Source: Tunturibacter psychrotolerans
GTDB taxonomy: Bacteria > Acidobacteriota > Terriglobia > Terriglobales > Acidobacteriaceae
Assembly: GCF_040359615.1 (NCBI RefSeq)
Contig: NZ_CP132942.1
Span: forward strand, 1,984,001 to 2,048,000
DNA: 64,000 nt
Direction: 5' to 3'
A program made the position numbers and the translations under genes. The notes under the pieces were generated by a model. That model did no database searches and had not been told where the DNA came from. It was given only the letters and a program-made list of their open reading frames with translations. Shown here piece by piece: positions 1 to 64,000 of the stretch; the stretch's first letter is position 1, and each line of letters opens with the position of its first letter.

Positions 1-20
1 TGCTGTCGATTACTGGAATC

Positions 21-104
21 TGGTGCGGGAGAAGGGACTCGAACCCCCACGGATTTCTCCGCTTGGACCTAAACCAAGTGCGTCTGCCATTTCGCCACTC
101 CCGC
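21..104 (-). tRNA. tRNA-Leu, anticodon UAG
   Basis: The minus strand folds as a class II tRNA. The acceptor stem starts GCGGGAG and closes with CTCCCGC, then discriminator A and an encoded CCA (21-23). The anticodon stem CTTGG/CCAAG encloses a TTTAGGT loop, giving anticodon UAG (reads CUA). A long variable arm (CGGA/TCCG) and the TTCGAGT T-loop fit leucine. It lies downstream of two small membrane-protein genes on the same strand. Confidence 0.95.
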
Positions 105-211
105 ATTTCTTCGTGGACGACACCATGATGGTGTGCGAAGAACTAAAGTGTGCCACCACCAGCCTATGGCAAAGGGGTGTTGTTTGCAACGTTATCAGCG
201 ATGAGAAACGA

Positions 212-388
212 TCAGTGCTTGATCAACCACATGATCCAGCTGGCCGCAATGGTGCCGCCGACGAAGAGGACGAAGCAGAAGGCTCCGAAACGGATCATCA
301 TGCGAGGTTCAGAGCGCTGGGTGATGCCGAAGACGATCGAAGTGAAGAGAGAGAAGAGCAGGACTGCTCCGAAGTGAGAGATGGTCAC
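212..388 (-). CDS. Small membrane protein, 58 aa, GTG start, overlaps the upstream gene
   Basis: The reading frame opens with GTG at 388, and its first bases overlap the TGA stop of the upstream gene (GTGA overlap), the usual layout for translational coupling. The product begins (M)TISHFGAVLL and has two hydrophobic stretches, about residues 5-22 and 33-55, separated by a short charged segment (QRSEPR). Two membrane segments are therefore likely. I recognise no family. The same-strand upstream gene also encodes a membrane protein, so the two may act together. The gene is short enough to be missed by usual length cut-offs. Its reality rests on the stop/start overlap and membrane-like composition. 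Confidence 0.6.
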   Translation of the reverse strand: MTISHFGAVLLFSLFTSIVFGITQRSEPRMMIRFGAFCFVLFVGGTIAASWIMWLIKH

Positions 389-792
389 GAGCGCTTCCTC
401 CCGGTGGCCAGCGAGTGCGCATCGACGGCGGAGATGATATTGAGGAGGCCGGCAACGACCATGAACTTCGTTCCGTAATCGGCGGTGGCAACCTGTACCG
501 TGACCTGGCCGAGATCGAGCATGCGGGCGAGGATATAGAGCAAGCCGTTGCCGAGGTCGCCGGCGAAGTTAAGGATATCGAGCAGATCGCCGGTATTGGG
601 CGAGTAGATCTTGCCTTTGAGCGCGAGGCCGATGGTGAACATTGCGACGATCGAGACCATCAGAAGGCCACCCCGAATCCATTTGCGCTGCAGGAGGTGG
701 CCAGCGCCGGGGATGAGCCAGCCTGCGATGAGCGCCATGGTTGGCATAGAGGAAGTTTGCGCGCTCGTTGATGCTGAAATGTTGGTGGCCAT
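385..792 (-). CDS. Small integral membrane protein (DUF6677-like)
   Basis: About 135 aa from the ATG at 792; the frame stays open to 909 but the extra N-terminus looks non-coding. A low-complexity Ser/Thr/Ala N-terminus is followed by a hydrophobic segment with the motif GWLIPGAGHLLQRKW, a second membrane segment (about residues 55-72), and a third in the C-terminal third. The GWLIPGAGHL pattern is typical of small membrane proteins seen in acidobacteria and annotated DUF6677; that assignment is from memory. The stop codon overlaps the GTG start of the 58-aa membrane protein downstream, so the pair is probably one operon. Function unknown. Confidence 0.7.
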   Translation of the reverse strand: MATNISASTSAQTSSMPTMALIAGWLIPGAGHLLQRKWIRGGLLMVSIVAMFTIGLALKGKIYSPNTGDLLDILNFAGDLGNGLLYILARMLDLGQVTVQVATADYGTKFMVVAGLLNIISAVDAHSLATGRKRS

Positions 793-1043
793 TGCTACTT
801 CGATGATAACAGGACGCCGCAACGCTGGATGGAAGCTGGAGCCAATATCGAGAAGACTAGTTTTGAGAACCGTAGACACGAATTTGCCGAAGACCTGACT
901 TTCGGGCATTGTCCGAGAAGCCGGTTTTTACACACAAGTGGCCGCGCTGCCCTGTGCGTTTCTCGTGGTTGCCGTGAATCGGCCTCTGCACGCCAAAGCG
1001 TGCTCGCTAGGTCGCTTTGTGAGCGGAAGGAAGTCGCGCCAGG

Positions 1044-1520
1044 TTAGCCGCGCCTGGGGTCCCGGATCGAGACCTCCTGCATGTGCCAGCCGTTGCCGTC
1101 GGGATCACTGAATAGGGCGCGAGAGCGGTAGGAAAGACGCTCGGGATGCAGGCCGCTGCCGCGGCCTTCTGGGCCGTCGTGGAAGAACTCGCCGACCTCG
1201 ACGCCGGCGGCGACCAGCTGGTCCCGGGCGGCCTCGATGTCGGCAACGATCAGGAATGCCTTGCCCGAACCGGGAGCGGCCGACGTGAGGCCCTTGCCGA
1301 AATGGACCGAGCAGCAGGAGCCCGGCGGCGTGAACTGGACCAGGCGGAAATCTTCGCCGGCGGAGCGGTCAATGTTGAGCTCCCATCCGATCCTCTCGTA
1401 AAATTCCTTCGCTCGGTCGACATCCGAAACGGGGATGACGACGACCTCGAGCTTCATGTCAATTCTCGCGACGCCTGCGTTTTTTGCTGCGTCGTTACTA
1501 CAGGCATCATTGGTGCTCAT
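1044..1520 (-). CDS. VOC family (glyoxalase/bleomycin-resistance fold) protein
   Basis: 158 aa from the ATG at 1520, chosen because GGAGG lies just upstream; a longer frame to 1568 lacks such a site. After about 20 variable residues the product reads KLEVVVIPVSDVDRAKEFY, the classic first beta-alpha unit of the vicinal oxygen chelate fold. It closes with a second module ending LFSDPDGNGWHMQEV, the usual DPDGN turn. Members are metal-dependent lyases, dioxygenases or drug-binding proteins, and the substrate cannot be read from sequence. Stands alone; the 135 bp to the membrane-protein gene show nothing clear. Confidence 0.85.
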   Translation of the reverse strand: MSTNDACSNDAAKNAGVARIDMKLEVVVIPVSDVDRAKEFYERIGWELNIDRSAGEDFRLVQFTPPGSCCSVHFGKGLTSAAPGSGKAFLIVADIEAARDQLVAAGVEVGEFFHDGPEGRGSGLHPERLSYRSRALFSDPDGNGWHMQEVSIRDPRRG

Positions 1521-1629
1521 GGCTACCTCCTGTGTTCCGTGGGGGATCGCCGTCGCGGTTCTCTCCACGAAGGAATGAGGCGACGGATCATCTTCTTAGA
1601 TGTCGGCAAATCTCCGTTTGCGACGAGAC

Positions 1630-1906
1630 CTATTCTTTGAACAAGTGAGATGCGTGGGTAACTGACGCGTTTGCCAGCATTGCCGCGGCGACCATAGCCG
1701 CTTCCGTCAGCATCGTGTCATTTGCTCCGGCCTTGCTAAGGACACTGCGTTGTCAGCGCGAGCGCCACTGTTATCAACTGCTTGTGCAGGACATCGATGG
1801 CACCGGCTTTGAACAACTCTCCATTAAAAGCCCAGAAGGCTTTCGTTGTGTCGTGTGCATTCTCATCGAGTTTCTTGAGCCGAGTGAGATTCTTCATATC
1901 AAACAT
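1630..1906 (-). pseudogene. Broken carboxymuconolactone decarboxylase (AhpD-like) gene
   Basis: A good start at 1906 (ATG with GGAGG eight bases upstream) opens MFDMKNLTRLKKLDENAH and continues through KQLITVALALTTQCP, the first half of a CMD/AhpD-fold protein up to the first active-site Cys. The frame then hits TAG near 1736. In another frame, directly downstream, comes SKAGANDTMLTEAAM and then ASVTHASHLFKE, ending TAG at 1630, which is the matching C-terminal half. The missing piece is the CxxC/His segment expected between them. So a small deletion with a frame change has removed the redox centre. This is decay seen in the sequence; a sequencing error cannot be excluded, but a deletion of about 10 codons makes it unlikely. 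Confidence 0.75.
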
Positions 1907-2015
1907 ATGAGTGCCTCCATTTCGGTTTTGTGGAAACCGCTTCCGACCTAAGAGGGTGCGGAAAGCGCGTTTGGTTATACGTTTCCGCAGCGATTCCCCA
2001 AAACGCACTTCGGCG

Positions 2016-2110
2016 TCGGCCGCGAAGAATGGGGGCTCCGAAGGGAGCGCCGGTCATTCCGCCGTCAACCATCAGCTCTACCGCATTAATATAGGACGAA
2101 TCGTCCGAGG
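2016..2110 (-). pseudogene. C-terminal remnant of a short-chain dehydrogenase (SDR)
   Basis: One minus-strand frame reads SDDSSYINAVELMVDGGMTG and then APFGAPIL. This matches the end of classical SDR enzymes, where a (L)ASDxSSY(I/V)NGxExxVDGG stretch forms the last helix and strand. No Rossmann glycine motif or YxxxK site precedes it: upstream is only about 90 bases and then the end of the aminopeptidase gene. The frame afterwards runs without a plausible stop into the start of the broken CMD gene. I read it as a fragment left after deletion. With the neighbouring pseudogene it marks a decaying patch from 1.6 to 2.2 kb. Confidence 0.6.
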
Positions 2111-2197
2111 TCGGCGGCGATGGTCGCGCCATCGACCAATGGTTCCTGTAGTTCCTTGAAAACGGGGTTATCGGAAACGACTACGGGCCGGCAGAGG

Positions 2198-3409
2198 TCA
2201 GACGCGAACCAACTCAGTCTGGATGCGGCCTGTGACCTCGGCTTTTCCTTTGCGGGCGATCATGTCGATCTCGCTGCGAACGCCGAACTCTCCGGGGAAG
2301 TAGAGGCCGGGTTCGACGGAGAAGCAGGTGTCAGGCAGGAGCAGACGCTCGTCGTGGGTCTCGAGGTTGTCGAGGTGTGCGCCGTTGCCATGGAGAACAG
2401 TGCCGATGTTGTGCCCGGTGCGGTGCGTGAACCACTCAGCGAAGCCAGCTGCGCGGATGACGTTGCGTGAGGCGTCGTCGGCCTCCCAGCCTGCGATCGG
2501 CTTGTTGGCGGCGAAGGCGTTCTGCACGGCTTTGATGGAGGCATCTCGTGCATCGCGGACGGTGTTGAAGATGAGGTGCTCGCGCTCGGTAGGCTCGCGG
2601 CCCACGACACCGGTCCAGGTGATGTCGTACCAGACGGCGGCGGGATTGTTTGCGAGCTTGGCCCAGATATCGATGAGAACGAAGTCGCCTTTTCTGATTG
2701 GACGGGAGTTGGCGAGGGTGGGCTCGTAGTGCGAGTCGGCAGAGTTAGCACCGGCGCTTACGTTGGGGCCGTGCTCCCAGATGAGGCCAGCGCGAGACAT
2801 GGCCTCCTGCAGATATTCGACCATGGCGTGTTCGTCGGTGCCGCCGGAGCGGGCGCGCGTGCCTATCTCGCTCCATCCTGCAGCGAGGATCTCGTCAATG
2901 TGTCGCTGAGCGACGTAGTGTGTGGCGAGCTGGTCATCGGTAAGAACAGCTTCGAAATGGCTGACCAGATCCGCGGAGGTGACGATCTCTTTTCCGAGAC
3001 TGCGCAGGAGTTCGATGGTGCCGGCGTCCACCATCGAAACGTACATGATGGCGTTGCGCGGAGAGTACTGCATCGCAATTCTCTTCTGACCGTTGAGAAG
3101 TCCTTCGAGCTGCGATTCAAGCTCCTGCCAGGACGAGTAGACGGACTTCGCGCCGGGCAGGGTGTCAAGACGACTAGCTTCGATCCGGTGAACAAGTTTC
3201 TTTGGTTCGCCATGAGCGGGAATGAAGTAAAACCAGCGACGGGTGACGTGTGCGTTCGGGTCGAGACCGAGGATGCTGTAGGCGAGAGGGTCGCGGTGGT
3301 GGTGATCGTAGAAGAGCCAGCCGTCGATTTTATTTTCGCGGAGGGCGTGCTGGATGGCGGCGAGGTCGAATTTGGTACCGCTCGTGGTCTCGGTGATGGT
3401 GATCGGCAT
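2198..3409 (-). CDS. M24 family metallopeptidase (Xaa-Pro aminopeptidase-like)
   Basis: 403 aa from the ATG at 3409, chosen because GGGGGAGG sits just upstream; the frame extends five codons further. The N-terminal half (about 1-190) is the creatinase-type domain. The C-terminal half is the pita-bread peptidase with the expected metal ligands visible: Asp in LIDIW, Asp in WYDITW, His in HRTGHNIG, Glu in SVEPGLYFP and Glu in RSEIDM. It should cleave N-terminal residues preceding proline, with two divalent metals. No signal peptide, so cytoplasmic. The gene stands alone on the minus strand. Confidence 0.85.
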   Translation of the reverse strand: MPITITETTSGTKFDLAAIQHALRENKIDGWLFYDHHHRDPLAYSILGLDPNAHVTRRWFYFIPAHGEPKKLVHRIEASRLDTLPGAKSVYSSWQELESQLEGLLNGQKRIAMQYSPRNAIMYVSMVDAGTIELLRSLGKEIVTSADLVSHFEAVLTDDQLATHYVAQRHIDEILAAGWSEIGTRARSGGTDEHAMVEYLQEAMSRAGLIWEHGPNVSAGANSADSHYEPTLANSRPIRKGDFVLIDIWAKLANNPAAVWYDITWTGVVGREPTEREHLIFNTVRDARDASIKAVQNAFAANKPIAGWEADDASRNVIRAAGFAEWFTHRTGHNIGTVLHGNGAHLDNLETHDERLLLPDTCFSVEPGLYFPGEFGVRSEIDMIARKGKAEVTGRIQTELVRV

Positions 3410-3508
3410 GTGCCTCCCCCTCAAGGGTGAAAAGTGCGCAAAGTCTTCAAACCAGAAGACATGAGTCCGGACTTACTGGTCAAGTCTTCACAGCTTAAAA
3501 TGCAAAGA

Positions 3509-3525
3509 CCCGGCTGTTGGCCGGG
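3509..3525 (-). terminator. Hairpin, weak intrinsic terminator
   Basis: Perfect 6-bp stem CCCGGC/GCCGGG with a 5-base loop. Read on the minus strand it is followed by TCTTTGCATTTT, moderately T-rich, as expected for a terminator downstream of the 3671-4720 gene. The plus-strand flank is less T-rich. Confidence 0.5.
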
Positions 3526-3670
3526 CCTCTTCTGCTGAATTTAGGATATCAGGCGTGTCAAGGATCTGGCAGGGAAGTAGGCTTCGCATACTCGCCGACA
3601 GGCTGATCCTGTATGAGGTAGAAATCAGGTGACTCTTGCTCGCGGTTCTGAAACGCTCGACGCAGGTTGC

Positions 3671-4720
3671 CTACGCGCAAGAGTCTGTGCCACCGAAATG
3701 GTTCGTCTTGTCAGTCCATCCCACGATTCCGTTAGGAAGTCGAACCTTCACCCACCAGATCTGTTCCTTTTTTTCCTGCGACGGGAAAAGCGTCTCTCCC
3801 CAGCAGTCCTTCGAAAGATGGTAACAATACTTTGCATAACTCAAGTGTGTTAGGACGTCGACTACCTTCCCGCGCGTGTACACGTGTGAGTATCCCTCGC
3901 TTGTGTAATCGAGGATGAACGCGATGCTGTTCTTTGGCAGTTCATCTGCAGTCAACACGCCATCGGCCTCGGGTGCAGTCAGCACGACAACGGGCTCGGG
4001 CTTCAGGTGCACCTCGCCCGTGAGCCCAAATACACAGCTTCCTTTCCTTGCTCTACCGACCACGCGGCTGCTGCCTGGGCTAGAAACCAAGTCCGTGTCC
4101 TCCGTCACGGTCCAGTTGCCATACCGGCAGTACTCGCCAGGACAAGCGCCCTTTGCAATGTAATTGTCCGGCGGCTTTTCACTGGCAGGCATCCGACTCA
4201 GCGCTTCCTGAAACTTGATGCGCCTCTCGTCCGATATGTTCTCGAGTGGCTTAATTTTCAATCCCAAGGGAGACGCATCGAATTCTTTGCTCTCCATGAA
4301 CTTCACTATTTCGGGGAATTCGTCGCCCAAAACTGCGAGATTGAGGTCGAAACCGCGCGCGTCCATCTCTTGTAGAACGCTCAATGCTTCTGCGGATCGA
4401 TGAGCGCTAAGGAGTGCGTTGACTAAACGGTCCCACCTATAAGGGACGTTGCACCCGCCCCTGACTGTCTCTTCTTCCAGCAGGACAGCTCGGTCCCATT
4501 CGCGGGCCCGCTCGGCGTCCTGGATATCCTTCATCCGCCAACTTGGTTGGTCTTTACACGGGCCGCCCAGATCGTAACGTTCCTGGCCTGTTGATGCCGG
4601 ACACGCTGACCCGAGATCGGCGCAGAGGACAATCAGGCACGCTACCGGGACGAGGGTCACTCGCGCATAAACTACCTTGCGCACAGCCTGCCAGAGATTT
4701 GTAACTTTTAAACTGACCAC
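3671..4720 (-). CDS. Exported protein of unknown function with SH3-like C-terminus
   Basis: 349 aa starting at GTG 4720, with GGAG about ten bases upstream. A basic start (KVTNLWQAVRKVVYAR) followed by VTLVPVACLIVLCADLGSA is a signal peptide. The middle (about 60-130) is helical and repeat-like. The C-terminal part, with NWTVTEDTDLVSSPGS and later WWVKVRLPNGIVGWTDK, resembles bacterial SH3 domains that bind cell-wall material. Several cysteines suggest disulfides in the periplasm. Just after the stop another frame stays open to about 3560 (ending PTSLPDP), so a frameshift at the end is possible. No family recognised. Confidence 0.65.
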   Translation of the reverse strand: MVSLKVTNLWQAVRKVVYARVTLVPVACLIVLCADLGSACPASTGQERYDLGGPCKDQPSWRMKDIQDAERAREWDRAVLLEEETVRGGCNVPYRWDRLVNALLSAHRSAEALSVLQEMDARGFDLNLAVLGDEFPEIVKFMESKEFDASPLGLKIKPLENISDERRIKFQEALSRMPASEKPPDNYIAKGACPGEYCRYGNWTVTEDTDLVSSPGSSRVVGRARKGSCVFGLTGEVHLKPEPVVVLTAPEADGVLTADELPKNSIAFILDYTSEGYSHVYTRGKVVDVLTHLSYAKYCYHLSKDCWGETLFPSQEKKEQIWWVKVRLPNGIVGWTDKTNHFGGTDSCA

Positions 4721-4804
4721 TGTGCGTATGCTCCTTCGTAGCGAGCCGGAACCAACTTCGTAAAGAACTTAGCACGCCAATGACCGGACCGATACAACAG
4801 AAAG

Positions 4805-4830
4805 AAAGGCCGGGATTGCTCCCGGCCTTT
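4805..4830 (-). terminator. Strong intrinsic terminator after infB
   Basis: Ten-base-pair stem AAAGGCCGGG/CCCGGCCTTT around a 6-base loop. On the minus strand it follows the infB stop by about 22 bases and runs into CTTTCTTTCTG. It is close to symmetric, so it could act in both directions, although no plus-strand gene ends here. Confidence 0.85.
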
Positions 4831-4852
4831 CTGTTTTCGCTAATGGATTTGA

Positions 4853-7800
4853 TTATGCGTTGACTGAGTTTTCCGCGTGGGCTGCGGCCGCGGTGGCTGC
4901 TTCGCGTTCCTTCTCGGCCTTCTCTGCTTTTCGAGCTGCGGCAGAGTTTTGGCCAAGCTCGGCGGCGAGGGTTTCTGTGGTGAAGGATTCGATGACGTCG
5001 CCGACACGGATGTCCTTGTGGCCGGCGAGATCGATACCGCACTCGACGCCCTGACGGACTTCGGAAACGTCGTCCTTGAAGCGCTTGAGGGAGGCGATCT
5101 TGCCCTTCCATACTTCGGCACCTTCGCGGAGGAGACGTACCTGCTGATCGCGCTTGATGAGACCGTCTGTGACACGGCAACCGGCGATCTGGCCGACCTT
5201 GGTGATCTTGAAGACGTTGAGCACTTCGGCGCGGCCGGCGTAGTTCTCCTTGAAGACTGGTTCGAGGAGGCCGTACATCGCCTTGGTGATCTCGTCCTGC
5301 AGCTCGTAGATGATCGAGTGCAGACGAATCTCGACGTTTTCGCGCTCGGCAACTTCACCGGCTTTGCGATCAGGCCGGACGTTGAAGCCGATGACGACGG
5401 CGTTCGACGCGGAGGCGAGAAGCACATCCGACTCGGTGATAGCGCCGACGCCGGAGTGAAGGACGCGAACGCGAACCTTCTCGGTGGACATGCGCTGGAG
5501 CGAGTCGGCGAGGACCTCGACGGAGCCTTGCACGTCGCCCTTGAGGATCAGGTTGAGATCCTTCATGCCGGCCTGCTTGATCTGCTCGGCGAGGCCTTCG
5601 AGCGAGACGCGGGAGCTCTTGGCGAGTTGCGCCTCGCGCTCCTTCATCTTGCGGTACTGGGCGATGCCCTTGGCCTTGTCGCGATCTGCCATGACGAGGA
5701 AGGTGTCGCCTGCGTCGGGCATGCCCTCGAGGCCGAGGATTTCGACCGGGGTCGAGGGACCGGCTTCGGTGATGGGGCGGCCACGGTCGTCGAACATTGC
5801 GCGGATTTTGCCGAAGGTGTTGCCGACGATGTAGCTGTCTCCGGTGCGGAGGGTTCCGTTCTGCACGAGGATACTGGCGACGGCACCGCGGCCGCGATCG
5901 AGTTTGGCTTCGATGACGGTTCCGACGGCAGGGCGATCGGGCTGTGCCTTTTGTTCGTTGACGTCGGCTACGAGGCAGATCATCTCTTCGAGCTTGTCGA
6001 GGTTGATGTGCTTCTTCGCGGAGACTTCGACGAACTCGGTGTCGCCGCCCATGTTGGAAGGCTGAAGGCCGCGCGCGGTGAGCTGCTGGATGACCTTCGA
6101 GGGGTTGGCCTCGGGCTTGTCGATCTTGTTGACTGCGACGATGATCGGAACGTTCGCGGCGCGGGCGTGGTCGATGGCCTCGAGGGTCTGGGGCATGACG
6201 CCGTCGTCGGCTGCGACAACGATGACGACGATGTCGGTGACCTTGGCTCCGCGGGCACGCATGCGGGTGAAGGCTTCGTGACCAGGGGTATCGAGGAAGA
6301 CGATCTCGCGACCAAAGGCGGGAGAGTCGGGCTTGGTGATTTTGACCTTGTAGGCACCGATGTGCTGGGTGATGCCTCCGGCTTCGCCGCCGGCGACGTC
6401 GGTGGAGCGGATGGCGTCGAGGAGCGAGGTTTTACCGTGGTCGACGTGGCCCATAACAGTGACAACGGGCGAGCGAACGACCTCGACCATGCCGGTGGTG
6501 TCTTCGAGGAAGCCTTCGATGGCTTCGTTTTCGAGCTGCTCTTCGACAGAGATGATGGTGGCGTCGGCGCCGAACTGGCGGGCAACGTCTTTGACCAACT
6601 CGCCTTCAAGGGACTGGTTGACGGTGACGAAGACACCCTTCATGAGGAGGGTTGCGATGAGATCCTTGCCGCGAACGTCGAGCTTCTCGGCGAGATCCTT
6701 GACGCTGATGCCTTCGGTGACCGTAATGGTGCGGGTGATCGGTACCGGTTCTCGGGAGACCTGAGCGCCGCCGAAGCGTGGTGGCGGCTGGAAGCCCTTC
6801 ATCGGGCCTTCCTTGGTCTTTTCGTAGCGCTGTCCGCCACGACGTGACGCGGGGCGTGCTGCGGGACGCATTCCCGGCTTTTCGCCAGGGCCAGGCATCA
6901 CACCGGGAGCACCGCCTGGGGCGCCGCCGGGACGAGCACCAAATCCGGGACGAGCAGGGAAGCCTGGACGTGCGCCGGGAGTGAATCCGGGACGGCCAGG
7001 TGCGCCGCCGGGGCCGCCTGAGCCACCGGGGAAGGTGCGGGTGGGATGCATCGGACGACGTGCGCCGGGAGCCGTCGAAGACATCGGACGGGAGCCCGGA
7101 GCGCCGGGCGACTGAGGGCGGGGCCGCTCGAAGATGGGACGGCCGCGCTGTGGGGTGCCGGGAGCGACTGGAGGTGCGGTGTAGATGGGACGCGGACCGG
7201 TCTGCGGCATGATGACGCGACGAGCGGGGGGGGCGGGAGGAGTCGCTGGTGTTGCAGGTATGGCTTCGGCTTCAGTCTCAGCTGCTGCGGCGGGCGCTGG
7301 GGTTTCTTCTATCGCGACAGAGGGCGCGGCTTCGACTGCCGGAGTTGCCGGGACTGGAGACTTCGGTGCCGGTGTGGCTTCGGAGGCCGGGGTGGGCGGA
7401 GGCACTGGTTTCGCAGCGGGCGGAGCAACAGCAACAGGAGCGGCAGCGACGACCGGCCTGTCAGCGGCTGGTGTAACTGCAGCCGGAGAAGTCACTGGTG
7501 GGCGCGCGATGACAGCGCCAGCGGGTGGCTTGCTCGCGATGGCGGGTGCAGGCGCGACGATGTTTGCGCCCTGGCGAGGTAGAGGGACGATGCGGCGGGG
7601 CGCTGGCGGTGCCGCGTGGGCAGGTGCTGCCGATGCGACCGGGGCCGAGGATGGTGGCGTTGTTGGCGCTGCAACGACACGCGCAGGCGCGGACGCAACC
7701 GAGGTAGAGGCCGGGGGCGCGGCGACGACGGGAGTGGGCCGCGGGGGGGGCGCGGCTTTCGCGGTTGCCTCGGCTTGTTTCCGCTCGAGGATGGCCTTGA

Positions 7801-8044
7801 GGGCGTCGCCAGGCTTAGAGACCTTGGAGAGGTCGAACTTGGGCTTGTTGTCGGCCTGCTGCTGCCGGCTAGCACCGCTTCTTCCGCCGTTTTTGAAGTA
7901 TTCCCGGACCTTTTCGGCCTGATCGGCTTCAATGGAGCTGGAGTGGGTCTTTCCAGACACGCCGATTGCTTCGAGCGCGTCCAGAATAGGCCTGCTCTTT
8001 ACTTCCAGTTCTCGTGCCAGATCGTTAATTCGAACTTTGCTCAT
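4853..8044 (-). CDS. infB: Translation initiation factor IF-2
   Basis: 1063 aa. IF-2 is the GTPase that places initiator fMet-tRNA on the 30S subunit and promotes subunit joining. The N-terminus ([15 protein letters not shown]) is the IF2-N domain. Residues about 60-420 are an Ala/Pro- and later Gly/Pro/Arg-rich linker, which makes this IF-2 long. The G domain shows GHVDHGKTS (about 530), DTPGHEAF (about 583) and NKIDKPE (about 637), followed by the domain II barrel and the C-terminal fMet-tRNA-binding domain. The start is supported by AAGGGACGG upstream. It follows nusA by 136 bp; the ylxR gene often found between them is absent. Confidence 0.98.
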
Positions 8045-8180
8045 CCGTCCCTTTTCGCTTGCCCTGCGCGGTTAGCTCTTCATAGCAGCCTCATCGTTGC
8101 AGGAGTCTTTATTGTAAGTGCTCTCACTGGATTTCGAGACTTCACGATCCAGGGAATGCTGTGGCGCGTGGTTGTACTGG

Positions 8181-9779
8181 CTAACCACGATCGTTTCCAT
8201 CGTCGATACCTTCATCGGAGTGCTCCTGGGCTTCGTCAACCAGGCTGTCTACGGTGTCGTTATCTAACTCGATTTGTTCTTCGCGTGCATCGTTGTCGCT
8301 GAAGGCGTCGCTGGCCGATTCTGCTTCTTCGGTGTTCGCGATGTCTTCGGTGGATAGGTTGTTGACTTCGTGTGCGGTGCCAACACCGGCTTCGGCAGCG
8401 AGAATCTCTTCGGGGGTCTTTTCCATGGACCCTTCTTCTAAAAGCTCTGAGACTTCGGTTTCAGAGGCTGCAGAGAGGGCTGAAGCTGGGCGCTCTTCGC
8501 CTTCTTCGTACTGACCGAAGTAGTGGCGAACGGCGACGGAGATCTTTTCGACGGTCTTTTCGCCGATGCCGGGGACCTCTTCTAGCTGTTCGGGGGTCAT
8601 GTCGGCGAGGGCTTCGACGGTGGTGATGCCGGCCGCGATGAGCTTCTCGAGGATGGCTTCGCCAAGATCGGAGACCTGCTCGATCGGGGTCGTCGGACCA
8701 CCGCTCATGGCCTGCATCTGGCTCTCGACTTCCTGACGCTTCTCCTCTTCGCTCTTGATATCGATCTTCCACTGGAGGAGCTTGGCGGCGAGACGGACGT
8801 TCTGGCCCTTCTTGCCGATGGCGAGAGAGAGCTGGGTGTCGTCGACGATGACCTCAATCTGCTTATCGGCGAGGTCGGTGATGGAGACGCGGCTGACCTT
8901 TGCGGGCTGCAGGGCCTTCTCGGCGAAGGTGGTGATCTCCTCCGAGTACTCGATGATGTCGATCTTTTCGCCGCGCAGCTCACGAATGATGGACTGGACG
9001 CGCATGCCCTTCATGCCGACGCAGGCGCCGACCGGGTCGACATCTTTGTCGCGGCTCATGACGGCGATCTTGGTGCGTTCGCCAGCCTCGCGGGCGATGG
9101 CTTTGATGCTGACGGTACCATCGTAGATCTCCGGGACCTCGGACTGGAAGAGGTTCTGGACGAGACCGGGGGCGGCGCGGGAGACGATGACCTGCGGGCC
9201 CTTGGCGGCGCGATCGACGCGAAGCAGGACGACGCGAACTCGCTCACCGACGGCGAACTGCTCGAGGCGAGACTGCTCGCGCTTGGGCATGCGGGCTTCG
9301 GCTTTGCCGAGGTCGAAGATGACGTCCATGGGCTCGAGGCGCTTGACGGTGGCGTTGAGGACCTCGCCGGCGCGGTGGTTGTACTCGTTGAAGACGGTAT
9401 CGCGCTCCGCTTCGCGGACCTTCTGGAAGATGACCTGCTTAGCCATCTGCGCGGCAATGCGACCGAGGGGGGTGGTGTCCTTATAGAAGCGCAGTTCGCC
9501 GCCGACTTCGACCTCGGGCGCGAGTTCGCGAGCTTGTTCGAGGGTCATCTGGTTGACGTCATCCTCGACCTGGTCATGGGTTTCGACGACGGTCTTGAAG
9601 ACATAGGCACGGATCTCGCCGGTTTCGCGGTCCATCTCGGCGCGCATGTTCTCCTGGGTCTTGTAATACTTGCGTGTCGCGAGCGCGATGGCGTCTTCGA
9701 CGGCGCCTACCACTACGGCCGGTTCGATTCCCTTATCGCGGCTTAACGTCTCAATCGATTGATACAGAACACTTGCCAT
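8181..9779 (-). CDS. nusA: Transcription termination/antitermination protein NusA
   Basis: 532 aa. NusA binds RNA polymerase and nascent RNA and modulates pausing, termination and antitermination. The N-terminal domain starts ASVLYQSIETLSRDKGIEP, then come an S1 domain (about 135-200) and two KH domains, with GACVGMKGMRVQ and LAIGKKGQNVRLA as the GxxG-type loops. A helix-hairpin-helix segment (about 365-415, EVPGIGEKTVEKI) and a strongly acidic tail end the protein. It sits between rimP (about 90 bp upstream) and infB, the standard order. Confidence 0.97.
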   Translation of the reverse strand: MASVLYQSIETLSRDKGIEPAVVVGAVEDAIALATRKYYKTQENMRAEMDRETGEIRAYVFKTVVETHDQVEDDVNQMTLEQARELAPEVEVGGELRFYKDTTPLGRIAAQMAKQVIFQKVREAERDTVFNEYNHRAGEVLNATVKRLEPMDVIFDLGKAEARMPKREQSRLEQFAVGERVRVVLLRVDRAAKGPQVIVSRAAPGLVQNLFQSEVPEIYDGTVSIKAIAREAGERTKIAVMSRDKDVDPVGACVGMKGMRVQSIIRELRGEKIDIIEYSEEITTFAEKALQPAKVSRVSITDLADKQIEVIVDDTQLSLAIGKKGQNVRLAAKLLQWKIDIKSEEEKRQEVESQMQAMSGGPTTPIEQVSDLGEAILEKLIAAGITTVEALADMTPEQLEEVPGIGEKTVEKISVAVRHYFGQYEEGEERPASALSAASETEVSELLEEGSMEKTPEEILAAEAGVGTAHEVNNLSTEDIANTEEAESASDAFSDNDAREEQIELDNDTVDSLVDEAQEHSDEGIDDGNDRG

Positions 9780-9869
9780 CGCTCACTCTTCCTTGCTCTT
9801 GCCCCGGGTTCCGGGGTTTGTTTCTTGTTTGTTGGTGTGACAGTTCGGAGTTGCTGAGTGCGAACAGTT

Positions 9870-10451
9870 CTAAATCTCCGCGACCAGGTTTGCCTTTTCG
9901 ACGTTTGCTAATGCGATGTCGACGGTCGATTCGGTCACAGCCTTCTTTGCCTTACCTTTCTGTTTGACGGCAGAAAGGTCGATCGTAAGTACCCCGCCTG
10001 AAAATTTGGTCAGACGGCCTTGCCACTGCCTGTTCTTGTTTACCGGCGTGAAGGTCTGGAGTTTGACCAGACTGCCTTGAAACCGGGTAAAGTCCTCTGG
10101 GCGGAACAGCTTTCGTTCGAGCCCCGGTGAGGAGACCTCCAGGGTGTACTCGGCCCCGGGGATCAGATCTTCTACGTCAAGTACCGTGCCAAAATCCTGT
10201 GCAAATACAGCGCAATCCTCGTGGGTAACCCCGGAGAGTTGTTCTACCGGAACACCTTTCGGGAGATTCGATTCAGCTTCACTGGCGGCGAGCTCGGCGA
10301 GTTTGGCCCGTTCTACCGCATTTTTTTCTACAAAGACGCGCAAGGTGCGAAACTTGACGCCGCCCTGAAACTCCACATCAACGAGTTCCAGATTGTGTGA
10401 GGCGGCGACGCGCTCCGCGGTTGCTCGAATTTGGTCTAGCTGGACTGCCAT
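9870..10451 (-). CDS. rimP: Ribosome maturation factor RimP
   Basis: 193 aa from the ATG at 10451, where homologues begin (MAVQLDQIRATAERVA); the frame is open to 10487 but the extra residues look non-coding. RimP assists 30S subunit maturation. Typical features are LELVDVEFQGG, a central stretch DVEDLIPGAEYTLEVSSPG and the C-terminal SH3-like domain starting near LVKLQTF. First gene of rimP-nusA-infB. Upstream are a promoter, a possible leader peptide and an intrinsic terminator, described separately. Confidence 0.95.
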   Translation of the reverse strand: MAVQLDQIRATAERVAASHNLELVDVEFQGGVKFRTLRVFVEKNAVERAKLAELAASEAESNLPKGVPVEQLSGVTHEDCAVFAQDFGTVLDVEDLIPGAEYTLEVSSPGLERKLFRPEDFTRFQGSLVKLQTFTPVNKNRQWQGRLTKFSGGVLTIDLSAVKQKGKAKKAVTESTVDIALANVEKANLVAEI

Positions 10452-10493
10452 AAGCGTTATTTCCGGTTCATGGTCCCGTGTGCACAAACGTCT

Positions 10494-10583
10494 TTAGAGC
10501 AAATAAAAAGTGGGCTTTAGCCCACTCATCTCTTCCGTCAAATCACCGGTGCGGTCACGGCTCTCATTCTTACGACGGAACAA
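10494..10583 (-). CDS. Possible 29-aa leader peptide ahead of rimP
   Basis: An open frame from TTG at 10583 to TAA at 10494 follows the sequence GGAGG by 11 bases (8 bases if ATT is the start). It encodes a charged peptide beginning LFRRKNESRDRTGDLTEEM and reads straight through the terminator hairpin, stopping a few bases beyond it. A ribosome translating it would melt the hairpin, which is how leader peptides control attenuation. No amino-acid run is evident that would point to a particular signal. Inference from layout only; it could also be chance. Confidence 0.25.
   Translation of the reverse strand: MFRRKNESRDRTGDLTEEMSGLKPTFYLL
10501..10526 (-). terminator. Intrinsic terminator between the rimP promoter and rimP (candidate attenuator)
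   Basis: Seven-base-pair perfect stem AGTGGGC/GCCCACT with a 4-base loop (TAAA on the minus strand), followed on the minus strand by a T-run (TTTTATTT). It lies about 50 bases before the rimP start and about 70 bases after the predicted transcription start, in the same direction. No gene ends just upstream, so it either ends a short RNA or attenuates the rimP-nusA-infB operon. Confidence 0.75.
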
Positions 10584-10600
10584 AATCGTCTGCACCTCCG

Positions 10601-10629
10601 ATGATACATCTACTTTTGCGGTAATTCAA
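10601..10629 (-). promoter_or_regulatory. Predicted sigma-70-type promoter for the rimP operon
   Basis: On the minus strand TTGAAT (10624-10629) and TATCAT (10601-10606) are separated by exactly 17 bases, close to TTGACA-N17-TATAAT. Transcription would start near 10594 and run into the leader, then rimP. The remaining stretch up to guaB (10630-10798) holds no gene I can support. Confidence 0.55.
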
Positions 10630-10798
10630 TGGCCTTGTTGGCTTGTTTCAGAGACGGGCGGGCTGAGTGGCCGCGAAACTTTAGTGAAATTGGGCCATCT
10701 AAATTTGCTATGGGTCGAATGCGACTCTACAATCAATCAAATCCCGCGAAATTCAGGCTTCTTTGTAAGCCCGGCTCGTCGCCTGGAACCCAAAAACT

Positions 10799-12325
10799 AT
10801 GATCATCTCCCCGATTCCTGAAGCCCTTACGTTTGATGATGTTCTCCTTGTGCCTGCTTATAGTGACGTTGTCCCGACCCAGGTGAGTACGCAGACGCAG
10901 CTGACACGCAATATCACGCTGAGTACTCCGTTGATGTCGGCGGCGATGGATACGGTGACCGAGGCGCGGCTAGCGATTGCGATGGCACAGCAGGGCGGTT
11001 TGGGTGTGGTGCACCGAAATTTGACCATCGAGCAGCAGGCGGGTGAGATCGACAAGGTGAAGCGGTCGGAGAGTGGGATGATTGTGGACCCGGTAACCGT
11101 GGTGCCCGATCAGACGATTGCAGATGCGCTTGAGGTGATGCGGCGGTACAAGATCTCTGGTGTGCCGGTGACGAAGAATAAAAAACTGGTGGGGATTTTG
11201 ACGAATCGCGATCTTCGGTTTGTTTCGCGGACCGATCTGACGATTGATTCGGTGATGACAAAGACGAACCTGATTACGGTGCCGGTGGGCACAACGCTCG
11301 AACAGGCGGAGCAGATTCTGCACCAGCATCGCGTCGAAAAGCTGCTGGTGGTCAATGACGACTATGAGTTGAAGGGCCTGATCACGGTCAAGGATATTCA
11401 GAAGAAGTTGAAGTACCCGAATGCGTCGAAGGATAGCCAGGGGCGGCTTAGGGTGGCGGGCGCGATTGGTGCTACAGGTGATTTTCTGGAGCGGGCTGCG
11501 GCGCTGGTGGCGGCGAGGGTGGATGCGCTCGCGATTGATTCGGCTCATGGACACTCTTCGCGGGTACTGGAAGCGGTTGCTGCAGTGAAGAAGGCGTTTC
11601 CGCAGATTGATCTGCTCGCGGGAAATATCGCGACGTACGAAGGCGCGATCGCGCTAATGGATGCGGGAGCCGATGCGGTGAAGGTTGGGATCGGGCCGGG
11701 ATCAATCTGTACGACGCGGATGGTGACGGGAGCGGGTATGCCGCAGATTACGGCTATTTCCGAGGCGTTTCGCGCGGGGCAGGAGCGTGGGATTCCGATT
11801 ATTGCGGATGGTGGGATCAAGTACTCGGGTGATGTGACGAAGGCGATTGCGGCGGGCGCGAGCGTGGTGATGATGGGATCGCTGTTTGCCGGAGTGGATG
11901 AGAGCCCAGGCGAGACGATTCTTTACCAAGGGCGTTCGTTCAAGGCTTATCGCGGGATGGGTTCGTTGTCGGCGATGGCACAGGGGTCCGGCGAGCGGTA
12001 CTTCCAGGGCAAGGGCGACATGGAGGATGCGGCGAGCACGGAGCGTCCGTCGCTGACGGCTCGTGAGAACGGCGGCTCGAATCGGCTGGCGAAGTTTGTG
12101 CCTGAGGGGATTGAGGGACGGGTGCCGCATCGTGGGCCGCTTGAGGGCATGGTGTATCAGTTGGTGGGCGGATTGCGTTCCGGGATGGGTTATCTGGGAT
12201 GCGGATCGATTGCTGAGTTGCAGGCCAATGCGCGATTCATTCGGATTTCAAATGCCGGTTTGCGCGAGAGCCATGTTCATGATGTGATCATCACGCGTGA
12301 GGCGCCTAACTATCACGTCGAGTAG
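10799..12325 (+). CDS. guaB: IMP dehydrogenase
   Basis: 508 aa. It converts IMP to XMP with NAD+, the first committed step of GMP synthesis, in the cytoplasm. The N-terminus [17 protein letters not shown] is diagnostic. A CBS-domain pair occupies about 93-205 (ISGVPVTKN and later VEKLLVVND). The catalytic loop GPGSICTTR places the active Cys near residue 304. The flap region carries [10 protein letters not shown], and the IMP-binding site [12 protein letters not shown] is present. Divergent from rimP and followed 38 bp later by a DUF2277 gene. Confidence 0.98.
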
Positions 12326-12363
12326 GATTCGACTTGTTGTTGCCCATGCTTTGAGGTGAGCCT

Positions 12364-12633
12364 ATGTGCAGGAATATCAAAAACCTGTTCAACTTCGATC
12401 CGCCTGTTACGGACGAAGAGATTCGCGACGCGTCGCTCCAGTTTGTTAGAAAGATCAGCGGCTTTACCAAACCGTCGAAGGCGAACGAAGCTCCTTTTCT
12501 GTCCGCGGTCGATGAGATATCACTGATTTCGGGGCGTCTGCTTGCGGCACTCGAGACAAATGCGCCGCCTAAGGATCGAGAGGAAGAGGCAGCTAAGAAG
12601 AAGGCTCGCTCTGCTGAGAGATTTGCTGTTTGA
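12364..12633 (+). CDS. DUF2277 family protein
   Basis: 89 aa beginning MCRNIKNLFNFDPPVTDEEI, with QFVRKISGFTKPSKANE in the middle and a lysine/arginine-rich end. This is the full-length pattern of the DUF2277 family, a small cytoplasmic protein with no assigned function. The GAGGTGAGCCT before the ATG provides a ribosome binding site. Same strand as guaB with a short gap, so it may be co-transcribed; it converges on the GNAT gene. Confidence 0.9.
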   Translation: MCRNIKNLFNFDPPVTDEEIRDASLQFVRKISGFTKPSKANEAPFLSAVDEISLISGRLLAALETNAPPKDREEEAAKKKARSAERFAV

Positions 12634-12670
12634 TACTTGTGTGCTTGTCTATGCGCTTGCGCAACCAGTT

Positions 12671-13654
12671 TTAGGGTGTCGGGTTGGCCCGGTCGAGAAC
12701 CATGGCGTCGAAGCGATGACGGATGAAGAAGCCATGAGTCTGGTATAGCTTGACAGCCTGCTGATTGGCCTCGGTGACTGTCAACGTGATGGCGGCAAAG
12801 CCGGCGCGGGCAAGATGGTTGGAGCAGTAATCGAGCACGGCTCGGCCAAGTCCATGTCCGCGCCAGCCTGGTGCTATGCATAGTTGGGTGACGTGGGCGA
12901 CATCGCTGGCCACGCGCGAACATAACAACATTCCGACCATGGCTCCGTTGCTGCGATCGCGGAGTACCCAAGAGGCATCAGGCTCAAAGACGCCGCAGCC
13001 AGGGAATCGGACGATGTTATGCAGGAACCGAAGTGAGCCGTGCAGGGAGCAGTATTGATCGTTGATGCGGGCGTCGATGTGGCCCAGATAGCACTCGTGG
13101 ATGAGTTCGGCTGCGGCCTGATAGTGGTCTGCAGACCAGCGTAGCAGATCGATGTTAGGTGGGAGATTCGGTTCGTTTCGCGCCTGAGGCGAAGTATTGT
13201 CGAGGTTATATTCCATGAAGAGGCGGGGATACATCGAAAAACCTGCGGCGTGAAAGGCCTCGTTGATTGAGCCAGCATCGTAGAGAAGTAGCTGCGACTC
13301 GATGCGCTGGATGCCGGGGGAGTGTTGCAGGAGCTGCAGCAGCTGGTGGAGCAGCGTCTGCGTGGTCTGAAGCATCTGCGCTGTATCGTTTCCGATGGCG
13401 AAGGCATCACCGACGACGGCCTTCTGACCTTCGTAGACGCAGAAGGTAAAACCACAGATGCGTCCACGGTCGAGCGCAACGAAGCCGGGCAGGATGCGGG
13501 AGTCGAGATATTGCAGGAGGAGTTCGGTGGAGCTTTGATAGTTCCAGCGGAGTCGCTGCTCCCATACGCGCGACTCGGTTTCGAGCAGGGGACGAAGCTG
13601 GCGCGCCGAGAAGTGGCGAAGGTCCAGTATCTCGAGTTGGGTCGCGACGGCCAT
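12671..13654 (-). CDS. GNAT family N-acetyltransferase (two-module)
   Basis: 327 aa from the ATG at 13654, which has GAAAGG just upstream; the frame extends to 13711. The C-terminal GNAT domain is clear: VTQLCIAPGWRGHGLGRAVLDY is the acetyl-CoA-binding R/QxxGxG/A motif, followed by ITLTVTEANQQAVKLY and HGFF. The N-terminal half (FVALDRGRICGFTFCVYEG) looks like a degenerate second GNAT module. It should acetylate an amine from acetyl-CoA; the substrate is unknown. Downstream of the GT39 gene on the same strand. Confidence 0.85.
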   Translation of the reverse strand: MAVATQLEILDLRHFSARQLRPLLETESRVWEQRLRWNYQSSTELLLQYLDSRILPGFVALDRGRICGFTFCVYEGQKAVVGDAFAIGNDTAQMLQTTQTLLHQLLQLLQHSPGIQRIESQLLLYDAGSINEAFHAAGFSMYPRLFMEYNLDNTSPQARNEPNLPPNIDLLRWSADHYQAAAELIHECYLGHIDARINDQYCSLHGSLRFLHNIVRFPGCGVFEPDASWVLRDRSNGAMVGMLLCSRVASDVAHVTQLCIAPGWRGHGLGRAVLDYCSNHLARAGFAAITLTVTEANQQAVKLYQTHGFFIRHRFDAMVLDRANPTP

Positions 13655-13716
13655 ACCTTTCGTCGAGCTTATAGGAATTTTCGAGAGATGGGTGAGTGTT
13701 ACGTCGGGCACCCCGG

Positions 13717-15549
13717 TCAGGGTTGGTCTACGCTTGCCTCGGGTTTGGCGTAGACGCGATAGACTTCAATGCCCTGCGATTCATAGAGGAACAAGGGCTT
13801 GTAGACGCGCCCGGCGAGCCAGTGTTCAAGGTCCGCGGTGTCGTTGGCACGGATGACGAGGATGTGTTCTGCGCTGGGGACTCCGTCGGTGCTGTAGTGA
13901 ATCATGGGTTCATTGCGATAGAAGGCGAGGCCGTAGTCCATGTCACGCTTGATGTCGGTTGCGACGAGTTTCACGTCGGGCGCCTGCTGTTGGATCTCGC
14001 GGGCGAGCGGCCGGGCGGAGTAGTTCATGTCGAGCTCTTTGCCGTAGAAGCCGAGGAGAAAGACGAGGGCCGCGAGGATGGGAAGCAGGGTTACGTTGCA
14101 TACCTGCGGGATACCCCAGCGACGGATAGTGAGGAAGACGATGGCTCCGAAGGCGATGGCCGCGGCGGCCGCGATGAGCAGCCATTGTGTGGAGGGTACG
14201 AGGGTCTCGTACTTCATGTGCTGGGGGGCGAGGGCAAGAACGAAGACAAGAAGACCGCATGTGGCGGCGTGAGCCCAGACGAGCCATTGTGGCAGACCGG
14301 TGCGGCGGCTTCGGTTGAGATAGTCGGCCGTGAGAATGGTCATCGGAGGAATCGAAGGGAGAATGTAGCCGGGAAGCTTGGAGCCAGAGAAGGAGAAGAA
14401 GACGATAGGGAAGATCGCCCAGAGGACGAGAAATTCAGGAAAGGCGTCTCCGGCGCGAGTGTGTCCGAGGTAACGCTGCGGGTTGTGCCGGACCTTCCAT
14501 TCGGCGATGGAGACTTCGATGGAGTCGACCAGGGCTCGAATGGCCATGACGGTCCAGGGCATCAGGCCGATGAGGGCGATCGCGACGTAGTACCAGAACG
14601 GTTGGTGGTGCTGGTAACGGTTGGTAGCGAAGCGCTCTAGATTATGTTCCAGAAAAAACAGGCGATAGAAAGTTGGGTTGCGCTTTTGAACAGCGATGTA
14701 CCAGGGCAAAACCATGACCAGGTAGAGCACGACGCCGGGGATCCAGATGGTACGGCGGAGGAGGGACCACTCGCGGCGAAGTCCGGCAAATAGGAGAATA
14801 ATTGCCAGTGCGAGGAAGGGAGCTACAGGGCCCTTGGCGAGCGTGGCGGCGGCACCGAAGAAGTAGAGGTCGAAGAGCCAGAACTTTTTGCCGGTTTCGT
14901 ACCACGCGTACCAGCCGAGCATGCCGATGCAGAAGGGCGCTGCGAGCTGCATGTCGGTGGAGGCTCCGCGTGCGAAACTGACGATTGCGACGCAGGAGGC
15001 AGTGATCAGGGCTGCGTCCAGGTGACCACCGGGCCGGAAGCGCCGCATGTGGAGGAAGATGAGTACGACCAGGGCGAGGGCTCCGGAGGAAGAGGGGAGA
15101 CGCGCTGTCCAGTCGGAGACGCCAAACTCTTTGAAGAAGCTCATAGCGCGCCAGTAATAGAGGGCGGGCTTTTCGAGCCAGGGCTTGCCGTAAAGGATAG
15201 GAGTAACCGTGCCGCCGGCTATGCAGTGGAACGAGTTTCGAATATCTTCCGGGCGAAGGCTGCGCGGGACCATCTTAGCGTCGACGTCGTGGCAGGCCTT
15301 GGAGTGCGCAGTGAGCATCTCGCGGGCGATCTGGGCATACCGTGGTTCGTCCGCGCCGACCAGGCCGAGCTGATCGCCACCGAAGACGGGGACCAGACCG
15401 AAGAGCAAAAGAAAAATGGTGACTACAAAGAGGATGACGAACTCACGAACCGTTGTGGCGGAGGGTATCTGAAGATACTGCTGGAGCCACATCGCAGCGG
15501 CGCTGCCATTCCTTGCGCCGGAGTCGGCGGGATGTTGAATATCGTCCAT
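13717..15549 (-). CDS. GT39-type membrane glycosyltransferase (ArnT/PMT_2 family)
   Basis: 610 aa with about 12 hydrophobic segments. The first extracytoplasmic loop carries ADEPRYAQIAREML, the acidic motif of lipid-linked sugar transferases, and later GKPWLEKPALYYWR, typical of the ArnT/PMT_2 group. Such enzymes move a sugar from an undecaprenyl- or polyprenyl-phosphate carrier onto lipid A or protein outside the inner membrane; the acceptor is unknown. Unusual: about 30 residues containing two Cys (near KACHDV and NSFHCIAGG) separate the catalytic motif from the YGKPWLEKP segment, where most relatives have about 10. Start supported by AGGA upstream. Confidence 0.85.
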   Translation of the reverse strand: MDDIQHPADSGARNGSAAAMWLQQYLQIPSATTVREFVILFVVTIFLLLFGLVPVFGGDQLGLVGADEPRYAQIAREMLTAHSKACHDVDAKMVPRSLRPEDIRNSFHCIAGGTVTPILYGKPWLEKPALYYWRAMSFFKEFGVSDWTARLPSSSGALALVVLIFLHMRRFRPGGHLDAALITASCVAIVSFARGASTDMQLAAPFCIGMLGWYAWYETGKKFWLFDLYFFGAAATLAKGPVAPFLALAIILLFAGLRREWSLLRRTIWIPGVVLYLVMVLPWYIAVQKRNPTFYRLFFLEHNLERFATNRYQHHQPFWYYVAIALIGLMPWTVMAIRALVDSIEVSIAEWKVRHNPQRYLGHTRAGDAFPEFLVLWAIFPIVFFSFSGSKLPGYILPSIPPMTILTADYLNRSRRTGLPQWLVWAHAATCGLLVFVLALAPQHMKYETLVPSTQWLLIAAAAAIAFGAIVFLTIRRWGIPQVCNVTLLPILAALVFLLGFYGKELDMNYSARPLAREIQQQAPDVKLVATDIKRDMDYGLAFYRNEPMIHYSTDGVPSAEHILVIRANDTADLEHWLAGRVYKPLFLYESQGIEVYRVYAKPEASVDQP

Positions 15550-15576
15550 TTTCCTAAGAGGAGCGAGACAAGGCTA

Positions 15577-16575
15577 TCAGAGTCCTGTCCGAAGCTGGGT
15601 TAGGATTTGCTCGAGAGCGACCGGAAGGGGGCCATCGAGGGTGCATCCGCTGGCGTTGCGATGGCCGCCTCCGCCAAAGAGTTCGGCGATACGAGCTACG
15701 TCTGTTTTGCCTTTGCTGCGGATGCTGAGACGAAATTGGTCGGCGTTAGGGACCTCTCTGAGGAAGACCGCCGATTCGACGCCGGCGATGCTGATGAGGT
15801 AATTGACGACTCCCTCGCAGTCCTCGGCGGTGGCGCCGACGCCGTCCATGTCTTTACTGGTGACCCAGGTCCACGCAAGATCGTCGTCGCACTGGAGATT
15901 GGAGAGGGCGATGCCGAGCAGTCGGATCTTGCTGGCGGGGTTCGAGAGGTAGATGTCGCGGGCTATCTGGCTGGGATCGGCTCCGCAGGCGGCGAGATGA
16001 TGGACCAGGGCGAAGGTGTCGGCGTTCGTGCTGGAGTAGGTAAAGGTTCCGGTGTCCGAGAGGATGCCCGCGTAGATGCAGGTGGCCATGGAGGGCGTGA
16101 TCTCGACGTTTGCAGCGACGGCGATGTGGTAAACCATGGCGGCGACGGCGCAGGCGTGTTCATCGATCCAATTAACTGAGGCGAAGGGACGCCCGCTGGC
16201 GTGGTGATCGATGTTAATTAGAGTTCGGCCTTCGAGACCGAGAAGACCTGTGCGGACGATGCCGTCGCACTCGAGGAGGATGGCGGGGGTGGTACCGGAG
16301 GGGTCCACGTCGTTCGCGGAGGGGGAGTGATGGATTCGGCCGATGTTGGGGAGGGTGGCGTAGGAGGAGGGGATGGGGTCGGCGAAGACGATGTCGGCCT
16401 GGCAGCCGAGTTGGTCGAGCACCTCAGCGAGGGCTAAGACGGAACCGATGGCGTCGCCGTCGGGGCGGGTGTGCGAGGCGAGGAGGAAGCGGGGATGGGA
16501 CCGGAAGATCGTCAGCAGATCGTCAATCCGGGCTACATGGGGCTTAGGCTCGAGGAGCTGTGCTTGAGGGGTCAT
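15577..16575 (-). CDS. nrnA: DHH/DHHA1 phosphoesterase, NrnA type
   Basis: 332 aa. Bifunctional oligoribonuclease / 3'-phosphoadenosine 5'-phosphate phosphatase family, which finishes RNA decay by removing nucleotides from very short RNAs. DHH-family motifs are SHTRPDGDAIGS (about 36-47), a lone metal-binding Asp in LLECDG, and NIDHHASG. The DHHA1 domain ends with GGGGHRNASGC. Its ATG overlaps the rbfA stop (ATGA), so the two are translationally coupled. Confidence 0.92.
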   Translation of the reverse strand: MTPQAQLLEPKPHVARIDDLLTIFRSHPRFLLASHTRPDGDAIGSVLALAEVLDQLGCQADIVFADPIPSSYATLPNIGRIHHSPSANDVDPSGTTPAILLECDGIVRTGLLGLEGRTLINIDHHASGRPFASVNWIDEHACAVAAMVYHIAVAANVEITPSMATCIYAGILSDTGTFTYSSTNADTFALVHHLAACGADPSQIARDIYLSNPASKIRLLGIALSNLQCDDDLAWTWVTSKDMDGVGATAEDCEGVVNYLISIAGVESAVFLREVPNADQFRLSIRSKGKTDVARIAELFGGGGHRNASGCTLDGPLPVALEQILTQLRTGL

Positions 16576-16982
16576 GATTTAGGAGGCGCCCCTTGGACCG
16601 GTTCGGAGGGGATGCGCTTCTGCTCACGCTTGCGGGTGCGGGCGAGGAGCTCGTCCATGCGTCCGGTCATCTTCTCGGATCGGTCGATGGCGAAGCTCAG
16701 CTCTGGTACATGGCGTACGCCCATGCGGTCGCGGAGTTGAGAGCGGATGTAGGCTCGGGCAGTGGTCAGACCTTCGAGCGTGGAGGCTTCCTCCTCCTCG
16801 TTACCGTGGACGGCTACGAATATGCGGGCGGATTTGCCGCCGGGTGCGAGAACGACCTCGGTGACGTAGCTGGGGGCGATTCGTGGATCGGAGAGTTCTC
16901 CTTCGAGCATGGCTCCGATCTCCTCGGAGAAGGTGTTGGCGACACGGTTGCGATGGTAGGTTCTTGCGCGCTGCTCGGGCAT
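16572..16982 (-). CDS. rbfA: Ribosome-binding factor A
   Basis: 136 aa. RbfA binds the 30S subunit near the helix 1 region of 16S rRNA and is needed for late maturation and cold adaptation. The protein has the RbfA KH-like fold: HRNRVANTFSEEIGAMLEGELSDPR, then the conserved VTEVVLAPGGKSARIFVAV and a C-terminal RMGVRHVPELSFAIDRS. Stop and start overlap with nrnA. In many bacteria rbfA follows infB; here it lies about 8.5 kb away on the same strand behind DUF503. Confidence 0.96.
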   Translation of the reverse strand: MPEQRARTYHRNRVANTFSEEIGAMLEGELSDPRIAPSYVTEVVLAPGGKSARIFVAVHGNEEEEASTLEGLTTARAYIRSQLRDRMGVRHVPELSFAIDRSEKMTGRMDELLARTRKREQKRIPSEPVQGAPPKS

Positions 16983-17081
16983 ATGGTTTTGACTGGGTCG
17001 AACGGTTGAGGATATCAGAGTCAGGCCTGTCCACCTAGTGCTCGAGGAGGATTTAGGTAGGATTTCTTGTGGATTGTGCTG

Positions 17082-17378
17082 TCATTCGGGGAGGATCTCG
17101 GCGTAAGAGTCGGTGATCTCAGCACTTAGGGCGGCGGCTATGCGGTGGACCGCGTGGTCGATCTGGTGGAGTTGGCCGGTGAGATAGCTGGTGGAGGAGG
17201 AGATGGCGGCGACTCCGAGAGTGGCGCGGTTCCAGACCATGCCGTCGTCCAGCTCGGCGACGGATAAGTTGAAACTGTGGCGGAGTTTATCTTTCATGGA
17301 GCGTAAGACCTGGCGTCGGTCTTTGAGGGACTGGGCGTGAGGAATTTCGAGTTCGATGGTGAGTTTGGCTACGGGCAT
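17082..17378 (-). CDS. ylxP: DUF503 family protein (YlxP-like)
   Basis: 98 aa with the family pattern: KLTIELEIPHAQSLKDRRQV at the start, RHSFNLSVAELDDGMVWNRA in the middle and a C-terminal helix. YlxP/DUF503 proteins are small, usually linked to rbfA and infB, and presumed to assist ribosome assembly. The gene precedes rbfA by about 100 bp, the conserved neighbourhood. Function is not established. Confidence 0.88.
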   Translation of the reverse strand: MPVAKLTIELEIPHAQSLKDRRQVLRSMKDKLRHSFNLSVAELDDGMVWNRATLGVAAISSSTSYLTGQLHQIDHAVHRIAAALSAEITDSYAEILPE

Positions 17379-17460
17379 TGTCTTGGTACCCCCTTCCCCG
17401 GTTCAGGGTATTTTGTGGGGAAGTCTCTTATTTTGTTGTATCTACGAAGGGTTGGTGGCT

Positions 17461-17500
17461 GCAAAATATTGCATCTAAAGGGGTTACGTGCAAAATATTG
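17461..17500. repeat. Short direct repeat in the ylxP/DUF202 gap
   Basis: GCAAAATATTG occurs twice, at 17461-17471 and 17490-17500, in a 213-bp AT-richer gap (17379-17591) that holds no gene. The spacing and AT-rich character differ from the surroundings. It resembles dispersed intergenic repeats I recall from acidobacterial genomes, but only these two copies are in view. Confidence 0.4.
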
Positions 17501-17591
17501 GAAAGAAACGACTTAAAGCCGATACTTGATGTTGGTTGCCGATCTTTGGCCGTTTCTCGTGATCGTTTTTGTCAAGTACCCCTCTCTATGT

Positions 17592-17981
17592 TTAGCGGAC
17601 GAGTATCAGGTAGATGGTCATGGCTACTCCGGCAGCGGCTAGCAGGAGGCCGAGGACGACGGCGTCTCTGGAGACTCGGCCGGGACGCCAGGTGCCGGAG
17701 CTTAGCTCCTGGATTAGTTGGAAGTGACGGTAGACGGCGGTGAGGTTGACGATGACTCCTAGTGCGACCAGAAGGACGCCGGACCAGAGGGAGAGGCCAG
17801 TGGTGCGGGCGGGTAGATGGGACTCGGCGGCGGTGATCTGTCGGAGGAAGAGGCCGAAGCGGCTGACGGCGAAACCGATTCCCATCAGGCCGAGGCCGGT
17901 GCGGATCCATGCCAGGAAAGTTCGTTCGGCGGCGAAGTAGACGCGGGGATCCTGCTCGACGGGCTGGGGTGGAGTCGGCAT
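17592..17981 (-). CDS. DUF202 family membrane protein (YidH-like)
   Basis: 129 aa from the ATG at 17981. The start MPTPPQPVEQDPRVYFAAER and then TFLAWIRTGLGLMGIGFAV are the hallmark of DUF202: a short cytoplasmic lead with ERTxLAWxRT, then three membrane segments (about 33-52, 68-88 and 108-128). The much longer open frame upstream is low-complexity and not plausible protein. No strong ribosome binding site is visible. Function unknown. Confidence 0.88.
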   Translation of the reverse strand: MPTPPQPVEQDPRVYFAAERTFLAWIRTGLGLMGIGFAVSRFGLFLRQITAAESHLPARTTGLSLWSGVLLVALGVIVNLTAVYRHFQLIQELSSGTWRPGRVSRDAVVLGLLLAAAGVAMTIYLILVR

Positions 17982-18139
17982 GGTGGGATTGTAAGGCAGG
18001 GCGGGGAGGTAGTGAGTTGTGGTTTTTTGATGGTGGGTTGTGGTGATTTGCTGGTGCTGTGTGAGGCTCTGTTTTGGGATCGTTCGCCGACATGAGGTCG
18101 TGACAACTTGCGGACGTTGTTTGCCTATATTTGAAAACC

Positions 18140-19393
18140 ATGTGGGGATGGGATCGGCGACGAGTGGAGGCTTGCGTGAGGAGATGGGCGGTTGTTGGGT
18201 TGGTCGCCTTTGGGGTGATCTGTTTGTTGCCGCCTGATCGGGCTCGGGGCGAGGGGCCACCGGGTGCTCATTTTGTGGGCTCGGAGAGTTGCAAGAGTTG
18301 CCATAGCGCGACGTACGACAGTTGGAAGAAGACGCGGATGGCGAATGTGGTGCGCGATCCGAAGGTGCATCCAGAGGCGGTGCTTGGGGATTTCAATCAT
18401 GCCGATCCGCTAGTTACGTTCGGGATCGGGGATGTGGCTTTTGTGTATGGGAGCCGATGGAAGCAGAGGTATTTCACCAAGCGTGGAGATGACTACTACC
18501 CGGAGCCGGCGCAGTGGGATGTGAAGAAGGGCCGGTGGCTGCCGTATCACGCGGAAACGGGCACAGATTGGTGGCTACCGTTTTATGGGCCGAGTAACTT
18601 CGATCGTCCTACGGGACCGACGTGCGATGGCTGCCACTCGGTGAACTACAACGTTGAGACCAAGCAGGTGACGGAGTGGAATGTGGGATGCGAGAAGTGC
18701 CACGGGCCGGGGAGTCTGCATGTGGCGCATCCGACGACGCAGAATATTGTGAATCCGGGGACGCTTGATTACGTGCGCGGCAATGACACCTGTATTCAAT
18801 GCCACAGTCAGGGGCGGCCGCTCGCGAACCCGATTAATGGGAAGTACTTTGATTGGCCGGTGGGTTTTTTGCCGGGAGAGAGGCTGGCGGATTTCTGGAG
18901 ACTGGAGGAGTTGAAGCCGGGTGTGACGAACTTCTTCCAGTATGCGGACCTGACGGCGCACAAGAACAGAATGCAGGGGAATGATTTTGTGCAGAGCAAT
19001 ATGTATCACCGGCAGATCCGATGCTTTGACTGTCATCAGGTTCACAGTAACGAGAATGCGTCGAACCTGATTGCGAGGGGGAATGCGGTTTGCCTGACGT
19101 GCCACACGAAGGATAATCCTGCGGGACTAAAGGGGACGGTGAGCGAGCATACGCATCATGCGGCGGGAAGCAAGGGGAGTGAATGCGTGGCGTGCCATAT
19201 GCCGAAGATTGAGCAGACGATCAAGGACAACGCTGTGAGTGCGCATACGTTTCGGTTTATTACGCCTGTTGAGACGGAGCAGTCGGGGATTCCGAATCCT
19301 TGTACTTCTTGTCATACGGATAAGTCGACCTCGTGGGCTACGAAGGAGTTGAGGGGGTGGAAGACTACTTCGCCGTGGCGGGTGGTGAATTAG
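18140..19393 (+). CDS. Octaheme c-type cytochrome, exported
   Basis: 417 aa from the ATG at 18140 (420 aa if TTG 18131 is used). A basic N-terminus and VVGLVAFGVICLL form a signal peptide or anchor. Eight CxxCH heme-binding motifs lie at about residues 51, 162, 184, 218, 295, 318, 349 and 388, so up to eight covalent hemes in the periplasm. The arrangement resembles the cytochrome c554 / doubled-CxxCH multiheme superfamily, which handles electron transfer or nitrogen and sulfur oxyanion redox; no specific enzyme is recognised. A TATATT box 9 bases before the ATG and the absence of a Shine-Dalgarno site fit a leaderless mRNA. No partner gene is adjacent. Confidence 0.85.
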   Translation: MWGWDRRRVEACVRRWAVVGLVAFGVICLLPPDRARGEGPPGAHFVGSESCKSCHSATYDSWKKTRMANVVRDPKVHPEAVLGDFNHADPLVTFGIGDVAFVYGSRWKQRYFTKRGDDYYPEPAQWDVKKGRWLPYHAETGTDWWLPFYGPSNFDRPTGPTCDGCHSVNYNVETKQVTEWNVGCEKCHGPGSLHVAHPTTQNIVNPGTLDYVRGNDTCIQCHSQGRPLANPINGKYFDWPVGFLPGERLADFWRLEELKPGVTNFFQYADLTAHKNRMQGNDFVQSNMYHRQIRCFDCHQVHSNENASNLIARGNAVCLTCHTKDNPAGLKGTVSEHTHHAAGSKGSECVACHMPKIEQTIKDNAVSAHTFRFITPVETEQSGIPNPCTSCHTDKSTSWATKELRGWKTTSPWRVVN

Positions 19394-19448
19394 TTGTTGA
19401 GGGGGTCGCCGGTTGGATGCAAGAAGAAATGCAACGGCAAGAACAACA

Positions 19449-19485
19449 GCAACAGCAGATCCCCTGCGGGGATGACAACGAGAAA
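19449..19485. repeat. 37-bp hairpin repeat, copy 1
   Basis: Unit starts GCAACAGCAG, has the palindromic core ATCCCC-TGC-GGGGAT (19459-19473), then GACAAC and a tail GAGAAA. It lies in the gap after the octaheme cytochrome gene, 44 bp ahead of copy 2. Confidence 0.85.
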
Positions 19486-19492
19486 GGCAACA

Positions 19493-19529
19493 GCAACAGC
19501 AGATCCCCTGCGGGGATGACAACTAGAAA
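19493..19529. repeat. 37-bp hairpin repeat, copy 2
   Basis: Same unit in the same orientation with tail CTAGAAA; it differs from copy 1 at one base. The palindromic core is 19503-19517. Further degenerate GCAACGGCAAC blocks follow. The rest of the 241-bp gap (19394-19634) holds no gene. Confidence 0.85.
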
Positions 19530-19634
19530 TGCAACGGCAACGGCAGGGGGGTGCGCGGAGTTGCGAATGTTGGAGGAGGGGAAATCCTCTACAATTTGGG
19601 TTTGGATCACGATTGAGGAAGTTCGGAGATATGG

Positions 19635-21800
19635 ATGAGTCGAGCGAGTTTGGTGCGGCGTGTGTCTTTGGCGATGAGTCTCGGAGCGTTTGTGGGGGTG
19701 AGTGTGAGTAGTGCACAGGGTGCGGTGATGAGCGCGAAGGATGCCGGGTTTGGGCCATCGAATCCGTTTTATGCGAAGAGTTCGCTGCCGTTCGAGGCGC
19801 CGCCGTTCGACAAGATTAAGGACAGCGATTATGAACCGGCGATCGAAGCCGGAATGGCGGAGGAGTTGAGGGAGATTCAGGCCATTGCGGATAATCCGGC
19901 TGCTCCTACGTTTGAAAATACGATTGTCGCGATGGAGAAGACGGGCCAGTTGTTTCAGCGGGCGCAGGCTGCGTTCGATGGCGTGACGGGGGCGAATACG
20001 AATCCTGAGCTGGAGAAGCTGCAGGAGGTGCTGGCTCCGAGGTTGGCGGCGCACCGGGATGCGATTTATCTGAATGAGAAGTTGTTTCGTCGTGTGGCAG
20101 CGGTGTACGAGGCGAGAGCCTCGCTGAAGCTGAGCCCGGAGGGACTGCGTCTGGTAGAGGTGAGGTACAGGGACTTTGTGCATGCCGGTGCGAACCTTTC
20201 GGATGCCGATAAAGAAAAGTTGAAGAAGTTGAACGGAGAAGAGTCGACGTTGTCGAACGGCTTCCGCAGCAAGGTGCTGGCGGCGACCAAGGACGCGGCG
20301 TATGCGACGACGGATAAGGAAGTGCTCGCGGGGTTGACGGCGGGAGATTTGAGCGGGGCGCAGGAGGCAGCGAAGGAGCGGAAGAAGGATGGGTATGTGC
20401 TTCCGCTGCAGAATACGACGCAGCAGCCGGTTCTTTCTTCGTTGAGTGTGAGGGGTACGAGGCAGGCGATATTTGAGAACTCGTGGACGCGCACGGAGCG
20501 CGGCGATGCGAATGACACACGTTCGACGATTGCGAGGCTTGCGCAGTTACGTGCTGAGAAGGGCAAACTGCTAGGGCATGACACCTACGCAGGCTGGAAG
20601 CTGGAAGACCAGATGGCGAAGACGCCGGAGAACGCGCTGAAGTTTATGGATGCGCTGGTGGCTCCTGCGACGGCGAATGCGGCGGATGAGGCGAAGGATA
20701 TTCAGGGTGTGATTAGTGCGCAGGATGGCGGGTTTTCGGTTGAGCCCTGGGATTGGGAGTTTTATTCCGAGCAGGTGAGGAAGGCGAAGTACGACATCGA
20801 CGACGCGCAGGTGCGGCCTTACTTTGAGCTGAATAATGTGCTTGAGAATGGCGTGTTCTATGCGGCCGGTCAGTTGTATGGTCTGAGCTTCAAGGAGCGG
20901 AAGGATATTCCAGTTTGGAATCCGGATGTGCGCGTGTTCGAGGTGTTCGACGGGGATGGGAAACCGCTGGCGCTGTTCTATTGCGACTACTACAAGCGCG
21001 ATAACAAGAACGGCGGAGCGTGGATGAGCAGCTTCGTCGACCAGTCGAAGCTGAAGGGTACGCTGCCGGTGATTTATAACGTTGCGAATCTGCCGAAGCC
21101 TGCGGCGGGTGAGCCGGCGCTGGTCAGCTTTAGCGATGTGATTACGATGTTCCACGAGTTTGGGCATGCGCTGCATGGGATGTTGGCCGATACGGAGTAT
21201 CCGAGTTTGTCGGGGACATCGGTGCCGCGGGACTTTGTGGAGTTTCCGTCGCAGTTCAATGAGCATTGGGCGACGTACCCGGCGGTGTTCGCGCACTACG
21301 CGAAGCACTATAAGACGGGCGCGGCGATGCCGGAGGATCTGGCGACGAAGATCAAGAAGGCGGCGGATTTCAACCAGGGTTATCTGCTGACGGAGTTGGT
21401 GGCGGCGGCTGAGCTGGATATGCAGTGGCACACGCTGCCGGTGAGCGATGGGCTGCAGGAGCCGGATGCGTTTGAGAAGGCCGCGCTGGCGAAGAAGGGA
21501 TTCACGTTGAGCTACGTTCCGCCGCGGTATCGGTCGAGTTATTTTTCGCATATATGGGGCGGAGGATATGCGGCCGGGTACTATGCGTATCTTTGGAGCG
21601 AGATGCTGGATGATGATGCGTTCCAATGGTTCCAGGATCACGGCGGTCTGACGCGGGCGAATGGAGACCGGTTCCGGAAGATGGTGCTGTCGCGTGGGAA
21701 TACGGAGGATCTGGCGAAGATGTATGAGGCGTGGTTGGGTAGCGCGCCGAATGTCAAGCCGATGCTGAAGTATCGCGGACTGGTGAAGACGGCGAAGTAG
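19635..21800 (+). CDS. M3 family oligopeptidase (Dcp/OpdA-like), exported
   Basis: 721 aa. A zinc metallopeptidase of the M3A group that cleaves short peptides. The zinc site HEFGHALHGM has His507, Glu508 and His511, and the third ligand Glu lies near FVEFPSQFNEHW. The helical N-terminal domain covers about 40-250, and the family motif GGYAAGYYAYLWSEMLDDDAF is near 665. The N-terminus (RASLVRRVSLAMSLGAFVGVSVSSAQG) is a signal peptide, so the enzyme is probably periplasmic, as in Dcp. GGAG precedes the ATG by 6 bases. Single gene followed by a terminator. Confidence 0.93.
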   Translation: MSRASLVRRVSLAMSLGAFVGVSVSSAQGAVMSAKDAGFGPSNPFYAKSSLPFEAPPFDKIKDSDYEPAIEAGMAEELREIQAIADNPAAPTFENTIVAMEKTGQLFQRAQAAFDGVTGANTNPELEKLQEVLAPRLAAHRDAIYLNEKLFRRVAAVYEARASLKLSPEGLRLVEVRYRDFVHAGANLSDADKEKLKKLNGEESTLSNGFRSKVLAATKDAAYATTDKEVLAGLTAGDLSGAQEAAKERKKDGYVLPLQNTTQQPVLSSLSVRGTRQAIFENSWTRTERGDANDTRSTIARLAQLRAEKGKLLGHDTYAGWKLEDQMAKTPENALKFMDALVAPATANAADEAKDIQGVISAQDGGFSVEPWDWEFYSEQVRKAKYDIDDAQVRPYFELNNVLENGVFYAAGQLYGLSFKERKDIPVWNPDVRVFEVFDGDGKPLALFYCDYYKRDNKNGGAWMSSFVDQSKLKGTLPVIYNVANLPKPAAGEPALVSFSDVITMFHEFGHALHGMLADTEYPSLSGTSVPRDFVEFPSQFNEHWATYPAVFAHYAKHYKTGAAMPEDLATKIKKAADFNQGYLLTELVAAAELDMQWHTLPVSDGLQEPDAFEKAALAKKGFTLSYVPPRYRSSYFSHIWGGGYAAGYYAYLWSEMLDDDAFQWFQDHGGLTRANGDRFRKMVLSRGNTEDLAKMYEAWLGSAPNVKPMLKYRGLVKTAK

Positions 21801-21837
21801 GCCGCGTCCGCGAAGAATAAAACGAGGTTAGGGAATG

Positions 21838-21871
21838 AGCCGCTTGCGTGGGTGATGCAGGCGGCTTTTTC
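21838..21871 (+). terminator. Intrinsic terminator after the M3 peptidase gene
   Basis: Ten-base-pair stem AGCCGCTTGC/GCAGGCGGCT (one G-T pair), 9-base loop and a T-run, 38 bp after the stop codon. Confidence 0.85.
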
Positions 21872-21953
21872 CTATGGGTGGACTGCGCGGTTTACGTGGC
21901 TGCAAAAGCGTCGATGAGAAGTTGCGTGCAGACGTCGAATTCTCTTCGCAATT

Positions 21954-21982
21954 TTGACAACTTCAGATATGCTCATTTTCAT
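21954..21982 (+). promoter_or_regulatory. Candidate promoter for TonB receptor 1
   Basis: A consensus TTGACA (21954-21959) is followed after 17 bases by TTTCAT (21977-21982), a weak -10. This would give a leader of about 165 bases, within which TGCCT/AGGCA near 22090-22105 can form a small hairpin. Otherwise the 355-bp gap 21801-22155 holds only the terminator. Confidence 0.35.
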
Positions 21983-22155
21983 TCCAAGTTCACATAGCAA
22001 ACTGAATTTCACCTGTTCCGAAGTTTAAGTTCGCAGTTGCCTCGGCGTCGTCCCCGCGGATTGGCCGTGCTGCATCTGTGTCTTTGCAAATGCCTACTTT
22101 CAGGCAAAGGACGACTTGTTGTAAGTAATGCGCTGCAACACTTAGGAGCAAGATT

Positions 22156-25100
22156 ATGAGTAGGTGTTTCCGTTCCTTCTTCTTTGTCGTTGTGTGCCAG
22201 ATGGCGTGTCTGCTTCTGGTGTGTCCCGTGTTTGGGCAGCAGACGCTCGGCGGCCTGACGGGGGTGGTGACCGATGGCCAGGGCGGGATTCTGCCGGGGA
22301 CGGTGGTGACCGTGGTGGGGGATCAGACGGGGTTGACGCGGACGCAGACGGCGGGAAGCAATGGATTTTATGATTTTGCGAATCTGCCGATTGGGACTTA
22401 CACGCTCTCGTTTACGAAGGAAGGGTTTCAGTCACAGAAGATGCAGGGGATTCCTGTGCAGAGCGACCGGACGGGGACAGTGAATGCTCAGTTGAGCGTG
22501 GGTGCAGTGAACACCGTGGTGAGCGTGGAAGCGGTCCCGCTGTTGAACGCGGTGGATACGACGAACGGGTACATTCTGGATAAGGCGCAGATCGAGTCGA
22601 TACCGCAGCCTACGGGGAGTTTTACGGGATTGGCGATTCTGTCGCCGGGTGTGAACGCGGAGCTGCCGGGTGGTACTGGAGCTCAGTCTGGTTTGGGGAA
22701 TCTGCCGATCTGGGCGAATGGACAGCGCGACACGAGTAATAGCTTCTCGATCAACGGCGTGGATGCTAGCAGTCTCTTCAATGGGAAGAGCACAAGCCAG
22801 GTTGGCTCGCAGCGTGTGATCAACAGTACGGGGGCTTCGACGACGCAGGGTGGCGCGGGAGTGATTCAGACCGTTGCATCGGTTTATCTTTCGATTGGTA
22901 ACGCGATTCCTACGCCGGCGCCGGAGACGATCCAGGAGGTGCGGGTGAACGCGTCGATGTATGACGCTCAGCAGGGCTCTACTTCGGGTGCGCACATCGA
23001 TGTGAATACTGCTTCGGGCACGAATGCGTATCACGGAACGGCGTATGGGCGGCGCGGAACGAACTGGATTAATGCGGCGCCGTTCTTCTTCAAAAATAAT
23101 CCGCTGCTCGCGAATGATCCGAAGGACGAGAATCCTGAGCTGCACCGGTATATCGCCGGGGGGACTTTTGGCGGTCCGATTATTAAAAACAAACTATTTG
23201 GTTTTGTGTCGTACCAGCATCTGCAGGTGTCGGATCAGGAGATCGGGGATAACTTCATCAATGTGCCGGTTGGCCTTTCCGATACGAATCGCGATGCGGC
23301 TGGCTTTGCGAATATGATCAATGGTCCGTTTGGGACCACACTTACTGCTGCCAACATCGATCGGACTGCGCTGGCTTTGTTCAACTCGCCTTCGCTGCCT
23401 GGTGAGCCGGGTAAGTGGCTTGTGCCCAATGACACGGGATCGTCGGGGATGTCTGCTTCTCATCCCTACAATGCTTTTCTTCCTGGCACGGGTCGTTTCA
23501 AGGCTGATATGGCGGTGGCTAATCTTGACTACAACATCAGTAACAAAGACACGCTGTCGCTGAAGTATTTCTATCAACATGATCCTACGCTTGCTCCTTA
23601 TGCCTACTCGAGCGTTCCGGGATTTACGGAACATCTTGACTCGGGCGCGCAGGTTTTCTCGATCATCAACACTTATCTTGTGAAGTCGAATTTGAGTACC
23701 ACGGAGAGTTTGGGTTTTCTTCGGGAGAAGACGTGGGTGGATAACGAGCAGCCATTTGGGCCGGACGCGATTCCGGGAGGCTCGCTGGGAACAGTTTCGA
23801 TCAATGAGTTTGGGTCGAGTTATTTTCCCGGTGTGTCGATTGTGAATGTGTTGGGCAGCGCTCAGGCTCAGTATGGTCTGGTTAGTTCGGGCATTCTGAA
23901 CATTGGGCCTAACGCTGAGGGACAGGCTCCTAATACCGGAGCTTTCCAGAATCGATGGCAGCCGTCTGGAAATGCGATCTGGACGCTGGGCAAGCACACG
24001 GTTACGTTTGGGACGAGTTATAGCTATACGCAACTCAATACGATCGACCATCGGACGAACGCGGGCACGGTGGCGACGGACGATTTGAGCGCTTTTGCGC
24101 AGGGGTATGTGACGCCGGGTAGCTCTTCAACCCAGTTTTATGTCAGCTCGTTTCTGCAGGGTGATGCGAGCCGTTACTACCGGGCGAACCAGGTGGGGAG
24201 CTATGTGCAGGACAAGTTCCAGGTCACGCCGACGGTTTCGCTTACCGCGGGGCTGCGTTATGACTGGGATGGTGGCCTGAGCGAGAAGAACGGACGGATC
24301 TTCAACTTTGACCCGACGCTTTACAGCTACAACGAAGCGTCGGATACGATCGTCAATCCTGGCTTCATCATTGCCAGCAACAACAAAAACGGAACCACAG
24401 GTGTGAGCCCGACCACACTGACGGGGCGGCAGTGGGGGATTGGTCCGCGGCTGGGTGCGGCATGGCAGCCGGAGAAGTTCGGAGGCAAGCTGGTGGTGCG
24501 TACAGGCTTCGGGATGTACTACGACCGCGGTGAACTATTCAGCTACTTCTCGCCTGGCTATGCGATTGGAACGGTTACTGGCGGGCCTTTCGGCGTGAAC
24601 CAACAGCTTCCTTTCGTTACCGCACAATCTTGCCCGGTCCAGAGCCTTTACAGCTACTACATTCCAACCTGCGGTGGAGGTGGCGGCATAAACCCACCGA
24701 CCTCTGCGCCTACGGCTGCGACGGGCAATCTCGCGAACCCGTATACCAACGTGAAGAATGCACCGCCGACGAATCCGCAGTCGTCCGACTTGAGCAACTA
24801 CCTGCCGAACATTGCGAGCATCAATGATGGCGGGCAGCCGATTTCGCTTGGTGTCTACGATCGCGCCAATAAACTGCCTTATACCTTCAACTACACGCTG
24901 GATATCCAGTGGCAGCCGCGCAATGACCTTGCGATCACACTGGGCTACGTTGGTAATCTGGGGCGGCATCAGGTGATTCCGGTTCCGTTCAACCAGCCTG
25001 GAATTGCTTCACCTAGTGCCAATATCCATGGTGAGAAGTATTCGTATGGTTATAACGTTGGGGGAGCCACGCTGCCTGATGGGACTGGCTATGACTTCGA

Positions 25101-26082
25101 CTATGAGGGCGGCAACATCGACCATCGCGTTCCTTATGTTGGTTATGCGGCGGAGTCGATCTCTTATCGAGCGGCGGGAGTGGATGCCTACAATGCGCTG
25201 ACGGCACACGTTGAGAAGCGGATGAGTCACGGATTCCAGGTGGCTGCTTCTTACACGTACTCGCACGCGCTCGATGAACAGAGTGGCCTGGGGCTTTTCT
25301 ATAACGGCAACAATCCGTTGAACCTGCGCGACGGATATGCCTCGTCCGACTTTGACCGCACCCATGTGATCAACTTCAACTACGTTTACAGGCTGCCCGA
25401 TTTTGTTCATAACCATGCGGTCGAAGGTTATTTTGCGAATGGCTGGTCGCTGGTGGGGCTTACGATTCTGCAGAGTGGCCAGCCGTATAGCGTGATTGAC
25501 TTCAGCGGCGCTGTGGGCAGCATCTTCTACGGCGTCAGTAACGGAATTACGAATCCAATCGTTCCGCTGGCTCCGGGGTGCACTGCGAAGTCTGCGAAGA
25601 CGGGGCATTCTGGGGCGTTCAATCCGAGTGGCGATCCGAATCTGAATGCGTTGAAGGCGTCGTGTTTCACGATTCCAATACTGCAGGCTGGCGGACTGAG
25701 CGGCGCTGTTCCGACCTCCGACCCATATGAAACGGACTTTACGACTGGTCAGCGCAATATCTTCCATCAGGCCTTCCAAAAGCGTTCGGATGCGTCGCTG
25801 ATGAAGGTGACGAAGTTCACGGAACGGTACAGTCTCACTTATACGTTTGATGTGTATAACCTCACGAACACAAGCAGTTTCGATGTGCCCGGCAATGAGG
25901 TGGCACAGAACGTTAATTACAATGGCTTTCCGCAGGCTGGGACGCCGGTTCTACCTACCGGCTGCAACACCACCAGCCCAAGCACCAACACCTTTTATAA
26001 CTGCCCGAGTGGGTTGGGTACTGTGACGCATACGATCGGGAGCCCGCGGCAGATACAAATGGCGTTGAGATTCCTGTTCTAG
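22156..26082 (+). CDS. TonB-dependent receptor with carboxypeptidase-regulatory-like N-domain (Oar-type)
   Basis: 1308 aa outer-membrane protein. The signal peptide (FRSFFFVVVCQMACLLLVC and on to VFGQ) is followed by a CarboxypepD_reg domain (about 30-115; GVVTDGQGGILPGTVVTV and later GFYDFANLPIGTYTLSF). Then come a plug domain (about 130-290) and a C-terminal beta-barrel that ends in Phe (QMALRFLF), the usual BAM signal. These giant receptors are typical of acidobacteria and are thought to import glycans, peptides or siderophores; the substrate is not evident. TTAGGAGC precedes the start. Flanked by terminators, so monocistronic. No TonB/ExbBD nearby. Confidence 0.92.
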   Translation: MSRCFRSFFFVVVCQMACLLLVCPVFGQQTLGGLTGVVTDGQGGILPGTVVTVVGDQTGLTRTQTAGSNGFYDFANLPIGTYTLSFTKEGFQSQKMQGIPVQSDRTGTVNAQLSVGAVNTVVSVEAVPLLNAVDTTNGYILDKAQIESIPQPTGSFTGLAILSPGVNAELPGGTGAQSGLGNLPIWANGQRDTSNSFSINGVDASSLFNGKSTSQVGSQRVINSTGASTTQGGAGVIQTVASVYLSIGNAIPTPAPETIQEVRVNASMYDAQQGSTSGAHIDVNTASGTNAYHGTAYGRRGTNWINAAPFFFKNNPLLANDPKDENPELHRYIAGGTFGGPIIKNKLFGFVSYQHLQVSDQEIGDNFINVPVGLSDTNRDAAGFANMINGPFGTTLTAANIDRTALALFNSPSLPGEPGKWLVPNDTGSSGMSASHPYNAFLPGTGRFKADMAVANLDYNISNKDTLSLKYFYQHDPTLAPYAYSSVPGFTEHLDSGAQVFSIINTYLVKSNLSTTESLGFLREKTWVDNEQPFGPDAIPGGSLGTVSINEFGSSYFPGVSIVNVLGSAQAQYGLVSSGILNIGPNAEGQAPNTGAFQNRWQPSGNAIWTLGKHTVTFGTSYSYTQLNTIDHRTNAGTVATDDLSAFAQGYVTPGSSSTQFYVSSFLQGDASRYYRANQVGSYVQDKFQVTPTVSLTAGLRYDWDGGLSEKNGRIFNFDPTLYSYNEASDTIVNPGFIIASNNKNGTTGVSPTTLTGRQWGIGPRLGAAWQPEKFGGKLVVRTGFGMYYDRGELFSYFSPGYAIGTVTGGPFGVNQQLPFVTAQSCPVQSLYSYYIPTCGGGGGINPPTSAPTAATGNLANPYTNVKNAPPTNPQSSDLSNYLPNIASINDGGQPISLGVYDRANKLPYTFNYTLDIQWQPRNDLAITLGYVGNLGRHQVIPVPFNQPGIASPSANIHGEKYSYGYNVGGATLPDGTGYDFDYEGGNIDHRVPYVGYAAESISYRAAGVDAYNALTAHVEKRMSHGFQVAASYTYSHALDEQSGLGLFYNGNNPLNLRDGYASSDFDRTHVINFNYVYRLPDFVHNHAVEGYFANGWSLVGLTILQSGQPYSVIDFSGAVGSIFYGVSNGITNPIVPLAPGCTAKSAKTGHSGAFNPSGDPNLNALKASCFTIPILQAGGLSGAVPTSDPYETDFTTGQRNIFHQAFQKRSDASLMKVTKFTERYSLTYTFDVYNLTNTSSFDVPGNEVAQNVNYNGFPQAGTPVLPTGCNTTSPSTNTFYNCPSGLGTVTHTIGSPRQIQMALRFLF

Positions 26083-26111
26083 AGATTGCGTTTGCATATG
26101 AGTTTCTGCAG

Positions 26112-26145
26112 TGGCCTGCGTGATGAGCGTGGGCCATTTTTTTTT
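26112..26145 (+). terminator. Intrinsic terminator after TonB receptor 1
   Basis: Stem TGGCC/GGCCA (26112-26116 with 26132-26136) with inner CG pairing, followed by nine consecutive T (26137-26145), 30 bp after the stop. Confidence 0.9.
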
Positions 26146-26155
26146 GCAATCGGAG

Positions 26156-26965
26156 TCAGGAGCTGAGAAGAGGCGGGGTTGCTTCTTTGAGGGCGGTGCC
26201 GGTGAGTTTGAGTCGGCTGGCTTCGGCGCAGTAGAAGGCAATGCGGGCGGCGGCGGTGAGGTAGTCGAGGCCAGCGGTGCGGATGTTGGAGATGCAGTTG
26301 CGGTCGGCGTCGGTGCGGCCGGGAGTGGGGTTCCAGGTGACGTATGCGCCGAGGGAGTCGGGTGAGCTGAGGCCTGGGCGCTCGCCGATGAGGATGACTG
26401 AGAGGCGCGCGTGGAGGAGGGAGCCGATGCGGTCGGCGATGGCGACGCGTGCCTGGGTGGCGATGCAGAGTGGGCCGAGGGTCTGGTTTGCAGGCAGCGC
26501 GGGAAGGAGGGCGGCGAGGAGGGGGACGGCGTGGTGCTCGATGGCGGTGGCGGAGAGGCCGTCGGCGATGACGAGGAGGATGTCACAGGGGGACGGGTGG
26601 AGGAGAGCGGCGGAGGCGGGGGACAGGGTACGGCCGAGGTCTGGGCGGCGGAGGTAGGAGGCGCGGTCGGGGGCGGCGCTGGCGAGGGTGAGGATGGGTA
26701 CGGTGAGGGACGGGATTTCGGTATTGAGGCGGTGGATGAGGAGTTGGGTGTCGAGCGCGGCGTGGACGGCGTCGCGAGCCTGGGCGTGGGCGAGCTGGAA
26801 GTCGAGGATCTCTGTGGTGGCGAGGCTGACTCCGGTGCGGCGCAGGGCGATGCGGGCAGGCGTGTAGCTGCGCAGAGACGGGGGCGGGGTGGCGGACGGT
26901 GCTCCGGTCGGGGCTATCTCCAGCTCTTTTACTTCTTTTGATTCTTTTGTTTTGTGGTCGGACAT
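26156..26965 (-). CDS. eutC: Ethanolamine ammonia-lyase small subunit
   Basis: 269 aa. With EutB it forms the adenosylcobalamin-dependent enzyme that splits ethanolamine into acetaldehyde and ammonia. After a low-complexity lead (about 30 aa), the core shows ARIALRRTGVSLATTEIL, FQLAHAQARDAVHAALD, PCDILLVIADGLSATAIE and the C-terminal GAYVTWNPTPGRTDADRNC block, all typical of EutC. Its partner eutB lies 3.7 kb away on the same strand with two plus-strand genes between them. No aldehyde dehydrogenase, reactivase (EutA) or microcompartment shell genes are in the window. Confidence 0.9.
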   Translation of the reverse strand: MSDHKTKESKEVKELEIAPTGAPSATPPPSLRSYTPARIALRRTGVSLATTEILDFQLAHAQARDAVHAALDTQLLIHRLNTEIPSLTVPILTLASAAPDRASYLRRPDLGRTLSPASAALLHPSPCDILLVIADGLSATAIEHHAVPLLAALLPALPANQTLGPLCIATQARVAIADRIGSLLHARLSVILIGERPGLSSPDSLGAYVTWNPTPGRTDADRNCISNIRTAGLDYLTAAARIAFYCAEASRLKLTGTALKEATPPLLSS

Positions 26966-27181
26966 AGTTGATCGTGAGTTGTCTGTAGTGTGAGGAACGA
27001 TGATAGCGAGTGTACGAAAAAACGACGCGCGAGGTTGTGTTTGTGGAGGTTCGGGTAGGATGATTGTCTGCTGGCTGCGATGAAAGAACGCTTGTTGGGG
27101 AGATGCTGTTGATTTCTACTTGAAGGATCGGTGGTTGCAAGGATCTGAAGTAGTGGTTTGCGGGGATAGGGCCTGCTTATT

Positions 27182-28987
27182 ATGTTGCGGTTTATCGGAA
27201 GTCTAATTCGACCTTATCGTGGCACGCTGGTGGGCATCTTTCTGGCCATGCTGGTCGAGACGGTGATGAGCCTGGCGACGCCGTGGCCGTTGAAGATCAT
27301 CCTCGATAACGTAATCGGCGACCACAAGATGGCTCCGTGGCTGCATCGGCTGATTGGGTCGATGGTGGATGAAGGCTCGAGGTCGCATGAGTCGAGGCTG
27401 CATGTCGCGGGGCTGGCGGCGGTGGTGTTTGTCGTGATTTCGCTGTTGGGCGCGGTGGCGTCTTATATCGACAACTACTACACCGAGAGTGTGGGGCAGT
27501 GGGTGGCGCATGATCTGCGCATGAAGATGTATGGGCACCTGCAGCGGCTGTCGCTTGGGTACTACAACACGCATGCGACGGGAACGATTCTGAGCACGAT
27601 TACGGCGGATATTCAGACGATTGAGGGATTTGCTTCGTCATCGACGTTGAATATTGTGGTCGATATGCTGACGATCGTCTGCATGCTGGGGTTGATGTTC
27701 TGGCTGAACTGGGACTTCACGCTGATTGCTGTTGGGGTGACGCCGTTTCTGCTGCTGTTTGTTTCGAGATTTAAGAAGGCAGTGAAGAAGGCGACGCATG
27801 AGGTTCGCAAAGAGCAGAGCGAGATTGTCGCGGTGGTGCAGCAGGGGTTGGAATCGATACAGGCAGTGAAGGCGTTTGGGCAGGAGGCGACGGAAGAGGC
27901 GCAGTTGGAGCTGGTGAGCCAGGCGACGGTGAGCGCTGCGCTGAAGGCAAGGAGTGTGAAGGCGCTGCTGTCGCCGGTGGTGACGATTACGGTGTCGTTG
28001 TGTACGGCGGTAGTGTTGTGGCGCGGAGCCGCGCTGATTCTTGAGAAGACGATGACGGTGGGCGAGCTGACCGTTTATCTGGCCTACCTTACGAAGTTTT
28101 TCAAGCCGGTGAAGGATCTTGCGACGACGACGAATGCAGTGGCGCAGGCGGCAGTTGGAGCAGAGCGGGTTCGCGAGATTCTGGATACGGATGCGGTGAT
28201 TCCGGAGAAGAAAGATGGGTTGACGCCGGAGACGGTGGCGGGGACGATTGAGTTTGAGCACGTCGCGTTTGGATATGACCCGGCGAATCTGATTTTGACG
28301 GATGTGAGTTTCAAGATTGAGGCGGGTCAGTTTGTGGGGATCGTGGGGCCGACGGGAGCCGGGAAATCGACGGTGGTGAGTTTGATCCCGCGGTTTTATG
28401 ATGTCGATTCCGGGTCGGTAAAGATGGATGGCGAGGATGTGCGTGAGTACAAACTGAAGCCGCTGAGGGACAAGATCGGGTACGTGCTGCAGGACACGGT
28501 GCTGTTTCGCGGGACGATTTTAGAGAATATTGCGTTTGGGCGGCCGGCGGCGACGAGAGAAGAGGTGATTGCGGCGGCGAAGCTGGCGAATGCGGATGAG
28601 TTCATTTCGAAGATGCCGTTGGGGTACGAGACGATGGTGGGGGAGCGGGGATCGACGCTGTCGGGTGGGCAGAGGCAGCGGATTGGGATTGCGCGGGTGA
28701 TGGTGCGGAATAGTCCGATTCTGCTGCTGGATGAGCCGACGGCAGCGCTCGATAGCGAGTCGGAGAAGTTGGTGATCGATGCGCTGGAGAAGCTGATGGA
28801 GGGGCGGACTGTGATTGCGATTGCTCATCGATTGAGCACGATCCGGGATGCGAATCAGATCATTGTGATTAATGAAGGCGTTGTGGCGGAGAATGGAACG
28901 CATGAGGAGTTGATGGCGGTGAATGGGATCTATGCGGCGCTGCATCGGACGCAGTTCGACGCCGGGTTGGATAAGGTGATGGCGTAA
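27182..28987 (+). CDS. ABC exporter half-transporter (MsbA/MDR-like)
   Basis: 601 aa with a membrane domain (about 1-320, six segments) fused to a nucleotide-binding domain (about 345-590). Walker A GPTGAGKST, Q-loop YVLQDT, signature LSGGQRQR, Walker B ILLLDEPT and H-loop IAHRLST are all intact. It should work as a homodimer exporting lipids or hydrophobic compounds; the substrate is unknown. It is followed 86 bp later by a phospholipase D family gene on the same strand, hinting at lipid-related work. Both lie between eutC and eutB on the opposite strand. Confidence 0.93.
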   Translation: MLRFIGSLIRPYRGTLVGIFLAMLVETVMSLATPWPLKIILDNVIGDHKMAPWLHRLIGSMVDEGSRSHESRLHVAGLAAVVFVVISLLGAVASYIDNYYTESVGQWVAHDLRMKMYGHLQRLSLGYYNTHATGTILSTITADIQTIEGFASSSTLNIVVDMLTIVCMLGLMFWLNWDFTLIAVGVTPFLLLFVSRFKKAVKKATHEVRKEQSEIVAVVQQGLESIQAVKAFGQEATEEAQLELVSQATVSAALKARSVKALLSPVVTITVSLCTAVVLWRGAALILEKTMTVGELTVYLAYLTKFFKPVKDLATTTNAVAQAAVGAERVREILDTDAVIPEKKDGLTPETVAGTIEFEHVAFGYDPANLILTDVSFKIEAGQFVGIVGPTGAGKSTVVSLIPRFYDVDSGSVKMDGEDVREYKLKPLRDKIGYVLQDTVLFRGTILENIAFGRPAATREEVIAAAKLANADEFISKMPLGYETMVGERGSTLSGGQRQRIGIARVMVRNSPILLLDEPTAALDSESEKLVIDALEKLMEGRTVIAIAHRLSTIRDANQIIVINEGVVAENGTHEELMAVNGIYAALHRTQFDAGLDKVMA

Positions 28988-29073
28988 AGGACCTGCTAGT
29001 TGTATTGGGCGATGAGAGGCTGTAAAAGAGATCAACGCCAGTTCTCGAAATACGGGGTTAAGGGAAGAGGATT

Positions 29074-30078
29074 ATGTCGCGCTCTGTGATTGTTTTGCCG
29101 GACGATTCTGCGAAGCCGATTCTGGACGCCATTCTTGGTGCGAAAGATTCGATCCGGATCAAGATGTTTGTGTTTTCGGATCCGGGTCTGCTGCAGGCTG
29201 TGATTGCCGCTCATCAGCGTGGGGTGAAGGTGCGGGTGATGCTGAACCCGGAGAGGCGGGATGGTGAGAAAGAGAATGACGAGTCCAGGATTACGTTGAC
29301 GGACGCGGGGATTGAGGTGCTGGATAGCAATCCGTGCTTCGATCTGACGCATGAGAAGTCGATGGTGATCGATGATAAGACGGCATTTGTCGAGTCGCTG
29401 AACTGGGAGACGAAGAACCTTACGGTGACGCGGGATTATGCGATTGTTACGACGCATAAGCACGAGGTCGAAGAGGTAATGGAGTGCTTCGACGCGGACT
29501 GGAAGAGGGAGAACTTCAATGCGGGCGATCACTCGCATTTGATCTGGTGTATTGGGAATGGGCGGCAGCGGCTGGGGCAGTTGATCGATGAGGCGAAGCA
29601 CTCGCTGTGGCTTCAGAATGAGCGGTATCAGGATCCGACGATTATCGAACATCTGGTAAGGGCGAACCAGCGTGGGGTGAAGATTCACATTATGGCGCGG
29701 CCTCCGCACAAGCTGAAGAAAGACAAGCTGATTGAGGGCGTGAGCGGGCTTAGGGTGTTGGAAGATATTGGCGTGAAGATCCACAAGTTGAAGCATATTA
29801 AGCTTCATGCGAAGTTGTTGCTGGCTGACGATGCGCGCGCAATTATTGGATCGATCAATCTCGCTCCGGGGAGCTTCGATAGCAGGCGGGAGCTGGCGAT
29901 TGAGGTGAGGGACGACCATATCCTTGATCGTTTACTCAAGACCGTCCGGCATGATTGGGAGAACTCGAAGCTACTGGATTTGAGCGATGCAGGCCTGTTG
30001 GCGGAGTTGGAGGAATACGATCCGAATGTGGCGGAGGATCTTGCGCTCGAAACGCATAAGGGTGCGAAGAAGTGCTGA
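29074..30078 (+). CDS. Phospholipase D-like protein (cardiolipin synthase-type)
   Basis: 334 aa with two HKD motifs: HEKSMVID with His93, and HAKLLLAD with His245, each followed by the SxN segment (VESLNWE and GSINLAP). Two HKD sites form one active centre, as in cardiolipin synthases and phospholipase D. No clear signal peptide or membrane segment is seen, unlike classic cardiolipin synthase (about 480 aa with N-terminal membrane helices), so a soluble phosphodiesterase or phosphatidyl-transferase is likely. AGGGAAGAGG precedes the ATG. Convergent with a small membrane-protein gene. Confidence 0.85.
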   Translation: MSRSVIVLPDDSAKPILDAILGAKDSIRIKMFVFSDPGLLQAVIAAHQRGVKVRVMLNPERRDGEKENDESRITLTDAGIEVLDSNPCFDLTHEKSMVIDDKTAFVESLNWETKNLTVTRDYAIVTTHKHEVEEVMECFDADWKRENFNAGDHSHLIWCIGNGRQRLGQLIDEAKHSLWLQNERYQDPTIIEHLVRANQRGVKIHIMARPPHKLKKDKLIEGVSGLRVLEDIGVKIHKLKHIKLHAKLLLADDARAIIGSINLAPGSFDSRRELAIEVRDDHILDRLLKTVRHDWENSKLLDLSDAGLLAELEEYDPNVAEDLALETHKGAKKC

Positions 30079-30102
30079 GTTGCTTGCTTTTAGCGCGGGT
30101 TT

Positions 30103-30540
30103 CTATCGGGCGAAGTGAGCGACTGTGAGTGCGATTGGAAGTCCCACGAAGCAGATGTGGATGACCAGTTGAGTCACGAAGGCTTTTGCGGAGAACTCAC
30201 GTTTGGGCGCTGCTGAGAGTGGGATGACGACGCGGCTCATGACCAGATGAACGACAACGCCGTAGAGAGTGCCGTAGAGGATCGGTCTTTCTGTGGTGAT
30301 CGGGAGTTGGCGGCTTATCGCGTAGTAGATCGCAGCAACGGTGAATGCGATTGCGAAGTGAAAGAACAGGCCCAGAGCGGCCGTTCTTTTGCCGCCCTTG
30401 AACGCGGATGCGCCCAACGCGCCGCTGGCTATGCCCTGCCATAGTCTTTCGATCGGCATGCCCTGCAGCGACATGAGGGTAGAGGTTGCGGTGATGTCCA
30501 AAGCTCCAGCCAATAAGCCCGCGAGCGTGACTATCTCCAT
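30103..30540 (-). CDS. Small integral membrane protein, four helices
   Basis: 145 aa from the ATG at 30540; an upstream ATG at 30558 is possible. Four hydrophobic segments: AGLLAGALDITATSTL, AALGLFFHFAIAFTVAAIYY, ILYGTLYGVVVHLVM and FVTQLVIHICFVGLPIAL. The layout (helix, loop with GASAFKGGKRTA, three more helices) is one I have seen in uncharacterised bacterial membrane proteins. No named family. It follows eutB by about 80 bp on the same strand and may be co-transcribed with it; a link to ethanolamine transport is not supported by the sequence. Confidence 0.7.
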   Translation of the reverse strand: MEIVTLAGLLAGALDITATSTLMSLQGMPIERLWQGIASGALGASAFKGGKRTAALGLFFHFAIAFTVAAIYYAISRQLPITTERPILYGTLYGVVVHLVMSRVVIPLSAAPKREFSAKAFVTQLVIHICFVGLPIALTVAHFAR

Positions 30541-30621
30541 GCTATTCGGTGGATTCACGAAGAAAGTTACGTCGGTTAGATCTGATTTGTTCCATTTAGT
30601 GCTGGCTGGCGGTCGACGTAG

Positions 30622-31998
30622 CTAAGGGAGCATGGCGGGTAAGGTGAGGCGATGGGGAGCTTGCGTGTTGAGCCACGCTTCGAACTCGGGGGCGGGACGG
30701 AGATTGAGGAGGCGGCGGAGGTAGAGGGCGTCGTGGAAGGATGTGCTCTGATAGTTGAGCATGATGTCGTCTGCGCCGGGGACACCCATGATGTAGTTGA
30801 CGCCTGCGGCGCCGAGCATGGTGAGGAGTGCGTCCATGTCGTCCTGATCGGCTTCGGCGTGGTTGGTGTAGCAGATGTCGCAGCCCATGGGGAGGCCGAG
30901 GAGTTTGCCGCAGAAGTGATCTTCGAGGCCTGCGCGGAGGATTTGCTTGCCGTCGTAGAGGTATTCGGGACCGATGAAGCCTACGACTGTGTTGACCAGC
31001 ATCGGGTTGAAGTGGCGGGCTACGGCGTAAGCGCGGGCTTCGAGAGTTTGCTGGTCTACGCCCTGACCGCCGGCACCATGATGAGCATTGGCGCTTAGGC
31101 TGCTGCCCTGGCCGGTCTCGAAGTACATGATGTTGGGCGATGGATTTTCTGGTGCGCGGTTCAGGCTACGGGCTTGTTGGTGGGCCTCTTCTAGGAGAGC
31201 CAGGTTGATGCCGAAGCTGGTGTTGGTGGCTTCGGTGCCGCCGATGGATTGGAAGAGGAGGTCGAGAGGTGCGCCCTGCTGCATGGCCTGCATCTGCGTG
31301 GTGAGATGGGCGAGGACGCAGGACTGGGTGGGGATCTCGTAGCGGCGGCGGATGTGATCGACGAGGTGGAGAAGGGTTGTGAGAGCGGCTACGTTGTCGG
31401 AGACTGGATTGATGCCGATGACGGCGTCGCCGGAGCCGAGGAGGAGGCCGTCGAGGATAGATGCGGCGATGCCTGCTGGGTCGTCGGTGGGGTGGTTGGG
31501 TTGTAGACGGGTGGAGAGGCGGCCGGGCAGGCCTACGGTGGTGCGGAATTTTGTGACGATGGAGATCTTGCGGGCCACGAGGATGAGGTCCTGGAGGCGC
31601 ATGAGTTTGGAGACGGCGGCGGCAATTTCGGGGGTGAGGCCGGGGGCGAGAGCGGCAAGGGTGGCTGGGGTGGTTGCGTCGGAGAGGAGATGGTCGCGGA
31701 GCTCGCCTACGGTGAGACTTGAGATGGGGGCGAATGCGGCGTTGGCAGCGGGTGTGCGGCTGGTGTCCTGGATGAGACGGGTTACTTCGTCGGTTTCGTA
31801 GGGGATGACGGCTTCGTTGAGGAAGTGGGTGAGGGGGAGACCGGCGAGCGCCATCTGTGCTGCGACGCGTTGCTGGGCGGAGGTTGCGGCGATGCCGGCG
31901 AGCTCGTCACCAGAGCGGGCGGGGGTCGCTTTGGCGAGGAGATCGGCGAGGGAGTTGAAGGTGTAGCGGACGCTCGCTACGGTGTGGGCGTGGGCCAT
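30622..31998 (-). CDS. eutB: Ethanolamine ammonia-lyase large subunit
   Basis: 458 aa, the usual length. EutB is the TIM-barrel catalytic subunit binding adenosylcobalamin and ethanolamine. Recognisable blocks are RSGDELAGIAATSAQQRVAAQ, FLNEAVIPYETDEVTRLI, ILDGLLLGSGDAVIGINPVS, MYFETGQGSSLSANAHHGAG and LPMGCDICYTNHAEADQDDM. The enzyme gives acetaldehyde and ammonia, so ethanolamine can serve as nitrogen source without a microcompartment. The partner eutC is downstream on the same strand but separated by three genes. No Shine-Dalgarno sequence is obvious. Confidence 0.95.
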   Translation of the reverse strand: MAHAHTVASVRYTFNSLADLLAKATPARSGDELAGIAATSAQQRVAAQMALAGLPLTHFLNEAVIPYETDEVTRLIQDTSRTPAANAAFAPISSLTVGELRDHLLSDATTPATLAALAPGLTPEIAAAVSKLMRLQDLILVARKISIVTKFRTTVGLPGRLSTRLQPNHPTDDPAGIAASILDGLLLGSGDAVIGINPVSDNVAALTTLLHLVDHIRRRYEIPTQSCVLAHLTTQMQAMQQGAPLDLLFQSIGGTEATNTSFGINLALLEEAHQQARSLNRAPENPSPNIMYFETGQGSSLSANAHHGAGGQGVDQQTLEARAYAVARHFNPMLVNTVVGFIGPEYLYDGKQILRAGLEDHFCGKLLGLPMGCDICYTNHAEADQDDMDALLTMLGAAGVNYIMGVPGADDIMLNYQSTSFHDALYLRRLLNLRPAPEFEAWLNTQAPHRLTLPAMLP

Positions 31999-32100
31999 TG
32001 GGTACTACGCTAGCAGGTTGGGTGGCGAGGGGGATGGAGATGATTGTGATTTGCGGCAATAGCTGATTTGTGCAGGACAGCACTAGCGGCGAAGACAACT

Positions 32101-32137
32101 GCAACAGCAGATCCCCTTCGGGGATGACAACTAGAAA
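32101..32137. repeat. 37-bp hairpin repeat, copy 3
   Basis: Same unit as at 19493-19529 with one change in the loop (TTC for TGC); core ATCCCC-TTC-GGGGAT at 32111-32125. It lies in the 247-bp gap 31999-32245, which also holds a TTCTTCGCTTCGCTCAGGA motif near 32192 and no gene. Confidence 0.85.
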
Positions 32138-32245
32138 AACAATTGCAATTACAACTGGCAACTTCAGGGCGACCCAAATGCAGATGCGGGGTTCTTCGCT
32201 TCGCTCAGGATGACAGAGGGTTGCGGTGACTGCAGGGACTAAGTG

Positions 32246-34297
32246 CTAGCGATGCGTTTCGAGTTTGACTTTGAGGATGGTGTTCAGGTCGGAGAGGCGC
32301 TGCTTTTCGCGCTTGTCTTCGTCGATGTCCTGAATGGCGACGACGCCGCCGGAGACTTTGCCGTCGGGATCGAGGACGGGTGCGGCGGTGAGGCTGATCC
32401 AGGCGCTTGTACCGTCGCTGCGGAAGCGAAGGTATTCGGTTGGCCCGATGGATTTTCCACCCATGATGGCGCTGGCGAGCGGATGATCGGGAGTTGTGTT
32501 CCCGGTGGCTGAGGCGGCTTGCGGTGTTAGCGAGATCGACTCTCTGCAGTAGTCGTCGATTACCGTGAGGGGGAGCTCCGATCTATGAAGAATCTCCTCG
32601 GCTCGCGGGTTGCTCATGACGACCCGGCCGTCGGGTGCTTCGGCGATGACGATCCCTATGGGGGCCGCGTCGAAGACTGCCTGGAGACGAGCTTCGCTCT
32701 TGCGCAGGGCTTGTTCTGCCTGCTTCTGATCATCGACATCTTCAACGGTGCCGTACCAGCGGATAATTTCCCCATCTATTCCGCGGCGTGGGGCGGCGCG
32801 TGCGCGCATCCAGCGCCAGGTTCCGTCGACATGACGAATGCGGTACTGGACATCGAGGGGGCTGCCGGTACGAAGGGCGGCTGACCAGGTGCGGGAGGTG
32901 GGCTGGACATCATCCGGATGGAGAGCTCGAATCCAGCCGGTGCCGAGGGATTCCTGAATGGTGAGGCCAGTGAGGCTCTCCCATCTCTGACTTGCGTCGA
33001 GGATCATGCCTTCGGGGTCGGCGGTCCAGGGGACCTGGGGGTTGAGCTCGACGGTGTGACGGTAGTGGTCTTCGCTCTCGGCGAGGGCTTGCTCAGCCTT
33101 CTTGCGGCGAGTGATATCGACGACTGAGACGGAGACTCCGATGACCTCGTCGGCCTCGTCGCGAGCGGGATGGAAGGAGATGAGGTGAGTGCGTTTTTCG
33201 TTGAGGGGGGTCGGATCGGGATAGCAGATTTCGAGGTTGTTGCTGGCCTCTCCGTTGAGGGCGCGGAGGAGATAGGGTTCGCAGAGGGGGAAGACGGAGG
33301 GCATGACCTCGGAGACATAACGGCCGAGGTGCGCGGCAACGGGGAGGTGATGCATTTCGGCGAGACGGCGGTTGACGCTGACGTAGCGCAGGTTGCGATC
33401 GATGAAGCAGAGGCCGACAGGGACGCCGTCGTAGATGGCATTGAGCTGGGCGAGGCGCTGGGTGGGAAGAGCTTCGAGGCGGAGAGGAAGGGTGGAGTTG
33501 GCGACGGGCGAGCGTGGTTCGGCAGGGATGGGGGGCGGGTCGATTCTGGCGGCGAGGACGTCGGGAAGTTGTTCGGGGGGGACGGCGCGGCCGTAGAGCC
33601 AGCCCTGGCCGAGGTCGCAACCTAGCCAGAGGAGCATGTCTGCGATGATTTGATTTTCTACGCCTTCGGCGACGGTAGTGAGGCTGAGGCTGTTGCCCAG
33701 ACCGACGATGGCGGCGGCGATCTTGCGGCTGTCGCGGGTGTGGCCCATGGAGCGGACGAAGCTGGCGTCGATCTTGAGTTCGTCGAAGGGGAGGGACTGG
33801 AGGTGGCGGAGGCTGGAATAGCCGGTTCCGAAGTCGTCGAGGGCGAGGCGGGAACCTTGTTCTTTGAGCTCGGTGGCGATGCGGTAGGCGTGCTCGGTGT
33901 TGCTGGCGAGGGCGCTCTCGGTGATCTCGAGGATGAGGCGGTTGAGGGGAAAGCTGGCCTGGTCGGCGGCGGCGCGGATGTGTTTGGGGAGGGAGAAGTC
34001 GGTGAGCTGGGTGAGGGAGATGTTGACCGAGAGGGTGAGGTGGTCGGGGATGTTTTTTGCGGCGGCGAAGACGGCTCGGAGGAGGTTTCCGGTAAGTTGA
34101 CCGTTGAGGCCGGTGTCTTCGGCCAATGGAATGAACTCGTTAGGGGGGATGAGGCCACGGACGGGGTGCTGCCAACGCGCGAGAACTTCAAATCCGCTGA
34201 GCAGGCCCGTTCGAAGTTCTACCAGCGGTTGAAAGTACGGGATAATTTCGTTCTTCTCGAGCGCTCTACGCAGATCGTTCGCGTCTTCAGCAGCCAT
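32246..34297 (-). CDS. EAL-domain c-di-GMP phosphodiesterase with three C-terminal PAS domains
   Basis: 683 aa from the ATG at 34297; a TTG at 34327 is an alternative. EAL domain (about 10-245) with the catalytic set visible: EVLARW, VNISL, EITES, LALDDFGTGYSS, LKIDASFV, AEGVE and GQGWLYGRAVP. Phosphodiesterase activity on cyclic di-GMP is therefore predicted. Three PAS sensor modules follow (about 275-400, 405-530 and 540-665). No GGDEF domain and no membrane segment. The order is unusual: sensors are normally N-terminal of EAL. It starts 30 bp from the TIGR01777 gene on the same strand. Confidence 0.9.
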   Translation of the reverse strand: MAAEDANDLRRALEKNEIIPYFQPLVELRTGLLSGFEVLARWQHPVRGLIPPNEFIPLAEDTGLNGQLTGNLLRAVFAAAKNIPDHLTLSVNISLTQLTDFSLPKHIRAAADQASFPLNRLILEITESALASNTEHAYRIATELKEQGSRLALDDFGTGYSSLRHLQSLPFDELKIDASFVRSMGHTRDSRKIAAAIVGLGNSLSLTTVAEGVENQIIADMLLWLGCDLGQGWLYGRAVPPEQLPDVLAARIDPPPIPAEPRSPVANSTLPLRLEALPTQRLAQLNAIYDGVPVGLCFIDRNLRYVSVNRRLAEMHHLPVAAHLGRYVSEVMPSVFPLCEPYLLRALNGEASNNLEICYPDPTPLNEKRTHLISFHPARDEADEVIGVSVSVVDITRRKKAEQALAESEDHYRHTVELNPQVPWTADPEGMILDASQRWESLTGLTIQESLGTGWIRALHPDDVQPTSRTWSAALRTGSPLDVQYRIRHVDGTWRWMRARAAPRRGIDGEIIRWYGTVEDVDDQKQAEQALRKSEARLQAVFDAAPIGIVIAEAPDGRVVMSNPRAEEILHRSELPLTVIDDYCRESISLTPQAASATGNTTPDHPLASAIMGGKSIGPTEYLRFRSDGTSAWISLTAAPVLDPDGKVSGGVVAIQDIDEDKREKQRLSDLNTILKVKLETHR

Positions 34298-34328
34298 GGA
34301 AAAGACGATACTACGGGCCGGATGCAAG

Positions 34329-35288
34329 TTACAGAGGGAATTTGTGACTTCTCCAGCGAGCGACGAGGTCCTGGGCGGCGGAGGGCCAGTCGGGAAAGGT
34401 GAAGGGGAAGCCAGCGGACAGGAGATGCCCGGGGACGACCTGGCGGCTTTTGAGGATGAGCTCGGATTCGGTGCGCATGAGATAGGTGCCGATCTCGATC
34501 ATCCAGGATGTGGTGGGCAGGCCGATGGGAGTGCCCCAGGCTTCGCGGAGGATGCGGAGGAAGTCGCGGTTAGGGAGGGGATTTGGAGAGGCGAGATTGA
34601 TTGGGCCGGTGATGGCCGGCGTAGCGATGAGGAATTCGATGGCACGGATGAAGTCGACCTCGTGGATCCAGGAGACGAATTGAGTGCCGGGGTAGTTGGT
34701 GCCGCCGAGGCCGTGGCGAACGAGGCTGAGGAAGACATCGAAAACTCCGCCTTGATCGGGGCTGAAGGTCATGGCGCTGCGGAGGGCGATCTTGCGAGTG
34801 TGGGGCGTGTGCGTGGAGAAGAAGGCTGACTCCCAGGCTTTGGCTACGTCGATGGAGAAGTTCCAGGTTTCAGGTGCGCCGGGTTCGTTGCCGCCGTATT
34901 CGCCGGTGGCTTCGTCCATGGGGCGATCGAGCGAGTGGCGATAGATGGTGGCGGTGCTGGCATTGAGCCAGATGGCGGGTGGGTGGTGCAGGGAGGAGAT
35001 GGCCTCGCCGAGAAGTTTTGTGGAGAGGATACGGGAGTCGAAGATGGCTCGGCGATTGACGGGGGTGTAGCGACAGTTGACGCTGCGGCCGGCGAGGTTG
35101 ATGCAGATGTGGCTCTGCTCGAGTTCGGCGACCCATGGGCCGAGAGTCAGGCCGTCCCATGGAACTACACGCCATGGCGCGGGGTGTGCGGTGCGGCTGA
35201 AGACGATGACATTGTGGCCCTGGGCGTGAAAGTGGCGCGCGAGAAGGTGGCCTACTTGTCCGGCGCCGCCGGGGATGACGATCTTCAT
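34329..35288 (-). CDS. TIGR01777 family NAD(P)-dependent epimerase/oxidoreductase (YfcH-like)
   Basis: 319 aa extended SDR. The N-terminal GGAGQVGHLLARHF is the Rossmann glycine motif, ICINLAGRSVNCRY and then NRRAIFDSRILST are the family signature, and the end carries a DUF1731 domain (LILKSRQVVPGHLLSAGFPF). Enzyme activity is unknown for most members. Its start overlaps the stop of the SRPBCC gene by 4 bases, so they are coupled; this pairing recurs in several bacteria. Confidence 0.88.
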   Translation of the reverse strand: MKIVIPGGAGQVGHLLARHFHAQGHNVIVFSRTAHPAPWRVVPWDGLTLGPWVAELEQSHICINLAGRSVNCRYTPVNRRAIFDSRILSTKLLGEAISSLHHPPAIWLNASTATIYRHSLDRPMDEATGEYGGNEPGAPETWNFSIDVAKAWESAFFSTHTPHTRKIALRSAMTFSPDQGGVFDVFLSLVRHGLGGTNYPGTQFVSWIHEVDFIRAIEFLIATPAITGPINLASPNPLPNRDFLRILREAWGTPIGLPTTSWMIEIGTYLMRTESELILKSRQVVPGHLLSAGFPFTFPDWPSAAQDLVARWRSHKFPL

Positions 35289-35797
35289 GATGGTGTTGTT
35301 TTCCCCACTGCTTCTTTTGGGAGGTAGAACTTCCAGTCTGAGGACTCGGCGAGTTGCTTGATGACAGCGTTGCGTTCGCGAATGAGCGCGAGCATGTATC
35401 GGCGGAGGAAGAGTTTTTCGGCTAAGAGGCCAAGGATCGGAGGGGGAGAGGCTATTCGGAAGTGGTCGGTCATCTCGGTCGCGCCGGAGGGGAGCGTGCG
35501 GAAGTAGTGGTCGGCCTGCATGTAGCGGAATATTCCTTTGTTCATGGTCACTTGGAAGTAGGTTGGCGGTTCGATGGCCGTGACTTCGTTGGTGAGGTTG
35601 TGCCAGACGCCGAAGTGTTTGGCTCGCCAGGTGACGCGGTCGGAGAGGCCTTGGAGGCCGGAGGTGAGGCCGCTTATTGCGAGGGCTTGTTCGCCGGAGT
35701 GAACATTTCTAAGGAGATGGACTTCCACGCTGCGGGAGAGGTCGAAGCAGCGTTGAATGGGTGCTTCGATCGTGGTGGTCTCATCGATACGGATCAT
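35285..35797 (-). CDS. SRPBCC (START-like) ligand-binding protein
   Basis: 170 aa. The start IRIDETTTIEAPIQRCFDLSR is the first strand and helices of the SRPBCC hydrophobic-pocket fold. Strands HNLTNEVTAIEPPTYFQV and ATEMTDHFRIASPPPILG and a long C-terminal helix follow. Probably binds or modifies a hydrophobic molecule, or serves as partner to the coupled TIGR01777 oxidoreductase. Divergent from blaI; the 182-bp gap between them holds the BlaI operator candidate. Confidence 0.85.
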   Translation of the reverse strand: MIRIDETTTIEAPIQRCFDLSRSVEVHLLRNVHSGEQALAISGLTSGLQGLSDRVTWRAKHFGVWHNLTNEVTAIEPPTYFQVTMNKGIFRYMQADHYFRTLPSGATEMTDHFRIASPPPILGLLAEKLFLRRYMLALIRERNAVIKQLAESSDWKFYLPKEAVGKTTPS

Positions 35798-35898
35798 CGT
35801 GTGTGGAGAGTTCCTCCTTAGGAAGAGTAAATGTGTCGTGTGGGGGGTCGCGGTTGGACGGAGGGCGTGAGTTCATGGATTTTTATTGTTTCGCGCTA

Positions 35899-35912
35899 AC
35901 TAATCGATTAGT
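35899..35912. promoter_or_regulatory. Palindrome ahead of blaI: candidate BlaI operator
   Basis: ACTAAT-CG-ATTAGT is a perfect palindrome; one extra matching base on each side makes it 16 bp (35898-35913). It lies 67 bp before the blaI start, where BlaI/MecI-type repressors normally bind. An identical pair of half-sites is found at 37797-37810. Confidence 0.65.
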
Positions 35913-35979
35913 TGTTCGTCTTTCCTGTAAGTAGATTCTGTCGCCCCGTGGGTTGAGGAAGACGGAAGGTTGAGAGGTT

Positions 35980-36375
35980 ATGCCCCCAAAGAAGTCCATC
36001 ACGTTGACAGAGGCTGAGTTACGGCTCATGAGGATTCTGTGGGCGCGTGGCGAGTCGGCTGTGGGAGAGCTGGTGGCGGCCATGCCAGAGGCGCTGGCCT
36101 ATAACTCGGTGCTGACGACGATTCGGATCTTGGAGCAGAAGGGCTACGTGCGGCACCGGCAGGAGGGGCGGGCGTTTCTGTATATCCCATGCGTTGCCGA
36201 GCAGGAGGCTAGCCGGTCGGAGGTTCGTCATATGATGCAGCGGTTCTTCGGCAACTCGCGGGAGAAGTTGTTGCTTTCGCTGCTTGGGGATGATGAGGTG
36301 ACGACGGAGGAGTTGCAACGGCTGAAAGAAGCGATTGCAGCGGCAGCGGACGACCGCGCGGGAGACGAACTGTAA
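35980..36375 (+). CDS. blaI: BlaI/MecI/CopY family repressor
   Basis: 131 aa winged-helix repressor. The DNA-binding domain (about 1-75) reads LTEAELRLMRILWARGESAV, then ALAYNSVLTTIRILEQKGYV, with the recognition helix in the last part; the C-terminal dimerisation helices cover 80-125. These repressors dimerise on short palindromes and are cleaved or released when a partner M56 membrane peptidase senses a signal. GAGAGG precedes the ATG. The stop overlaps the start of the M56 gene (TAATG). No beta-lactamase gene lies in the window, so the name indicates family and not the role. Confidence 0.93.
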   Translation: MPPKKSITLTEAELRLMRILWARGESAVGELVAAMPEALAYNSVLTTIRILEQKGYVRHRQEGRAFLYIPCVAEQEASRSEVRHMMQRFFGNSREKLLLSLLGDDEVTTEELQRLKEAIAAAADDRAGDEL

Positions 36376-37751
36376 TGGGGATGGACTCGAGCCTGTTGCA
36401 CGGTGTTGAGAGTCTGTCGCGGGTGGCGGCTGGCTCGGTGGTGTCGGGCTTGTGGCAGGGGCTTGTGTTGGCTGCTGCGGTATGGATCTGTTTGCGATTG
36501 ATGCCGAAGACGACGGCTGCGATCCGGTTTGCGGTGTGGACGGCGGTGTTTGGGGTTCTTGCGTTGCTGCCGCTGTTGCATGCGTATGGATTGCGGGGTG
36601 ACGGCGAAGCGTCAGCACATGGCGCGTTCGTGCAGGTGGATGTGCGATGGAGTCTTGCTATTGCGGTGCTGTGGTTCGGTGTATCGATGGTGCGGGCGGT
36701 GAAGCTCGCGATCGGTGCGGTGCAACTGCGCGGAATATGGAAACGCTCAACGCCGGTTGAGATGAGCACAGGTTGGGATTCTGCGTTAGTTGCAGCCGGG
36801 TGGCGTGGAGCGACCGTATGCACGTCGGCGGATGTGGACCGGCCTAGCGTGATTGGGTTTTTTTCTCCGCGGATTTTGATTCCACGAGAGATGTTTGAGC
36901 GGCTTACTACGAGCGAATTGGAACATATTGTTCTGCATGAGATGGGACATCTGCGGCGGGCAGATGATTGGATCAATCTGTTGCAGAAGATCAGCCTTGT
37001 GCTGGTGCCGCTAAATCCGGTGCTGTTGTGGATTGAACGGAGGCTGTGCTTCGAACGCGAGCTGGCCTGTGATGATGCGGTGCTGCGTTTTACGAAGGCC
37101 CCGAAGGCTTATGCAACATGCCTGACGAATCTGGCCGAGCAGCGGCTGGGGCGTAGGGCTGCTGCGCTTTCGCTGGGTGCGTGGGAGAAGCAGTCCGAGT
37201 TGGTGCGGCGGGTGCATAGCATTTTGCGACGTCGCGAAGGGATGAGCCGGACGCAGGCGGGCGTGATGATGAGCGTGCTAGTGCTTGCGGTTGTTGGCGG
37301 TGCCGCCGGACTTTCGCGTTGCCCACAATTTGTTTCGTTCTCTGGTGGAGCGGTGTCGATCCATGAAGAGGCGCAGAGTTTTGCTTCGGGCGATGCGACA
37401 TACCAGCCTGTCGCGTTTCATCCGTCTGCAGCGGCCATTCCGGCTGCGGGCATGGCACATGAGACGCTGTTGAAAGTTTCTATGCCGGTGGCGACGACTG
37501 TGCAGGCTACGCGGCCTAAGACTCAGGTAGCTGCTAAGCGACATCGTCCCCTGCATGCGGCATCGTTGATGCGCGTGAAGCAGGATCGCGCAATGCAACA
37601 GACCCAGCGGATGGAACGATGGGTGGTGCTGACATCGTGGCAGGAGTCATCGCAGCCAAGGATGGTGCTTACCGTGTCGGGTGGGCGAGTGTTTTCTTCT
37701 TCGTTTGCAGCCGTGCCTACCGAGGGCGGCTGGCTGGTCATTCAACTTTAA
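36375..37751 (+). CDS. M56 family membrane metallopeptidase (BlaR1-like)
   Basis: 458 aa. Four membrane segments: about 19-35, 49-66, 90-110 and one after the protease domain near 300 (VMMSVLVLAVVGGAAGL). The zinc site HEMGH (His188, Glu189, His192) and RELACDDAV are those of the M56 family, whose cytoplasmic loop cleaves the BlaI partner after signal sensing. The extracytoplasmic C-terminus (about 310-458) has no penicillin-binding sensor domain; it is basic and ends in a beta-rich stretch, VLTVSGGRVFSSSFAAVP. So the signal is probably not a beta-lactam in the BlaR1 manner. Overlaps blaI by one base. Confidence 0.9.
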   Translation: MGMDSSLLHGVESLSRVAAGSVVSGLWQGLVLAAAVWICLRLMPKTTAAIRFAVWTAVFGVLALLPLLHAYGLRGDGEASAHGAFVQVDVRWSLAIAVLWFGVSMVRAVKLAIGAVQLRGIWKRSTPVEMSTGWDSALVAAGWRGATVCTSADVDRPSVIGFFSPRILIPREMFERLTTSELEHIVLHEMGHLRRADDWINLLQKISLVLVPLNPVLLWIERRLCFERELACDDAVLRFTKAPKAYATCLTNLAEQRLGRRAAALSLGAWEKQSELVRRVHSILRRREGMSRTQAGVMMSVLVLAVVGGAAGLSRCPQFVSFSGGAVSIHEEAQSFASGDATYQPVAFHPSAAAIPAAGMAHETLLKVSMPVATTVQATRPKTQVAAKRHRPLHAASLMRVKQDRAMQQTQRMERWVVLTSWQESSQPRMVLTVSGGRVFSSSFAAVPTEGGWLVIQL

Positions 37752-37784
37752 CTAAAGCTGTTCAACCCGTTTTGAGGAACGATC

Positions 37785-39380
37785 ATGTCATTTGAAACTA
37801 ATAAATTAGTAGGTAAGGCGGGACGGGTTGCCGTTCCTGCAGGTGCTGCCGCGGCTCTCGTGTTGGCAGCTGGGATGTTCGTTCATCACAATGGGGTTCA
37901 TGCGGCCATGATCTCCTCGCCGATCTCGTCGCCGGCACCGATGGATGACAACAGTGTTTCGTCACTGGTTGCTTTGGATAATGCCGTTGAGGCGGTTGCG
38001 GCGCGGGTTACACCTGCGGTGGTGAACGTTGCTGTTACGTCGCGTGGCTCGGCGGAGCACCAGGTTGGTGAGGATCAGGAGGATGGTCAGGAGCAGGGAC
38101 CGCAAGGACAGAGCCTGCCGCCTGGTCTTCAGCAGTTCTTTGGGCAGCTGCCTCCAGGGATGATGCAGCAGCAGCGTCCGCAACAGCCGCAGCTTGAGCA
38201 TGGGATTGGCAGCGGAATTATTATTTCGCCCGATGGATATATTGTGACCAACAATCACGTGGTCGATGGCGCGGTGGAGATGCGCGTGACGCTGCATGAC
38301 CGGCGAGTGTTGAAGGCGAAGCTGGTGGGGCACGATCCGCTGACTGATCTCGCGGTGATCAAAGTGGATGCGCATGATCTGCCGAGCATCGCGTGGGGTG
38401 ATTCGACGAAGCTGAAGCCGGGACAGACTGTTTTGGCGTTCGGCAGCCCGTTTGGATACTTTCAGTTTTCGGTGACGCGTGGAATTGTAAGCGCGGTGGA
38501 TCGGCAGAATCCTTATCGCGATGATGCGCGGAAGCCGGGTGGATATATTCAGACGGATGCTGCGATCAATCCGGGCAACTCTGGTGGACCGCTGGTGAAT
38601 GCGCGCGGCGAGCTGGTGGGGATCAATACTTTCATCATCTCGAATGGTGGTTCGTTTGCCGGTGCTGGGTTTGCCATTCCTTCGCAGATTGTGCGGACGA
38701 CGGCGGAGCAGCTGATCAAGACCGGCACTGTGCATCATGGGTATCTCGGTATCAGCATGAACGATGTGACGCCTGAGAATGCGAGCTTCTTCAACCTGAA
38801 GGATGCGACGGGTGCGATTGTGGCGCAGATAACGCCTGACTCGCCTGCTGCGCGTGCGGGGCTGAAGAATGGCGACGTGATCGTCGAGTTGAATGGACAG
38901 AAGATCGTGAACGGTGGCGCGCTCCAGGTTGCGGTGAGCGAGGATACTCCGGGAACTTCGATTGATCTGGGAATCATTCGCAATGGCTCGCAGCAGACTG
39001 TGAAGGTGCAGGTTGGCGAGTTCCACAAAGAGGCCGAAGTAGCGAGCGATAGTGAGGGTGCGACACCGCAGAAAGCGAAGCTTGGTCTTGCTGTGGCAGA
39101 GCTAACTCCGGATGTGCGGCAACAGCTGCATATTCCTTCGCAGGTGCAGGGAGTTGCGATTCAGAGTGTTCGCCCGGGCAGCCCGGCCGACGATGCGAGC
39201 CTTGCTCCTGGCGACGTGATCCTTGAGGTCGATCGTCATCCGGTGACTTCGGCGGAGCAGTTCGTGAATGCGGCGCATGCGAATCCGGATGGGAAGGATT
39301 TGCTGCTGTTGGTCTGGTCGCGAGGCGGAGCAAGTTACCGCGTGGTTCATCCTGATTCGGGGAACCAAAGCGGTATGTAG
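37785..39380 (+). CDS. degP: DegP/HtrA-type serine protease with two PDZ domains
   Basis: 531 aa. Periplasmic protease/chaperone for misfolded envelope proteins. An N-terminal membrane segment (VPAGAAAALVLAAGMFV) leads to the export site. The trypsin-like domain carries His158 (TNNHVVDG), Asp188 (LTDLAVIK) and Ser266 (NPGNSGGPL). PDZ1 (about 320-410) and PDZ2 (about 435-520) follow. An acidic Gln-rich loop (about 90-130) precedes the protease core. GAGGAACGATC supplies the ribosome binding site. It follows the M56 gene by 34 bp, so it may share the blaI transcript, and it also carries the second operator candidate. Ends at a strong terminator. Confidence 0.95.
   Translation: MSFETNKLVGKAGRVAVPAGAAAALVLAAGMFVHHNGVHAAMISSPISSPAPMDDNSVSSLVALDNAVEAVAARVTPAVVNVAVTSRGSAEHQVGEDQEDGQEQGPQGQSLPPGLQQFFGQLPPGMMQQQRPQQPQLEHGIGSGIIISPDGYIVTNNHVVDGAVEMRVTLHDRRVLKAKLVGHDPLTDLAVIKVDAHDLPSIAWGDSTKLKPGQTVLAFGSPFGYFQFSVTRGIVSAVDRQNPYRDDARKPGGYIQTDAAINPGNSGGPLVNARGELVGINTFIISNGGSFAGAGFAIPSQIVRTTAEQLIKTGTVHHGYLGISMNDVTPENASFFNLKDATGAIVAQITPDSPAARAGLKNGDVIVELNGQKIVNGGALQVAVSEDTPGTSIDLGIIRNGSQQTVKVQVGEFHKEAEVASDSEGATPQKAKLGLAVAELTPDVRQQLHIPSQVQGVAIQSVRPGSPADDASLAPGDVILEVDRHPVTSAEQFVNAAHANPDGKDLLLLVWSRGGASYRVVHPDSGNQSGM
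37797..37810. promoter_or_regulatory. Second ACTAAT-NN-ATTAGT site, inside the start of degP
   Basis: ACTAAT-AA-ATTAGT, with the same half-sites as the palindrome before blaI, begins 12 bases after the A of the degP ATG and covers codons 5-9. These codons (ACT AAT AAA TTA GTA) are AT-rich, unlike the rest of the gene, as if the DNA sequence were under selection. A repressor bound here would block degP transcription or elongation. Confidence 0.6.
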
Positions 39381-39392
39381 TGCGCAAGCTTT

Positions 39393-39429
39393 TGGGCCGC
39401 TGCAGACGATCGCAGCGGCCCATTTTTTT
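39393..39429 (+). terminator. Strong intrinsic terminator after degP
   Basis: Eleven-base-pair perfect stem TGGGCCGCTGC/GCAGCGGCCCA with an 8-base loop and seven T, 12 bp after the stop. It ends the blaI-M56-degP unit. Confidence 0.95.
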
Positions 39430-39453
39430 GCGTGTCGCTTAGCTTGAGGCGTT

Positions 39454-40392
39454 TTAGTTCGAGGCGTGCCCGAGGATGTGTTCTGCGCCGTGGTAGATGT
39501 TGAAGTGGTTGTCGCGAAGGAAGCCAATGAGGGTGATATCGAAGTCTTTTGCGACTTGTACGGCGAGGCTGGAGGGGGCGCCTACGGCGACGACCATGGG
39601 AACTCCGCCCATGAGTGCTTTTTGCAGGAGCTCGAAGCTGGCTCGGCCGGAGAGCAGAAGCAATGCGTTGCGGAGGGGAGTGCGGTCGGCAAGAAATTCG
39701 GCGCCGAGGAGTTTATCGACAGCGTTATGACGGCCTACATCTTCGCGTGCGGCGAGGAGATTGCCCGCGGCATTGAAGAGGGCCGCGCCGTGGATTCCTC
39801 CGGTTCGATTGAAGAGGCTTTGGGCTTCGCGCAGGCGGTCGGGTAGTTTGTAGAGAATCCTGGCGTCGATGTCGAAGGCGTTTTTGCGGCGCGGCGGGCA
39901 GACCGTTTGCAGCGCTAGAAGAGAGGCTTTGCCGCAGATGCCGCAGCTTGAGGTTGTGTAGAAGTTGCGTTCAAGATTGGCGAGGCTGACGACGACGTCT
40001 GGTGCGAGTTCGACGCGGACAACGTTTTTGGTGGGCTGATAGGGAAGCGAACTTTGTGTTGGGTTTGTTGCGCCGACTTCGCTGATGCTGCCGGCGGCGT
40101 AGACGATCTGGTCGATGTCGTTTGGGTCGCGCACTACGCCCTCGGTCATGAGGAAGCCCGCTGCCAGGTCGAAGTCGTGGCCTGGTGTGCGCATCGTCAC
40201 GGAGATGGATTTTAGGGATCGTGCGTTGAGTGGGCCGTGGGCCAGCTGAATTTCGAGGGGTTCTTCTACGGCGAGTATGTCTTCGGTGTGATGTGAGTTG
40301 AGGCCGGTGACTTTTTCGATCGCGACCTGGTGTGCGGCTCGGTTGGTCTCGACATCGGGTTGCGGAGTGAAGGTGGGATTAGAGCCGTTCAT
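39454..40392 (-). CDS. fdhD: Formate dehydrogenase sulfurtransferase FdhD
   Basis: 312 aa. FdhD transfers sulfur from a cysteine desulfurase to the molybdenum/tungsten cofactor of formate dehydrogenases. The key motif SSCGICGKASL has the two Cys at 150 and 153. EEPLEIQLAHG near residue 43 and HDFDLAAGFLMTEG near 72 are conserved, as is the C-terminal ASFELLQKALMGGVP. No formate dehydrogenase gene lies within the window. Divergent partner region: followed upstream by the PfkB kinase gene on the same strand. Confidence 0.93.
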   Translation of the reverse strand: MNGSNPTFTPQPDVETNRAAHQVAIEKVTGLNSHHTEDILAVEEPLEIQLAHGPLNARSLKSISVTMRTPGHDFDLAAGFLMTEGVVRDPNDIDQIVYAAGSISEVGATNPTQSSLPYQPTKNVVRVELAPDVVVSLANLERNFYTTSSCGICGKASLLALQTVCPPRRKNAFDIDARILYKLPDRLREAQSLFNRTGGIHGAALFNAAGNLLAAREDVGRHNAVDKLLGAEFLADRTPLRNALLLLSGRASFELLQKALMGGVPMVVAVGAPSSLAVQVAKDFDITLIGFLRDNHFNIYHGAEHILGHASN

Positions 40393-40427
40393 GAGCGGTG
40401 TGATGCCTCTTGGGGCTTGTTTCGTGC

Positions 40428-41387
40428 TTATCGAAATGATTCAGCCTGGAGATTAGAAGCATGCGCTGAGAGGTGCCGAGTGCCTTTTGCCATCAAGTTT
40501 TCGATTTTGTCGACCGGCTGAATGCCGCCTCTAGCTCCGACGGCTGTACAGTTCAAGGCTGCGGCGGCGCAGGCGAAGTCGAGTTGCCGCTCGAGAGGCC
40601 AATTTTGAAGGAGACCGTAGATGAAGCCCGCGTGGAAGATATCGCCCGCTCCGGTGGTATCGACTACCGAGACACAATAGGCGGATGCGTGGTGAAGTTG
40701 TTTGCCGTCCCACCCTACGACGCCTTCTTCTCCTAGTGTGGCGGCTACCAGAGCGCATCCGTAGTGGTGTTGGATTTTTTGCAGCGCTTTTTCCAAGTTG
40801 GGCTCGGTCATGAGACGGCGTGGGAAGTCTCTGCTTACGACGAGGTAGTCGACATTTGCGATGAGTTCTTCGACGCCTGGATAGAGTTCATCGAGATCGG
40901 CGATGACCGGGATATCGGCGGCGCGGGCCCATGTGGCTGCGAGAGTTGCGGCGGCGGTGTCGTGGCCGTCGACGTGAAGGGCTCGGGCGTTGACGACCCA
41001 TTCGCGGTCGAGATCGGCGGGCTGGAGGATGAGGCGCTCGTCGCGCCTGCAGAGGACGGTTCGCTCGCCGCCAGCATCGACGAGGATGAGAGATTGCGGG
41101 CTGGCTGCGCCTGCGGCTGTGATCAGTTGTGTTTCAACGCCTGCATGGGCGAAGGCTTCGCGGTGGAGCGCGGCGGCGGCGTCATCGCCTAGCTTTCCTA
41201 CGTATCGAGTGCTCATACCCCAGCGCTGACAGGCGACGACGGTGGACGCGACTTGTCCGCCTGGTAGTACGGTTGCGGTGCGGTACTCAACTTTGGACCC
41301 GCGGGAGGGGTAGTCCGTGAGAGGGATGACGGTGTCGGTGGCGTTGAGCCCGACGCCTACCAGATCGACCTTTGACGCCTTCGTCAT
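40428..41387 (-). CDS. PfkB family sugar kinase
   Basis: 319 aa ribokinase-like kinase. N-terminal substrate site LVGVGLNATDTVIPLTDYPSRG is followed by GGQVASTVVACQRWG, the GG switch of PfkB kinases. The C-terminal VDTTGAGDIFHAGF carries the catalytic Asp and anion hole. It phosphorylates a sugar or nucleoside with ATP; the substrate cannot be told from the sequence. Next in the minus-strand series are NagX-like and GH89 genes, which suggests a hexosamine or related sugar. Confidence 0.88.
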   Translation of the reverse strand: MTKASKVDLVGVGLNATDTVIPLTDYPSRGSKVEYRTATVLPGGQVASTVVACQRWGMSTRYVGKLGDDAAAALHREAFAHAGVETQLITAAGAASPQSLILVDAGGERTVLCRRDERLILQPADLDREWVVNARALHVDGHDTAAATLAATWARAADIPVIADLDELYPGVEELIANVDYLVVSRDFPRRLMTEPNLEKALQKIQHHYGCALVAATLGEEGVVGWDGKQLHHASAYCVSVVDTTGAGDIFHAGFIYGLLQNWPLERQLDFACAAAALNCTAVGARGGIQPVDKIENLMAKGTRHLSAHASNLQAESFR

Positions 41388-41486
41388 CTTTTTACTGTAA
41401 ATGGAGTGGCGGTGTCCGCGATATCGGAAGCGTGGGACGCTGTCGCTGGGCGAACTGTTCTTTTGTGCTGAAGCACTTCATGCGAG

Positions 41487-42671
41487 TTAGATCTTGATAA
41501 AGATTTTGCGGCGGTAGAGTACGGCGACGAAGAGCCAGCAGACGGCTACGAATGCAATGGAGTAGAGCAGGGAGGCGAAGGGCACATTCGGAACTACCTG
41601 TTGGAATGAGCGAAAGATCGATTGCTGCAAAGTGACGCCCGGATGCGTGTGAATGCTGTAGAGGAGGGCTGCAAGCAACTCCGAGAAGGCGTAGGCGACG
41701 ATGGCGTTGGTTCCGAAGATGAAGAAGGGTTTGAGGGCGCCCGAGTGATCTTGTTTGCCTGGTGTTCTTCGTAGATCAACGATGAACAGGCTTAGTGCCA
41801 GGAGGGAGAGGCTGAGGCCTGCGGCGAAGAGAGCGTAGGAGCTGGTCCAGAGTTTTTTGTTGATGGGGAACGTAATGTTCCAGAGACCGCCCAGCAGAAT
41901 GCCGCTGATGCCAGCGATGGCGATGCCGGTTATCTTCTGTGTGAGCGTTCGCTGGGTGCGTAGCCAGATGCCGGTGACGACTCCGAAGAGAGCGGTGGCC
42001 AGGGCAGGGATCGTGCTGAGAAGGCCCTCGGGATCACGGGTGTGCTCGTAGAGATGGGAAGCTGAAAATAGCTGACGATCGAGCCATGCGGTGAGGTTCG
42101 CGTCCCGATCGAGGAGGGGAATGTCGTGGGTAGGGACGCCGTATCCAGGGACGGGAACGAAGCGCATGAGGATCCAATAAGCGGCTAGAGCGCCGATCGC
42201 GAGAGCTGCTTTGCTACGCCAGCCGGGACTCAGGATGTAGAGCGTGGCGATGATGAAGTAGCAGATGGCGATGCGTGGAAGTACGCCGTAAAAGCGCATG
42301 GTGTGGAGATTGAAGAAAGGGAAGCCGTGTATGAGCAGGCCGAGTACGTAGAGCGTGATGGAGCGGCGCAGGACGTGGAGGAAGAGGGATTGTTTCGTGG
42401 CGCCTTGGGCGAGTCGCGAGGCAGTGGAGAAGACGGTCGAGATGCCGACGAGGAAGAGGAAGGTGGGGAAGACGAGGTCTGTCGGAGTGAAGCCATTCCA
42501 GGCCGCGTGCTTGAGTGGCCAGTAGGCCAACTGTTCATCGCCGTTGTTGTTGACGAGGATCATGAAGGCGATGGTGAGGCCCCGCAGGAAGTCGAGCGAG
42601 AGGAGGCGTGCGGGCCGTGCGCCGGTTAAGGATGGCCAGGGGGTTTCGGAGGGTGCGCTCATCGTTGTCAT
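41487..42671 (-). CDS. NagX / HGSNAT-like membrane acyltransferase
   Basis: 394 aa with about ten membrane segments. The stretch RLLSLDFLRGLTIAFMILVN and, after it, KHAAWNGFTPTDLVFPTF match human heparan-alpha-glucosaminide N-acetyltransferase, in which the His of KHASWNG is the acetyl-accepting residue. Bacterial members (NagX, COG4299) accompany N-acetylglucosamine genes. It probably moves an acyl group across the inner membrane onto an amino-sugar. The start lies 3 bp after the stop of the GH89 gene, so the two are one transcript. Confidence 0.88.
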   Translation of the reverse strand: MTTMSAPSETPWPSLTGARPARLLSLDFLRGLTIAFMILVNNNGDEQLAYWPLKHAAWNGFTPTDLVFPTFLFLVGISTVFSTASRLAQGATKQSLFLHVLRRSITLYVLGLLIHGFPFFNLHTMRFYGVLPRIAICYFIIATLYILSPGWRSKAALAIGALAAYWILMRFVPVPGYGVPTHDIPLLDRDANLTAWLDRQLFSASHLYEHTRDPEGLLSTIPALATALFGVVTGIWLRTQRTLTQKITGIAIAGISGILLGGLWNITFPINKKLWTSSYALFAAGLSLSLLALSLFIVDLRRTPGKQDHSGALKPFFIFGTNAIVAYAFSELLAALLYSIHTHPGVTLQQSIFRSFQQVVPNVPFASLLYSIAFVAVCWLFVAVLYRRKIFIKI

Positions 42672-42674
42672 AGT

Positions 42675-44885
42675 TTACTGGTGCGCCTCGGATTGTTGAT
42701 TGGGAGCTAGATGAAGTGTATGCGCAATTGCCAGGGCGGCATCATAGGAGTCGCCGTGCGCTGTGGCGTCGTAGGCTTTCTGGCTGTGATTCCACTGATC
42801 GCCGAAGGCGTACCAATCGATGGTCTTCGGAGCTTCTCCGGTGTTGAGCGCGGTGGAGAGCGAGTCGAAGTACATCTGCCAGCGAACCATGTAGTAATCG
42901 CTCGTCAGGCCGGCCCAGTCGCGGTTGCCGTACTCGTGGAGGCCGTATTCGCTGGCTTTGCGGTCGCCCCAGGTAGTGAGGATGGAGCGGGCGTCATAGT
43001 TGAGACGATCAAGCTCTTCGGGTGAAGAGGCCCACCGCGGGACAAATGAGAGCCATTTGCCAAGAAGGAAGAATGGACTGGTTTGCAGTAGCTGGTTCTG
43101 TAGCTCCATGTCGCGGAGCCACTGCTTTGTGAGGGTGGCGAAGGCGGTCTTGTCTTTCGTGTCGTAGGCCTGCTTGATGAGGGGCAGGAGGCGGCGGCCT
43201 TCGTTGGCCATGGTCTGACGGGCTACGTCTACCAGGTCGTAGCGGTAGGTTTCTGTGGAGCGGAGTGCGGGGGTGACCAGCAAAAGTTCGGTGAGGGCGG
43301 GGGCAAAGTCGGATGGGTTGTAACGGAGCACATCCGGCGACCAGGTGGCGGCGCGGGTTGCCGTTAGAGATGGTTGGGCGTTGAAAATGGAGTCCTGTGA
43401 GGCGTCGCGCTCGCCGTGTTGTGTGTTGCCATCGGCGCGATAGCCGTAGGCGGTTTTGAGTAGGATCTGCCAGGCGCTTTGAGCGTGTGGATCGTTCGCT
43501 CCGTAGCGGCGGATTGCGTAGGCGTCGGTCCACTCGGTGAGGGTGACTGGATTGGCGTGCCAGGCCATCTCTGTATAGAGATCGAAGGCGAAGGGGTTGG
43601 TGTCCATGCCTTCGGTGAAGATGGCGGTGCCGACGATGCGGCTGTTGGGTTGCGCGGCCATCTGGGGAAGGCGAACGGCATAGTCGTAAAGTGGCGCGCC
43701 CATGGTGGTGCGCCCGCCAAACTCCCACAGGCCGCCGTAGAGCCAGGAGGCGCCACGAAACTCGCGGTCACGATCCTCACGGGGAATGCGACCTTGTTCG
43801 ATTTCGGCGATGAGGACGTGGCTGGTGTCGAGGGAAGAGAGCAGCTCCTGGGTTGGATTCTGTTGCCAGCCGAGGAGCATCCACAGGGCGTTGGGATGGT
43901 CGTGCATGAGGGCTTGCTGTACTTTTTTTGCGGCTTCGGGAACGGGGACGTCGCCGGCTGCGCCGCCTTCCTGGAAGATCTCCATATCGTAGATTGCGGA
44001 GTCGCCATAGAGAGCGTGCTGATGGCGGTAGAAGGACGCCGCGAGTTTGTTGAAGTTTGGATCGCGTGGATCGAGCCAGCCTGGGCGGGTGAATCCGTTC
44101 CAGTCTCCTTGCGTGATGACGTGAGCGCCGGGGTGAAGCGAGGCGAAGTCGGCGGGGACAATGCCGTAGTATCCGGGTAGAACGGGAGTGATGCCGAGGC
44201 TGCGTAGTGAGGCGATGATTTGTTGCGCGGAGCGGGATCGTTTCTCGAGGAGCTCCATCGAGATGGGAGCCTCGAAGCAACACATGTTACCCATGAGCTG
44301 CCAGTTCTGATGCGCAGGCTGGACGATCCAGTTGCGGATGGCCTGGTCGGAGTAGCCGGCGTCGCGGAAGGTCTGGTAGAGAACTAGGTCCATACCACGC
44401 TCGATGAGGATGGCATTGGTGCCGCTTAGAGCGAGGATGTCGATCTCATGTTGCCAGCGCTGTTGATCCCAGTAAGGTGCGGAGTAACCGTCAACGTTCT
44501 CGTTGAGGGCGTAGCGCCAGGGGTAGAGGGCTGGCTTTTCGATTGGGGCGGAGGGCGCGGGGAGCGACAGGTTGGGAGGGCCAAGTTGAGAGCCGTCTGG
44601 GGAGATTTGTAGATGCGCGACGTACTTCAAATACCAGTTGACGCCATATAAGAGAGTGGGTCGGGTGGCCGCTTCGACGCGGATGTGGCCTTGCGTACCG
44701 GTGACGCGGAAGTAGTCCTTGTGGTCGGGTTTCGGAATGAGAGCTAATTGAAACTGTGGTGCGAGGTTCGGCATGAGACGTTGGAGGACCGCTTGGGCAG
44801 GCGCGGTGGGCGATTCGGCGCGTGCGGACCCCGTCACCAGACTGGCGGTGAGGAGCGGAATCGCGAAGAACTGCTTTCGAAGCAT
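42675..44885 (-). CDS. GH89 alpha-N-acetylglucosaminidase (NAGLU-like), exported
   Basis: 736 aa from the ATG at 44885; a TTG at 44894 is an alternative. Signal peptide KQFFAIPLLTASLVTGSARA. The glycoside hydrolase family 89 pattern is clear: PWRYALNENVDGYSAPYWD, GITPVLPGYYGIVPADFA, IYDMEIFQEGG with the probable acid/base Glu, WMLLGWQQNP, and TEGMDTNPFAFDLYTEMAW, matching the human PEGISQNEV nucleophile block. It removes alpha-linked terminal GlcNAc from glycans in the periplasm. Tightly coupled to the NagX-like gene. Confidence 0.93.
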   Translation of the reverse strand: MLRKQFFAIPLLTASLVTGSARAESPTAPAQAVLQRLMPNLAPQFQLALIPKPDHKDYFRVTGTQGHIRVEAATRPTLLYGVNWYLKYVAHLQISPDGSQLGPPNLSLPAPSAPIEKPALYPWRYALNENVDGYSAPYWDQQRWQHEIDILALSGTNAILIERGMDLVLYQTFRDAGYSDQAIRNWIVQPAHQNWQLMGNMCCFEAPISMELLEKRSRSAQQIIASLRSLGITPVLPGYYGIVPADFASLHPGAHVITQGDWNGFTRPGWLDPRDPNFNKLAASFYRHQHALYGDSAIYDMEIFQEGGAAGDVPVPEAAKKVQQALMHDHPNALWMLLGWQQNPTQELLSSLDTSHVLIAEIEQGRIPREDRDREFRGASWLYGGLWEFGGRTTMGAPLYDYAVRLPQMAAQPNSRIVGTAIFTEGMDTNPFAFDLYTEMAWHANPVTLTEWTDAYAIRRYGANDPHAQSAWQILLKTAYGYRADGNTQHGERDASQDSIFNAQPSLTATRAATWSPDVLRYNPSDFAPALTELLLVTPALRSTETYRYDLVDVARQTMANEGRRLLPLIKQAYDTKDKTAFATLTKQWLRDMELQNQLLQTSPFFLLGKWLSFVPRWASSPEELDRLNYDARSILTTWGDRKASEYGLHEYGNRDWAGLTSDYYMVRWQMYFDSLSTALNTGEAPKTIDWYAFGDQWNHSQKAYDATAHGDSYDAALAIAHTLHLAPNQQSEAHQ

Positions 44886-45045
44886 GCACACCAATGTAGC
44901 GAAATTTAGAGGAGAGCGCTCTGGAGAGTTTTGAACGGGAGGAATCGGAAGTGGTGGTCTCGTTGGTTTTATTACGTGTTGTAAAGGGGATGTAGGGCTT
45001 TGCTCGGTGGGACCGCTTAGTATGGACAGGTGATTGGAGGTTGTT

Positions 45046-45150
45046 TTGAATTTTGCGAAAGAGATAAAGACGATTGCTACGGACAGTCATTTCCTGGTTC
45101 CACTGTGTGTGCTTGTGTTGGGGATTGTTTTGCTGGCAGTGTTGCATTAG
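45046..45150 (+). CDS. 34-aa single-helix membrane microprotein
   Basis: TTG start at 45046, five bases after GGAGG, to TAG at 45148. The peptide starts (M)NFAKEIKTIATDSHF, an amphipathic, weakly basic stretch, then LVPLCVLVLGIVLLAVLH, one complete membrane segment. It precedes the GRP transporter gene by 45 bp on the same strand and could be its accessory subunit. A good ribosome binding site, a sensible topology and a transporter neighbour argue for it, but a peptide this short may be chance. Confidence 0.5.
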   Translation: MNFAKEIKTIATDSHFLVPLCVLVLGIVLLAVLH

Positions 45151-45195
45151 TCGGCAGAGTACGGCCGGTCTGAAGGGAAGCATCGAGGGAGTTGA

Positions 45196-46482
45196 ATGGC
45201 ATTGGTCGTAGAGGAGACAGGAAAGACGGGCTTGTCGCTGCATGGCCTGGGTGTCGTCTGCGGGTTGTCGGCTGGAGTTTGGTTGGGAGCGGCCGAGGCT
45301 CCAACGAAGTTGGTGAATGCAGGGTTTTCGCCGTTTGCGATCTCGTTGTGTATGGTCGCCGGAGTGTTCACGGCGCGATGGACCTTTCCTACTCTGTTGA
45401 AGGGGACGGGGTATGTCTTCGAGGATCTGGCGGAGAGGAAACACCTGATGGTTTGGGCGCTGCTGGCAGGGGCGTTGTGGGCAGTGGCGAATACTCTGAC
45501 TGTGTTCGCGATTCGCGACGTGGGTTTGGCGGTGGCGTTTCCGATGTGGAATGCGAACTCGCTGATTGGATTGTTCTGGGGGCGCGTGCTGTTTCGTGAG
45601 TTGGAGGGCGCGAGCGGCAGAAATATTGCGAAGGTTGTGCTGGGTGCGATTGCAATTGTAATTGCCGCGGTGATGCTGGGTTTCAGCACGATCCACGGCG
45701 GGGCAATGGGAAGGCATGCTGTTCGCGGAATCGTTGCGGCGTTGGGCGCGAGCCTAATGTGGGGGACGATGTACGTTCCGTATCGCAAGGCGTATCTCAG
45801 CGGGATGAATCCGCTTTCATTTGTGACGGTGTTTACGGTGGGCGAGTTGGGAACGGTGCTGGCGCTGACGCTGGCTCTGGATGGAGGGTTGCATTCGTCG
45901 GCGTTCCAACTGTTTCGTGTGTCCGGAGCGTTGTTCTGGCTTTTCCTGGGTGGGTTTGTGTGGGTGATCGGAGACCTGTTTCAGCAATTTGCGACGAAGT
46001 ATCTGGGGATTGGGCGCGGGATTCCGCTTTCAAATACCAATCAACTTTGGGGGCTCGCGTGGGGTGCGCTGGTGTTTGGCGAACTGGCGAAGGCTGACAG
46101 GCAGCATCGATGGATGGTGATTGGAGGGTCGGTGATCATGATCCTTGGGGCGCTGGCCATCAGCACGGCGGTGGCTTCGGCTAAGGAAGGGAACTCGACG
46201 AATGAGGCAGTGCTGCGGGAGTGCAGGCGATACGGCTTGGACTATCAACGAACGATAATGGCGCAGGCTGGAGATGAGTTCGGCGGGAGGGACGAGCGGC
46301 GTCGCTGGTGGGATTACATCATTGTTCTGACTGCGATTGCAGTCTTTGTCACGTTGGGGGTTCGAGCGGTAGTGCCGCCGCTGACCATGGACCTTCGTTG
46401 GGTCGTGATTCTGAGTGTGGTGTTGGTTGCGAGTTTGATGGTTGGAGGTTGGAGCCTCTGGCGGAGGACGCGATTTAACTGA
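45196..46482 (+). CDS. GRP-family (glucose/ribose porter-like) sugar transporter
   Basis: 428 aa with about ten membrane segments. Pattern: GVVCGLSAGVWLGAAEAPTK, then FPMWNANSLIGLFWGRVLFRE, ASLMWGTMYVPYRKAYLSG and GIPLSNTNQLWGLAWGALVFGEL, as in DMT-superfamily sugar porters of the GRP type. A cytoplasmic stretch (about 335-380) precedes two extra C-terminal membrane helices (IIVLTAIAVFVTLGV and VVILSVVLVASLMVG). Uptake of a monosaccharide by proton symport is likely. With PfkB, NagX-like and GH89 genes nearby, an amino sugar is a fair guess. Confidence 0.82.
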   Translation: MALVVEETGKTGLSLHGLGVVCGLSAGVWLGAAEAPTKLVNAGFSPFAISLCMVAGVFTARWTFPTLLKGTGYVFEDLAERKHLMVWALLAGALWAVANTLTVFAIRDVGLAVAFPMWNANSLIGLFWGRVLFRELEGASGRNIAKVVLGAIAIVIAAVMLGFSTIHGGAMGRHAVRGIVAALGASLMWGTMYVPYRKAYLSGMNPLSFVTVFTVGELGTVLALTLALDGGLHSSAFQLFRVSGALFWLFLGGFVWVIGDLFQQFATKYLGIGRGIPLSNTNQLWGLAWGALVFGELAKADRQHRWMVIGGSVIMILGALAISTAVASAKEGNSTNEAVLRECRRYGLDYQRTIMAQAGDEFGGRDERRRWWDYIIVLTAIAVFVTLGVRAVVPPLTMDLRWVVILSVVLVASLMVGGWSLWRRTRFN

Positions 46483-46704
46483 TGGTATCTTTCCTCGCGG
46501 CTAGATCTCACTTTGTGGCTTGTGGGGTGCGGACCGGTGTTTGACGCGACACCGAGGCAGGCGAAATAGGGATAGACACGAACGATTACAAAGCTGATGA
46601 TTTCGGGGTGGGAACTGTATCGTTCGGATATGGCTATACCACCCCTGACACAGTGGCTGCTGCGGGTTATGCGTTTTGAATCAGAGGCGAGAACAAGCGA
46701 CGTT

Positions 46705-48618
46705 ATGAAATATCTTCAAAAAATAATTCTCTCAGGCGTTTTGGTGGGCGAGGTGTTAGCAGGATCATTTGCAACGGCGCAGGAAACGCCTAAGCCAAGC
46801 CAGACTCCCGACCTGCCTACCCCAACTGTGCCCAAGGGCGGATCTGCGACGGCGGGCGTATTCGCTGCGGTGAAGGATTCGGAGTTGCGTCCGATCACTG
46901 CGGGGGGATTCGTTAAAGACGGGCCGGTGATCTTCAAAGATATTGCTAAACAAGCTGGCCTGACTGGCTGGCATCACGTGATGGGGACGCCTGAAAAGAA
47001 GTACATACTGGAGACAACCGGCTCGGGTGTCGCCTTACTGGACTATGACAATGACGGCTGGCTCGATATCTACTTGGTGAACGGCTCTACCTACGATGCG
47101 ATGAAGGGTACGGCGGATCCTCCACATGCAGCGTTGTTTCATAACAACCACGATGGAACATTTACCGATGTTTCCGTCAAAGCCGGAGTCACAAACGATC
47201 GTTGGGGGTATGGCGTCGCGGTGGGAGATTACGACAACGATGGCTGGCCGGATATCTACGTCTCCAACTTTGGCAAGAATCGGCTGTATCACAACAATCA
47301 CGACGGAACGTTCACCGACGTAGCGGAAAAAGCAGGAGTCACGCTGGGGAATTGGTCTACTGGAGCGACGTTTGGAGACTACGACGGGGACGGTCGGCTC
47401 GACCTCTTTGTTCCTGGGTACGTCCACTACGACATCAGCCATCCACCTGATCCGGGATCGGAGGCTATTGGGATGGTCTACTGTCAGTTTCGCGGAGTGA
47501 ATACTTTGTGCGGGCCGCGCGGGTTGCAAGGGGAGGGAGATCACCTCTTTCACAACAACGGGGATGGAACCTTTACCGACGTAAGCGAGAAGGCTGGTGT
47601 GTCAGATAAAGCTCGCTACTACGGCTTTACGGCGGTGTTTGTCGATATCAACAATGACGGCAAGGTCGATCTTGTAGTCACCGACGATTCGTCGCCGAAC
47701 TATCTTTATATGAATAACGGAGATGGAACATTTGAAGATGCCAGTTACTACTCTGGTTTCGCATTGAACCAGCAAGGACGCGATCAGGCTGGCATGGGCC
47801 TAGCAGTTGGTGATTATCTCAACAATGGGTGGATCGATCTCTACACTGGAACATTTTCGGATGACTACAAACCTCTGTTTAGAAATGGTGGGGATCAGGG
47901 ATTTACTGAAATAAGTCCGGAGATGGGTATCGCAGAGGTCACGTATCCTTTTCTGACCTGGGCGACTGAATTTATCGACTATGACAACGATGGCTGGAAG
48001 GACATCTTTCTGGTCAACGGACATGTCTATCCGCAGGTGGATAAGTACGATTGGGGAACTTCCTACGCGCAGCGTCCTCTCCTGTTTCATAACATCGACA
48101 AGGGAAAGAAGTTTGAGGTGATACCGGCGGTGATTGGAAGCGGGTTGGCGGACGTGATTCCGGGACGGGGAGCCGCGTTCGGCGACCTGTTCAACGACGG
48201 TAAGGTGGACGTTGTCATCAATTCGATGGACCATGTGCCTTCGCTGATGAGAAATGTTAATCCGGATAACCATCACTGGGTTGGCTTGAAGTTGATCGGA
48301 GGTCCAAAGAGTCCGCGAGATGCCGTGGGCGCTGCGGTCTACCTGACGGCGGGTGGGATACGTCAACGAGCAGACGTGCTAAGTGGTGGCAGCTATGAGT
48401 CTTCCAACGATCAGCGACCACACTTCGGAATTGGCGATGCGACCAAGGTAGATGCTGTTGAGATTCATTGGCCCAGCGGATTGGTGGAACAGATAGTCAT
48501 CCCATCGGTTGACCGCTTTTTCACGATTCAAGAGGGAAAGGGTGTTGTGCCCGGTCTTCTGGACGAACCCGGGAGGACGAAATCTGCCGCAGAAACTAGC
48601 AGACAAAAGGTGCACTAG
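46705..48618 (+). CDS. CRTAC1-like exported protein (FG-GAP/VCBS repeats, ASPIC/UnbV)
   Basis: 637 aa from the ATG at 46705, chosen because it opens a signal peptide (KYLQKIILSGVLVGEVLAG and onwards). The frame reaches back to 46597, where no signal is formed. Repeats of the type LDYDNDGWLDIYLVNG and DGTFTDVSEKAGV make a seven-bladed-propeller-like Ca-binding array (DxDxDG loops). The C-terminal ASPIC/UnbV domain has RPHFGIGDATKVDAVEIHWPSG. Such proteins are secreted or on the surface; function unknown. Upstream an inverted pair GGGGTGG (46605-46611) and CCACCCC (46639-46645) lies in the promoter region. First gene of a four-gene run. Confidence 0.88.
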   Translation: MKYLQKIILSGVLVGEVLAGSFATAQETPKPSQTPDLPTPTVPKGGSATAGVFAAVKDSELRPITAGGFVKDGPVIFKDIAKQAGLTGWHHVMGTPEKKYILETTGSGVALLDYDNDGWLDIYLVNGSTYDAMKGTADPPHAALFHNNHDGTFTDVSVKAGVTNDRWGYGVAVGDYDNDGWPDIYVSNFGKNRLYHNNHDGTFTDVAEKAGVTLGNWSTGATFGDYDGDGRLDLFVPGYVHYDISHPPDPGSEAIGMVYCQFRGVNTLCGPRGLQGEGDHLFHNNGDGTFTDVSEKAGVSDKARYYGFTAVFVDINNDGKVDLVVTDDSSPNYLYMNNGDGTFEDASYYSGFALNQQGRDQAGMGLAVGDYLNNGWIDLYTGTFSDDYKPLFRNGGDQGFTEISPEMGIAEVTYPFLTWATEFIDYDNDGWKDIFLVNGHVYPQVDKYDWGTSYAQRPLLFHNIDKGKKFEVIPAVIGSGLADVIPGRGAAFGDLFNDGKVDVVINSMDHVPSLMRNVNPDNHHWVGLKLIGGPKSPRDAVGAAVYLTAGGIRQRADVLSGGSYESSNDQRPHFGIGDATKVDAVEIHWPSGLVEQIVIPSVDRFFTIQEGKGVVPGLLDEPGRTKSAAETSRQKVH

Positions 48619-48689
48619 GTAAGTAGAATTCCGATCAACCTTTCGCACCTACTTAGTTTGTAAGCCGACGAAAGGAAAGCTGGGAATCG

Positions 48690-50990
48690 ATGCTGACGTT
48701 TTCGGAGTGGGCCAAGACGCGGATGGAGTGGGTGGTCGGCAATCGACGGCGCCTCGCTGTCGTAAGGGTGGCGTACGTCGCTTTGGTTTGCGCGCTCCTG
48801 GCAGCAAGCGTGTTTGCCTTTCTTCCGCGGATTCAGGCGCACTCGGATCAAAACGATACCCAGCAAAAGATCACAGACGAAGCTACAGTTCGCAAAGAAT
48901 ACGCAGAGAAGGTTGGCAAAACGTACAACTTTGCGTTCGGCAAAGGGAATATTTCAACTCCAGGAAACGCAGCAGTGCTTGGAGACACATTTCTCGAGCC
49001 AGATGCGTTTCCTACGGCCGACTACTGTGGCCATTGCCATAAAGAGGCGTACCACCAGTGGCGGCAGTCGTTACACTCCAACTCATTTCGAACGCCGTTT
49101 TATCGCACTAGCGTCAATATCCTGATTAGGACCAAGGGAATTGAGTTCTCGCGCCACTGCGATAGCTGTCACAATCCGATTGCAGTGCTCGGCGGGGGAC
49201 TAACGCAGAGTTCGATCGTGGATCGCAAGTTCGATCAGGATGGATTGACTTGCACTACGTGCCATTCGGTGCAGAAACTGCAGTCGACGCTTGGCAACGG
49301 CGGCTATGTGATGGGTGTACCGGCCGTGCTCGTCGATGAAAATGGCACACGCATTCCCGGGTTGGTACCTGATTCAGAGATTTTGGCTCATCTTGATAGG
49401 CACTCGAAGGCGGTGATGCAAACCTTCTACCGGACGCCCGAGTTTTGCTCCGCCTGCCATAAGGCTAACTTGCCGAATCCGCTGAACGATTACAAATGGA
49501 TCCGCGCATTCACGGCGTATGACGAGTGGCAAAACTCTAAGTTCTCGCAGCGAAATCCGCTCACCTTTTATCAAGCCGATTTCACTAGCTGCCAGGGTTG
49601 CCATATGAAGCGTGCATCGAATGCGCTGCCAGAGCCAGGCGCTAAGAACGGTACCTTCGCCTCGCACCGTTGGACTGCAGGCAATACCGCTGTTCCTTTC
49701 TACTATGGGTTTGATGGACAGCTCGAGAAGACGATCGAATTTCTGAAGACTGGAAATTATCTAAACGTCGATCTGTTCGCAATTCGCAAGGCGAACGATG
49801 ACAAGCTAATCGCACCCTTGGGTTCGACGGCGTTCACTCTCGCACCGGGTGATGTCGTGCAGGCGATGGCGGTGATCCAGAACAAAAATATCGGCCATTC
49901 GCTGATTCCAGAGGTGCGCGACCTGTATGAGGCCTGGGTAGAGTTTGTAGTCACCGACTCTAGTGGCAAGGAGATCTACCACAGCGGCTTCATCAAACCA
50001 GATGGAAAGCTGGATGAGCGGGCGCACAGCTTTACGAACCGTCCGGTCAACACGGACGGTGGGTTCGTCGACAATCACAAGGTGTGGACGATCCATTCTG
50101 TTGCGTATGACAACACGGTTCAGGCGGGCCGTTCCTCTCTCATTCGTTACGAGTTTCGCATTCCATCCGAAGCGAAAGGGACAGTAACAATTACTGCCAG
50201 AGTTAATTATCGACATCTCCGCCAGAGCTATCTGAACAACGTTTTCGGAGAAGATCACGTCGCCTACCCGATTGTTGAGTTGGCTTCACGATCCCGGACA
50301 CTCAATCTTGGAGAGAATCCGGTGAGCGCACCCGATCCGAAAGACAATGCTGACTGGATGCGTTGGAATAACCTCGGCATTTCCTATCTCGATCAGTTGC
50401 AGTACAGCGATGCGATTCAAGCCTTTTCACAGGTCGTCAAGTTGCGGCCGGATTATGCTGACGGCTACACCAATATTGGCCTAACAAATATCGAATGGGA
50501 GAAATACGCTTCGGCTCGCGCAGGCCTTGAGAAGGCCCTGGAACTCAGTCCCAATAACGCTCGGGCTCTTTACTACCTTGCGTTGGTGGAGCGGCGAGCA
50601 GGAAATTCCGAAGCTGAAGTAGCAGATCTCAAGAAGGTTCTGGCACAGTATCCCCAATCACGAGACGCTCGTCGAGAGCTGGGGATCTCTTACTATCAAC
50701 AACGCAAGCCTCAGGAGGCGATGGAGCAGTTTGAGGCGTTGCAGGCGATTGACCCGGATGACCTGACAGCGCATTACAATCTTGCGCTGCTATACCGTCG
50801 TGCCGGGATGAAGGACAAGGCCAAGGAACAATCCGCGAAGTTCGTCACGAAAAAGATTGACCCTGGCGCACCTACCTATTCTCTAGATTTCCTCCGTAAG
50901 CATCCGGAAATCTCGATAGAAAGCGTGCCGTGGCATGTGCATAAGGATCTGGCGCATCCCGAAGTTATGAGCGCCGGTGGAGAGCACTGA
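48690..50990 (+). CDS. Pentaheme c-type cytochrome with C-terminal TPR domain, exported
   Basis: 766 aa. N-terminal anchor (RVAYVALVCALLAASVFAFL). Five CxxCH heme motifs at residues 113-117, 157-161, 188-192, 253-257 and 301-305, in the cytochrome c554-like pattern (YCGHCHKEAYHQWRQSLHSNSF). A beta-rich segment (about 350-540) follows, then four to five tetratricopeptide repeats (about 555-745) for protein docking. Probably moves electrons in the periplasm as part of a complex. It comes 71 bp after the CRTAC1 gene. It is unusual in fusing a multiheme cytochrome to TPRs. Confidence 0.87.
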   Translation: MLTFSEWAKTRMEWVVGNRRRLAVVRVAYVALVCALLAASVFAFLPRIQAHSDQNDTQQKITDEATVRKEYAEKVGKTYNFAFGKGNISTPGNAAVLGDTFLEPDAFPTADYCGHCHKEAYHQWRQSLHSNSFRTPFYRTSVNILIRTKGIEFSRHCDSCHNPIAVLGGGLTQSSIVDRKFDQDGLTCTTCHSVQKLQSTLGNGGYVMGVPAVLVDENGTRIPGLVPDSEILAHLDRHSKAVMQTFYRTPEFCSACHKANLPNPLNDYKWIRAFTAYDEWQNSKFSQRNPLTFYQADFTSCQGCHMKRASNALPEPGAKNGTFASHRWTAGNTAVPFYYGFDGQLEKTIEFLKTGNYLNVDLFAIRKANDDKLIAPLGSTAFTLAPGDVVQAMAVIQNKNIGHSLIPEVRDLYEAWVEFVVTDSSGKEIYHSGFIKPDGKLDERAHSFTNRPVNTDGGFVDNHKVWTIHSVAYDNTVQAGRSSLIRYEFRIPSEAKGTVTITARVNYRHLRQSYLNNVFGEDHVAYPIVELASRSRTLNLGENPVSAPDPKDNADWMRWNNLGISYLDQLQYSDAIQAFSQVVKLRPDYADGYTNIGLTNIEWEKYASARAGLEKALELSPNNARALYYLALVERRAGNSEAEVADLKKVLAQYPQSRDARRELGISYYQQRKPQEAMEQFEALQAIDPDDLTAHYNLALLYRRAGMKDKAKEQSAKFVTKKIDPGAPTYSLDFLRKHPEISIESVPWHVHKDLAHPEVMSAGGEH

Positions 50991-51066
50991 GACGTGGGTC
51001 GGCTCGGAAACACTCTAAGATAAGATACGTTCTCAATGGGTGGGGATTGCGGTGAGTGGAGAAGTT

Positions 51067-51576
51067 GTGAGCAAAAAAAGTTGGATGGCAGTTGTGTTTG
51101 CGGTAGTAATTGTAACATTCATTGCGCCGCCGCGATGTCTAGCTGAAACGCAGTGTCCATGGCTAAATGCCGCAACCGCTGCCGGCGTCTTGGGCGGTGA
51201 AGTACAGGCGAACGTCGCTGCACTGACGCCGCAGGGCGATACTACCTGTGAATTCAAACGCACTGAGCACTCTGCTGTTTTCGTATTGACGATCGCTGTG
51301 CATACGATGGCTCTCCCCGCGAAGGATTTTGCCACGTACCTTGCTCGATGTAGCGGTACCGCGGTTCCTCTGAAGGGAATTGGCAATGAGGCGGTTCATT
51401 GTGTCACGACCAATGGCTCGGCCAATGGGGGAGAACAGATCATCGGCCGGGTTCGTGACCGGGCGTTTGTCATTGATCTCAAGCGAAGCTCAGCTATGCA
51501 GCCCATCTCGAGTGTGAACGGCTTGAGTGATGAGGCGAGAAACGTGGCGGAACAGGTAGCCGGAGCGCTCTTTTAG
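51067..51576 (+). CDS. Small exported protein of unknown function
   Basis: 169 aa starting at GTG 51067, with GGAG six bases before; a GTG at 51040 is in frame too. Signal peptide SKKSWMAVVFAVVIVTFIAP and cleavage near CLAE. The mature part opens TQCPWLNAATAAGVLGGEV, has four Cys, and pairs a central beta stretch with helices, which resembles small periplasmic domains of unknown role. Starts 76 bp after the cytochrome-TPR gene and ends 2 bp before the next gene, so it is in the same operon. Confidence 0.7.
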   Translation: MSKKSWMAVVFAVVIVTFIAPPRCLAETQCPWLNAATAAGVLGGEVQANVAALTPQGDTTCEFKRTEHSAVFVLTIAVHTMALPAKDFATYLARCSGTAVPLKGIGNEAVHCVTTNGSANGGEQIIGRVRDRAFVIDLKRSSAMQPISSVNGLSDEARNVAEQVAGALF

Positions 51577-51578
51577 AT

Positions 51579-52667
51579 ATGTCGCTTATCGCCTGGCGTT
51601 CCGGCAGACATCTTGAATTGATGAAGCTTTGCTTTGTTTGCTCTGTGGGAATGGTTTCTATCGTTCATGGGAACGCTCAGCAGAACTTAGGTACAAGTGG
51701 ATTAGAGAGTTCAACCCACTCGTCTCAGGGCAGCGCGATTCCGACTAACGAGGTACAGCGGTTGATCTCTCGTGGTCAGTTGAGTGAAGCGGAGACGCGG
51801 TTAGATTCATTGGCCAGCCAGCAACCGGAACCAGCGGGAGTAGAGCGTATGCGCGGGATGATTCACTACCAGCGCAATGAATTTGCCGCCGCGAATTCGG
51901 CCTTCGAAAAAGCAATCATGCAAGATCCCAAAGATCTCCAAGCTACGCAGATGCGCGGCGTGACGCTTTATCGAATGGGACAACCGGCAGCGGCAATTCC
52001 TCTTCTCGAACGTGCGAATACTCCCATAGCAAGCGACAACGCTGATGGCACCTATGTTTTGGCGGTCTGTTACCTCGACGTCCATCGGTATGACGACGCG
52101 CGCCGCATCTTTGCCCAACAGTACAAGCTCCCAGTTGATTCGGCTGCATCGTATTTGTTTATGGGACGTATGCTGCTCCGCCGCAATTACCCAGTCGAGT
52201 CCGAACAGATGACACGCAAAGCACTCGAAATTGAGCCGAGATTACCTTTGGCGCATCTGCTGCTGGGACAGCTTGCACTATCGCGGTCGCAGGCGGCTGA
52301 AGCCGTTGTCGAGTTTGAAGCCGAACGGAAGATCAATCCGATGGACGGAGAGGTTTATGAGCGCCTGGGTGATTCCTACTTGCGAGCGTTGCGCTACGAA
52401 GATGCACAACAGGCTTTGAACTGTGCGCTCCTCCTGGAGCCGAATTCTACCGGGCCCTACATACTGCTCGGGCAGGTTCTGTTGAAACGGGATGATGCTT
52501 TGACGGCGCTTAATTATCTGATGCGTGCAGAGCACATGGATCCAAATAACCATCTCACTCATCTGCTGCTTGGTCAGGCTTACCGTGCTTTGGGCCGCAA
52601 AGAAGATGCCACGCGCGAGTACAAAAGCGCAGAGAGCATTCAGAACTCCGTCGAAAATCCGAAATAG
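51579..52667 (+). CDS. TPR-repeat exported protein
   Basis: 362 aa. Signal peptide (LMKLCFVCSVGMVSIVHGNAQ) followed by about eight tetratricopeptide repeats (for example EAETRLDSLASQQP, AANSAFEKAIMQDP, ALNCALLLEPNST, LLGQAYRALGRKEDA). TPR arrays bind peptides or partner proteins; here the gene follows the small exported protein by 2 bp and joins the CRTAC1 and cytochrome-TPR genes. Last gene of the run; it converges on TonB receptor 2. Function unknown. Confidence 0.85.
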   Translation: MSLIAWRSGRHLELMKLCFVCSVGMVSIVHGNAQQNLGTSGLESSTHSSQGSAIPTNEVQRLISRGQLSEAETRLDSLASQQPEPAGVERMRGMIHYQRNEFAAANSAFEKAIMQDPKDLQATQMRGVTLYRMGQPAAAIPLLERANTPIASDNADGTYVLAVCYLDVHRYDDARRIFAQQYKLPVDSAASYLFMGRMLLRRNYPVESEQMTRKALEIEPRLPLAHLLLGQLALSRSQAAEAVVEFEAERKINPMDGEVYERLGDSYLRALRYEDAQQALNCALLLEPNSTGPYILLGQVLLKRDDALTALNYLMRAEHMDPNNHLTHLLLGQAYRALGRKEDATREYKSAESIQNSVENPK

Positions 52668-52714
52668 CTGGCATCTTACATCGGACATGTTCTAACGATG
52701 TGACGAAACCCTAA

Positions 52715-55700
52715 CTATCGGCTTATTCGAATCGCAAATTGCACGACACGAGGGTCGGTTGTAGTCGAAGTGATCGTACCGAACGCGGCGGACCCGAAGC
52801 TGCCGTTGGGCTGCGAGAACTCTGGCGTGTTGGTGACGTTAAACATCTCGGCACGGAACTCGAGGTCGGCCTTTTCAACGAGTCGGGTGCGTTTGATCAG
52901 GGAGACGTCGAGGTCGCGGTAGGCTGGGCCGCGAACTGGATTGCGGGATGCGCTGCCAATGACGAACTGTGGGGCGGTCCCGAATGCCGCGGTGTTGAAG
53001 TAGTGCGCGGGAGAACGCACATTAGCGGCTAGTTTCGGATTTCCGACGATGTTGGGGCGTTGAAGTGAGAAGCCGGCGAAAGAGTTGTTGTTCGTGGCCT
53101 GAGTGACCGTGACCGGCATCCCAGACTGCAGCGACAGAATTGAGTTTAGGCTCCATCCACCGAGAATCGCATTGCCGATGCCACTTGACGCGAAGCGGTG
53201 GCCGCGGCCGGCGGGCAGATCGTAGATGCCGCTGAAAGAGGTGACGTCGGGCATATCGCCGCTGGAGGAGTCACGTTCCAGATAGGGGCGGAAAGTATCT
53301 GCTGCGATGAGTGAACTTGTGTTGGGCGAGGAAAGAACGGTGGAAGAGAAGACCGAGGAAGCATCATCGATGAGTTTGGAGTGAGTGTAAGCGAATAGGA
53401 ACGAGATGCCGTGAGAGAAGCGCTGCTCGGCTTTGGTCTGAATCGCGTTGTAGTTGGTGGTGCCGGAGTTGTGGCGATAGGTAGCGACGTTCTGGAAGCG
53501 AGGATAAGGCTTGATGAGCTGCGCGGCGGCAATGGTCTTCGTGTCAAGTGAACTGGAAGGGGGAAGCTGGCCGAAGTAAGGGTTTGTGACTGGAGTCAGC
53601 AGGGCCTGGCCCTCTGCGAGCTGGGCGGCGGTGAGCTGGTTTAGGTTGGAGTCGGGAATGCCAACGTGAATGATATTCGATCCTACGTACGCGACCTCAA
53701 CGGAGAGATTGTTGGTTACTGCGTGCTGGACAGCGAGATTCCACTGCTGGACGTATCCGGAACCAGCGCCGCGATCAACGGTATAGACGCTTTGTCCAAG
53801 GCCGGCGTTTTGGTTAAGTGGAATGGGGGTGATTGAGGGGCCGTGCGATAGTGCGAATGCTGCGTTGACACTATCCTGTGTCTTCTGCGTGACGCTCTGT
53901 ATGAAAGGGAACTGTGGAACAGTGAAGGGCGTCGTGATGCCGGATTGGTCGATGAAGACAATGCCAAAGCCGGAACGGACGACGGTCTTTTCATTGAGCA
54001 TGTAAGTGAATCCGACACGAGGAGCCACATTGTCGTAGTGAAGTTCGCGGGCGCTGCGTGGGTTCCCGTCGACACCCACGTAGTCAAGCTGCTGAGTACC
54101 GAGGTTGAAGACCGCTCCCTGATTGTTCTTTTCGGTCGATGGATGGTGGAGCGTCCAACGTGCTCCGATGTTGAGCGTAAGACGATTGGATGCCTTCCAG
54201 TCATCTTGTAAAAAGTATTCTTCGATATAGTCGCGGGGGCGGATTTTGGCTTGTTGAAGGTCGATCTGGAAGGTGTCGACTTGACCGAGAAGGAAGCTGG
54301 CAACGGAGTTGCCACTGTTGGTGATTCCCTGTTGGTTGGTTCCGGTGGTTGTAAAGGCGAAGGAGCCTGTGGGGTTGGGCGGCGAGACGGTGTTGAGCTG
54401 ATACCAGCGGAAATCGATGCCGGCTTTGATGGCATGTGCGCCGCGAGTGTAGACGACGGTGTCGACCATCTGCCAGACAGAGGTTTGAAAGTTTGCGAAG
54501 GTGCTTGCAGAGGGACCGAGCTGTTGGAAGCCAGTCAACGTGAAAAGAGGAAGGGCATTGTTGAAAGCCGCATTGGTGGGGATACCGGGGATGCCGAGCG
54601 CGTTCGAAGCTGTGTCGTCGAGGTCAGGACCGATGATGTTGTTGCTGCGGCGGGTGTAGCCGCCGGTGAGGTTGTTGACGAGACGTGGGGAAAAGACATG
54701 GTTCTCATTGGCGACGACTTGTTGTCCGCGCACGTTGGACAGGCCCGGAACGCCGCCAGTGCCGAGAGCTGCACCACTAATTAGACCGCTGCCATCAGGC
54801 AATGGAGTAACTGGATCTTCTACCTCGTTGTAGTAGGAGTAGCGGCCGAAGGCGTGGTCACGAGTTCCGTAAGCTCCATCGATGCGAACGTCGAATTGGT
54901 TCTGATGGTCGGCGTCGTTCGCGGTGCGAGTGTAGTTATTGGCAGCGGCGCCTTTGGTTGGGGTGGGGAAGCGGGCGAGGAGAGCCTTTGCCGCGGGATC
55001 AAACGGTATGTTAATGACGTCGCCGGGAAACTCCTGACGGACATTCTTCCCGTTAATGATAGTTGTCGTAGCGGGATTGTAGATCTTTGAGACGCCAGTG
55101 AAGATTCCGTTACGCTCGTTAACGGTTGGAATCGTCGAGGTAAGTGTGCGGCCGATGAACTGCTTGACCCCTTGGTAGTCGCCGAAGAAAAAGAGGCGGT
55201 CGTGGAGGATGGGTGCACCAAGGGTGGCGCCGTAGAGATTGCGTCGATACTCGGGCTTTGGTCCCGTCGGGGCGAAGTAGTTGCGGGCGTTGAGATCTTC
55301 ATTGCGAAGATACTCAAAGAGGCTGCCATGTACGGTGTTAGAGCCCGAGCGAGTGGCGACGTTGACTACGCCACCGTTGAAGCGTCCGAATTCAGCGGGC
55401 ACGTTATTCGCTTCGATGGTGAATTGCGCGATGTCATCGAGGATAGGGAAGTAGGCGACCTGGCCGGGCTCAGGCTGCAATGCAGAGATGCCGTCATAGA
55501 TGTATTCGTTGGTGCGGGGACGGCCGCCGTTGATGCGAGGAAGCAAGGTTCCCGGAGGCAACTCAACACCTGGAGCCAGTGTTGTGAGCTGAATGAAGTT
55601 TCGTGTATTGAGCGGGGTGGAGGCGATGATGATGCCAGGGATCGTGGTCTGAATGGTGCTGGTCTCGGCCTGCAGGAGCGGAGCATCACTGTTGACGGTT

Positions 55701-56050
55701 ACAACATGCTGATCGCCCCCGGGGCTGAGATTGAGATCGAGACTAACGGTCTGTCCGATGAAGAGTGAAACGCCTTCGCGATTGAGAGTCTTAAAGCCGG
55801 AAGCTTTCACCTCGACACTATAAGATCCCGGATTGAGATGGATGAAAAGATAATCGCCCGAGCTGGAGGTAGTCGTATATCGATGCAGGTTCGTTGAGGA
55901 TTCGGTCAACTCCACCGCTGCGTTTGCGATGGAAGCACCAGAGGGATCGAGAACGCGGCCTTTCAAATCGGCCGCGATCTGGGCGGATACTATCGCTCCA
56001 TCGAACAAGGTAACAATGAAGAGGGCGCAAGAGAGGCGGCGAAGCTTCAT
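52715..56050 (-). CDS. TonB-dependent receptor 2 (carboxypeptidase-regulatory-like N-domain)
   Basis: 1111 aa from the ATG at 56050, with AGGAGC upstream and a signal peptide KLRRLSCALFIVTLFDGAIVSAQ; the open frame extends to 56149. CarboxypepD_reg domain about 25-110 (LKGRVLDPSGASIANAAVEL). Plug about 120-230 with VNVATRSGSNTVHGSLFEYL, then the barrel. The protein ends ...QFAIRISR, without the terminal Phe of receptor 1. Substrate unknown. It converges on the CRTAC1-cytochrome-TPR run, and may be the outer-membrane receptor partner, though on the opposite strand. Confidence 0.9.
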   Translation of the reverse strand: MKLRRLSCALFIVTLFDGAIVSAQIAADLKGRVLDPSGASIANAAVELTESSTNLHRYTTTSSSGDYLFIHLNPGSYSVEVKASGFKTLNREGVSLFIGQTVSLDLNLSPGGDQHVVTVNSDAPLLQAETSTIQTTIPGIIIASTPLNTRNFIQLTTLAPGVELPPGTLLPRINGGRPRTNEYIYDGISALQPEPGQVAYFPILDDIAQFTIEANNVPAEFGRFNGGVVNVATRSGSNTVHGSLFEYLRNEDLNARNYFAPTGPKPEYRRNLYGATLGAPILHDRLFFFGDYQGVKQFIGRTLTSTIPTVNERNGIFTGVSKIYNPATTTIINGKNVRQEFPGDVINIPFDPAAKALLARFPTPTKGAAANNYTRTANDADHQNQFDVRIDGAYGTRDHAFGRYSYYNEVEDPVTPLPDGSGLISGAALGTGGVPGLSNVRGQQVVANENHVFSPRLVNNLTGGYTRRSNNIIGPDLDDTASNALGIPGIPTNAAFNNALPLFTLTGFQQLGPSASTFANFQTSVWQMVDTVVYTRGAHAIKAGIDFRWYQLNTVSPPNPTGSFAFTTTGTNQQGITNSGNSVASFLLGQVDTFQIDLQQAKIRPRDYIEEYFLQDDWKASNRLTLNIGARWTLHHPSTEKNNQGAVFNLGTQQLDYVGVDGNPRSARELHYDNVAPRVGFTYMLNEKTVVRSGFGIVFIDQSGITTPFTVPQFPFIQSVTQKTQDSVNAAFALSHGPSITPIPLNQNAGLGQSVYTVDRGAGSGYVQQWNLAVQHAVTNNLSVEVAYVGSNIIHVGIPDSNLNQLTAAQLAEGQALLTPVTNPYFGQLPPSSSLDTKTIAAAQLIKPYPRFQNVATYRHNSGTTNYNAIQTKAEQRFSHGISFLFAYTHSKLIDDASSVFSSTVLSSPNTSSLIAADTFRPYLERDSSSGDMPDVTSFSGIYDLPAGRGHRFASSGIGNAILGGWSLNSILSLQSGMPVTVTQATNNNSFAGFSLQRPNIVGNPKLAANVRSPAHYFNTAAFGTAPQFVIGSASRNPVRGPAYRDLDVSLIKRTRLVEKADLEFRAEMFNVTNTPEFSQPNGSFGSAAFGTITSTTTDPRVVQFAIRISR

Positions 56051-56227
56051 GAAAATCGCTCCTGGAAACGCAGGTTTGAGGTGCGTTCGGTTACAACAAG
56101 GATTAGCGAACAGTCGAGCTGAAGACTGGCCTCCCCGCACGTGTCCCACTGAATACTACGAAGTTATTCGATTCAAATCGTATAGTCAAACGATTCGCAG
56201 ATCGGCCGGCTGGGACACCGATTGCAA

Positions 56228-56653
56228 CTAAGAAGGATCGTCGAGGCGCTCAATCATCACGTCGGTCGACTTGATAAGAGCAGCTGCAAGATCACCCTTT
56301 TTCAATTGAAGCTCGCGCACAGCGTTTGAGGTGATGATCGCTGTGACATGTGTGTCCGCTACTGAAAGAACCACTTCCGCCAGAAGACCCTGTATGTGGA
56401 TACTGACGACTTTGCCTGCAAGTTGATTCCTGCCACTGACGCGACGATAACGCTGTCGCGACTCGGCAGTGGGCTTCGTCTTGTCTTTCGTAAGAAATGG
56501 CTTCAAGGCCGCCTCTGACAGTCGATGATGTCCGCCCGGAGTCTGAACGGTCTTCAACTTTCCGCTCAGGATCCATTGCTTGATGGTTGGATAGCTCACG
56601 CCCAACATGCGAGCGGCTTCACGAGGCGTCAGCATTTGCTTGGTAGTCGGCAT
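56228..56653 (-). CDS. HTH (excisionase/MerR-like) protein with TOBE domain
   Basis: 141 aa. N-terminal helix-turn-helix MLTPREAARMLGVSYPTIKQWILSGKL with TPGGHHRLSE, the compact DNA-binding form of BldC/excisionase proteins. C-terminal TOBE (molybdate-pterin-binding, about 75-138; NQLAGKVVSIHIQGLLAEV and later NAVRELQLKKGDLAAALIKSTDVMIE). It is a likely molybdate-responsive regulator. No modABC transporter lies nearby. Divergent from none; TonB receptor 2 is downstream. Starts at ATG 56653. Confidence 0.85.
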   Translation of the reverse strand: MPTTKQMLTPREAARMLGVSYPTIKQWILSGKLKTVQTPGGHHRLSEAALKPFLTKDKTKPTAESRQRYRRVSGRNQLAGKVVSIHIQGLLAEVVLSVADTHVTAIITSNAVRELQLKKGDLAAALIKSTDVMIERLDDPS

Positions 56654-56729
56654 GCCCTATAGTTTTAGCATTTTTTTGAAGTCGACTGCACCCTAAGCTG
56701 CTCGTTCTTGCGAGTCAGCGACGACTATC

Positions 56730-58121
56730 CTACTTCACGCTCGTATCAAGCGGCTTTATCGACTGAAGCATCGTGGGAATGAGTTCCGATACGGTGGGGT
56801 GAATGTGAACGGCGTGAGAGAGAGTAGTGTAAGGTGCCCCTGCGTACATGGTGCTCAAGATGCAATGAATGGCTTCGTCTCCGCCAGTTCCGAGGATGGC
56901 GGCGCCCAGAATCTTCTTGTTTTCTGCGTCCACCAGCACTTTCATGAAGCCCTGCGTCTCTCCCTTCTCAACGGCGCGCCCGATCTTCGTCATTGGGCGA
57001 GTTCCGATCAGGGCAGCACGTCCACTCTGGCGCACTTGCGTCTCGGTAAGGCCGACCTGTGCCAGTGGGGGATCGATGTAAAGGGCACTTACAGGAATAC
57101 GATCACTGACGCGCCGAGAGGCTTTGTCGAGGAGATTGTCCGCTACGATCTCAAAGTCGTTGTACGAGGTATGGGTAAAGGCCCCTCTTCCGTTGCAATC
57201 TCCGATCGCCCAAATCCCTGGAACGGACGTTTGCAGCTGATCATCGACAGTGATATAGCCATGCTCATTGGCCTTGACACCGGCGGCCGTTAGCCCGAGA
57301 TCATCTGTATTTGGTCGCCTTCCAGCGGCGAGAAGAATGCGCGATCCTACGACCTGAGGATGGCCCTCAAGGCAGTCGAGGCCGACCGCCACTTCTCCGC
57401 CATCGTTCTCAAGTCGGATACAGTTCGCATCGAGGCGAAGCTGAATCCCCTCAGATTGAAGGATCTCCTGAACCGCCGAGGAGAGGTCCTCATCTTCATT
57501 GGGGATGAGCCGCGACTTGCGTTCGACAACCGTCACTTCAGCTCCGAAGCGTCGGTACATCTGAGCGAATTCAAGCCCTACGTAGCTTCCACCCACGACG
57601 ATGAGATGTTTGGGAAGTTCCTCAAGGTCGAGGATGGTGGTGCTGGTAAGAAATGGAACCTCTCGAACGCCGGGCATATCAGGTATGGACGGCCGCGCAC
57701 CGACGTTTAGAAAGATATTTTTTGCGTAAAGAACCTGGTCACCAACGCGAATCTCCTTGGGAGACTCGAAGCGCGCTGCTCCTGTAAATACGGTGCATCG
57801 CTCCATGCCTCGCAACCAACCCTCTACGCCCGTGCGGGACTTCATTACGATTGCATTCTTGCGAGCCAGTACTTGTTTCATATCGACGACGACGGGCTCT
57901 TTGCGGACGACTCCGAAGTCGCTGCCGCGGCGTGCGATGTGAGCTGCGTGTGCACTTGCGACCATTGCCTTGGTCGGAGTGCATCCGACGTTCACGCATG
58001 TTCCGCCGAACAGCTTGCGTTCGACCATGGCGACCGTCCAGCCGGCCTGTGTGAGACGGCCCGCTAACGACGGTCCCGCCTGTCCAGCACCGATGATGAT
58101 TGCATCGAAGTCTTGTCTCAT
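56730..58121 (-). CDS. FAD-dependent pyridine nucleotide-disulfide oxidoreductase (MerA/Lpd-like)
   Basis: 463 aa. FAD-binding IIIGAGQAGPSLAGRL at the start, then FGGTCVNVGCTPTKA with redox Cys42 and Cys47. NAD(P) site VVGGSYVGLEFAQM; second FAD site PGIWAIGDCNGRG. The C-terminal HIHPTVSELIP carries the His-Glu pair. It lacks the N-terminal metal-binding domain and C-terminal Cys pair of mercuric reductase, so it is a dihydrolipoamide-reductase-like enzyme with an unknown substrate. Its start overlaps the stop of the DUF4126 gene (TGATG). Confidence 0.88.
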   Translation of the reverse strand: MRQDFDAIIIGAGQAGPSLAGRLTQAGWTVAMVERKLFGGTCVNVGCTPTKAMVASAHAAHIARRGSDFGVVRKEPVVVDMKQVLARKNAIVMKSRTGVEGWLRGMERCTVFTGAARFESPKEIRVGDQVLYAKNIFLNVGARPSIPDMPGVREVPFLTSTTILDLEELPKHLIVVGGSYVGLEFAQMYRRFGAEVTVVERKSRLIPNEDEDLSSAVQEILQSEGIQLRLDANCIRLENDGGEVAVGLDCLEGHPQVVGSRILLAAGRRPNTDDLGLTAAGVKANEHGYITVDDQLQTSVPGIWAIGDCNGRGAFTHTSYNDFEIVADNLLDKASRRVSDRIPVSALYIDPPLAQVGLTETQVRQSGRAALIGTRPMTKIGRAVEKGETQGFMKVLVDAENKKILGAAILGTGGDEAIHCILSTMYAGAPYTTLSHAVHIHPTVSELIPTMLQSIKPLDTSVK

Positions 58122-58582
58122 CAGAGTCTCGTGACTACCACGATAGCAAGAATGATCGCTACGGCATCTTCCAGTAAAGCCGCAGGAAGGTCTTTTCCGA
58201 ACGCCTCAGCCAGTTTCGTGCGTACGGCCGCGCCCCCAAGTGTACCCGCTACCGCACCGACAGCGCCGGCGACGAGCCCGATGATCAACGATTGACGTGC
58301 TGCTCCCACGGCCGCTCCAGAGAAGGCTCCGGTAATGATCCGGGTGATGAATTGAGGTGGCACCTTTCGACTGGGCGTCTTCGGCAGCTTGTCATTGATC
58401 AACTCCCCGATAGCCAGCAACGTAAAGATGTAGGGCGTAGCGGCATAACCTAAAAATGCGAGAGAGGTGCCTTGAAGCGGCAGAAGACCAAGGCGGGCTG
58501 CCCAACTTACGGCCGCGGGTGCGGTCAAGGCGCGAAGTCCGGCGACAATACCGATCAAAAATGCAAGCACGATGATGAACAT
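58121..58582 (-). CDS. DUF4126 family membrane protein
   Basis: 153 aa. Starts FIIVLAFLIGIVAGLRALTAPAAVSWAARLG, the family signature, with membrane segments near 2-20, 45-60, 95-118 and 135-150, and a glycine-rich stretch GLVAGAVGAVAGTLGG. The AGGAGCC ahead of the ATG is a good site. It shares one base with the oxidoreductase gene, so the two are coupled. Function unknown; it may carry an electron-transfer partner of the flavoenzyme, but this is speculation. Confidence 0.85.
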   Translation of the reverse strand: MFIIVLAFLIGIVAGLRALTAPAAVSWAARLGLLPLQGTSLAFLGYAATPYIFTLLAIGELINDKLPKTPSRKVPPQFITRIITGAFSGAAVGAARQSLIIGLVAGAVGAVAGTLGGAAVRTKLAEAFGKDLPAALLEDAVAIILAIVVVTRL

Positions 58583-58751
58583 TAAGGCTCCTGTGAGGGA
58601 TTATTTTTACTGTTGATTTGATAACACTACTGCTGCTGACTGCATGAGTGTTGGAGAGTATGCGGCAGGGTAGATAAAGAAAGGCTTAGAGCGTACGTCG
58701 CAACCAATCCCGTAGCTCGGTGGCGAAGCTTGCAGATCAGGGCCTGCTAAC

Positions 58752-59228
58752 TTACAGGCCGAGCTCGGTAAGGCTTGGGTGGTCGTCTGGACGCCGACCG
58801 AGCGGCCAATGATAGAGGCGCTCGCTCTCTTTAATTGGAAGATCGTTAATGCACGCATAGCGATGATGCATGATTCCGCCTTCGCCGAACTCCCAGTTTT
58901 CATTTCCGTAAGAACGGAACCACTGCCCAGTTGCATCATGCGACTCATACGCGAACCGGACTGCGATCCGCGAGCCTCCAAACGCCCAGAGCTCTTTGAT
59001 GAGCCGATAGTCCAACTCTTTTTGCCATTTGCGAGTGAGAAACTGCACGATCTGCTCTCGCCCGGTGACGAACTCCGAGCGATTGCGCCACTTGCTGTCG
59101 AGGGTATAAGCGAGGGCGACCTGCTCCGGATTACGCGAGTTCCAGCCGTCTTCGGCCTTACGTACCTTGAGGATTGCGGTCTCCTGTGTGAACGGTGGGA
59201 CAAGTGCGACTTTCGATTCACTGCTCAT
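58752..59228 (-). CDS. DUF1348 family protein (NTF2-like)
   Basis: 158 aa from the ATG at 59228 with AAGGAG upstream. The pattern [21 protein letters not shown], then [22 protein letters not shown] and [20 protein letters not shown] is that of DUF1348, an NTF2-fold family of about 155 aa with unknown function. No signal peptide, so cytoplasmic. The 169 bp to the DUF4126 gene hold nothing clear; upstream is a 423-bp gap with two inverted repeats. Confidence 0.9.
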
Positions 59229-59377
59229 TCCTGTACTCCTTCCGGCTATGGATCGTAAATTCTCTGTGAAAGAGAACAAGTGAGGACAACGGCGGACAAC
59301 GAAATAGTTATCAAACGTATTAAGAAAGCCGCAACGGTAAACCTATGAGTGGTTGATCTCCCAGACTGCTTTTTTGC

Positions 59378-59391
59378 CCCTAATGTTAGGG
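59378..59391. promoter_or_regulatory. Perfect palindrome in the DUF1348/ompA-like gap
   Basis: CCCTAA-TG-TTAGGG, a 14-bp inverted repeat in the 423-bp divergent gap 59229-59651. It lies about 150 bp from the DUF1348 start and 260 bp from the OmpA-domain gene, a suitable place for a dimeric regulator. No regulator gene is adjacent. Confidence 0.4.
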
Positions 59392-59520
59392 CAATCGATT
59401 TGGCAGACGTATCGAATTGCCGGGGCGTGTTTGCATCTTCCAGTGTGCAAACTAGTGTTAGCCGAGTTGTTGCGGATCATGTCTCATCGCTTTGTTAGAG
59501 TTTGGAGTCTTTGAAACTGG

Positions 59521-59556
59521 GCCATTTCTTTTGAAAAAAAGATTTCAAAAGATGGC
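59521..59556. promoter_or_regulatory. Long inverted repeat upstream of the OmpA-domain gene
   Basis: TCTTTTGAAA (59527-59536) and TTTCAAAAGA (59543-59552) pair perfectly over 10 bp with a 6-base spacer. Four more pairs, GCCA/TGGC, extend it beyond a 2-base bulge. It starts about 130 bp before the ATG at 59652. No T-run follows on the plus strand. Operator or mRNA leader structure are both possible. Confidence 0.45.
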
Positions 59557-59651
59557 TGCCAGCGTTCGCTTTTTTGATGCCGAAGGTCTAGTATCGGTTG
59601 CGGAATTGGATTGCGGGCTCGAGCTTTTCTCAGTTAGAGGAGGCAGTAACC

Positions 59652-60860
59652 ATGCCAGATTCCTACTTTTCGTCTCTTTCCAACTTGTTCCCCACCTCGG
59701 CCGTTCAGAGCATTGCCGGTCACTTCGGGGCGTCAGAGCGAACCGTCCTCAGCGGCATTCAATCATCGATCGCTGCGGTGCTCGGTGGTCTCGCGCAGAA
59801 GTCTAACGATAAGGGTTTTATCGGCCAAATTGCTCAACTGGCTTCGTCGACCCCGGAGAACGCTGCGACATCCGCACTTGCCCATGACGCTCTCACCAAC
59901 CCCAACTCCTCGTTTCTTTCTGGAGCAAATCAGTTGCTCACCAGCACCTTCGGCGGCAAACTTGGCTCCATTACTGATGCACTGAGCAGTCAGACCGGAC
60001 TGCGCTCAACGGCAATTTCCACTCTGCTGTCGCTTGGCGGTACGACCGTTCTAAGTCTGCTTGGGAACAAATTCCGCGATGGCAGCTTGAACGCGAGCAG
60101 TCTTCCAGGGTTTCTGCAAAAGGAAAGTGCTGCGCTGCAAGGGCATCTTCCAGTGGGATTTAGCGCAGGCACCGCTACGGTTACTACGCACAAAGTAGAC
60201 GTCAACCCCGTAGTCGCCCAGACAGTACAGGTAGAAAAAAGCCGTTCCTTCTGGCCTTGGTTGCTGGGCCTGCTGGTGGCTGCACTGTTGCTTGGTTATT
60301 GGTGGTTCCACTCTCGACCGGAGCCAGTAGCGGTTGCTACCCCAGCGCCAGTCGTTGCTCCCGTCCCGCCCAAAATCACGTCCTCCTACGGAGCCGATCT
60401 GGGCTCGCTGGTCGATGTCAAGCTATGCGACGGATCTACGTTGCGGGTTCCAGAGCGAGGAATGGAAGGGAAGCTGATTACATTCATCGAGGATCCTGCT
60501 CACAAACCCGACAAAACCTCGTGGTTCGACTTTGACCGTCTGCTCTTCGATACCGACTCAGCTACTCTGCAGCCGCAGTCTACCGATCAACTCAACGATG
60601 TCGCAGCCACCCTCAAGGCCTGTCCTAACATCCACCTCAACGTCGGCGGCTACACCGATAACACCGGTGACGCCAAACATAACCAGAAGCTCTCGCAAGA
60701 TCGTGCCGACAGCGTGGTCGCCCAGTTGGAGACCATGGGTATTGCGCCCAATCGATTGGTTGCCAAAGGATATGGCGATCACAATCCCGTGGCGGACAAC
60801 TCCACGGAGGAGGGCCGCGCACTCAATCGGCGGATCTCCGTACTGGTAACCGCTAAATAG
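59652..60860 (+). CDS. DUF937 - transmembrane - OmpA domain protein
   Basis: 402 aa from the ATG at 59652; GAGGAGG precedes it by about 8 bases. DUF937 region (about 1-175; VQSIAGHFGASERTVLSGIQ and LSLGGTTVLSLLGNKFRD). One membrane helix near 200-218 (FWPWLLGLLVAALLLGYWW), a proline/alanine spacer, and a C-terminal OmpA-family peptidoglycan-binding domain (about 295-402; FDTDSATLQPQS, NVGGYTDNTGDAKHNQKLS, NRRISVLV). It should anchor the inner membrane to peptidoglycan. First of three genes (with two DUF2382 proteins) that look stress-related. A close homologue set is common in acidobacteria and proteobacteria (YidB/DUF937). Confidence 0.9.
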   Translation: MPDSYFSSLSNLFPTSAVQSIAGHFGASERTVLSGIQSSIAAVLGGLAQKSNDKGFIGQIAQLASSTPENAATSALAHDALTNPNSSFLSGANQLLTSTFGGKLGSITDALSSQTGLRSTAISTLLSLGGTTVLSLLGNKFRDGSLNASSLPGFLQKESAALQGHLPVGFSAGTATVTTHKVDVNPVVAQTVQVEKSRSFWPWLLGLLVAALLLGYWWFHSRPEPVAVATPAPVVAPVPPKITSSYGADLGSLVDVKLCDGSTLRVPERGMEGKLITFIEDPAHKPDKTSWFDFDRLLFDTDSATLQPQSTDQLNDVAATLKACPNIHLNVGGYTDNTGDAKHNQKLSQDRADSVVAQLETMGIAPNRLVAKGYGDHNPVADNSTEEGRALNRRISVLVTAK

Positions 60861-60902
60861 CGAACGCCCATCCCGGCTGGCGTCTCCCCTCGAGGTCTCA
60901 CT

Positions 60903-61343
60903 ATGAATCCGTCCCTTGATAAATTGGGCGCGGTCGACACGACAGCCGCGCACGCCGAACGGGAGACCGTCATCCCGCTCTTGGAAGAACAGTTCTCCGT
61001 TGCCAAACGTGTTGTAGAAACAGCACGGGTCCGTGTATCGCGAGTCACTCATGACCATCAACAGCTGGTCGATGAGCTGCTGAATCACGAGAAGGTGGAG
61101 GTCGAGCACGTTCCCGTCGACCGACCAATCGAGGCTATGCCATCCATACGTCAGGAAGGCGATGTCACGATCATCCCTGTCGTTGAAGAAGTTTTGAAAG
61201 TGGAACGCTGCCTGGTGCTCAAGGAAGAGGTGCATATTCGGCGGATCAAAACGACCGAAAGGCATCAAGAGCAGGTGACGCTGCGCAAGCAGGAAGTCCT
61301 TGTCTCCCGCACTCCCATAGAACACTCTGAAGTCCCCGATTAG
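60903..61343 (+). CDS. DUF2382 domain protein
   Basis: 146 aa hydrophilic protein. The central ETVIPLLEEQFSVAKRVVET and the repeated VxxExVxVxRxPVD arrangement (KVEVEHVPVDRPI; TLRKQEVLVSRTPIE) identify DUF2382, a family often tied to PRC-barrel or stress proteins. No signal peptide. It lies 42 bp after the OmpA gene and 42 bp before the next DUF2382 protein. Role unknown; possibly cytoplasmic stress protection. Confidence 0.85.
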   Translation: MNPSLDKLGAVDTTAAHAERETVIPLLEEQFSVAKRVVETARVRVSRVTHDHQQLVDELLNHEKVEVEHVPVDRPIEAMPSIRQEGDVTIIPVVEEVLKVERCLVLKEEVHIRRIKTTERHQEQVTLRKQEVLVSRTPIEHSEVPD

Positions 61344-61385
61344 GCGACTCAAACCGATGCAGTTAACCCGCGAAAGGAAACACCC

Positions 61386-62201
61386 ATGAGCAACTTCGAA
61401 AAGATCGTGACTTTATTTGACACAGCGGAACATGCCCAAGCGGCCGAGACGAACCTGCAGCATGCGGGCTTTTCTGATGGCGACATCAGCATTCTTAGCG
61501 GCTCGGATCTTCCCAAGGCCGGGGACGCCCTGCGCGAGCCTGGCCTCTGGCATCGCATGTTTGGGAGCGACATCGCACAGCACGAGGCGACTGTCTATGC
61601 AAAAGCAGTTGAGTCCGGCGGAGTCGTGCTAACCCTGCGCGCAGCGGAGGCAGATGTTCCGAAAGCGATGGCGATCCTGAACCAGCACAAACTGGTCGAC
61701 GTAACCGACCGTGCCGTCGATACGGGCGTCATCTCGAAGGCTTCCGCTGCAACGCTTGCTGCTTCGACAGCTGTTGCCGCTGCGGTGCCCACTAAGCCCG
61801 TCACCGCGGACCTGGGGAAGAACGAGGTGATTCGCCTCGCCGAAGAGCACCTGGAAGTGGGTAAGCGCCTGGTCGAAGAGGGAACTACGCGCATCCGACG
61901 CTTCGTCACCGAGACGCCGGTCGAAAAACAGGTGACCCTGCACGAAGAGCATGCGGAGGTTGTTCGTCGCGCTGTCAGCGACCCCAACTTCGTGAAGGAC
62001 ATCGACTGGTCCGATCAGACGATCGAAGTGCTGGAGACCTCCGAACAGGCCGTCGTCTCTAAATCGGCACGTGTTGCGGAAGAGGTTGTCGTCGGGAAGA
62101 CCGGCTCTAATCGTGTCGAGACAGTGCACGATACGGTGCGGCGTCAACAGGTCGAAGTTGAACGCGTTCCGGGAAAGAACCCGCCAGCAGCCAGGACGTA
62201 G
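61386..62201 (+). CDS. GsiB/Gsp17M-like plus DUF2382 protein
   Basis: 271 aa. The N-terminal part (SNFEKIVTLFDTAEHAQAAET and onwards, about 1-100) has the DUF1269/heat-stress 17M-like pattern VTLFDTxExAxxAxxxLxxAGF, a domain for general stress. An Ala-rich linker (120-150) follows, then a DUF2382 domain (about 150-262; RLAEEHLEVGKRLVEEGTTRIRR, VTLHEEHAEVVRRAV, TVRRQQVEVERVPG). Same domain as the preceding gene, so the two arose by duplication and fusion. AAAGGAAACACCC precedes the ATG. Confidence 0.85.
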   Translation: MSNFEKIVTLFDTAEHAQAAETNLQHAGFSDGDISILSGSDLPKAGDALREPGLWHRMFGSDIAQHEATVYAKAVESGGVVLTLRAAEADVPKAMAILNQHKLVDVTDRAVDTGVISKASAATLAASTAVAAAVPTKPVTADLGKNEVIRLAEEHLEVGKRLVEEGTTRIRRFVTETPVEKQVTLHEEHAEVVRRAVSDPNFVKDIDWSDQTIEVLETSEQAVVSKSARVAEEVVVGKTGSNRVETVHDTVRRQQVEVERVPGKNPPAART

Positions 62202-62214
62202 TTTCGCAGATGGA

Positions 62215-62249
62215 CCCGCCCGGACGGGATCAACCCCGCACCGGGCGGG
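62215..62249 (+). terminator. GC-rich hairpin after the DUF2382 gene
   Basis: Nine-base-pair stem CCCGCCCGG/CCGGGCGGG with a 17-base loop, starting 14 bp after the stop. It lacks a T-run, so a Rho-dependent end or RNA-stabilising role is possible. Confidence 0.5.
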
Positions 62250-62373
62250 ATCCAAACACGCATTCTAATGTCGGCTGTTTCTCGTTCGTTTTGAAGGCGA
62301 GCGAACATCGACTCTTCGCACGCGACAGCTCAGTTTCCACTCTCTTTCGCGCGTCGACTGGAGCTACTCGCTC

Positions 62374-62586
62374 TTAGTCCTGGACCAGCCGAATCGTCGT
62401 TGACTCTCCATTGCCGATCGTCACCAGGTAACCCAACCGTGGAACGATTGCAACGTGAGAACGCGCGTCTTCGCTTCCGCCTTCGCGGAGCTCATGCTCG
62501 ACGATTGCGGCCAGCCTGGCCCTCATAAATCTGCTCTTCAACTCATCCGCCATAGGTACCTGCTCCAAACCAAGAGAGTTGGCCAT
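62374..62586 (-). CDS. Small hypothetical protein, 59-70 aa
   Basis: 70 aa from ATG 62586 (GAGGA directly in front) or 59 aa from ATG 62553, which has GGAG nine bases upstream and looks better. The peptide has a helical start (ADELKSRFMRARLAAIVEHEL) and a short beta-like end (YLVTIGNGESTTIRLV). No family is recognised. On the minus strand between the stress genes and the 63 kb gene; no partner is adjacent. Confidence 0.5.
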   Translation of the reverse strand: MANSLGLEQVPMADELKSRFMRARLAAIVEHELREGGSEDARSHVAIVPRLGYLVTIGNGESTTIRLVQD

Positions 62587-62790
62587 TCCTCAAAATCGAG
62601 GAATGTAGATACATCATCAACGCAGGGTTAATTTTGGCTATCATACAGAAGTTGCATACAAAGTGGTGCAATAAATATTCGGGGGACTACATTCGTATTC
62701 CCTTCGGCGTGGACAATCGAGAATCTATTAGCGACCTCAAGGCACAGTCTTCGAGGAACCACACCATGAAGCTAGCCTTGCTTCAATTCA

Positions 62791-63075
62791 GTGGGGGAGG
62801 TTCGAGATGGGCTTCAAGGTCCTTCCTCGTACATCGCCCCTTGGAACCTATCTTTTTGCCTGGATGGGTGCCGTCCTCAAATCTCGCATCACGATGTGCT
62901 GGTTCAAACGAAGCAGTTCCGCGACTTCTCTGACGGTAATCCATGCTCTCTTTTTGGTCTGCATATTGGATCCAATCCTGCCCCTGTGTACCTGCCGGAA
63001 GAGAGGCCCGTGCTTCTTCGAAAGTGGTATCGAGACTTCTATAGAAAGTGGGTATTCACAAACGCCACGAGCTGA
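62791..63075 (+). CDS. Uncertain ORF, possible frameshifted gene
   Basis: The 554-bp gap 62587-63140 holds two overlapping frames. The frame 62791-63075 gives 94 aa ending LLRKWYRDFYRKWVFTNATS, with hydrophilic, GNC-type codon use in its second half. The frame at 62807 has the better ribosome binding site (GGGGGAGG six bases before ATG), starting GFKVLPRTSPLGTYLFAWM, and may be the start of the same gene after a one-base shift. Neither matches a family I know. The stretch 62587-62790 shows nothing. Confidence 0.25.
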   Translation: MGEVRDGLQGPSSYIAPWNLSFCLDGCRPQISHHDVLVQTKQFRDFSDGNPCSLFGLHIGSNPAPVYLPEERPVLLRKWYRDFYRKWVFTNATS

Positions 63076-63140
63076 GTAAATCTAAATGGAGTTCAAGCAT
63101 CGTAGAGAATTGGCTACCTCCGCAATTCAAAAGGGGCAAC

Positions 63141-63737
63141 GTGAGTATTCATCACCGTTCAGTCATGATCGCTCTGCTAAGTTTGTGTCTGGCAGCGCCT
63201 GGACAGTTGGCCGCACAATCGCACCAGGATTCGGGCCCCGGGATGAATCAGACAGACAGTGCAATCCCAGGTCTTCACGACTTCGATTTCCTTGTGGGTC
63301 ACTGGCAGGCTCATCATCGAAAGCTGACGCACCGCCTCGCCAATAGTCACGAGTGGATTGAATTCGAAGGCACATTATTTAACCAACCGCTTATGGGAAG
63401 TCACAGCAACGTCGACGATACACTGCTCAATGTTCCGGGCGTACCGTATCGCGGTGTCGCACTGCGGTCCTTCGACCCGAAGGCCCAGCAGTGGTCAATC
63501 TGGTGGCTCGACAGCAGGACACCATCCGATCCACTGGATCCACCCATGATAGGAAGCTTCCACAATGGCGTAGGCACTTTCTATGGCGACGATACGGTCA
63601 ACGGAAAGCGAGTTCGAGCGCGCTTCATCTGGTCCAACATCACTCCGACATCCGGTCACTGGGAGCAAGCGGACTCGCCAGATGAGGGCAAGACTTGGGA
63701 GACAAATTGGGTGCAGGACATCCAGCGAATGCAGTAA
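63141..63737 (+). CDS. Exported DUF1579-like protein
   Basis: 198 aa from GTG 63141, with AAAAGGGGCAAC upstream. It opens (M)SIHHRSVMIALLSLCLAAPG, a signal peptide ending near LAAQ. The mature part follows the DUF1579 / lipocalin-like pattern: HDFDFLVGHWQAHHRKL, GVALRSFDPKAQQWSIWWLD, IGSFHNGVGTFYGDD, ARFIWSNITPTSGHWEQA. Relatives of this type are periplasmic proteins of unknown role. A frame open to 63048 and an ATG at 63165 are alternatives. Isolated gene. Confidence 0.75.
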   Translation: MSIHHRSVMIALLSLCLAAPGQLAAQSHQDSGPGMNQTDSAIPGLHDFDFLVGHWQAHHRKLTHRLANSHEWIEFEGTLFNQPLMGSHSNVDDTLLNVPGVPYRGVALRSFDPKAQQWSIWWLDSRTPSDPLDPPMIGSFHNGVGTFYGDDTVNGKRVRARFIWSNITPTSGHWEQADSPDEGKTWETNWVQDIQRMQ

Positions 63738-63946
63738 CCGAGACACCGGATGACATTAGGAACTCGGTCTGCGGGGATCACGCGCAAAACTGAATCAGCG
63801 CGGCATCTCGTCGCCGAGGGGTGGACCCTGGACAGGTGTCACGAGTGCTCGAAAAGGGGAGCGGGAAGGTTGAAAGCTATCACTACAATTTTCCCCACAG
63901 TGATAAGTTTGGACTCTGCCGTTATCGCTATAAATTATTGATTTAT

Positions 63947-64000
63947 TGGAGCACCGAATGGGATTTGAACCCATGAATACTGGTTTTGCAGACCTACAAG
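63947..64000 (-). tRNA. tRNA-Cys (anticodon GCA), 5' part beyond the window
   Basis: The minus strand, read from the right edge, has an anticodon loop CTGCAAA giving GCA, a T-arm ATGGG-TTCAAAT-CCCAT, acceptor 3' strand TCGGTGC, discriminator T (the tRNA-Cys identity base) and encoded CCA at 63947-63949. The 5' acceptor and D-arm lie outside. The 209-bp gap 63738-63946 holds nothing else I can support. Confidence 0.9.

Follow-up and report, generated by a model that had tools for sequence, protein, structure and literature searches.

The blaI-M56-degP locus

The window, the whole stretch of DNA analysed, comprises 64,000 nt of Tunturibacter psychrotolerans (NZ_CP132942.1, 1,984,001-2,048,000), whose genome is 5.64 Mb. 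It contains an operon of blaI, a gene for an M56 protease and, as the third gene, degP (Table 1); neither a beta-lactamase nor mecA is found in the operon. BlaI matches PF03965 with 103.9 bits (cut-off 22.6 bits) and was aligned with the solved MecI and BlaI. The Staphylococcus aureus BlaI is cleaved between Asn101 and Phe102 (PMC9834060, in excerpt); the Asn-Phe site is not conserved, and the window BlaI aligns Ser-Leu there. The M56 protein is BlaR1-like solely in its membrane and zinc-protease part, with a profile match to BlaR1 8exs and BlaR1 8exq as the best Foldseek match. The NCBIfam model blaR1_generic reaches 64.1 (cut-off 400), with the best stretch at residues 147-305. No penicillin-binding domain was found in the M56 protein by Pfam or NCBIfam, as the preliminary description had proposed. 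DegP scores 455.5 bits with TIGR02037 (cut-off 416.2) and has the Do/HtrA (DegP) layout, in which two PDZ domains follow a trypsin-like one.

Table 1. Genes and predicted control elements of the operon (positions in the window)
Feature	Position	Strand	Remarks
ECF-sigma-like promoter of the operon	35895..35920	+	-35 GCTAAC 35895-35900, 16-nt spacer, -10 CGTC 35917-35920
Operator O1 (candidate), ACTAATCGATTAGT	35899..35912	.	67 bp upstream of the blaI ATG (35980)
blaI, BlaI/MecI-family repressor, 131 aa	35980..36375	+	PF03965 (Penicillinase_R), E 8.3e-30
M56 zinc metalloprotease, 458 aa	36375..37751	+	PF05569, HExxH; start overlaps blaI stop
M56 C-terminal tail codons, GWLVIQL-COOH	37728..37748	+	Conserved hydrophobic, PDZ-ligand-like end adjoining degP
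degP, Do-family HtrA serine protease, 531 aa	37785..39380	+	TIGR02037, PF13365, two PDZ_2 stretches
Operator O2 (candidate), ACTAATAAATTAGT	37797..37810	.	degP codons 5-9, starting exactly 12 nt past the ATG (37785)

Occurrence and conservation of the palindrome

The preliminary description had placed the two palindromes at the positions of O1 and O2, noted TTA and GTA among the degP codons under O2 and seen the half-site pair nowhere else in the window. All of this holds, and O1 and O2 are the sole matches in the window even at two mismatches. Shuffled windows gave two or more matches at two mismatches in 7 of 100 shuffles, which makes the window by itself no more than suggestive; the genome-wide count is decisive. 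The genome scan that had been proposed yields two exact matches to ACTAATNNATTAGT in 5.64 Mb, which are O1 and O2; about 0.05 exact sites per genome would be expected by chance (our estimate, the shuffle mean scaled to exact matches). Two further places appear at one mismatch, and the backwards-read control gives one place at up to one mismatch.

The genus set of 37 genomes comprises 26 blaI-M56-degP loci and 11 genomes without a BlaI of the window type. It holds 36 exact copies of the palindrome, every one of them O1 (exact at 16/26 loci) or O2 (20/26), which rejects a wider exact-site regulon in the genus. O1 is present within two mismatches at 26/26 loci, with runner-up matches upstream of blaI at 3 to 6 mismatches. 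The 11 genomes without the window-type BlaI have no exact copy, and their nearest DegP relatives are just 37-40% identical. Outside the genus, one exact site (L063) occurs in a genome of another family (G058). A further target, specific to one lineage, may be a PD40 beta-propeller gene whose product is apparently secreted.

For the wider comparison, 64 blaI-M56-degP loci were divided by BlaI identity into clade A (60% and above, 44 loci) and clade B (below 60%, 20 loci). O1 was taken as the closest match to the palindrome in the roughly 260 bp upstream of blaI, and O2 as the closest one in the interval that opens 600 nt inside the M56 match and closes 60 nt inside the degP match, a procedure biased towards finding something. 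A palindrome within two mismatches of ACTAANNNNTTAGT lies at both sites in 64/64 loci with degP, a count in which the loci are related by descent and not independent. O2 is located in the first degP codons in clade A and upstream of degP in clade B, outside the open reading frame as judged from the ribosome site and ATG. Three loci without degP in the stretch examined were dropped (L062, L128 and L151); the latter two reach a contig edge on the degP side, L062 does not. L062 comes from another family of the order and its BlaI is 54% identical; it carries blaI and M56, with neither degP nor a palindrome. L214, a record titled Acidobacteriaceae whose BlaI is 51% identical, carries the blaI and M56 genes, with no degP within 5 kb. 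Among 24 nearer named loci, partly from the same strains (L177-L200) and scored only for the exact core ACTAANNNNTTAGT, the core precedes blaI in 22/24 and is found at O2 in 16/22 of those with degP.

An inverted repeat upstream of its own gene is a trait of the BlaI family and is present at 64/64 loci with degP. The variant CTAANNNNTTAG, with at most one mismatch, lies upstream of 25/28 distant blaI genes without degP, compared with 70/5401 random windows, and the distant blaI genes that have the palindrome but lack degP include relatives in other phyla. The palindrome travels with blaI. In 300 genomes of the family, BlaI and DegP occur together in 163, BlaI only in 11, DegP only in 7 and neither in 119; at the chosen cut-offs (E 1e-100 for DegP), 11/174 genomes with BlaI have no DegP match and 7/170 with DegP no BlaI match. 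Comparison, through the 64/64 loci, the absence of exact sites from the 11 genus genomes lacking this BlaI and the similar palindromes upstream of distant blaI genes without degP, strongly supports the three-gene BlaI regulon put forward earlier.

Candidate promoter and operators, and proposed control of degP

O1 occupies most of the spacer of the predicted promoter and overlaps its -35. From its spelling the promoter may be of the ECF type, with an AAC-type -35 and a CGTC-type -10 that are 16-17 nt apart. TAAC-N16/17-CGTC is found within 60 bp of O1 in 39/44 clade A loci and within 60 bp of O2 in 0/44; at L135 the operator is shifted upstream and TGCTAAC-N16-CGTC is kept. Genome-wide, GCTAAC-N16/17-CGTC has 9 places versus 63 for the backwards-read control and is not enriched. 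As O2 has no recognisable promoter, a simple promoter operator for degP, as the preliminary description would have it, becomes less likely.

The reading that we favour, and consider probable, is a self-regulated operon with two BlaI operators, a promoter block at O1 and a roadblock at O2, in which M56 inactivates BlaI. Against this reading stand the loci L062 and L214, the genomes with a match to BlaI or DegP only and the non-conserved Asn-Phe site. When there is no signal, a BlaI dimer on O1 would block initiation for all three genes, and a second dimer on O2 would stop, before degP, polymerases that escape O1 or read in. Such a roadblock would hold degP tighter than blaI and M56. Upon a transmembrane, presumably envelope, signal, M56 would inactivate BlaI, like BlaR1 in S. 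aureus; both operators would then be empty and DegP would be made. CodY, like LacI, is said to form transcription roadblocks. An elongating polymerase can be halted by a repressor that sits downstream of the transcription start (PMC4132739, in excerpt); O2 shares with the LacI and CodY cases the downstream-bound repressor, and we infer the roadblock itself.

BlaI at O2 probably acts as a roadblock; an unrecognised degP promoter or looping between O1 and O2 would also fit. In the former case a BlaI-controlled promoter of degP itself would lie near O2 and escape the motif scan, and O2 would be an ordinary promoter operator. A T-run ending at a fixed 10 or 11 nt upstream of O2 in 13/20 clade B loci (our count) could be part of such a promoter, and a loose TTG / TA...T spacing is seen near O2 in 2/44 clade A and 2/20 clade B loci. 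However, the motif scan found no O1-type promoter near O2 that would serve degP alone. Judged by eye, the gap between M56 and degP shares little besides the ribosome site; constraint on the last M56 codons is just mild, and the clade A O2 is downstream of the degP ATG. We regard a separate degP promoter as unlikely. The same T-run was considered as an intrinsic terminator and rejected, as no G+C-rich hairpin is seen ahead of it (by eye only).

The lac operators O1 and O2 act jointly via DNA looping. By analogy, BlaI at both sites could hold a loop of 1.7-2.3 kb and thereby repress the operon promoter more strongly, consistent with two similar operators at each of the 64 loci with degP and with their spacing (1728-2317 bp). 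This spacing is, however, widely variable, O2 is tied to the degP start and not to a fixed distance from O1, and we know of no tetramerisation of BlaI/MecI dimers; looping in place of a roadblock seems rather improbable.

Binding of O1 and O2 by another regulator that recognises the same palindrome is very unlikely. One candidate is the second BlaI of the genome, which has an M56-TonB partner and CTAA-N4-TTAG-like palindromes upstream. But 10 of the 11 genus genomes without the window-type BlaI carry other BlaI relatives and have zero exact sites, and the palindrome accompanies relatives of the window blaI in other phyla even where degP is missing. BlaI is likely the binder of both sites.

The ATG lies 12 nt upstream of O2 in 43/44 clade A loci and 6 nt upstream in one, and degP codons 4-10 show zero synonymous change among ten sequences. 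The clade A codons under O2 are ACT in 43/44 (background share 0.128), AAT in 42/44 (0.33) and TTA or CTA in 44/44 (0.045). These synonymously frozen codons, together with the clade B O2 before degP, indicate selection on the DNA, and we reject constraint on the peptide or on translation as the reason for O2. Early AT-rich codons often help translation initiation and codons 5-9 lie in this zone, but that O2 is a mere by-product of such codons or of the N-terminal peptide, and no operator, is largely refuted and highly improbable given the rare leucine codons at every clade A locus and a clade B palindrome upstream of the gene.

The M56 tail and relation to known systems

The M56 tail has the form GW, four residues and a terminal L in 41/44 clade A proteins, the three with deviating tails (L061, L145 and L146) counting as misses. 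The final residue is L or I in 44/44 of clade A and, in the 20 clade B proteins, I (11), T (5), L (3) or V (1). In blaI operons without degP it is L or I in just 2/23 M56 proteins; of the 29 such loci, 6 have no complete M56 (three lack an M56 match, and in three a contig end truncates it). With the three deviating sequences excluded, the last 18 residues have a mean column identity of 0.67 (41 sequences), and the preceding 120 residues 0.23-0.36 per 20-residue block. A conserved PDZ-ligand-like tail beside degP suggests feedback by DegP. In a possible, though doubtful, titration loop, DegP would hold the M56 tail as a PDZ ligand; drawn off by unfolded envelope proteins, it would free M56 to cut BlaI, and with both operators empty DegP synthesis would rise until M56 is once more silenced by free DegP. 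The HtrA proteases DegS and AlgW sense stress through PDZ domains that recognise hydrophobic C-termini, YQF and WVF among them (PMC8545111, in part). The window M56 tail, ending VIQL, is likewise hydrophobic; unlike in the DegS/AlgW systems as that part describes them, the putative ligand tail is on the antirepressor protease itself (PMC8545111).

In many members of the large soil family Acidobacteriaceae, kin of BlaI/BlaR1, the textbook beta-lactam switch, appear from our comparison to control a quality-control protease of the HtrA type, with no antibiotic part seen in the blaI-M56-degP operon. If true, DegP would here be tuned by a route distinct from sigma-E and Cpx. Two questions become open to direct test: to what stimulus M56 proteins respond when they lack a penicillin-binding sensor, and how a repressor acts from a site within a later gene of its own operon. 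Clades A and B, with O2 in different places, offer a natural experiment in where an operator is placed. Among the open PMC papers listed (titles, abstract starts and part of PMC7593790), none was found that deals with BlaI control of a degP or htrA operon.

The BlaI regulons described in Clostridium thermocellum are small and autoregulated, with a low-deviation motif and few binding sites per genome, located in non-coding DNA (PMC8457756, in excerpt). The operon described here resembles them in its few candidate sites, its predicted autoregulation and its near-invariant motif; the C. thermocellum operons are tied by inference, in that excerpt, to the beta-lactam response or peptidoglycan synthesis and not to a DegP protease (PMC8457756). 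The staphylococcal blaI-blaR1 and mecI-mecR1 systems likewise have a BlaI/MecI repressor adjoining a BlaR1-like membrane M56 zinc protease and a short inverted-repeat operator ahead of the repressor gene. In contrast to these, the operon described here has no penicillin-binding sensor domain that we could find and no beta-lactamase or mecA; its output is an HtrA protease, its palindrome is ACTAATNNATTAGT, and a putative second operator lies within the third gene or immediately upstream of it.

Operator palindromes and their conservation

The operon comprises blaI (a BlaI/MecI-family repressor), the gene of a BlaR1-like zinc metalloprotease (M56) and degP (a Do-family HtrA serine protease). The proposed BlaI operators, O1 before blaI and O2 at the start of degP, lie where the preliminary description placed them. 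That description had also proposed a scan of this genome and of relatives; run here, it returns O1 and O2 as the only exact matches in the 5.64-Mb genome and shows both places conserved in the genus. Two further places in the genome have one mismatch, and a control pattern read backwards gives one place at one mismatch or fewer. For the window only, with two mismatches allowed, 7 of 100 shuffles also reach two matches. We regard the two sites and their conservation as established computationally.

Coordinates of the operon features, the further sites and the second blaI locus
Feature	Position	Strand	Description
O1	35899-35912		ACTAATCGATTAGT; 67 bp upstream of blaI
O2	37797-37810		ACTAATAAATTAGT; inside degP codons 5-9
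blaI		+	PF03965
M56 protease gene	36375-37751	+	PF05569; start overlaps blaI stop
degP		+	TIGR02037, PDZ domains; 33-bp gap upstream
Site before PD40 gene	L003 1501-1547 = G000:C1:271891-271937	-	GCTAAC-N16-CGTC and one-mismatch operator
Intergenic one-mismatch site	L004 1501-1514		ACTGATAAATTAGT
Exact site outside the genus	L063, G058:C16:26727-26740		ACTAATTAATTAGT
Second blaI locus	L005, G000:C1:5525610-5528945		M56-TonB partner

A BlaI of at least 64% identity is present in 25 of the 36 other genus genomes searched, and degP follows M56 at all 25 loci and in the window. All 26 loci have O1 within two mismatches, 16 of them without any; O2 is exact in 20 and within two mismatches in 25, with three mismatches in the remaining one (L053). 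Exact search of 61 genomes gave 36 places in the 37 from the genus, all of which are O1 or O2, since 16 exact copies of O1 and 20 of O2 account for them. The search gave a single exact place outside the genus, in a genome that belongs to a different family of the same class. No exact site occurs in the 11 genus genomes that lack this BlaI (three with completeness below 90%), and the closest relatives of DegP there reach only 37-40% identity. Named records among the matches are Edaphobacter lichenicola and Granulicella. At one locus (L056, genome G024), O2 is in a different frame from the part of degP that aligns from query residue 24, which reflects either an assembly error or a real break.

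In a survey of 300 family genomes, 174 have a BlaI match with an E value of 1e-30 or lower, and 170 match this DegP at 1e-100 or lower. Assuming that both surveys used the same 300 genomes, 163 have both, 11 BlaI only, 7 DegP only and 119 neither; DegP matches at 1e-90 to 1e-100, ten in all, were excluded as probable paralogues and, if counted, would bring DegP only to 17. Forty BlaI loci from the family sample were combined with 27 of the first search (the window, the 25 genus loci and L062). degP is present at 64 of these 67 loci, and all 64 carry a palindrome within two mismatches of ACTAANNNNTTAGT at both the O1 and the O2 place. The 44 whose BlaI is at least 60% identical were assigned to clade A and the 20 with lower identity to clade B, labels that denote cut-offs and not a tree.

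BlaI as the likely binder and O2 as a DNA site

At 28 more distant loci, labelled Eremiobacterota, cyanobacteria, Verrucomicrobiota and other acidobacteria, BlaI is 44-57% identical and degP was not found in up to 5 kb downstream (a shorter stretch in several). CTAANNNNTTAG with at most one mismatch nevertheless lies upstream of 25 of these 28 blaI genes (11 exact); the corresponding figure for random windows of 130 bp is 70 of 5401 (6 exact). Judged by this distribution, the palindrome accompanies blaI rather than degP. Overall, we consider the BlaI regulon very likely. Two loci are counter-examples to a fixed operon set: L062 (BlaI 54%) lacks both degP and a palindrome of this kind, and L214 (labelled Acidobacteriaceae) has no degP within 5 kb. 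Upstream of the second BlaI of the source genome are CTAA-N4-TTAG palindromes with a different outer base.

The distance from the degP ATG to O2 is 12 nt in 43 of the 44 clade A loci and 6 nt in the other. The codons under O2 are ACT in 43/44, AAT in 42/44 and TTA in 37/44 (CTA in 7/44); elsewhere in the three genes, the shares of these codons are 0.128, 0.33, 0.015 and 0.030, respectively. Among 347 informative codons in ten sequences (the window and nine relatives), the only five-codon informative runs free of synonymous change fall in degP codons 4-10. Clade B loci carry a palindrome of this kind upstream of degP and not within it. At 13 of the 20 it is separated by 6-9 nt from a following stretch that resembles a ribosome site; at 6 the separation is smaller or larger, and at 1 no such stretch was recognised. 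Gene starts were called from the ribosome site and the start codon, both by eye and with a script. As the letters are kept both in the leader (clade B) and inside the reading frame (clade A), O2 is, on this comparison, a DNA site and not a peptide feature.

Promoter motif, proposed mode of action and a candidate further target

The motif TAAC-N16/17-CGTC, whose spelling we take to be that of an ECF-sigma promoter, occurs within 60 bp of O1 at 39 of the 44 clade A loci; near O2 it occurs at 0/44, both within 60 bp and at 60-180 bp upstream. Its GCTAAC form is not enriched genome-wide (9 places, O1 included, versus 63 for a backwards-read control). Before blaI in L135, the operator is upstream of TGCTAAC-N16-CGTC instead of inside it, so motif and operator are distinct elements. 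At 16 of the 20 clade B loci, CGTC lies 19-20 nt downstream of O1, and by eye many loci of this clade have TTAC or TTGAC about 16 nt upstream of CGTC. Because the operator overlaps the promoter core in both clades, occlusion is the simplest reading at O1. O2, lacking the motif, most likely works as a roadblock on polymerase under way or as a loop with O1. The hypothesised roadblock has a parallel in E. coli, where LacI roadblocks are described as acting on polymerase under way and Mfd as removing stalled polymerase (PMC4132739). At 13 of the 20 clade B loci (L148, L150, L152, L154-L156, L158, L159, L162-L164, L166 and L167), a T-run of at least four ends 10 or 11 nt upstream of O2; this fixed distance may mark a stalled polymerase or be part of a promoter.

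Of the two one-mismatch sites, ACTAGTCAATTAGT follows an exact GCTAAC-N16-CGTC at a distance of 7 nt, upstream of the gene of an apparently secreted PD40 beta-propeller protein. Given the 9 genomic places of that pattern, we estimate the likelihood of such a meeting within 50 bp by chance at about 3 in 10,000. Genome G032 (L230) encodes a 90% identical protein, and there both the promoter motif and an operator-like site recur; the gene has matches in only 3 of 41 genus genomes, its own included, one being partial at 42% identity. The PD40 gene is a candidate further BlaI target. The other one-mismatch site is flanked by an ORF and by a gene that resembles a glutamine amidotransferase, by eye of the anthranilate synthase type; it is probably due to chance.

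The M56 tail and DegP

The BlaR1 profile match of M56 is confined to the membrane and protease part. The predicted structure (mean pLDDT 62.8) has helices at residues 5-42, 48-74, 90-124 and 292-314. Its confidence is very low over 312-443, and it finishes in a beta meander of low confidence. The C-terminus of BlaR1 is described as lying outside (PMC9834060), and by homology the M56 tail would be periplasmic. The last 18 codons of the M56 gene encode a hydrophobic tail conserved in operons with degP. In clade A, 41/44 proteins end in GW, four residues and L, the exceptions being L061, L145 and L146 (ending in L, L and I, respectively); over 41 sequences, mean column identity is 0.67 in the last 18 residues versus 0.23-0.36 in 20-residue blocks of 321-440. 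Clade B proteins end in I (11), T (5), L (3) or V (1), preceded by Ser in 14/20. M56 proteins from blaI operons without degP have different C-terminal parts and are mostly longer, and 2 of 23 end in L or I. HtrA PDZ domains are described as binding C-termini of hydrophobic character, for example YQF (DegS) and WVF (AlgW) (PMC8545111). The tail is a possible PDZ ligand: DegP may recognise it, and this would complete a hypothetical feedback loop. The plain alternative is that the tail is a folded beta strand.
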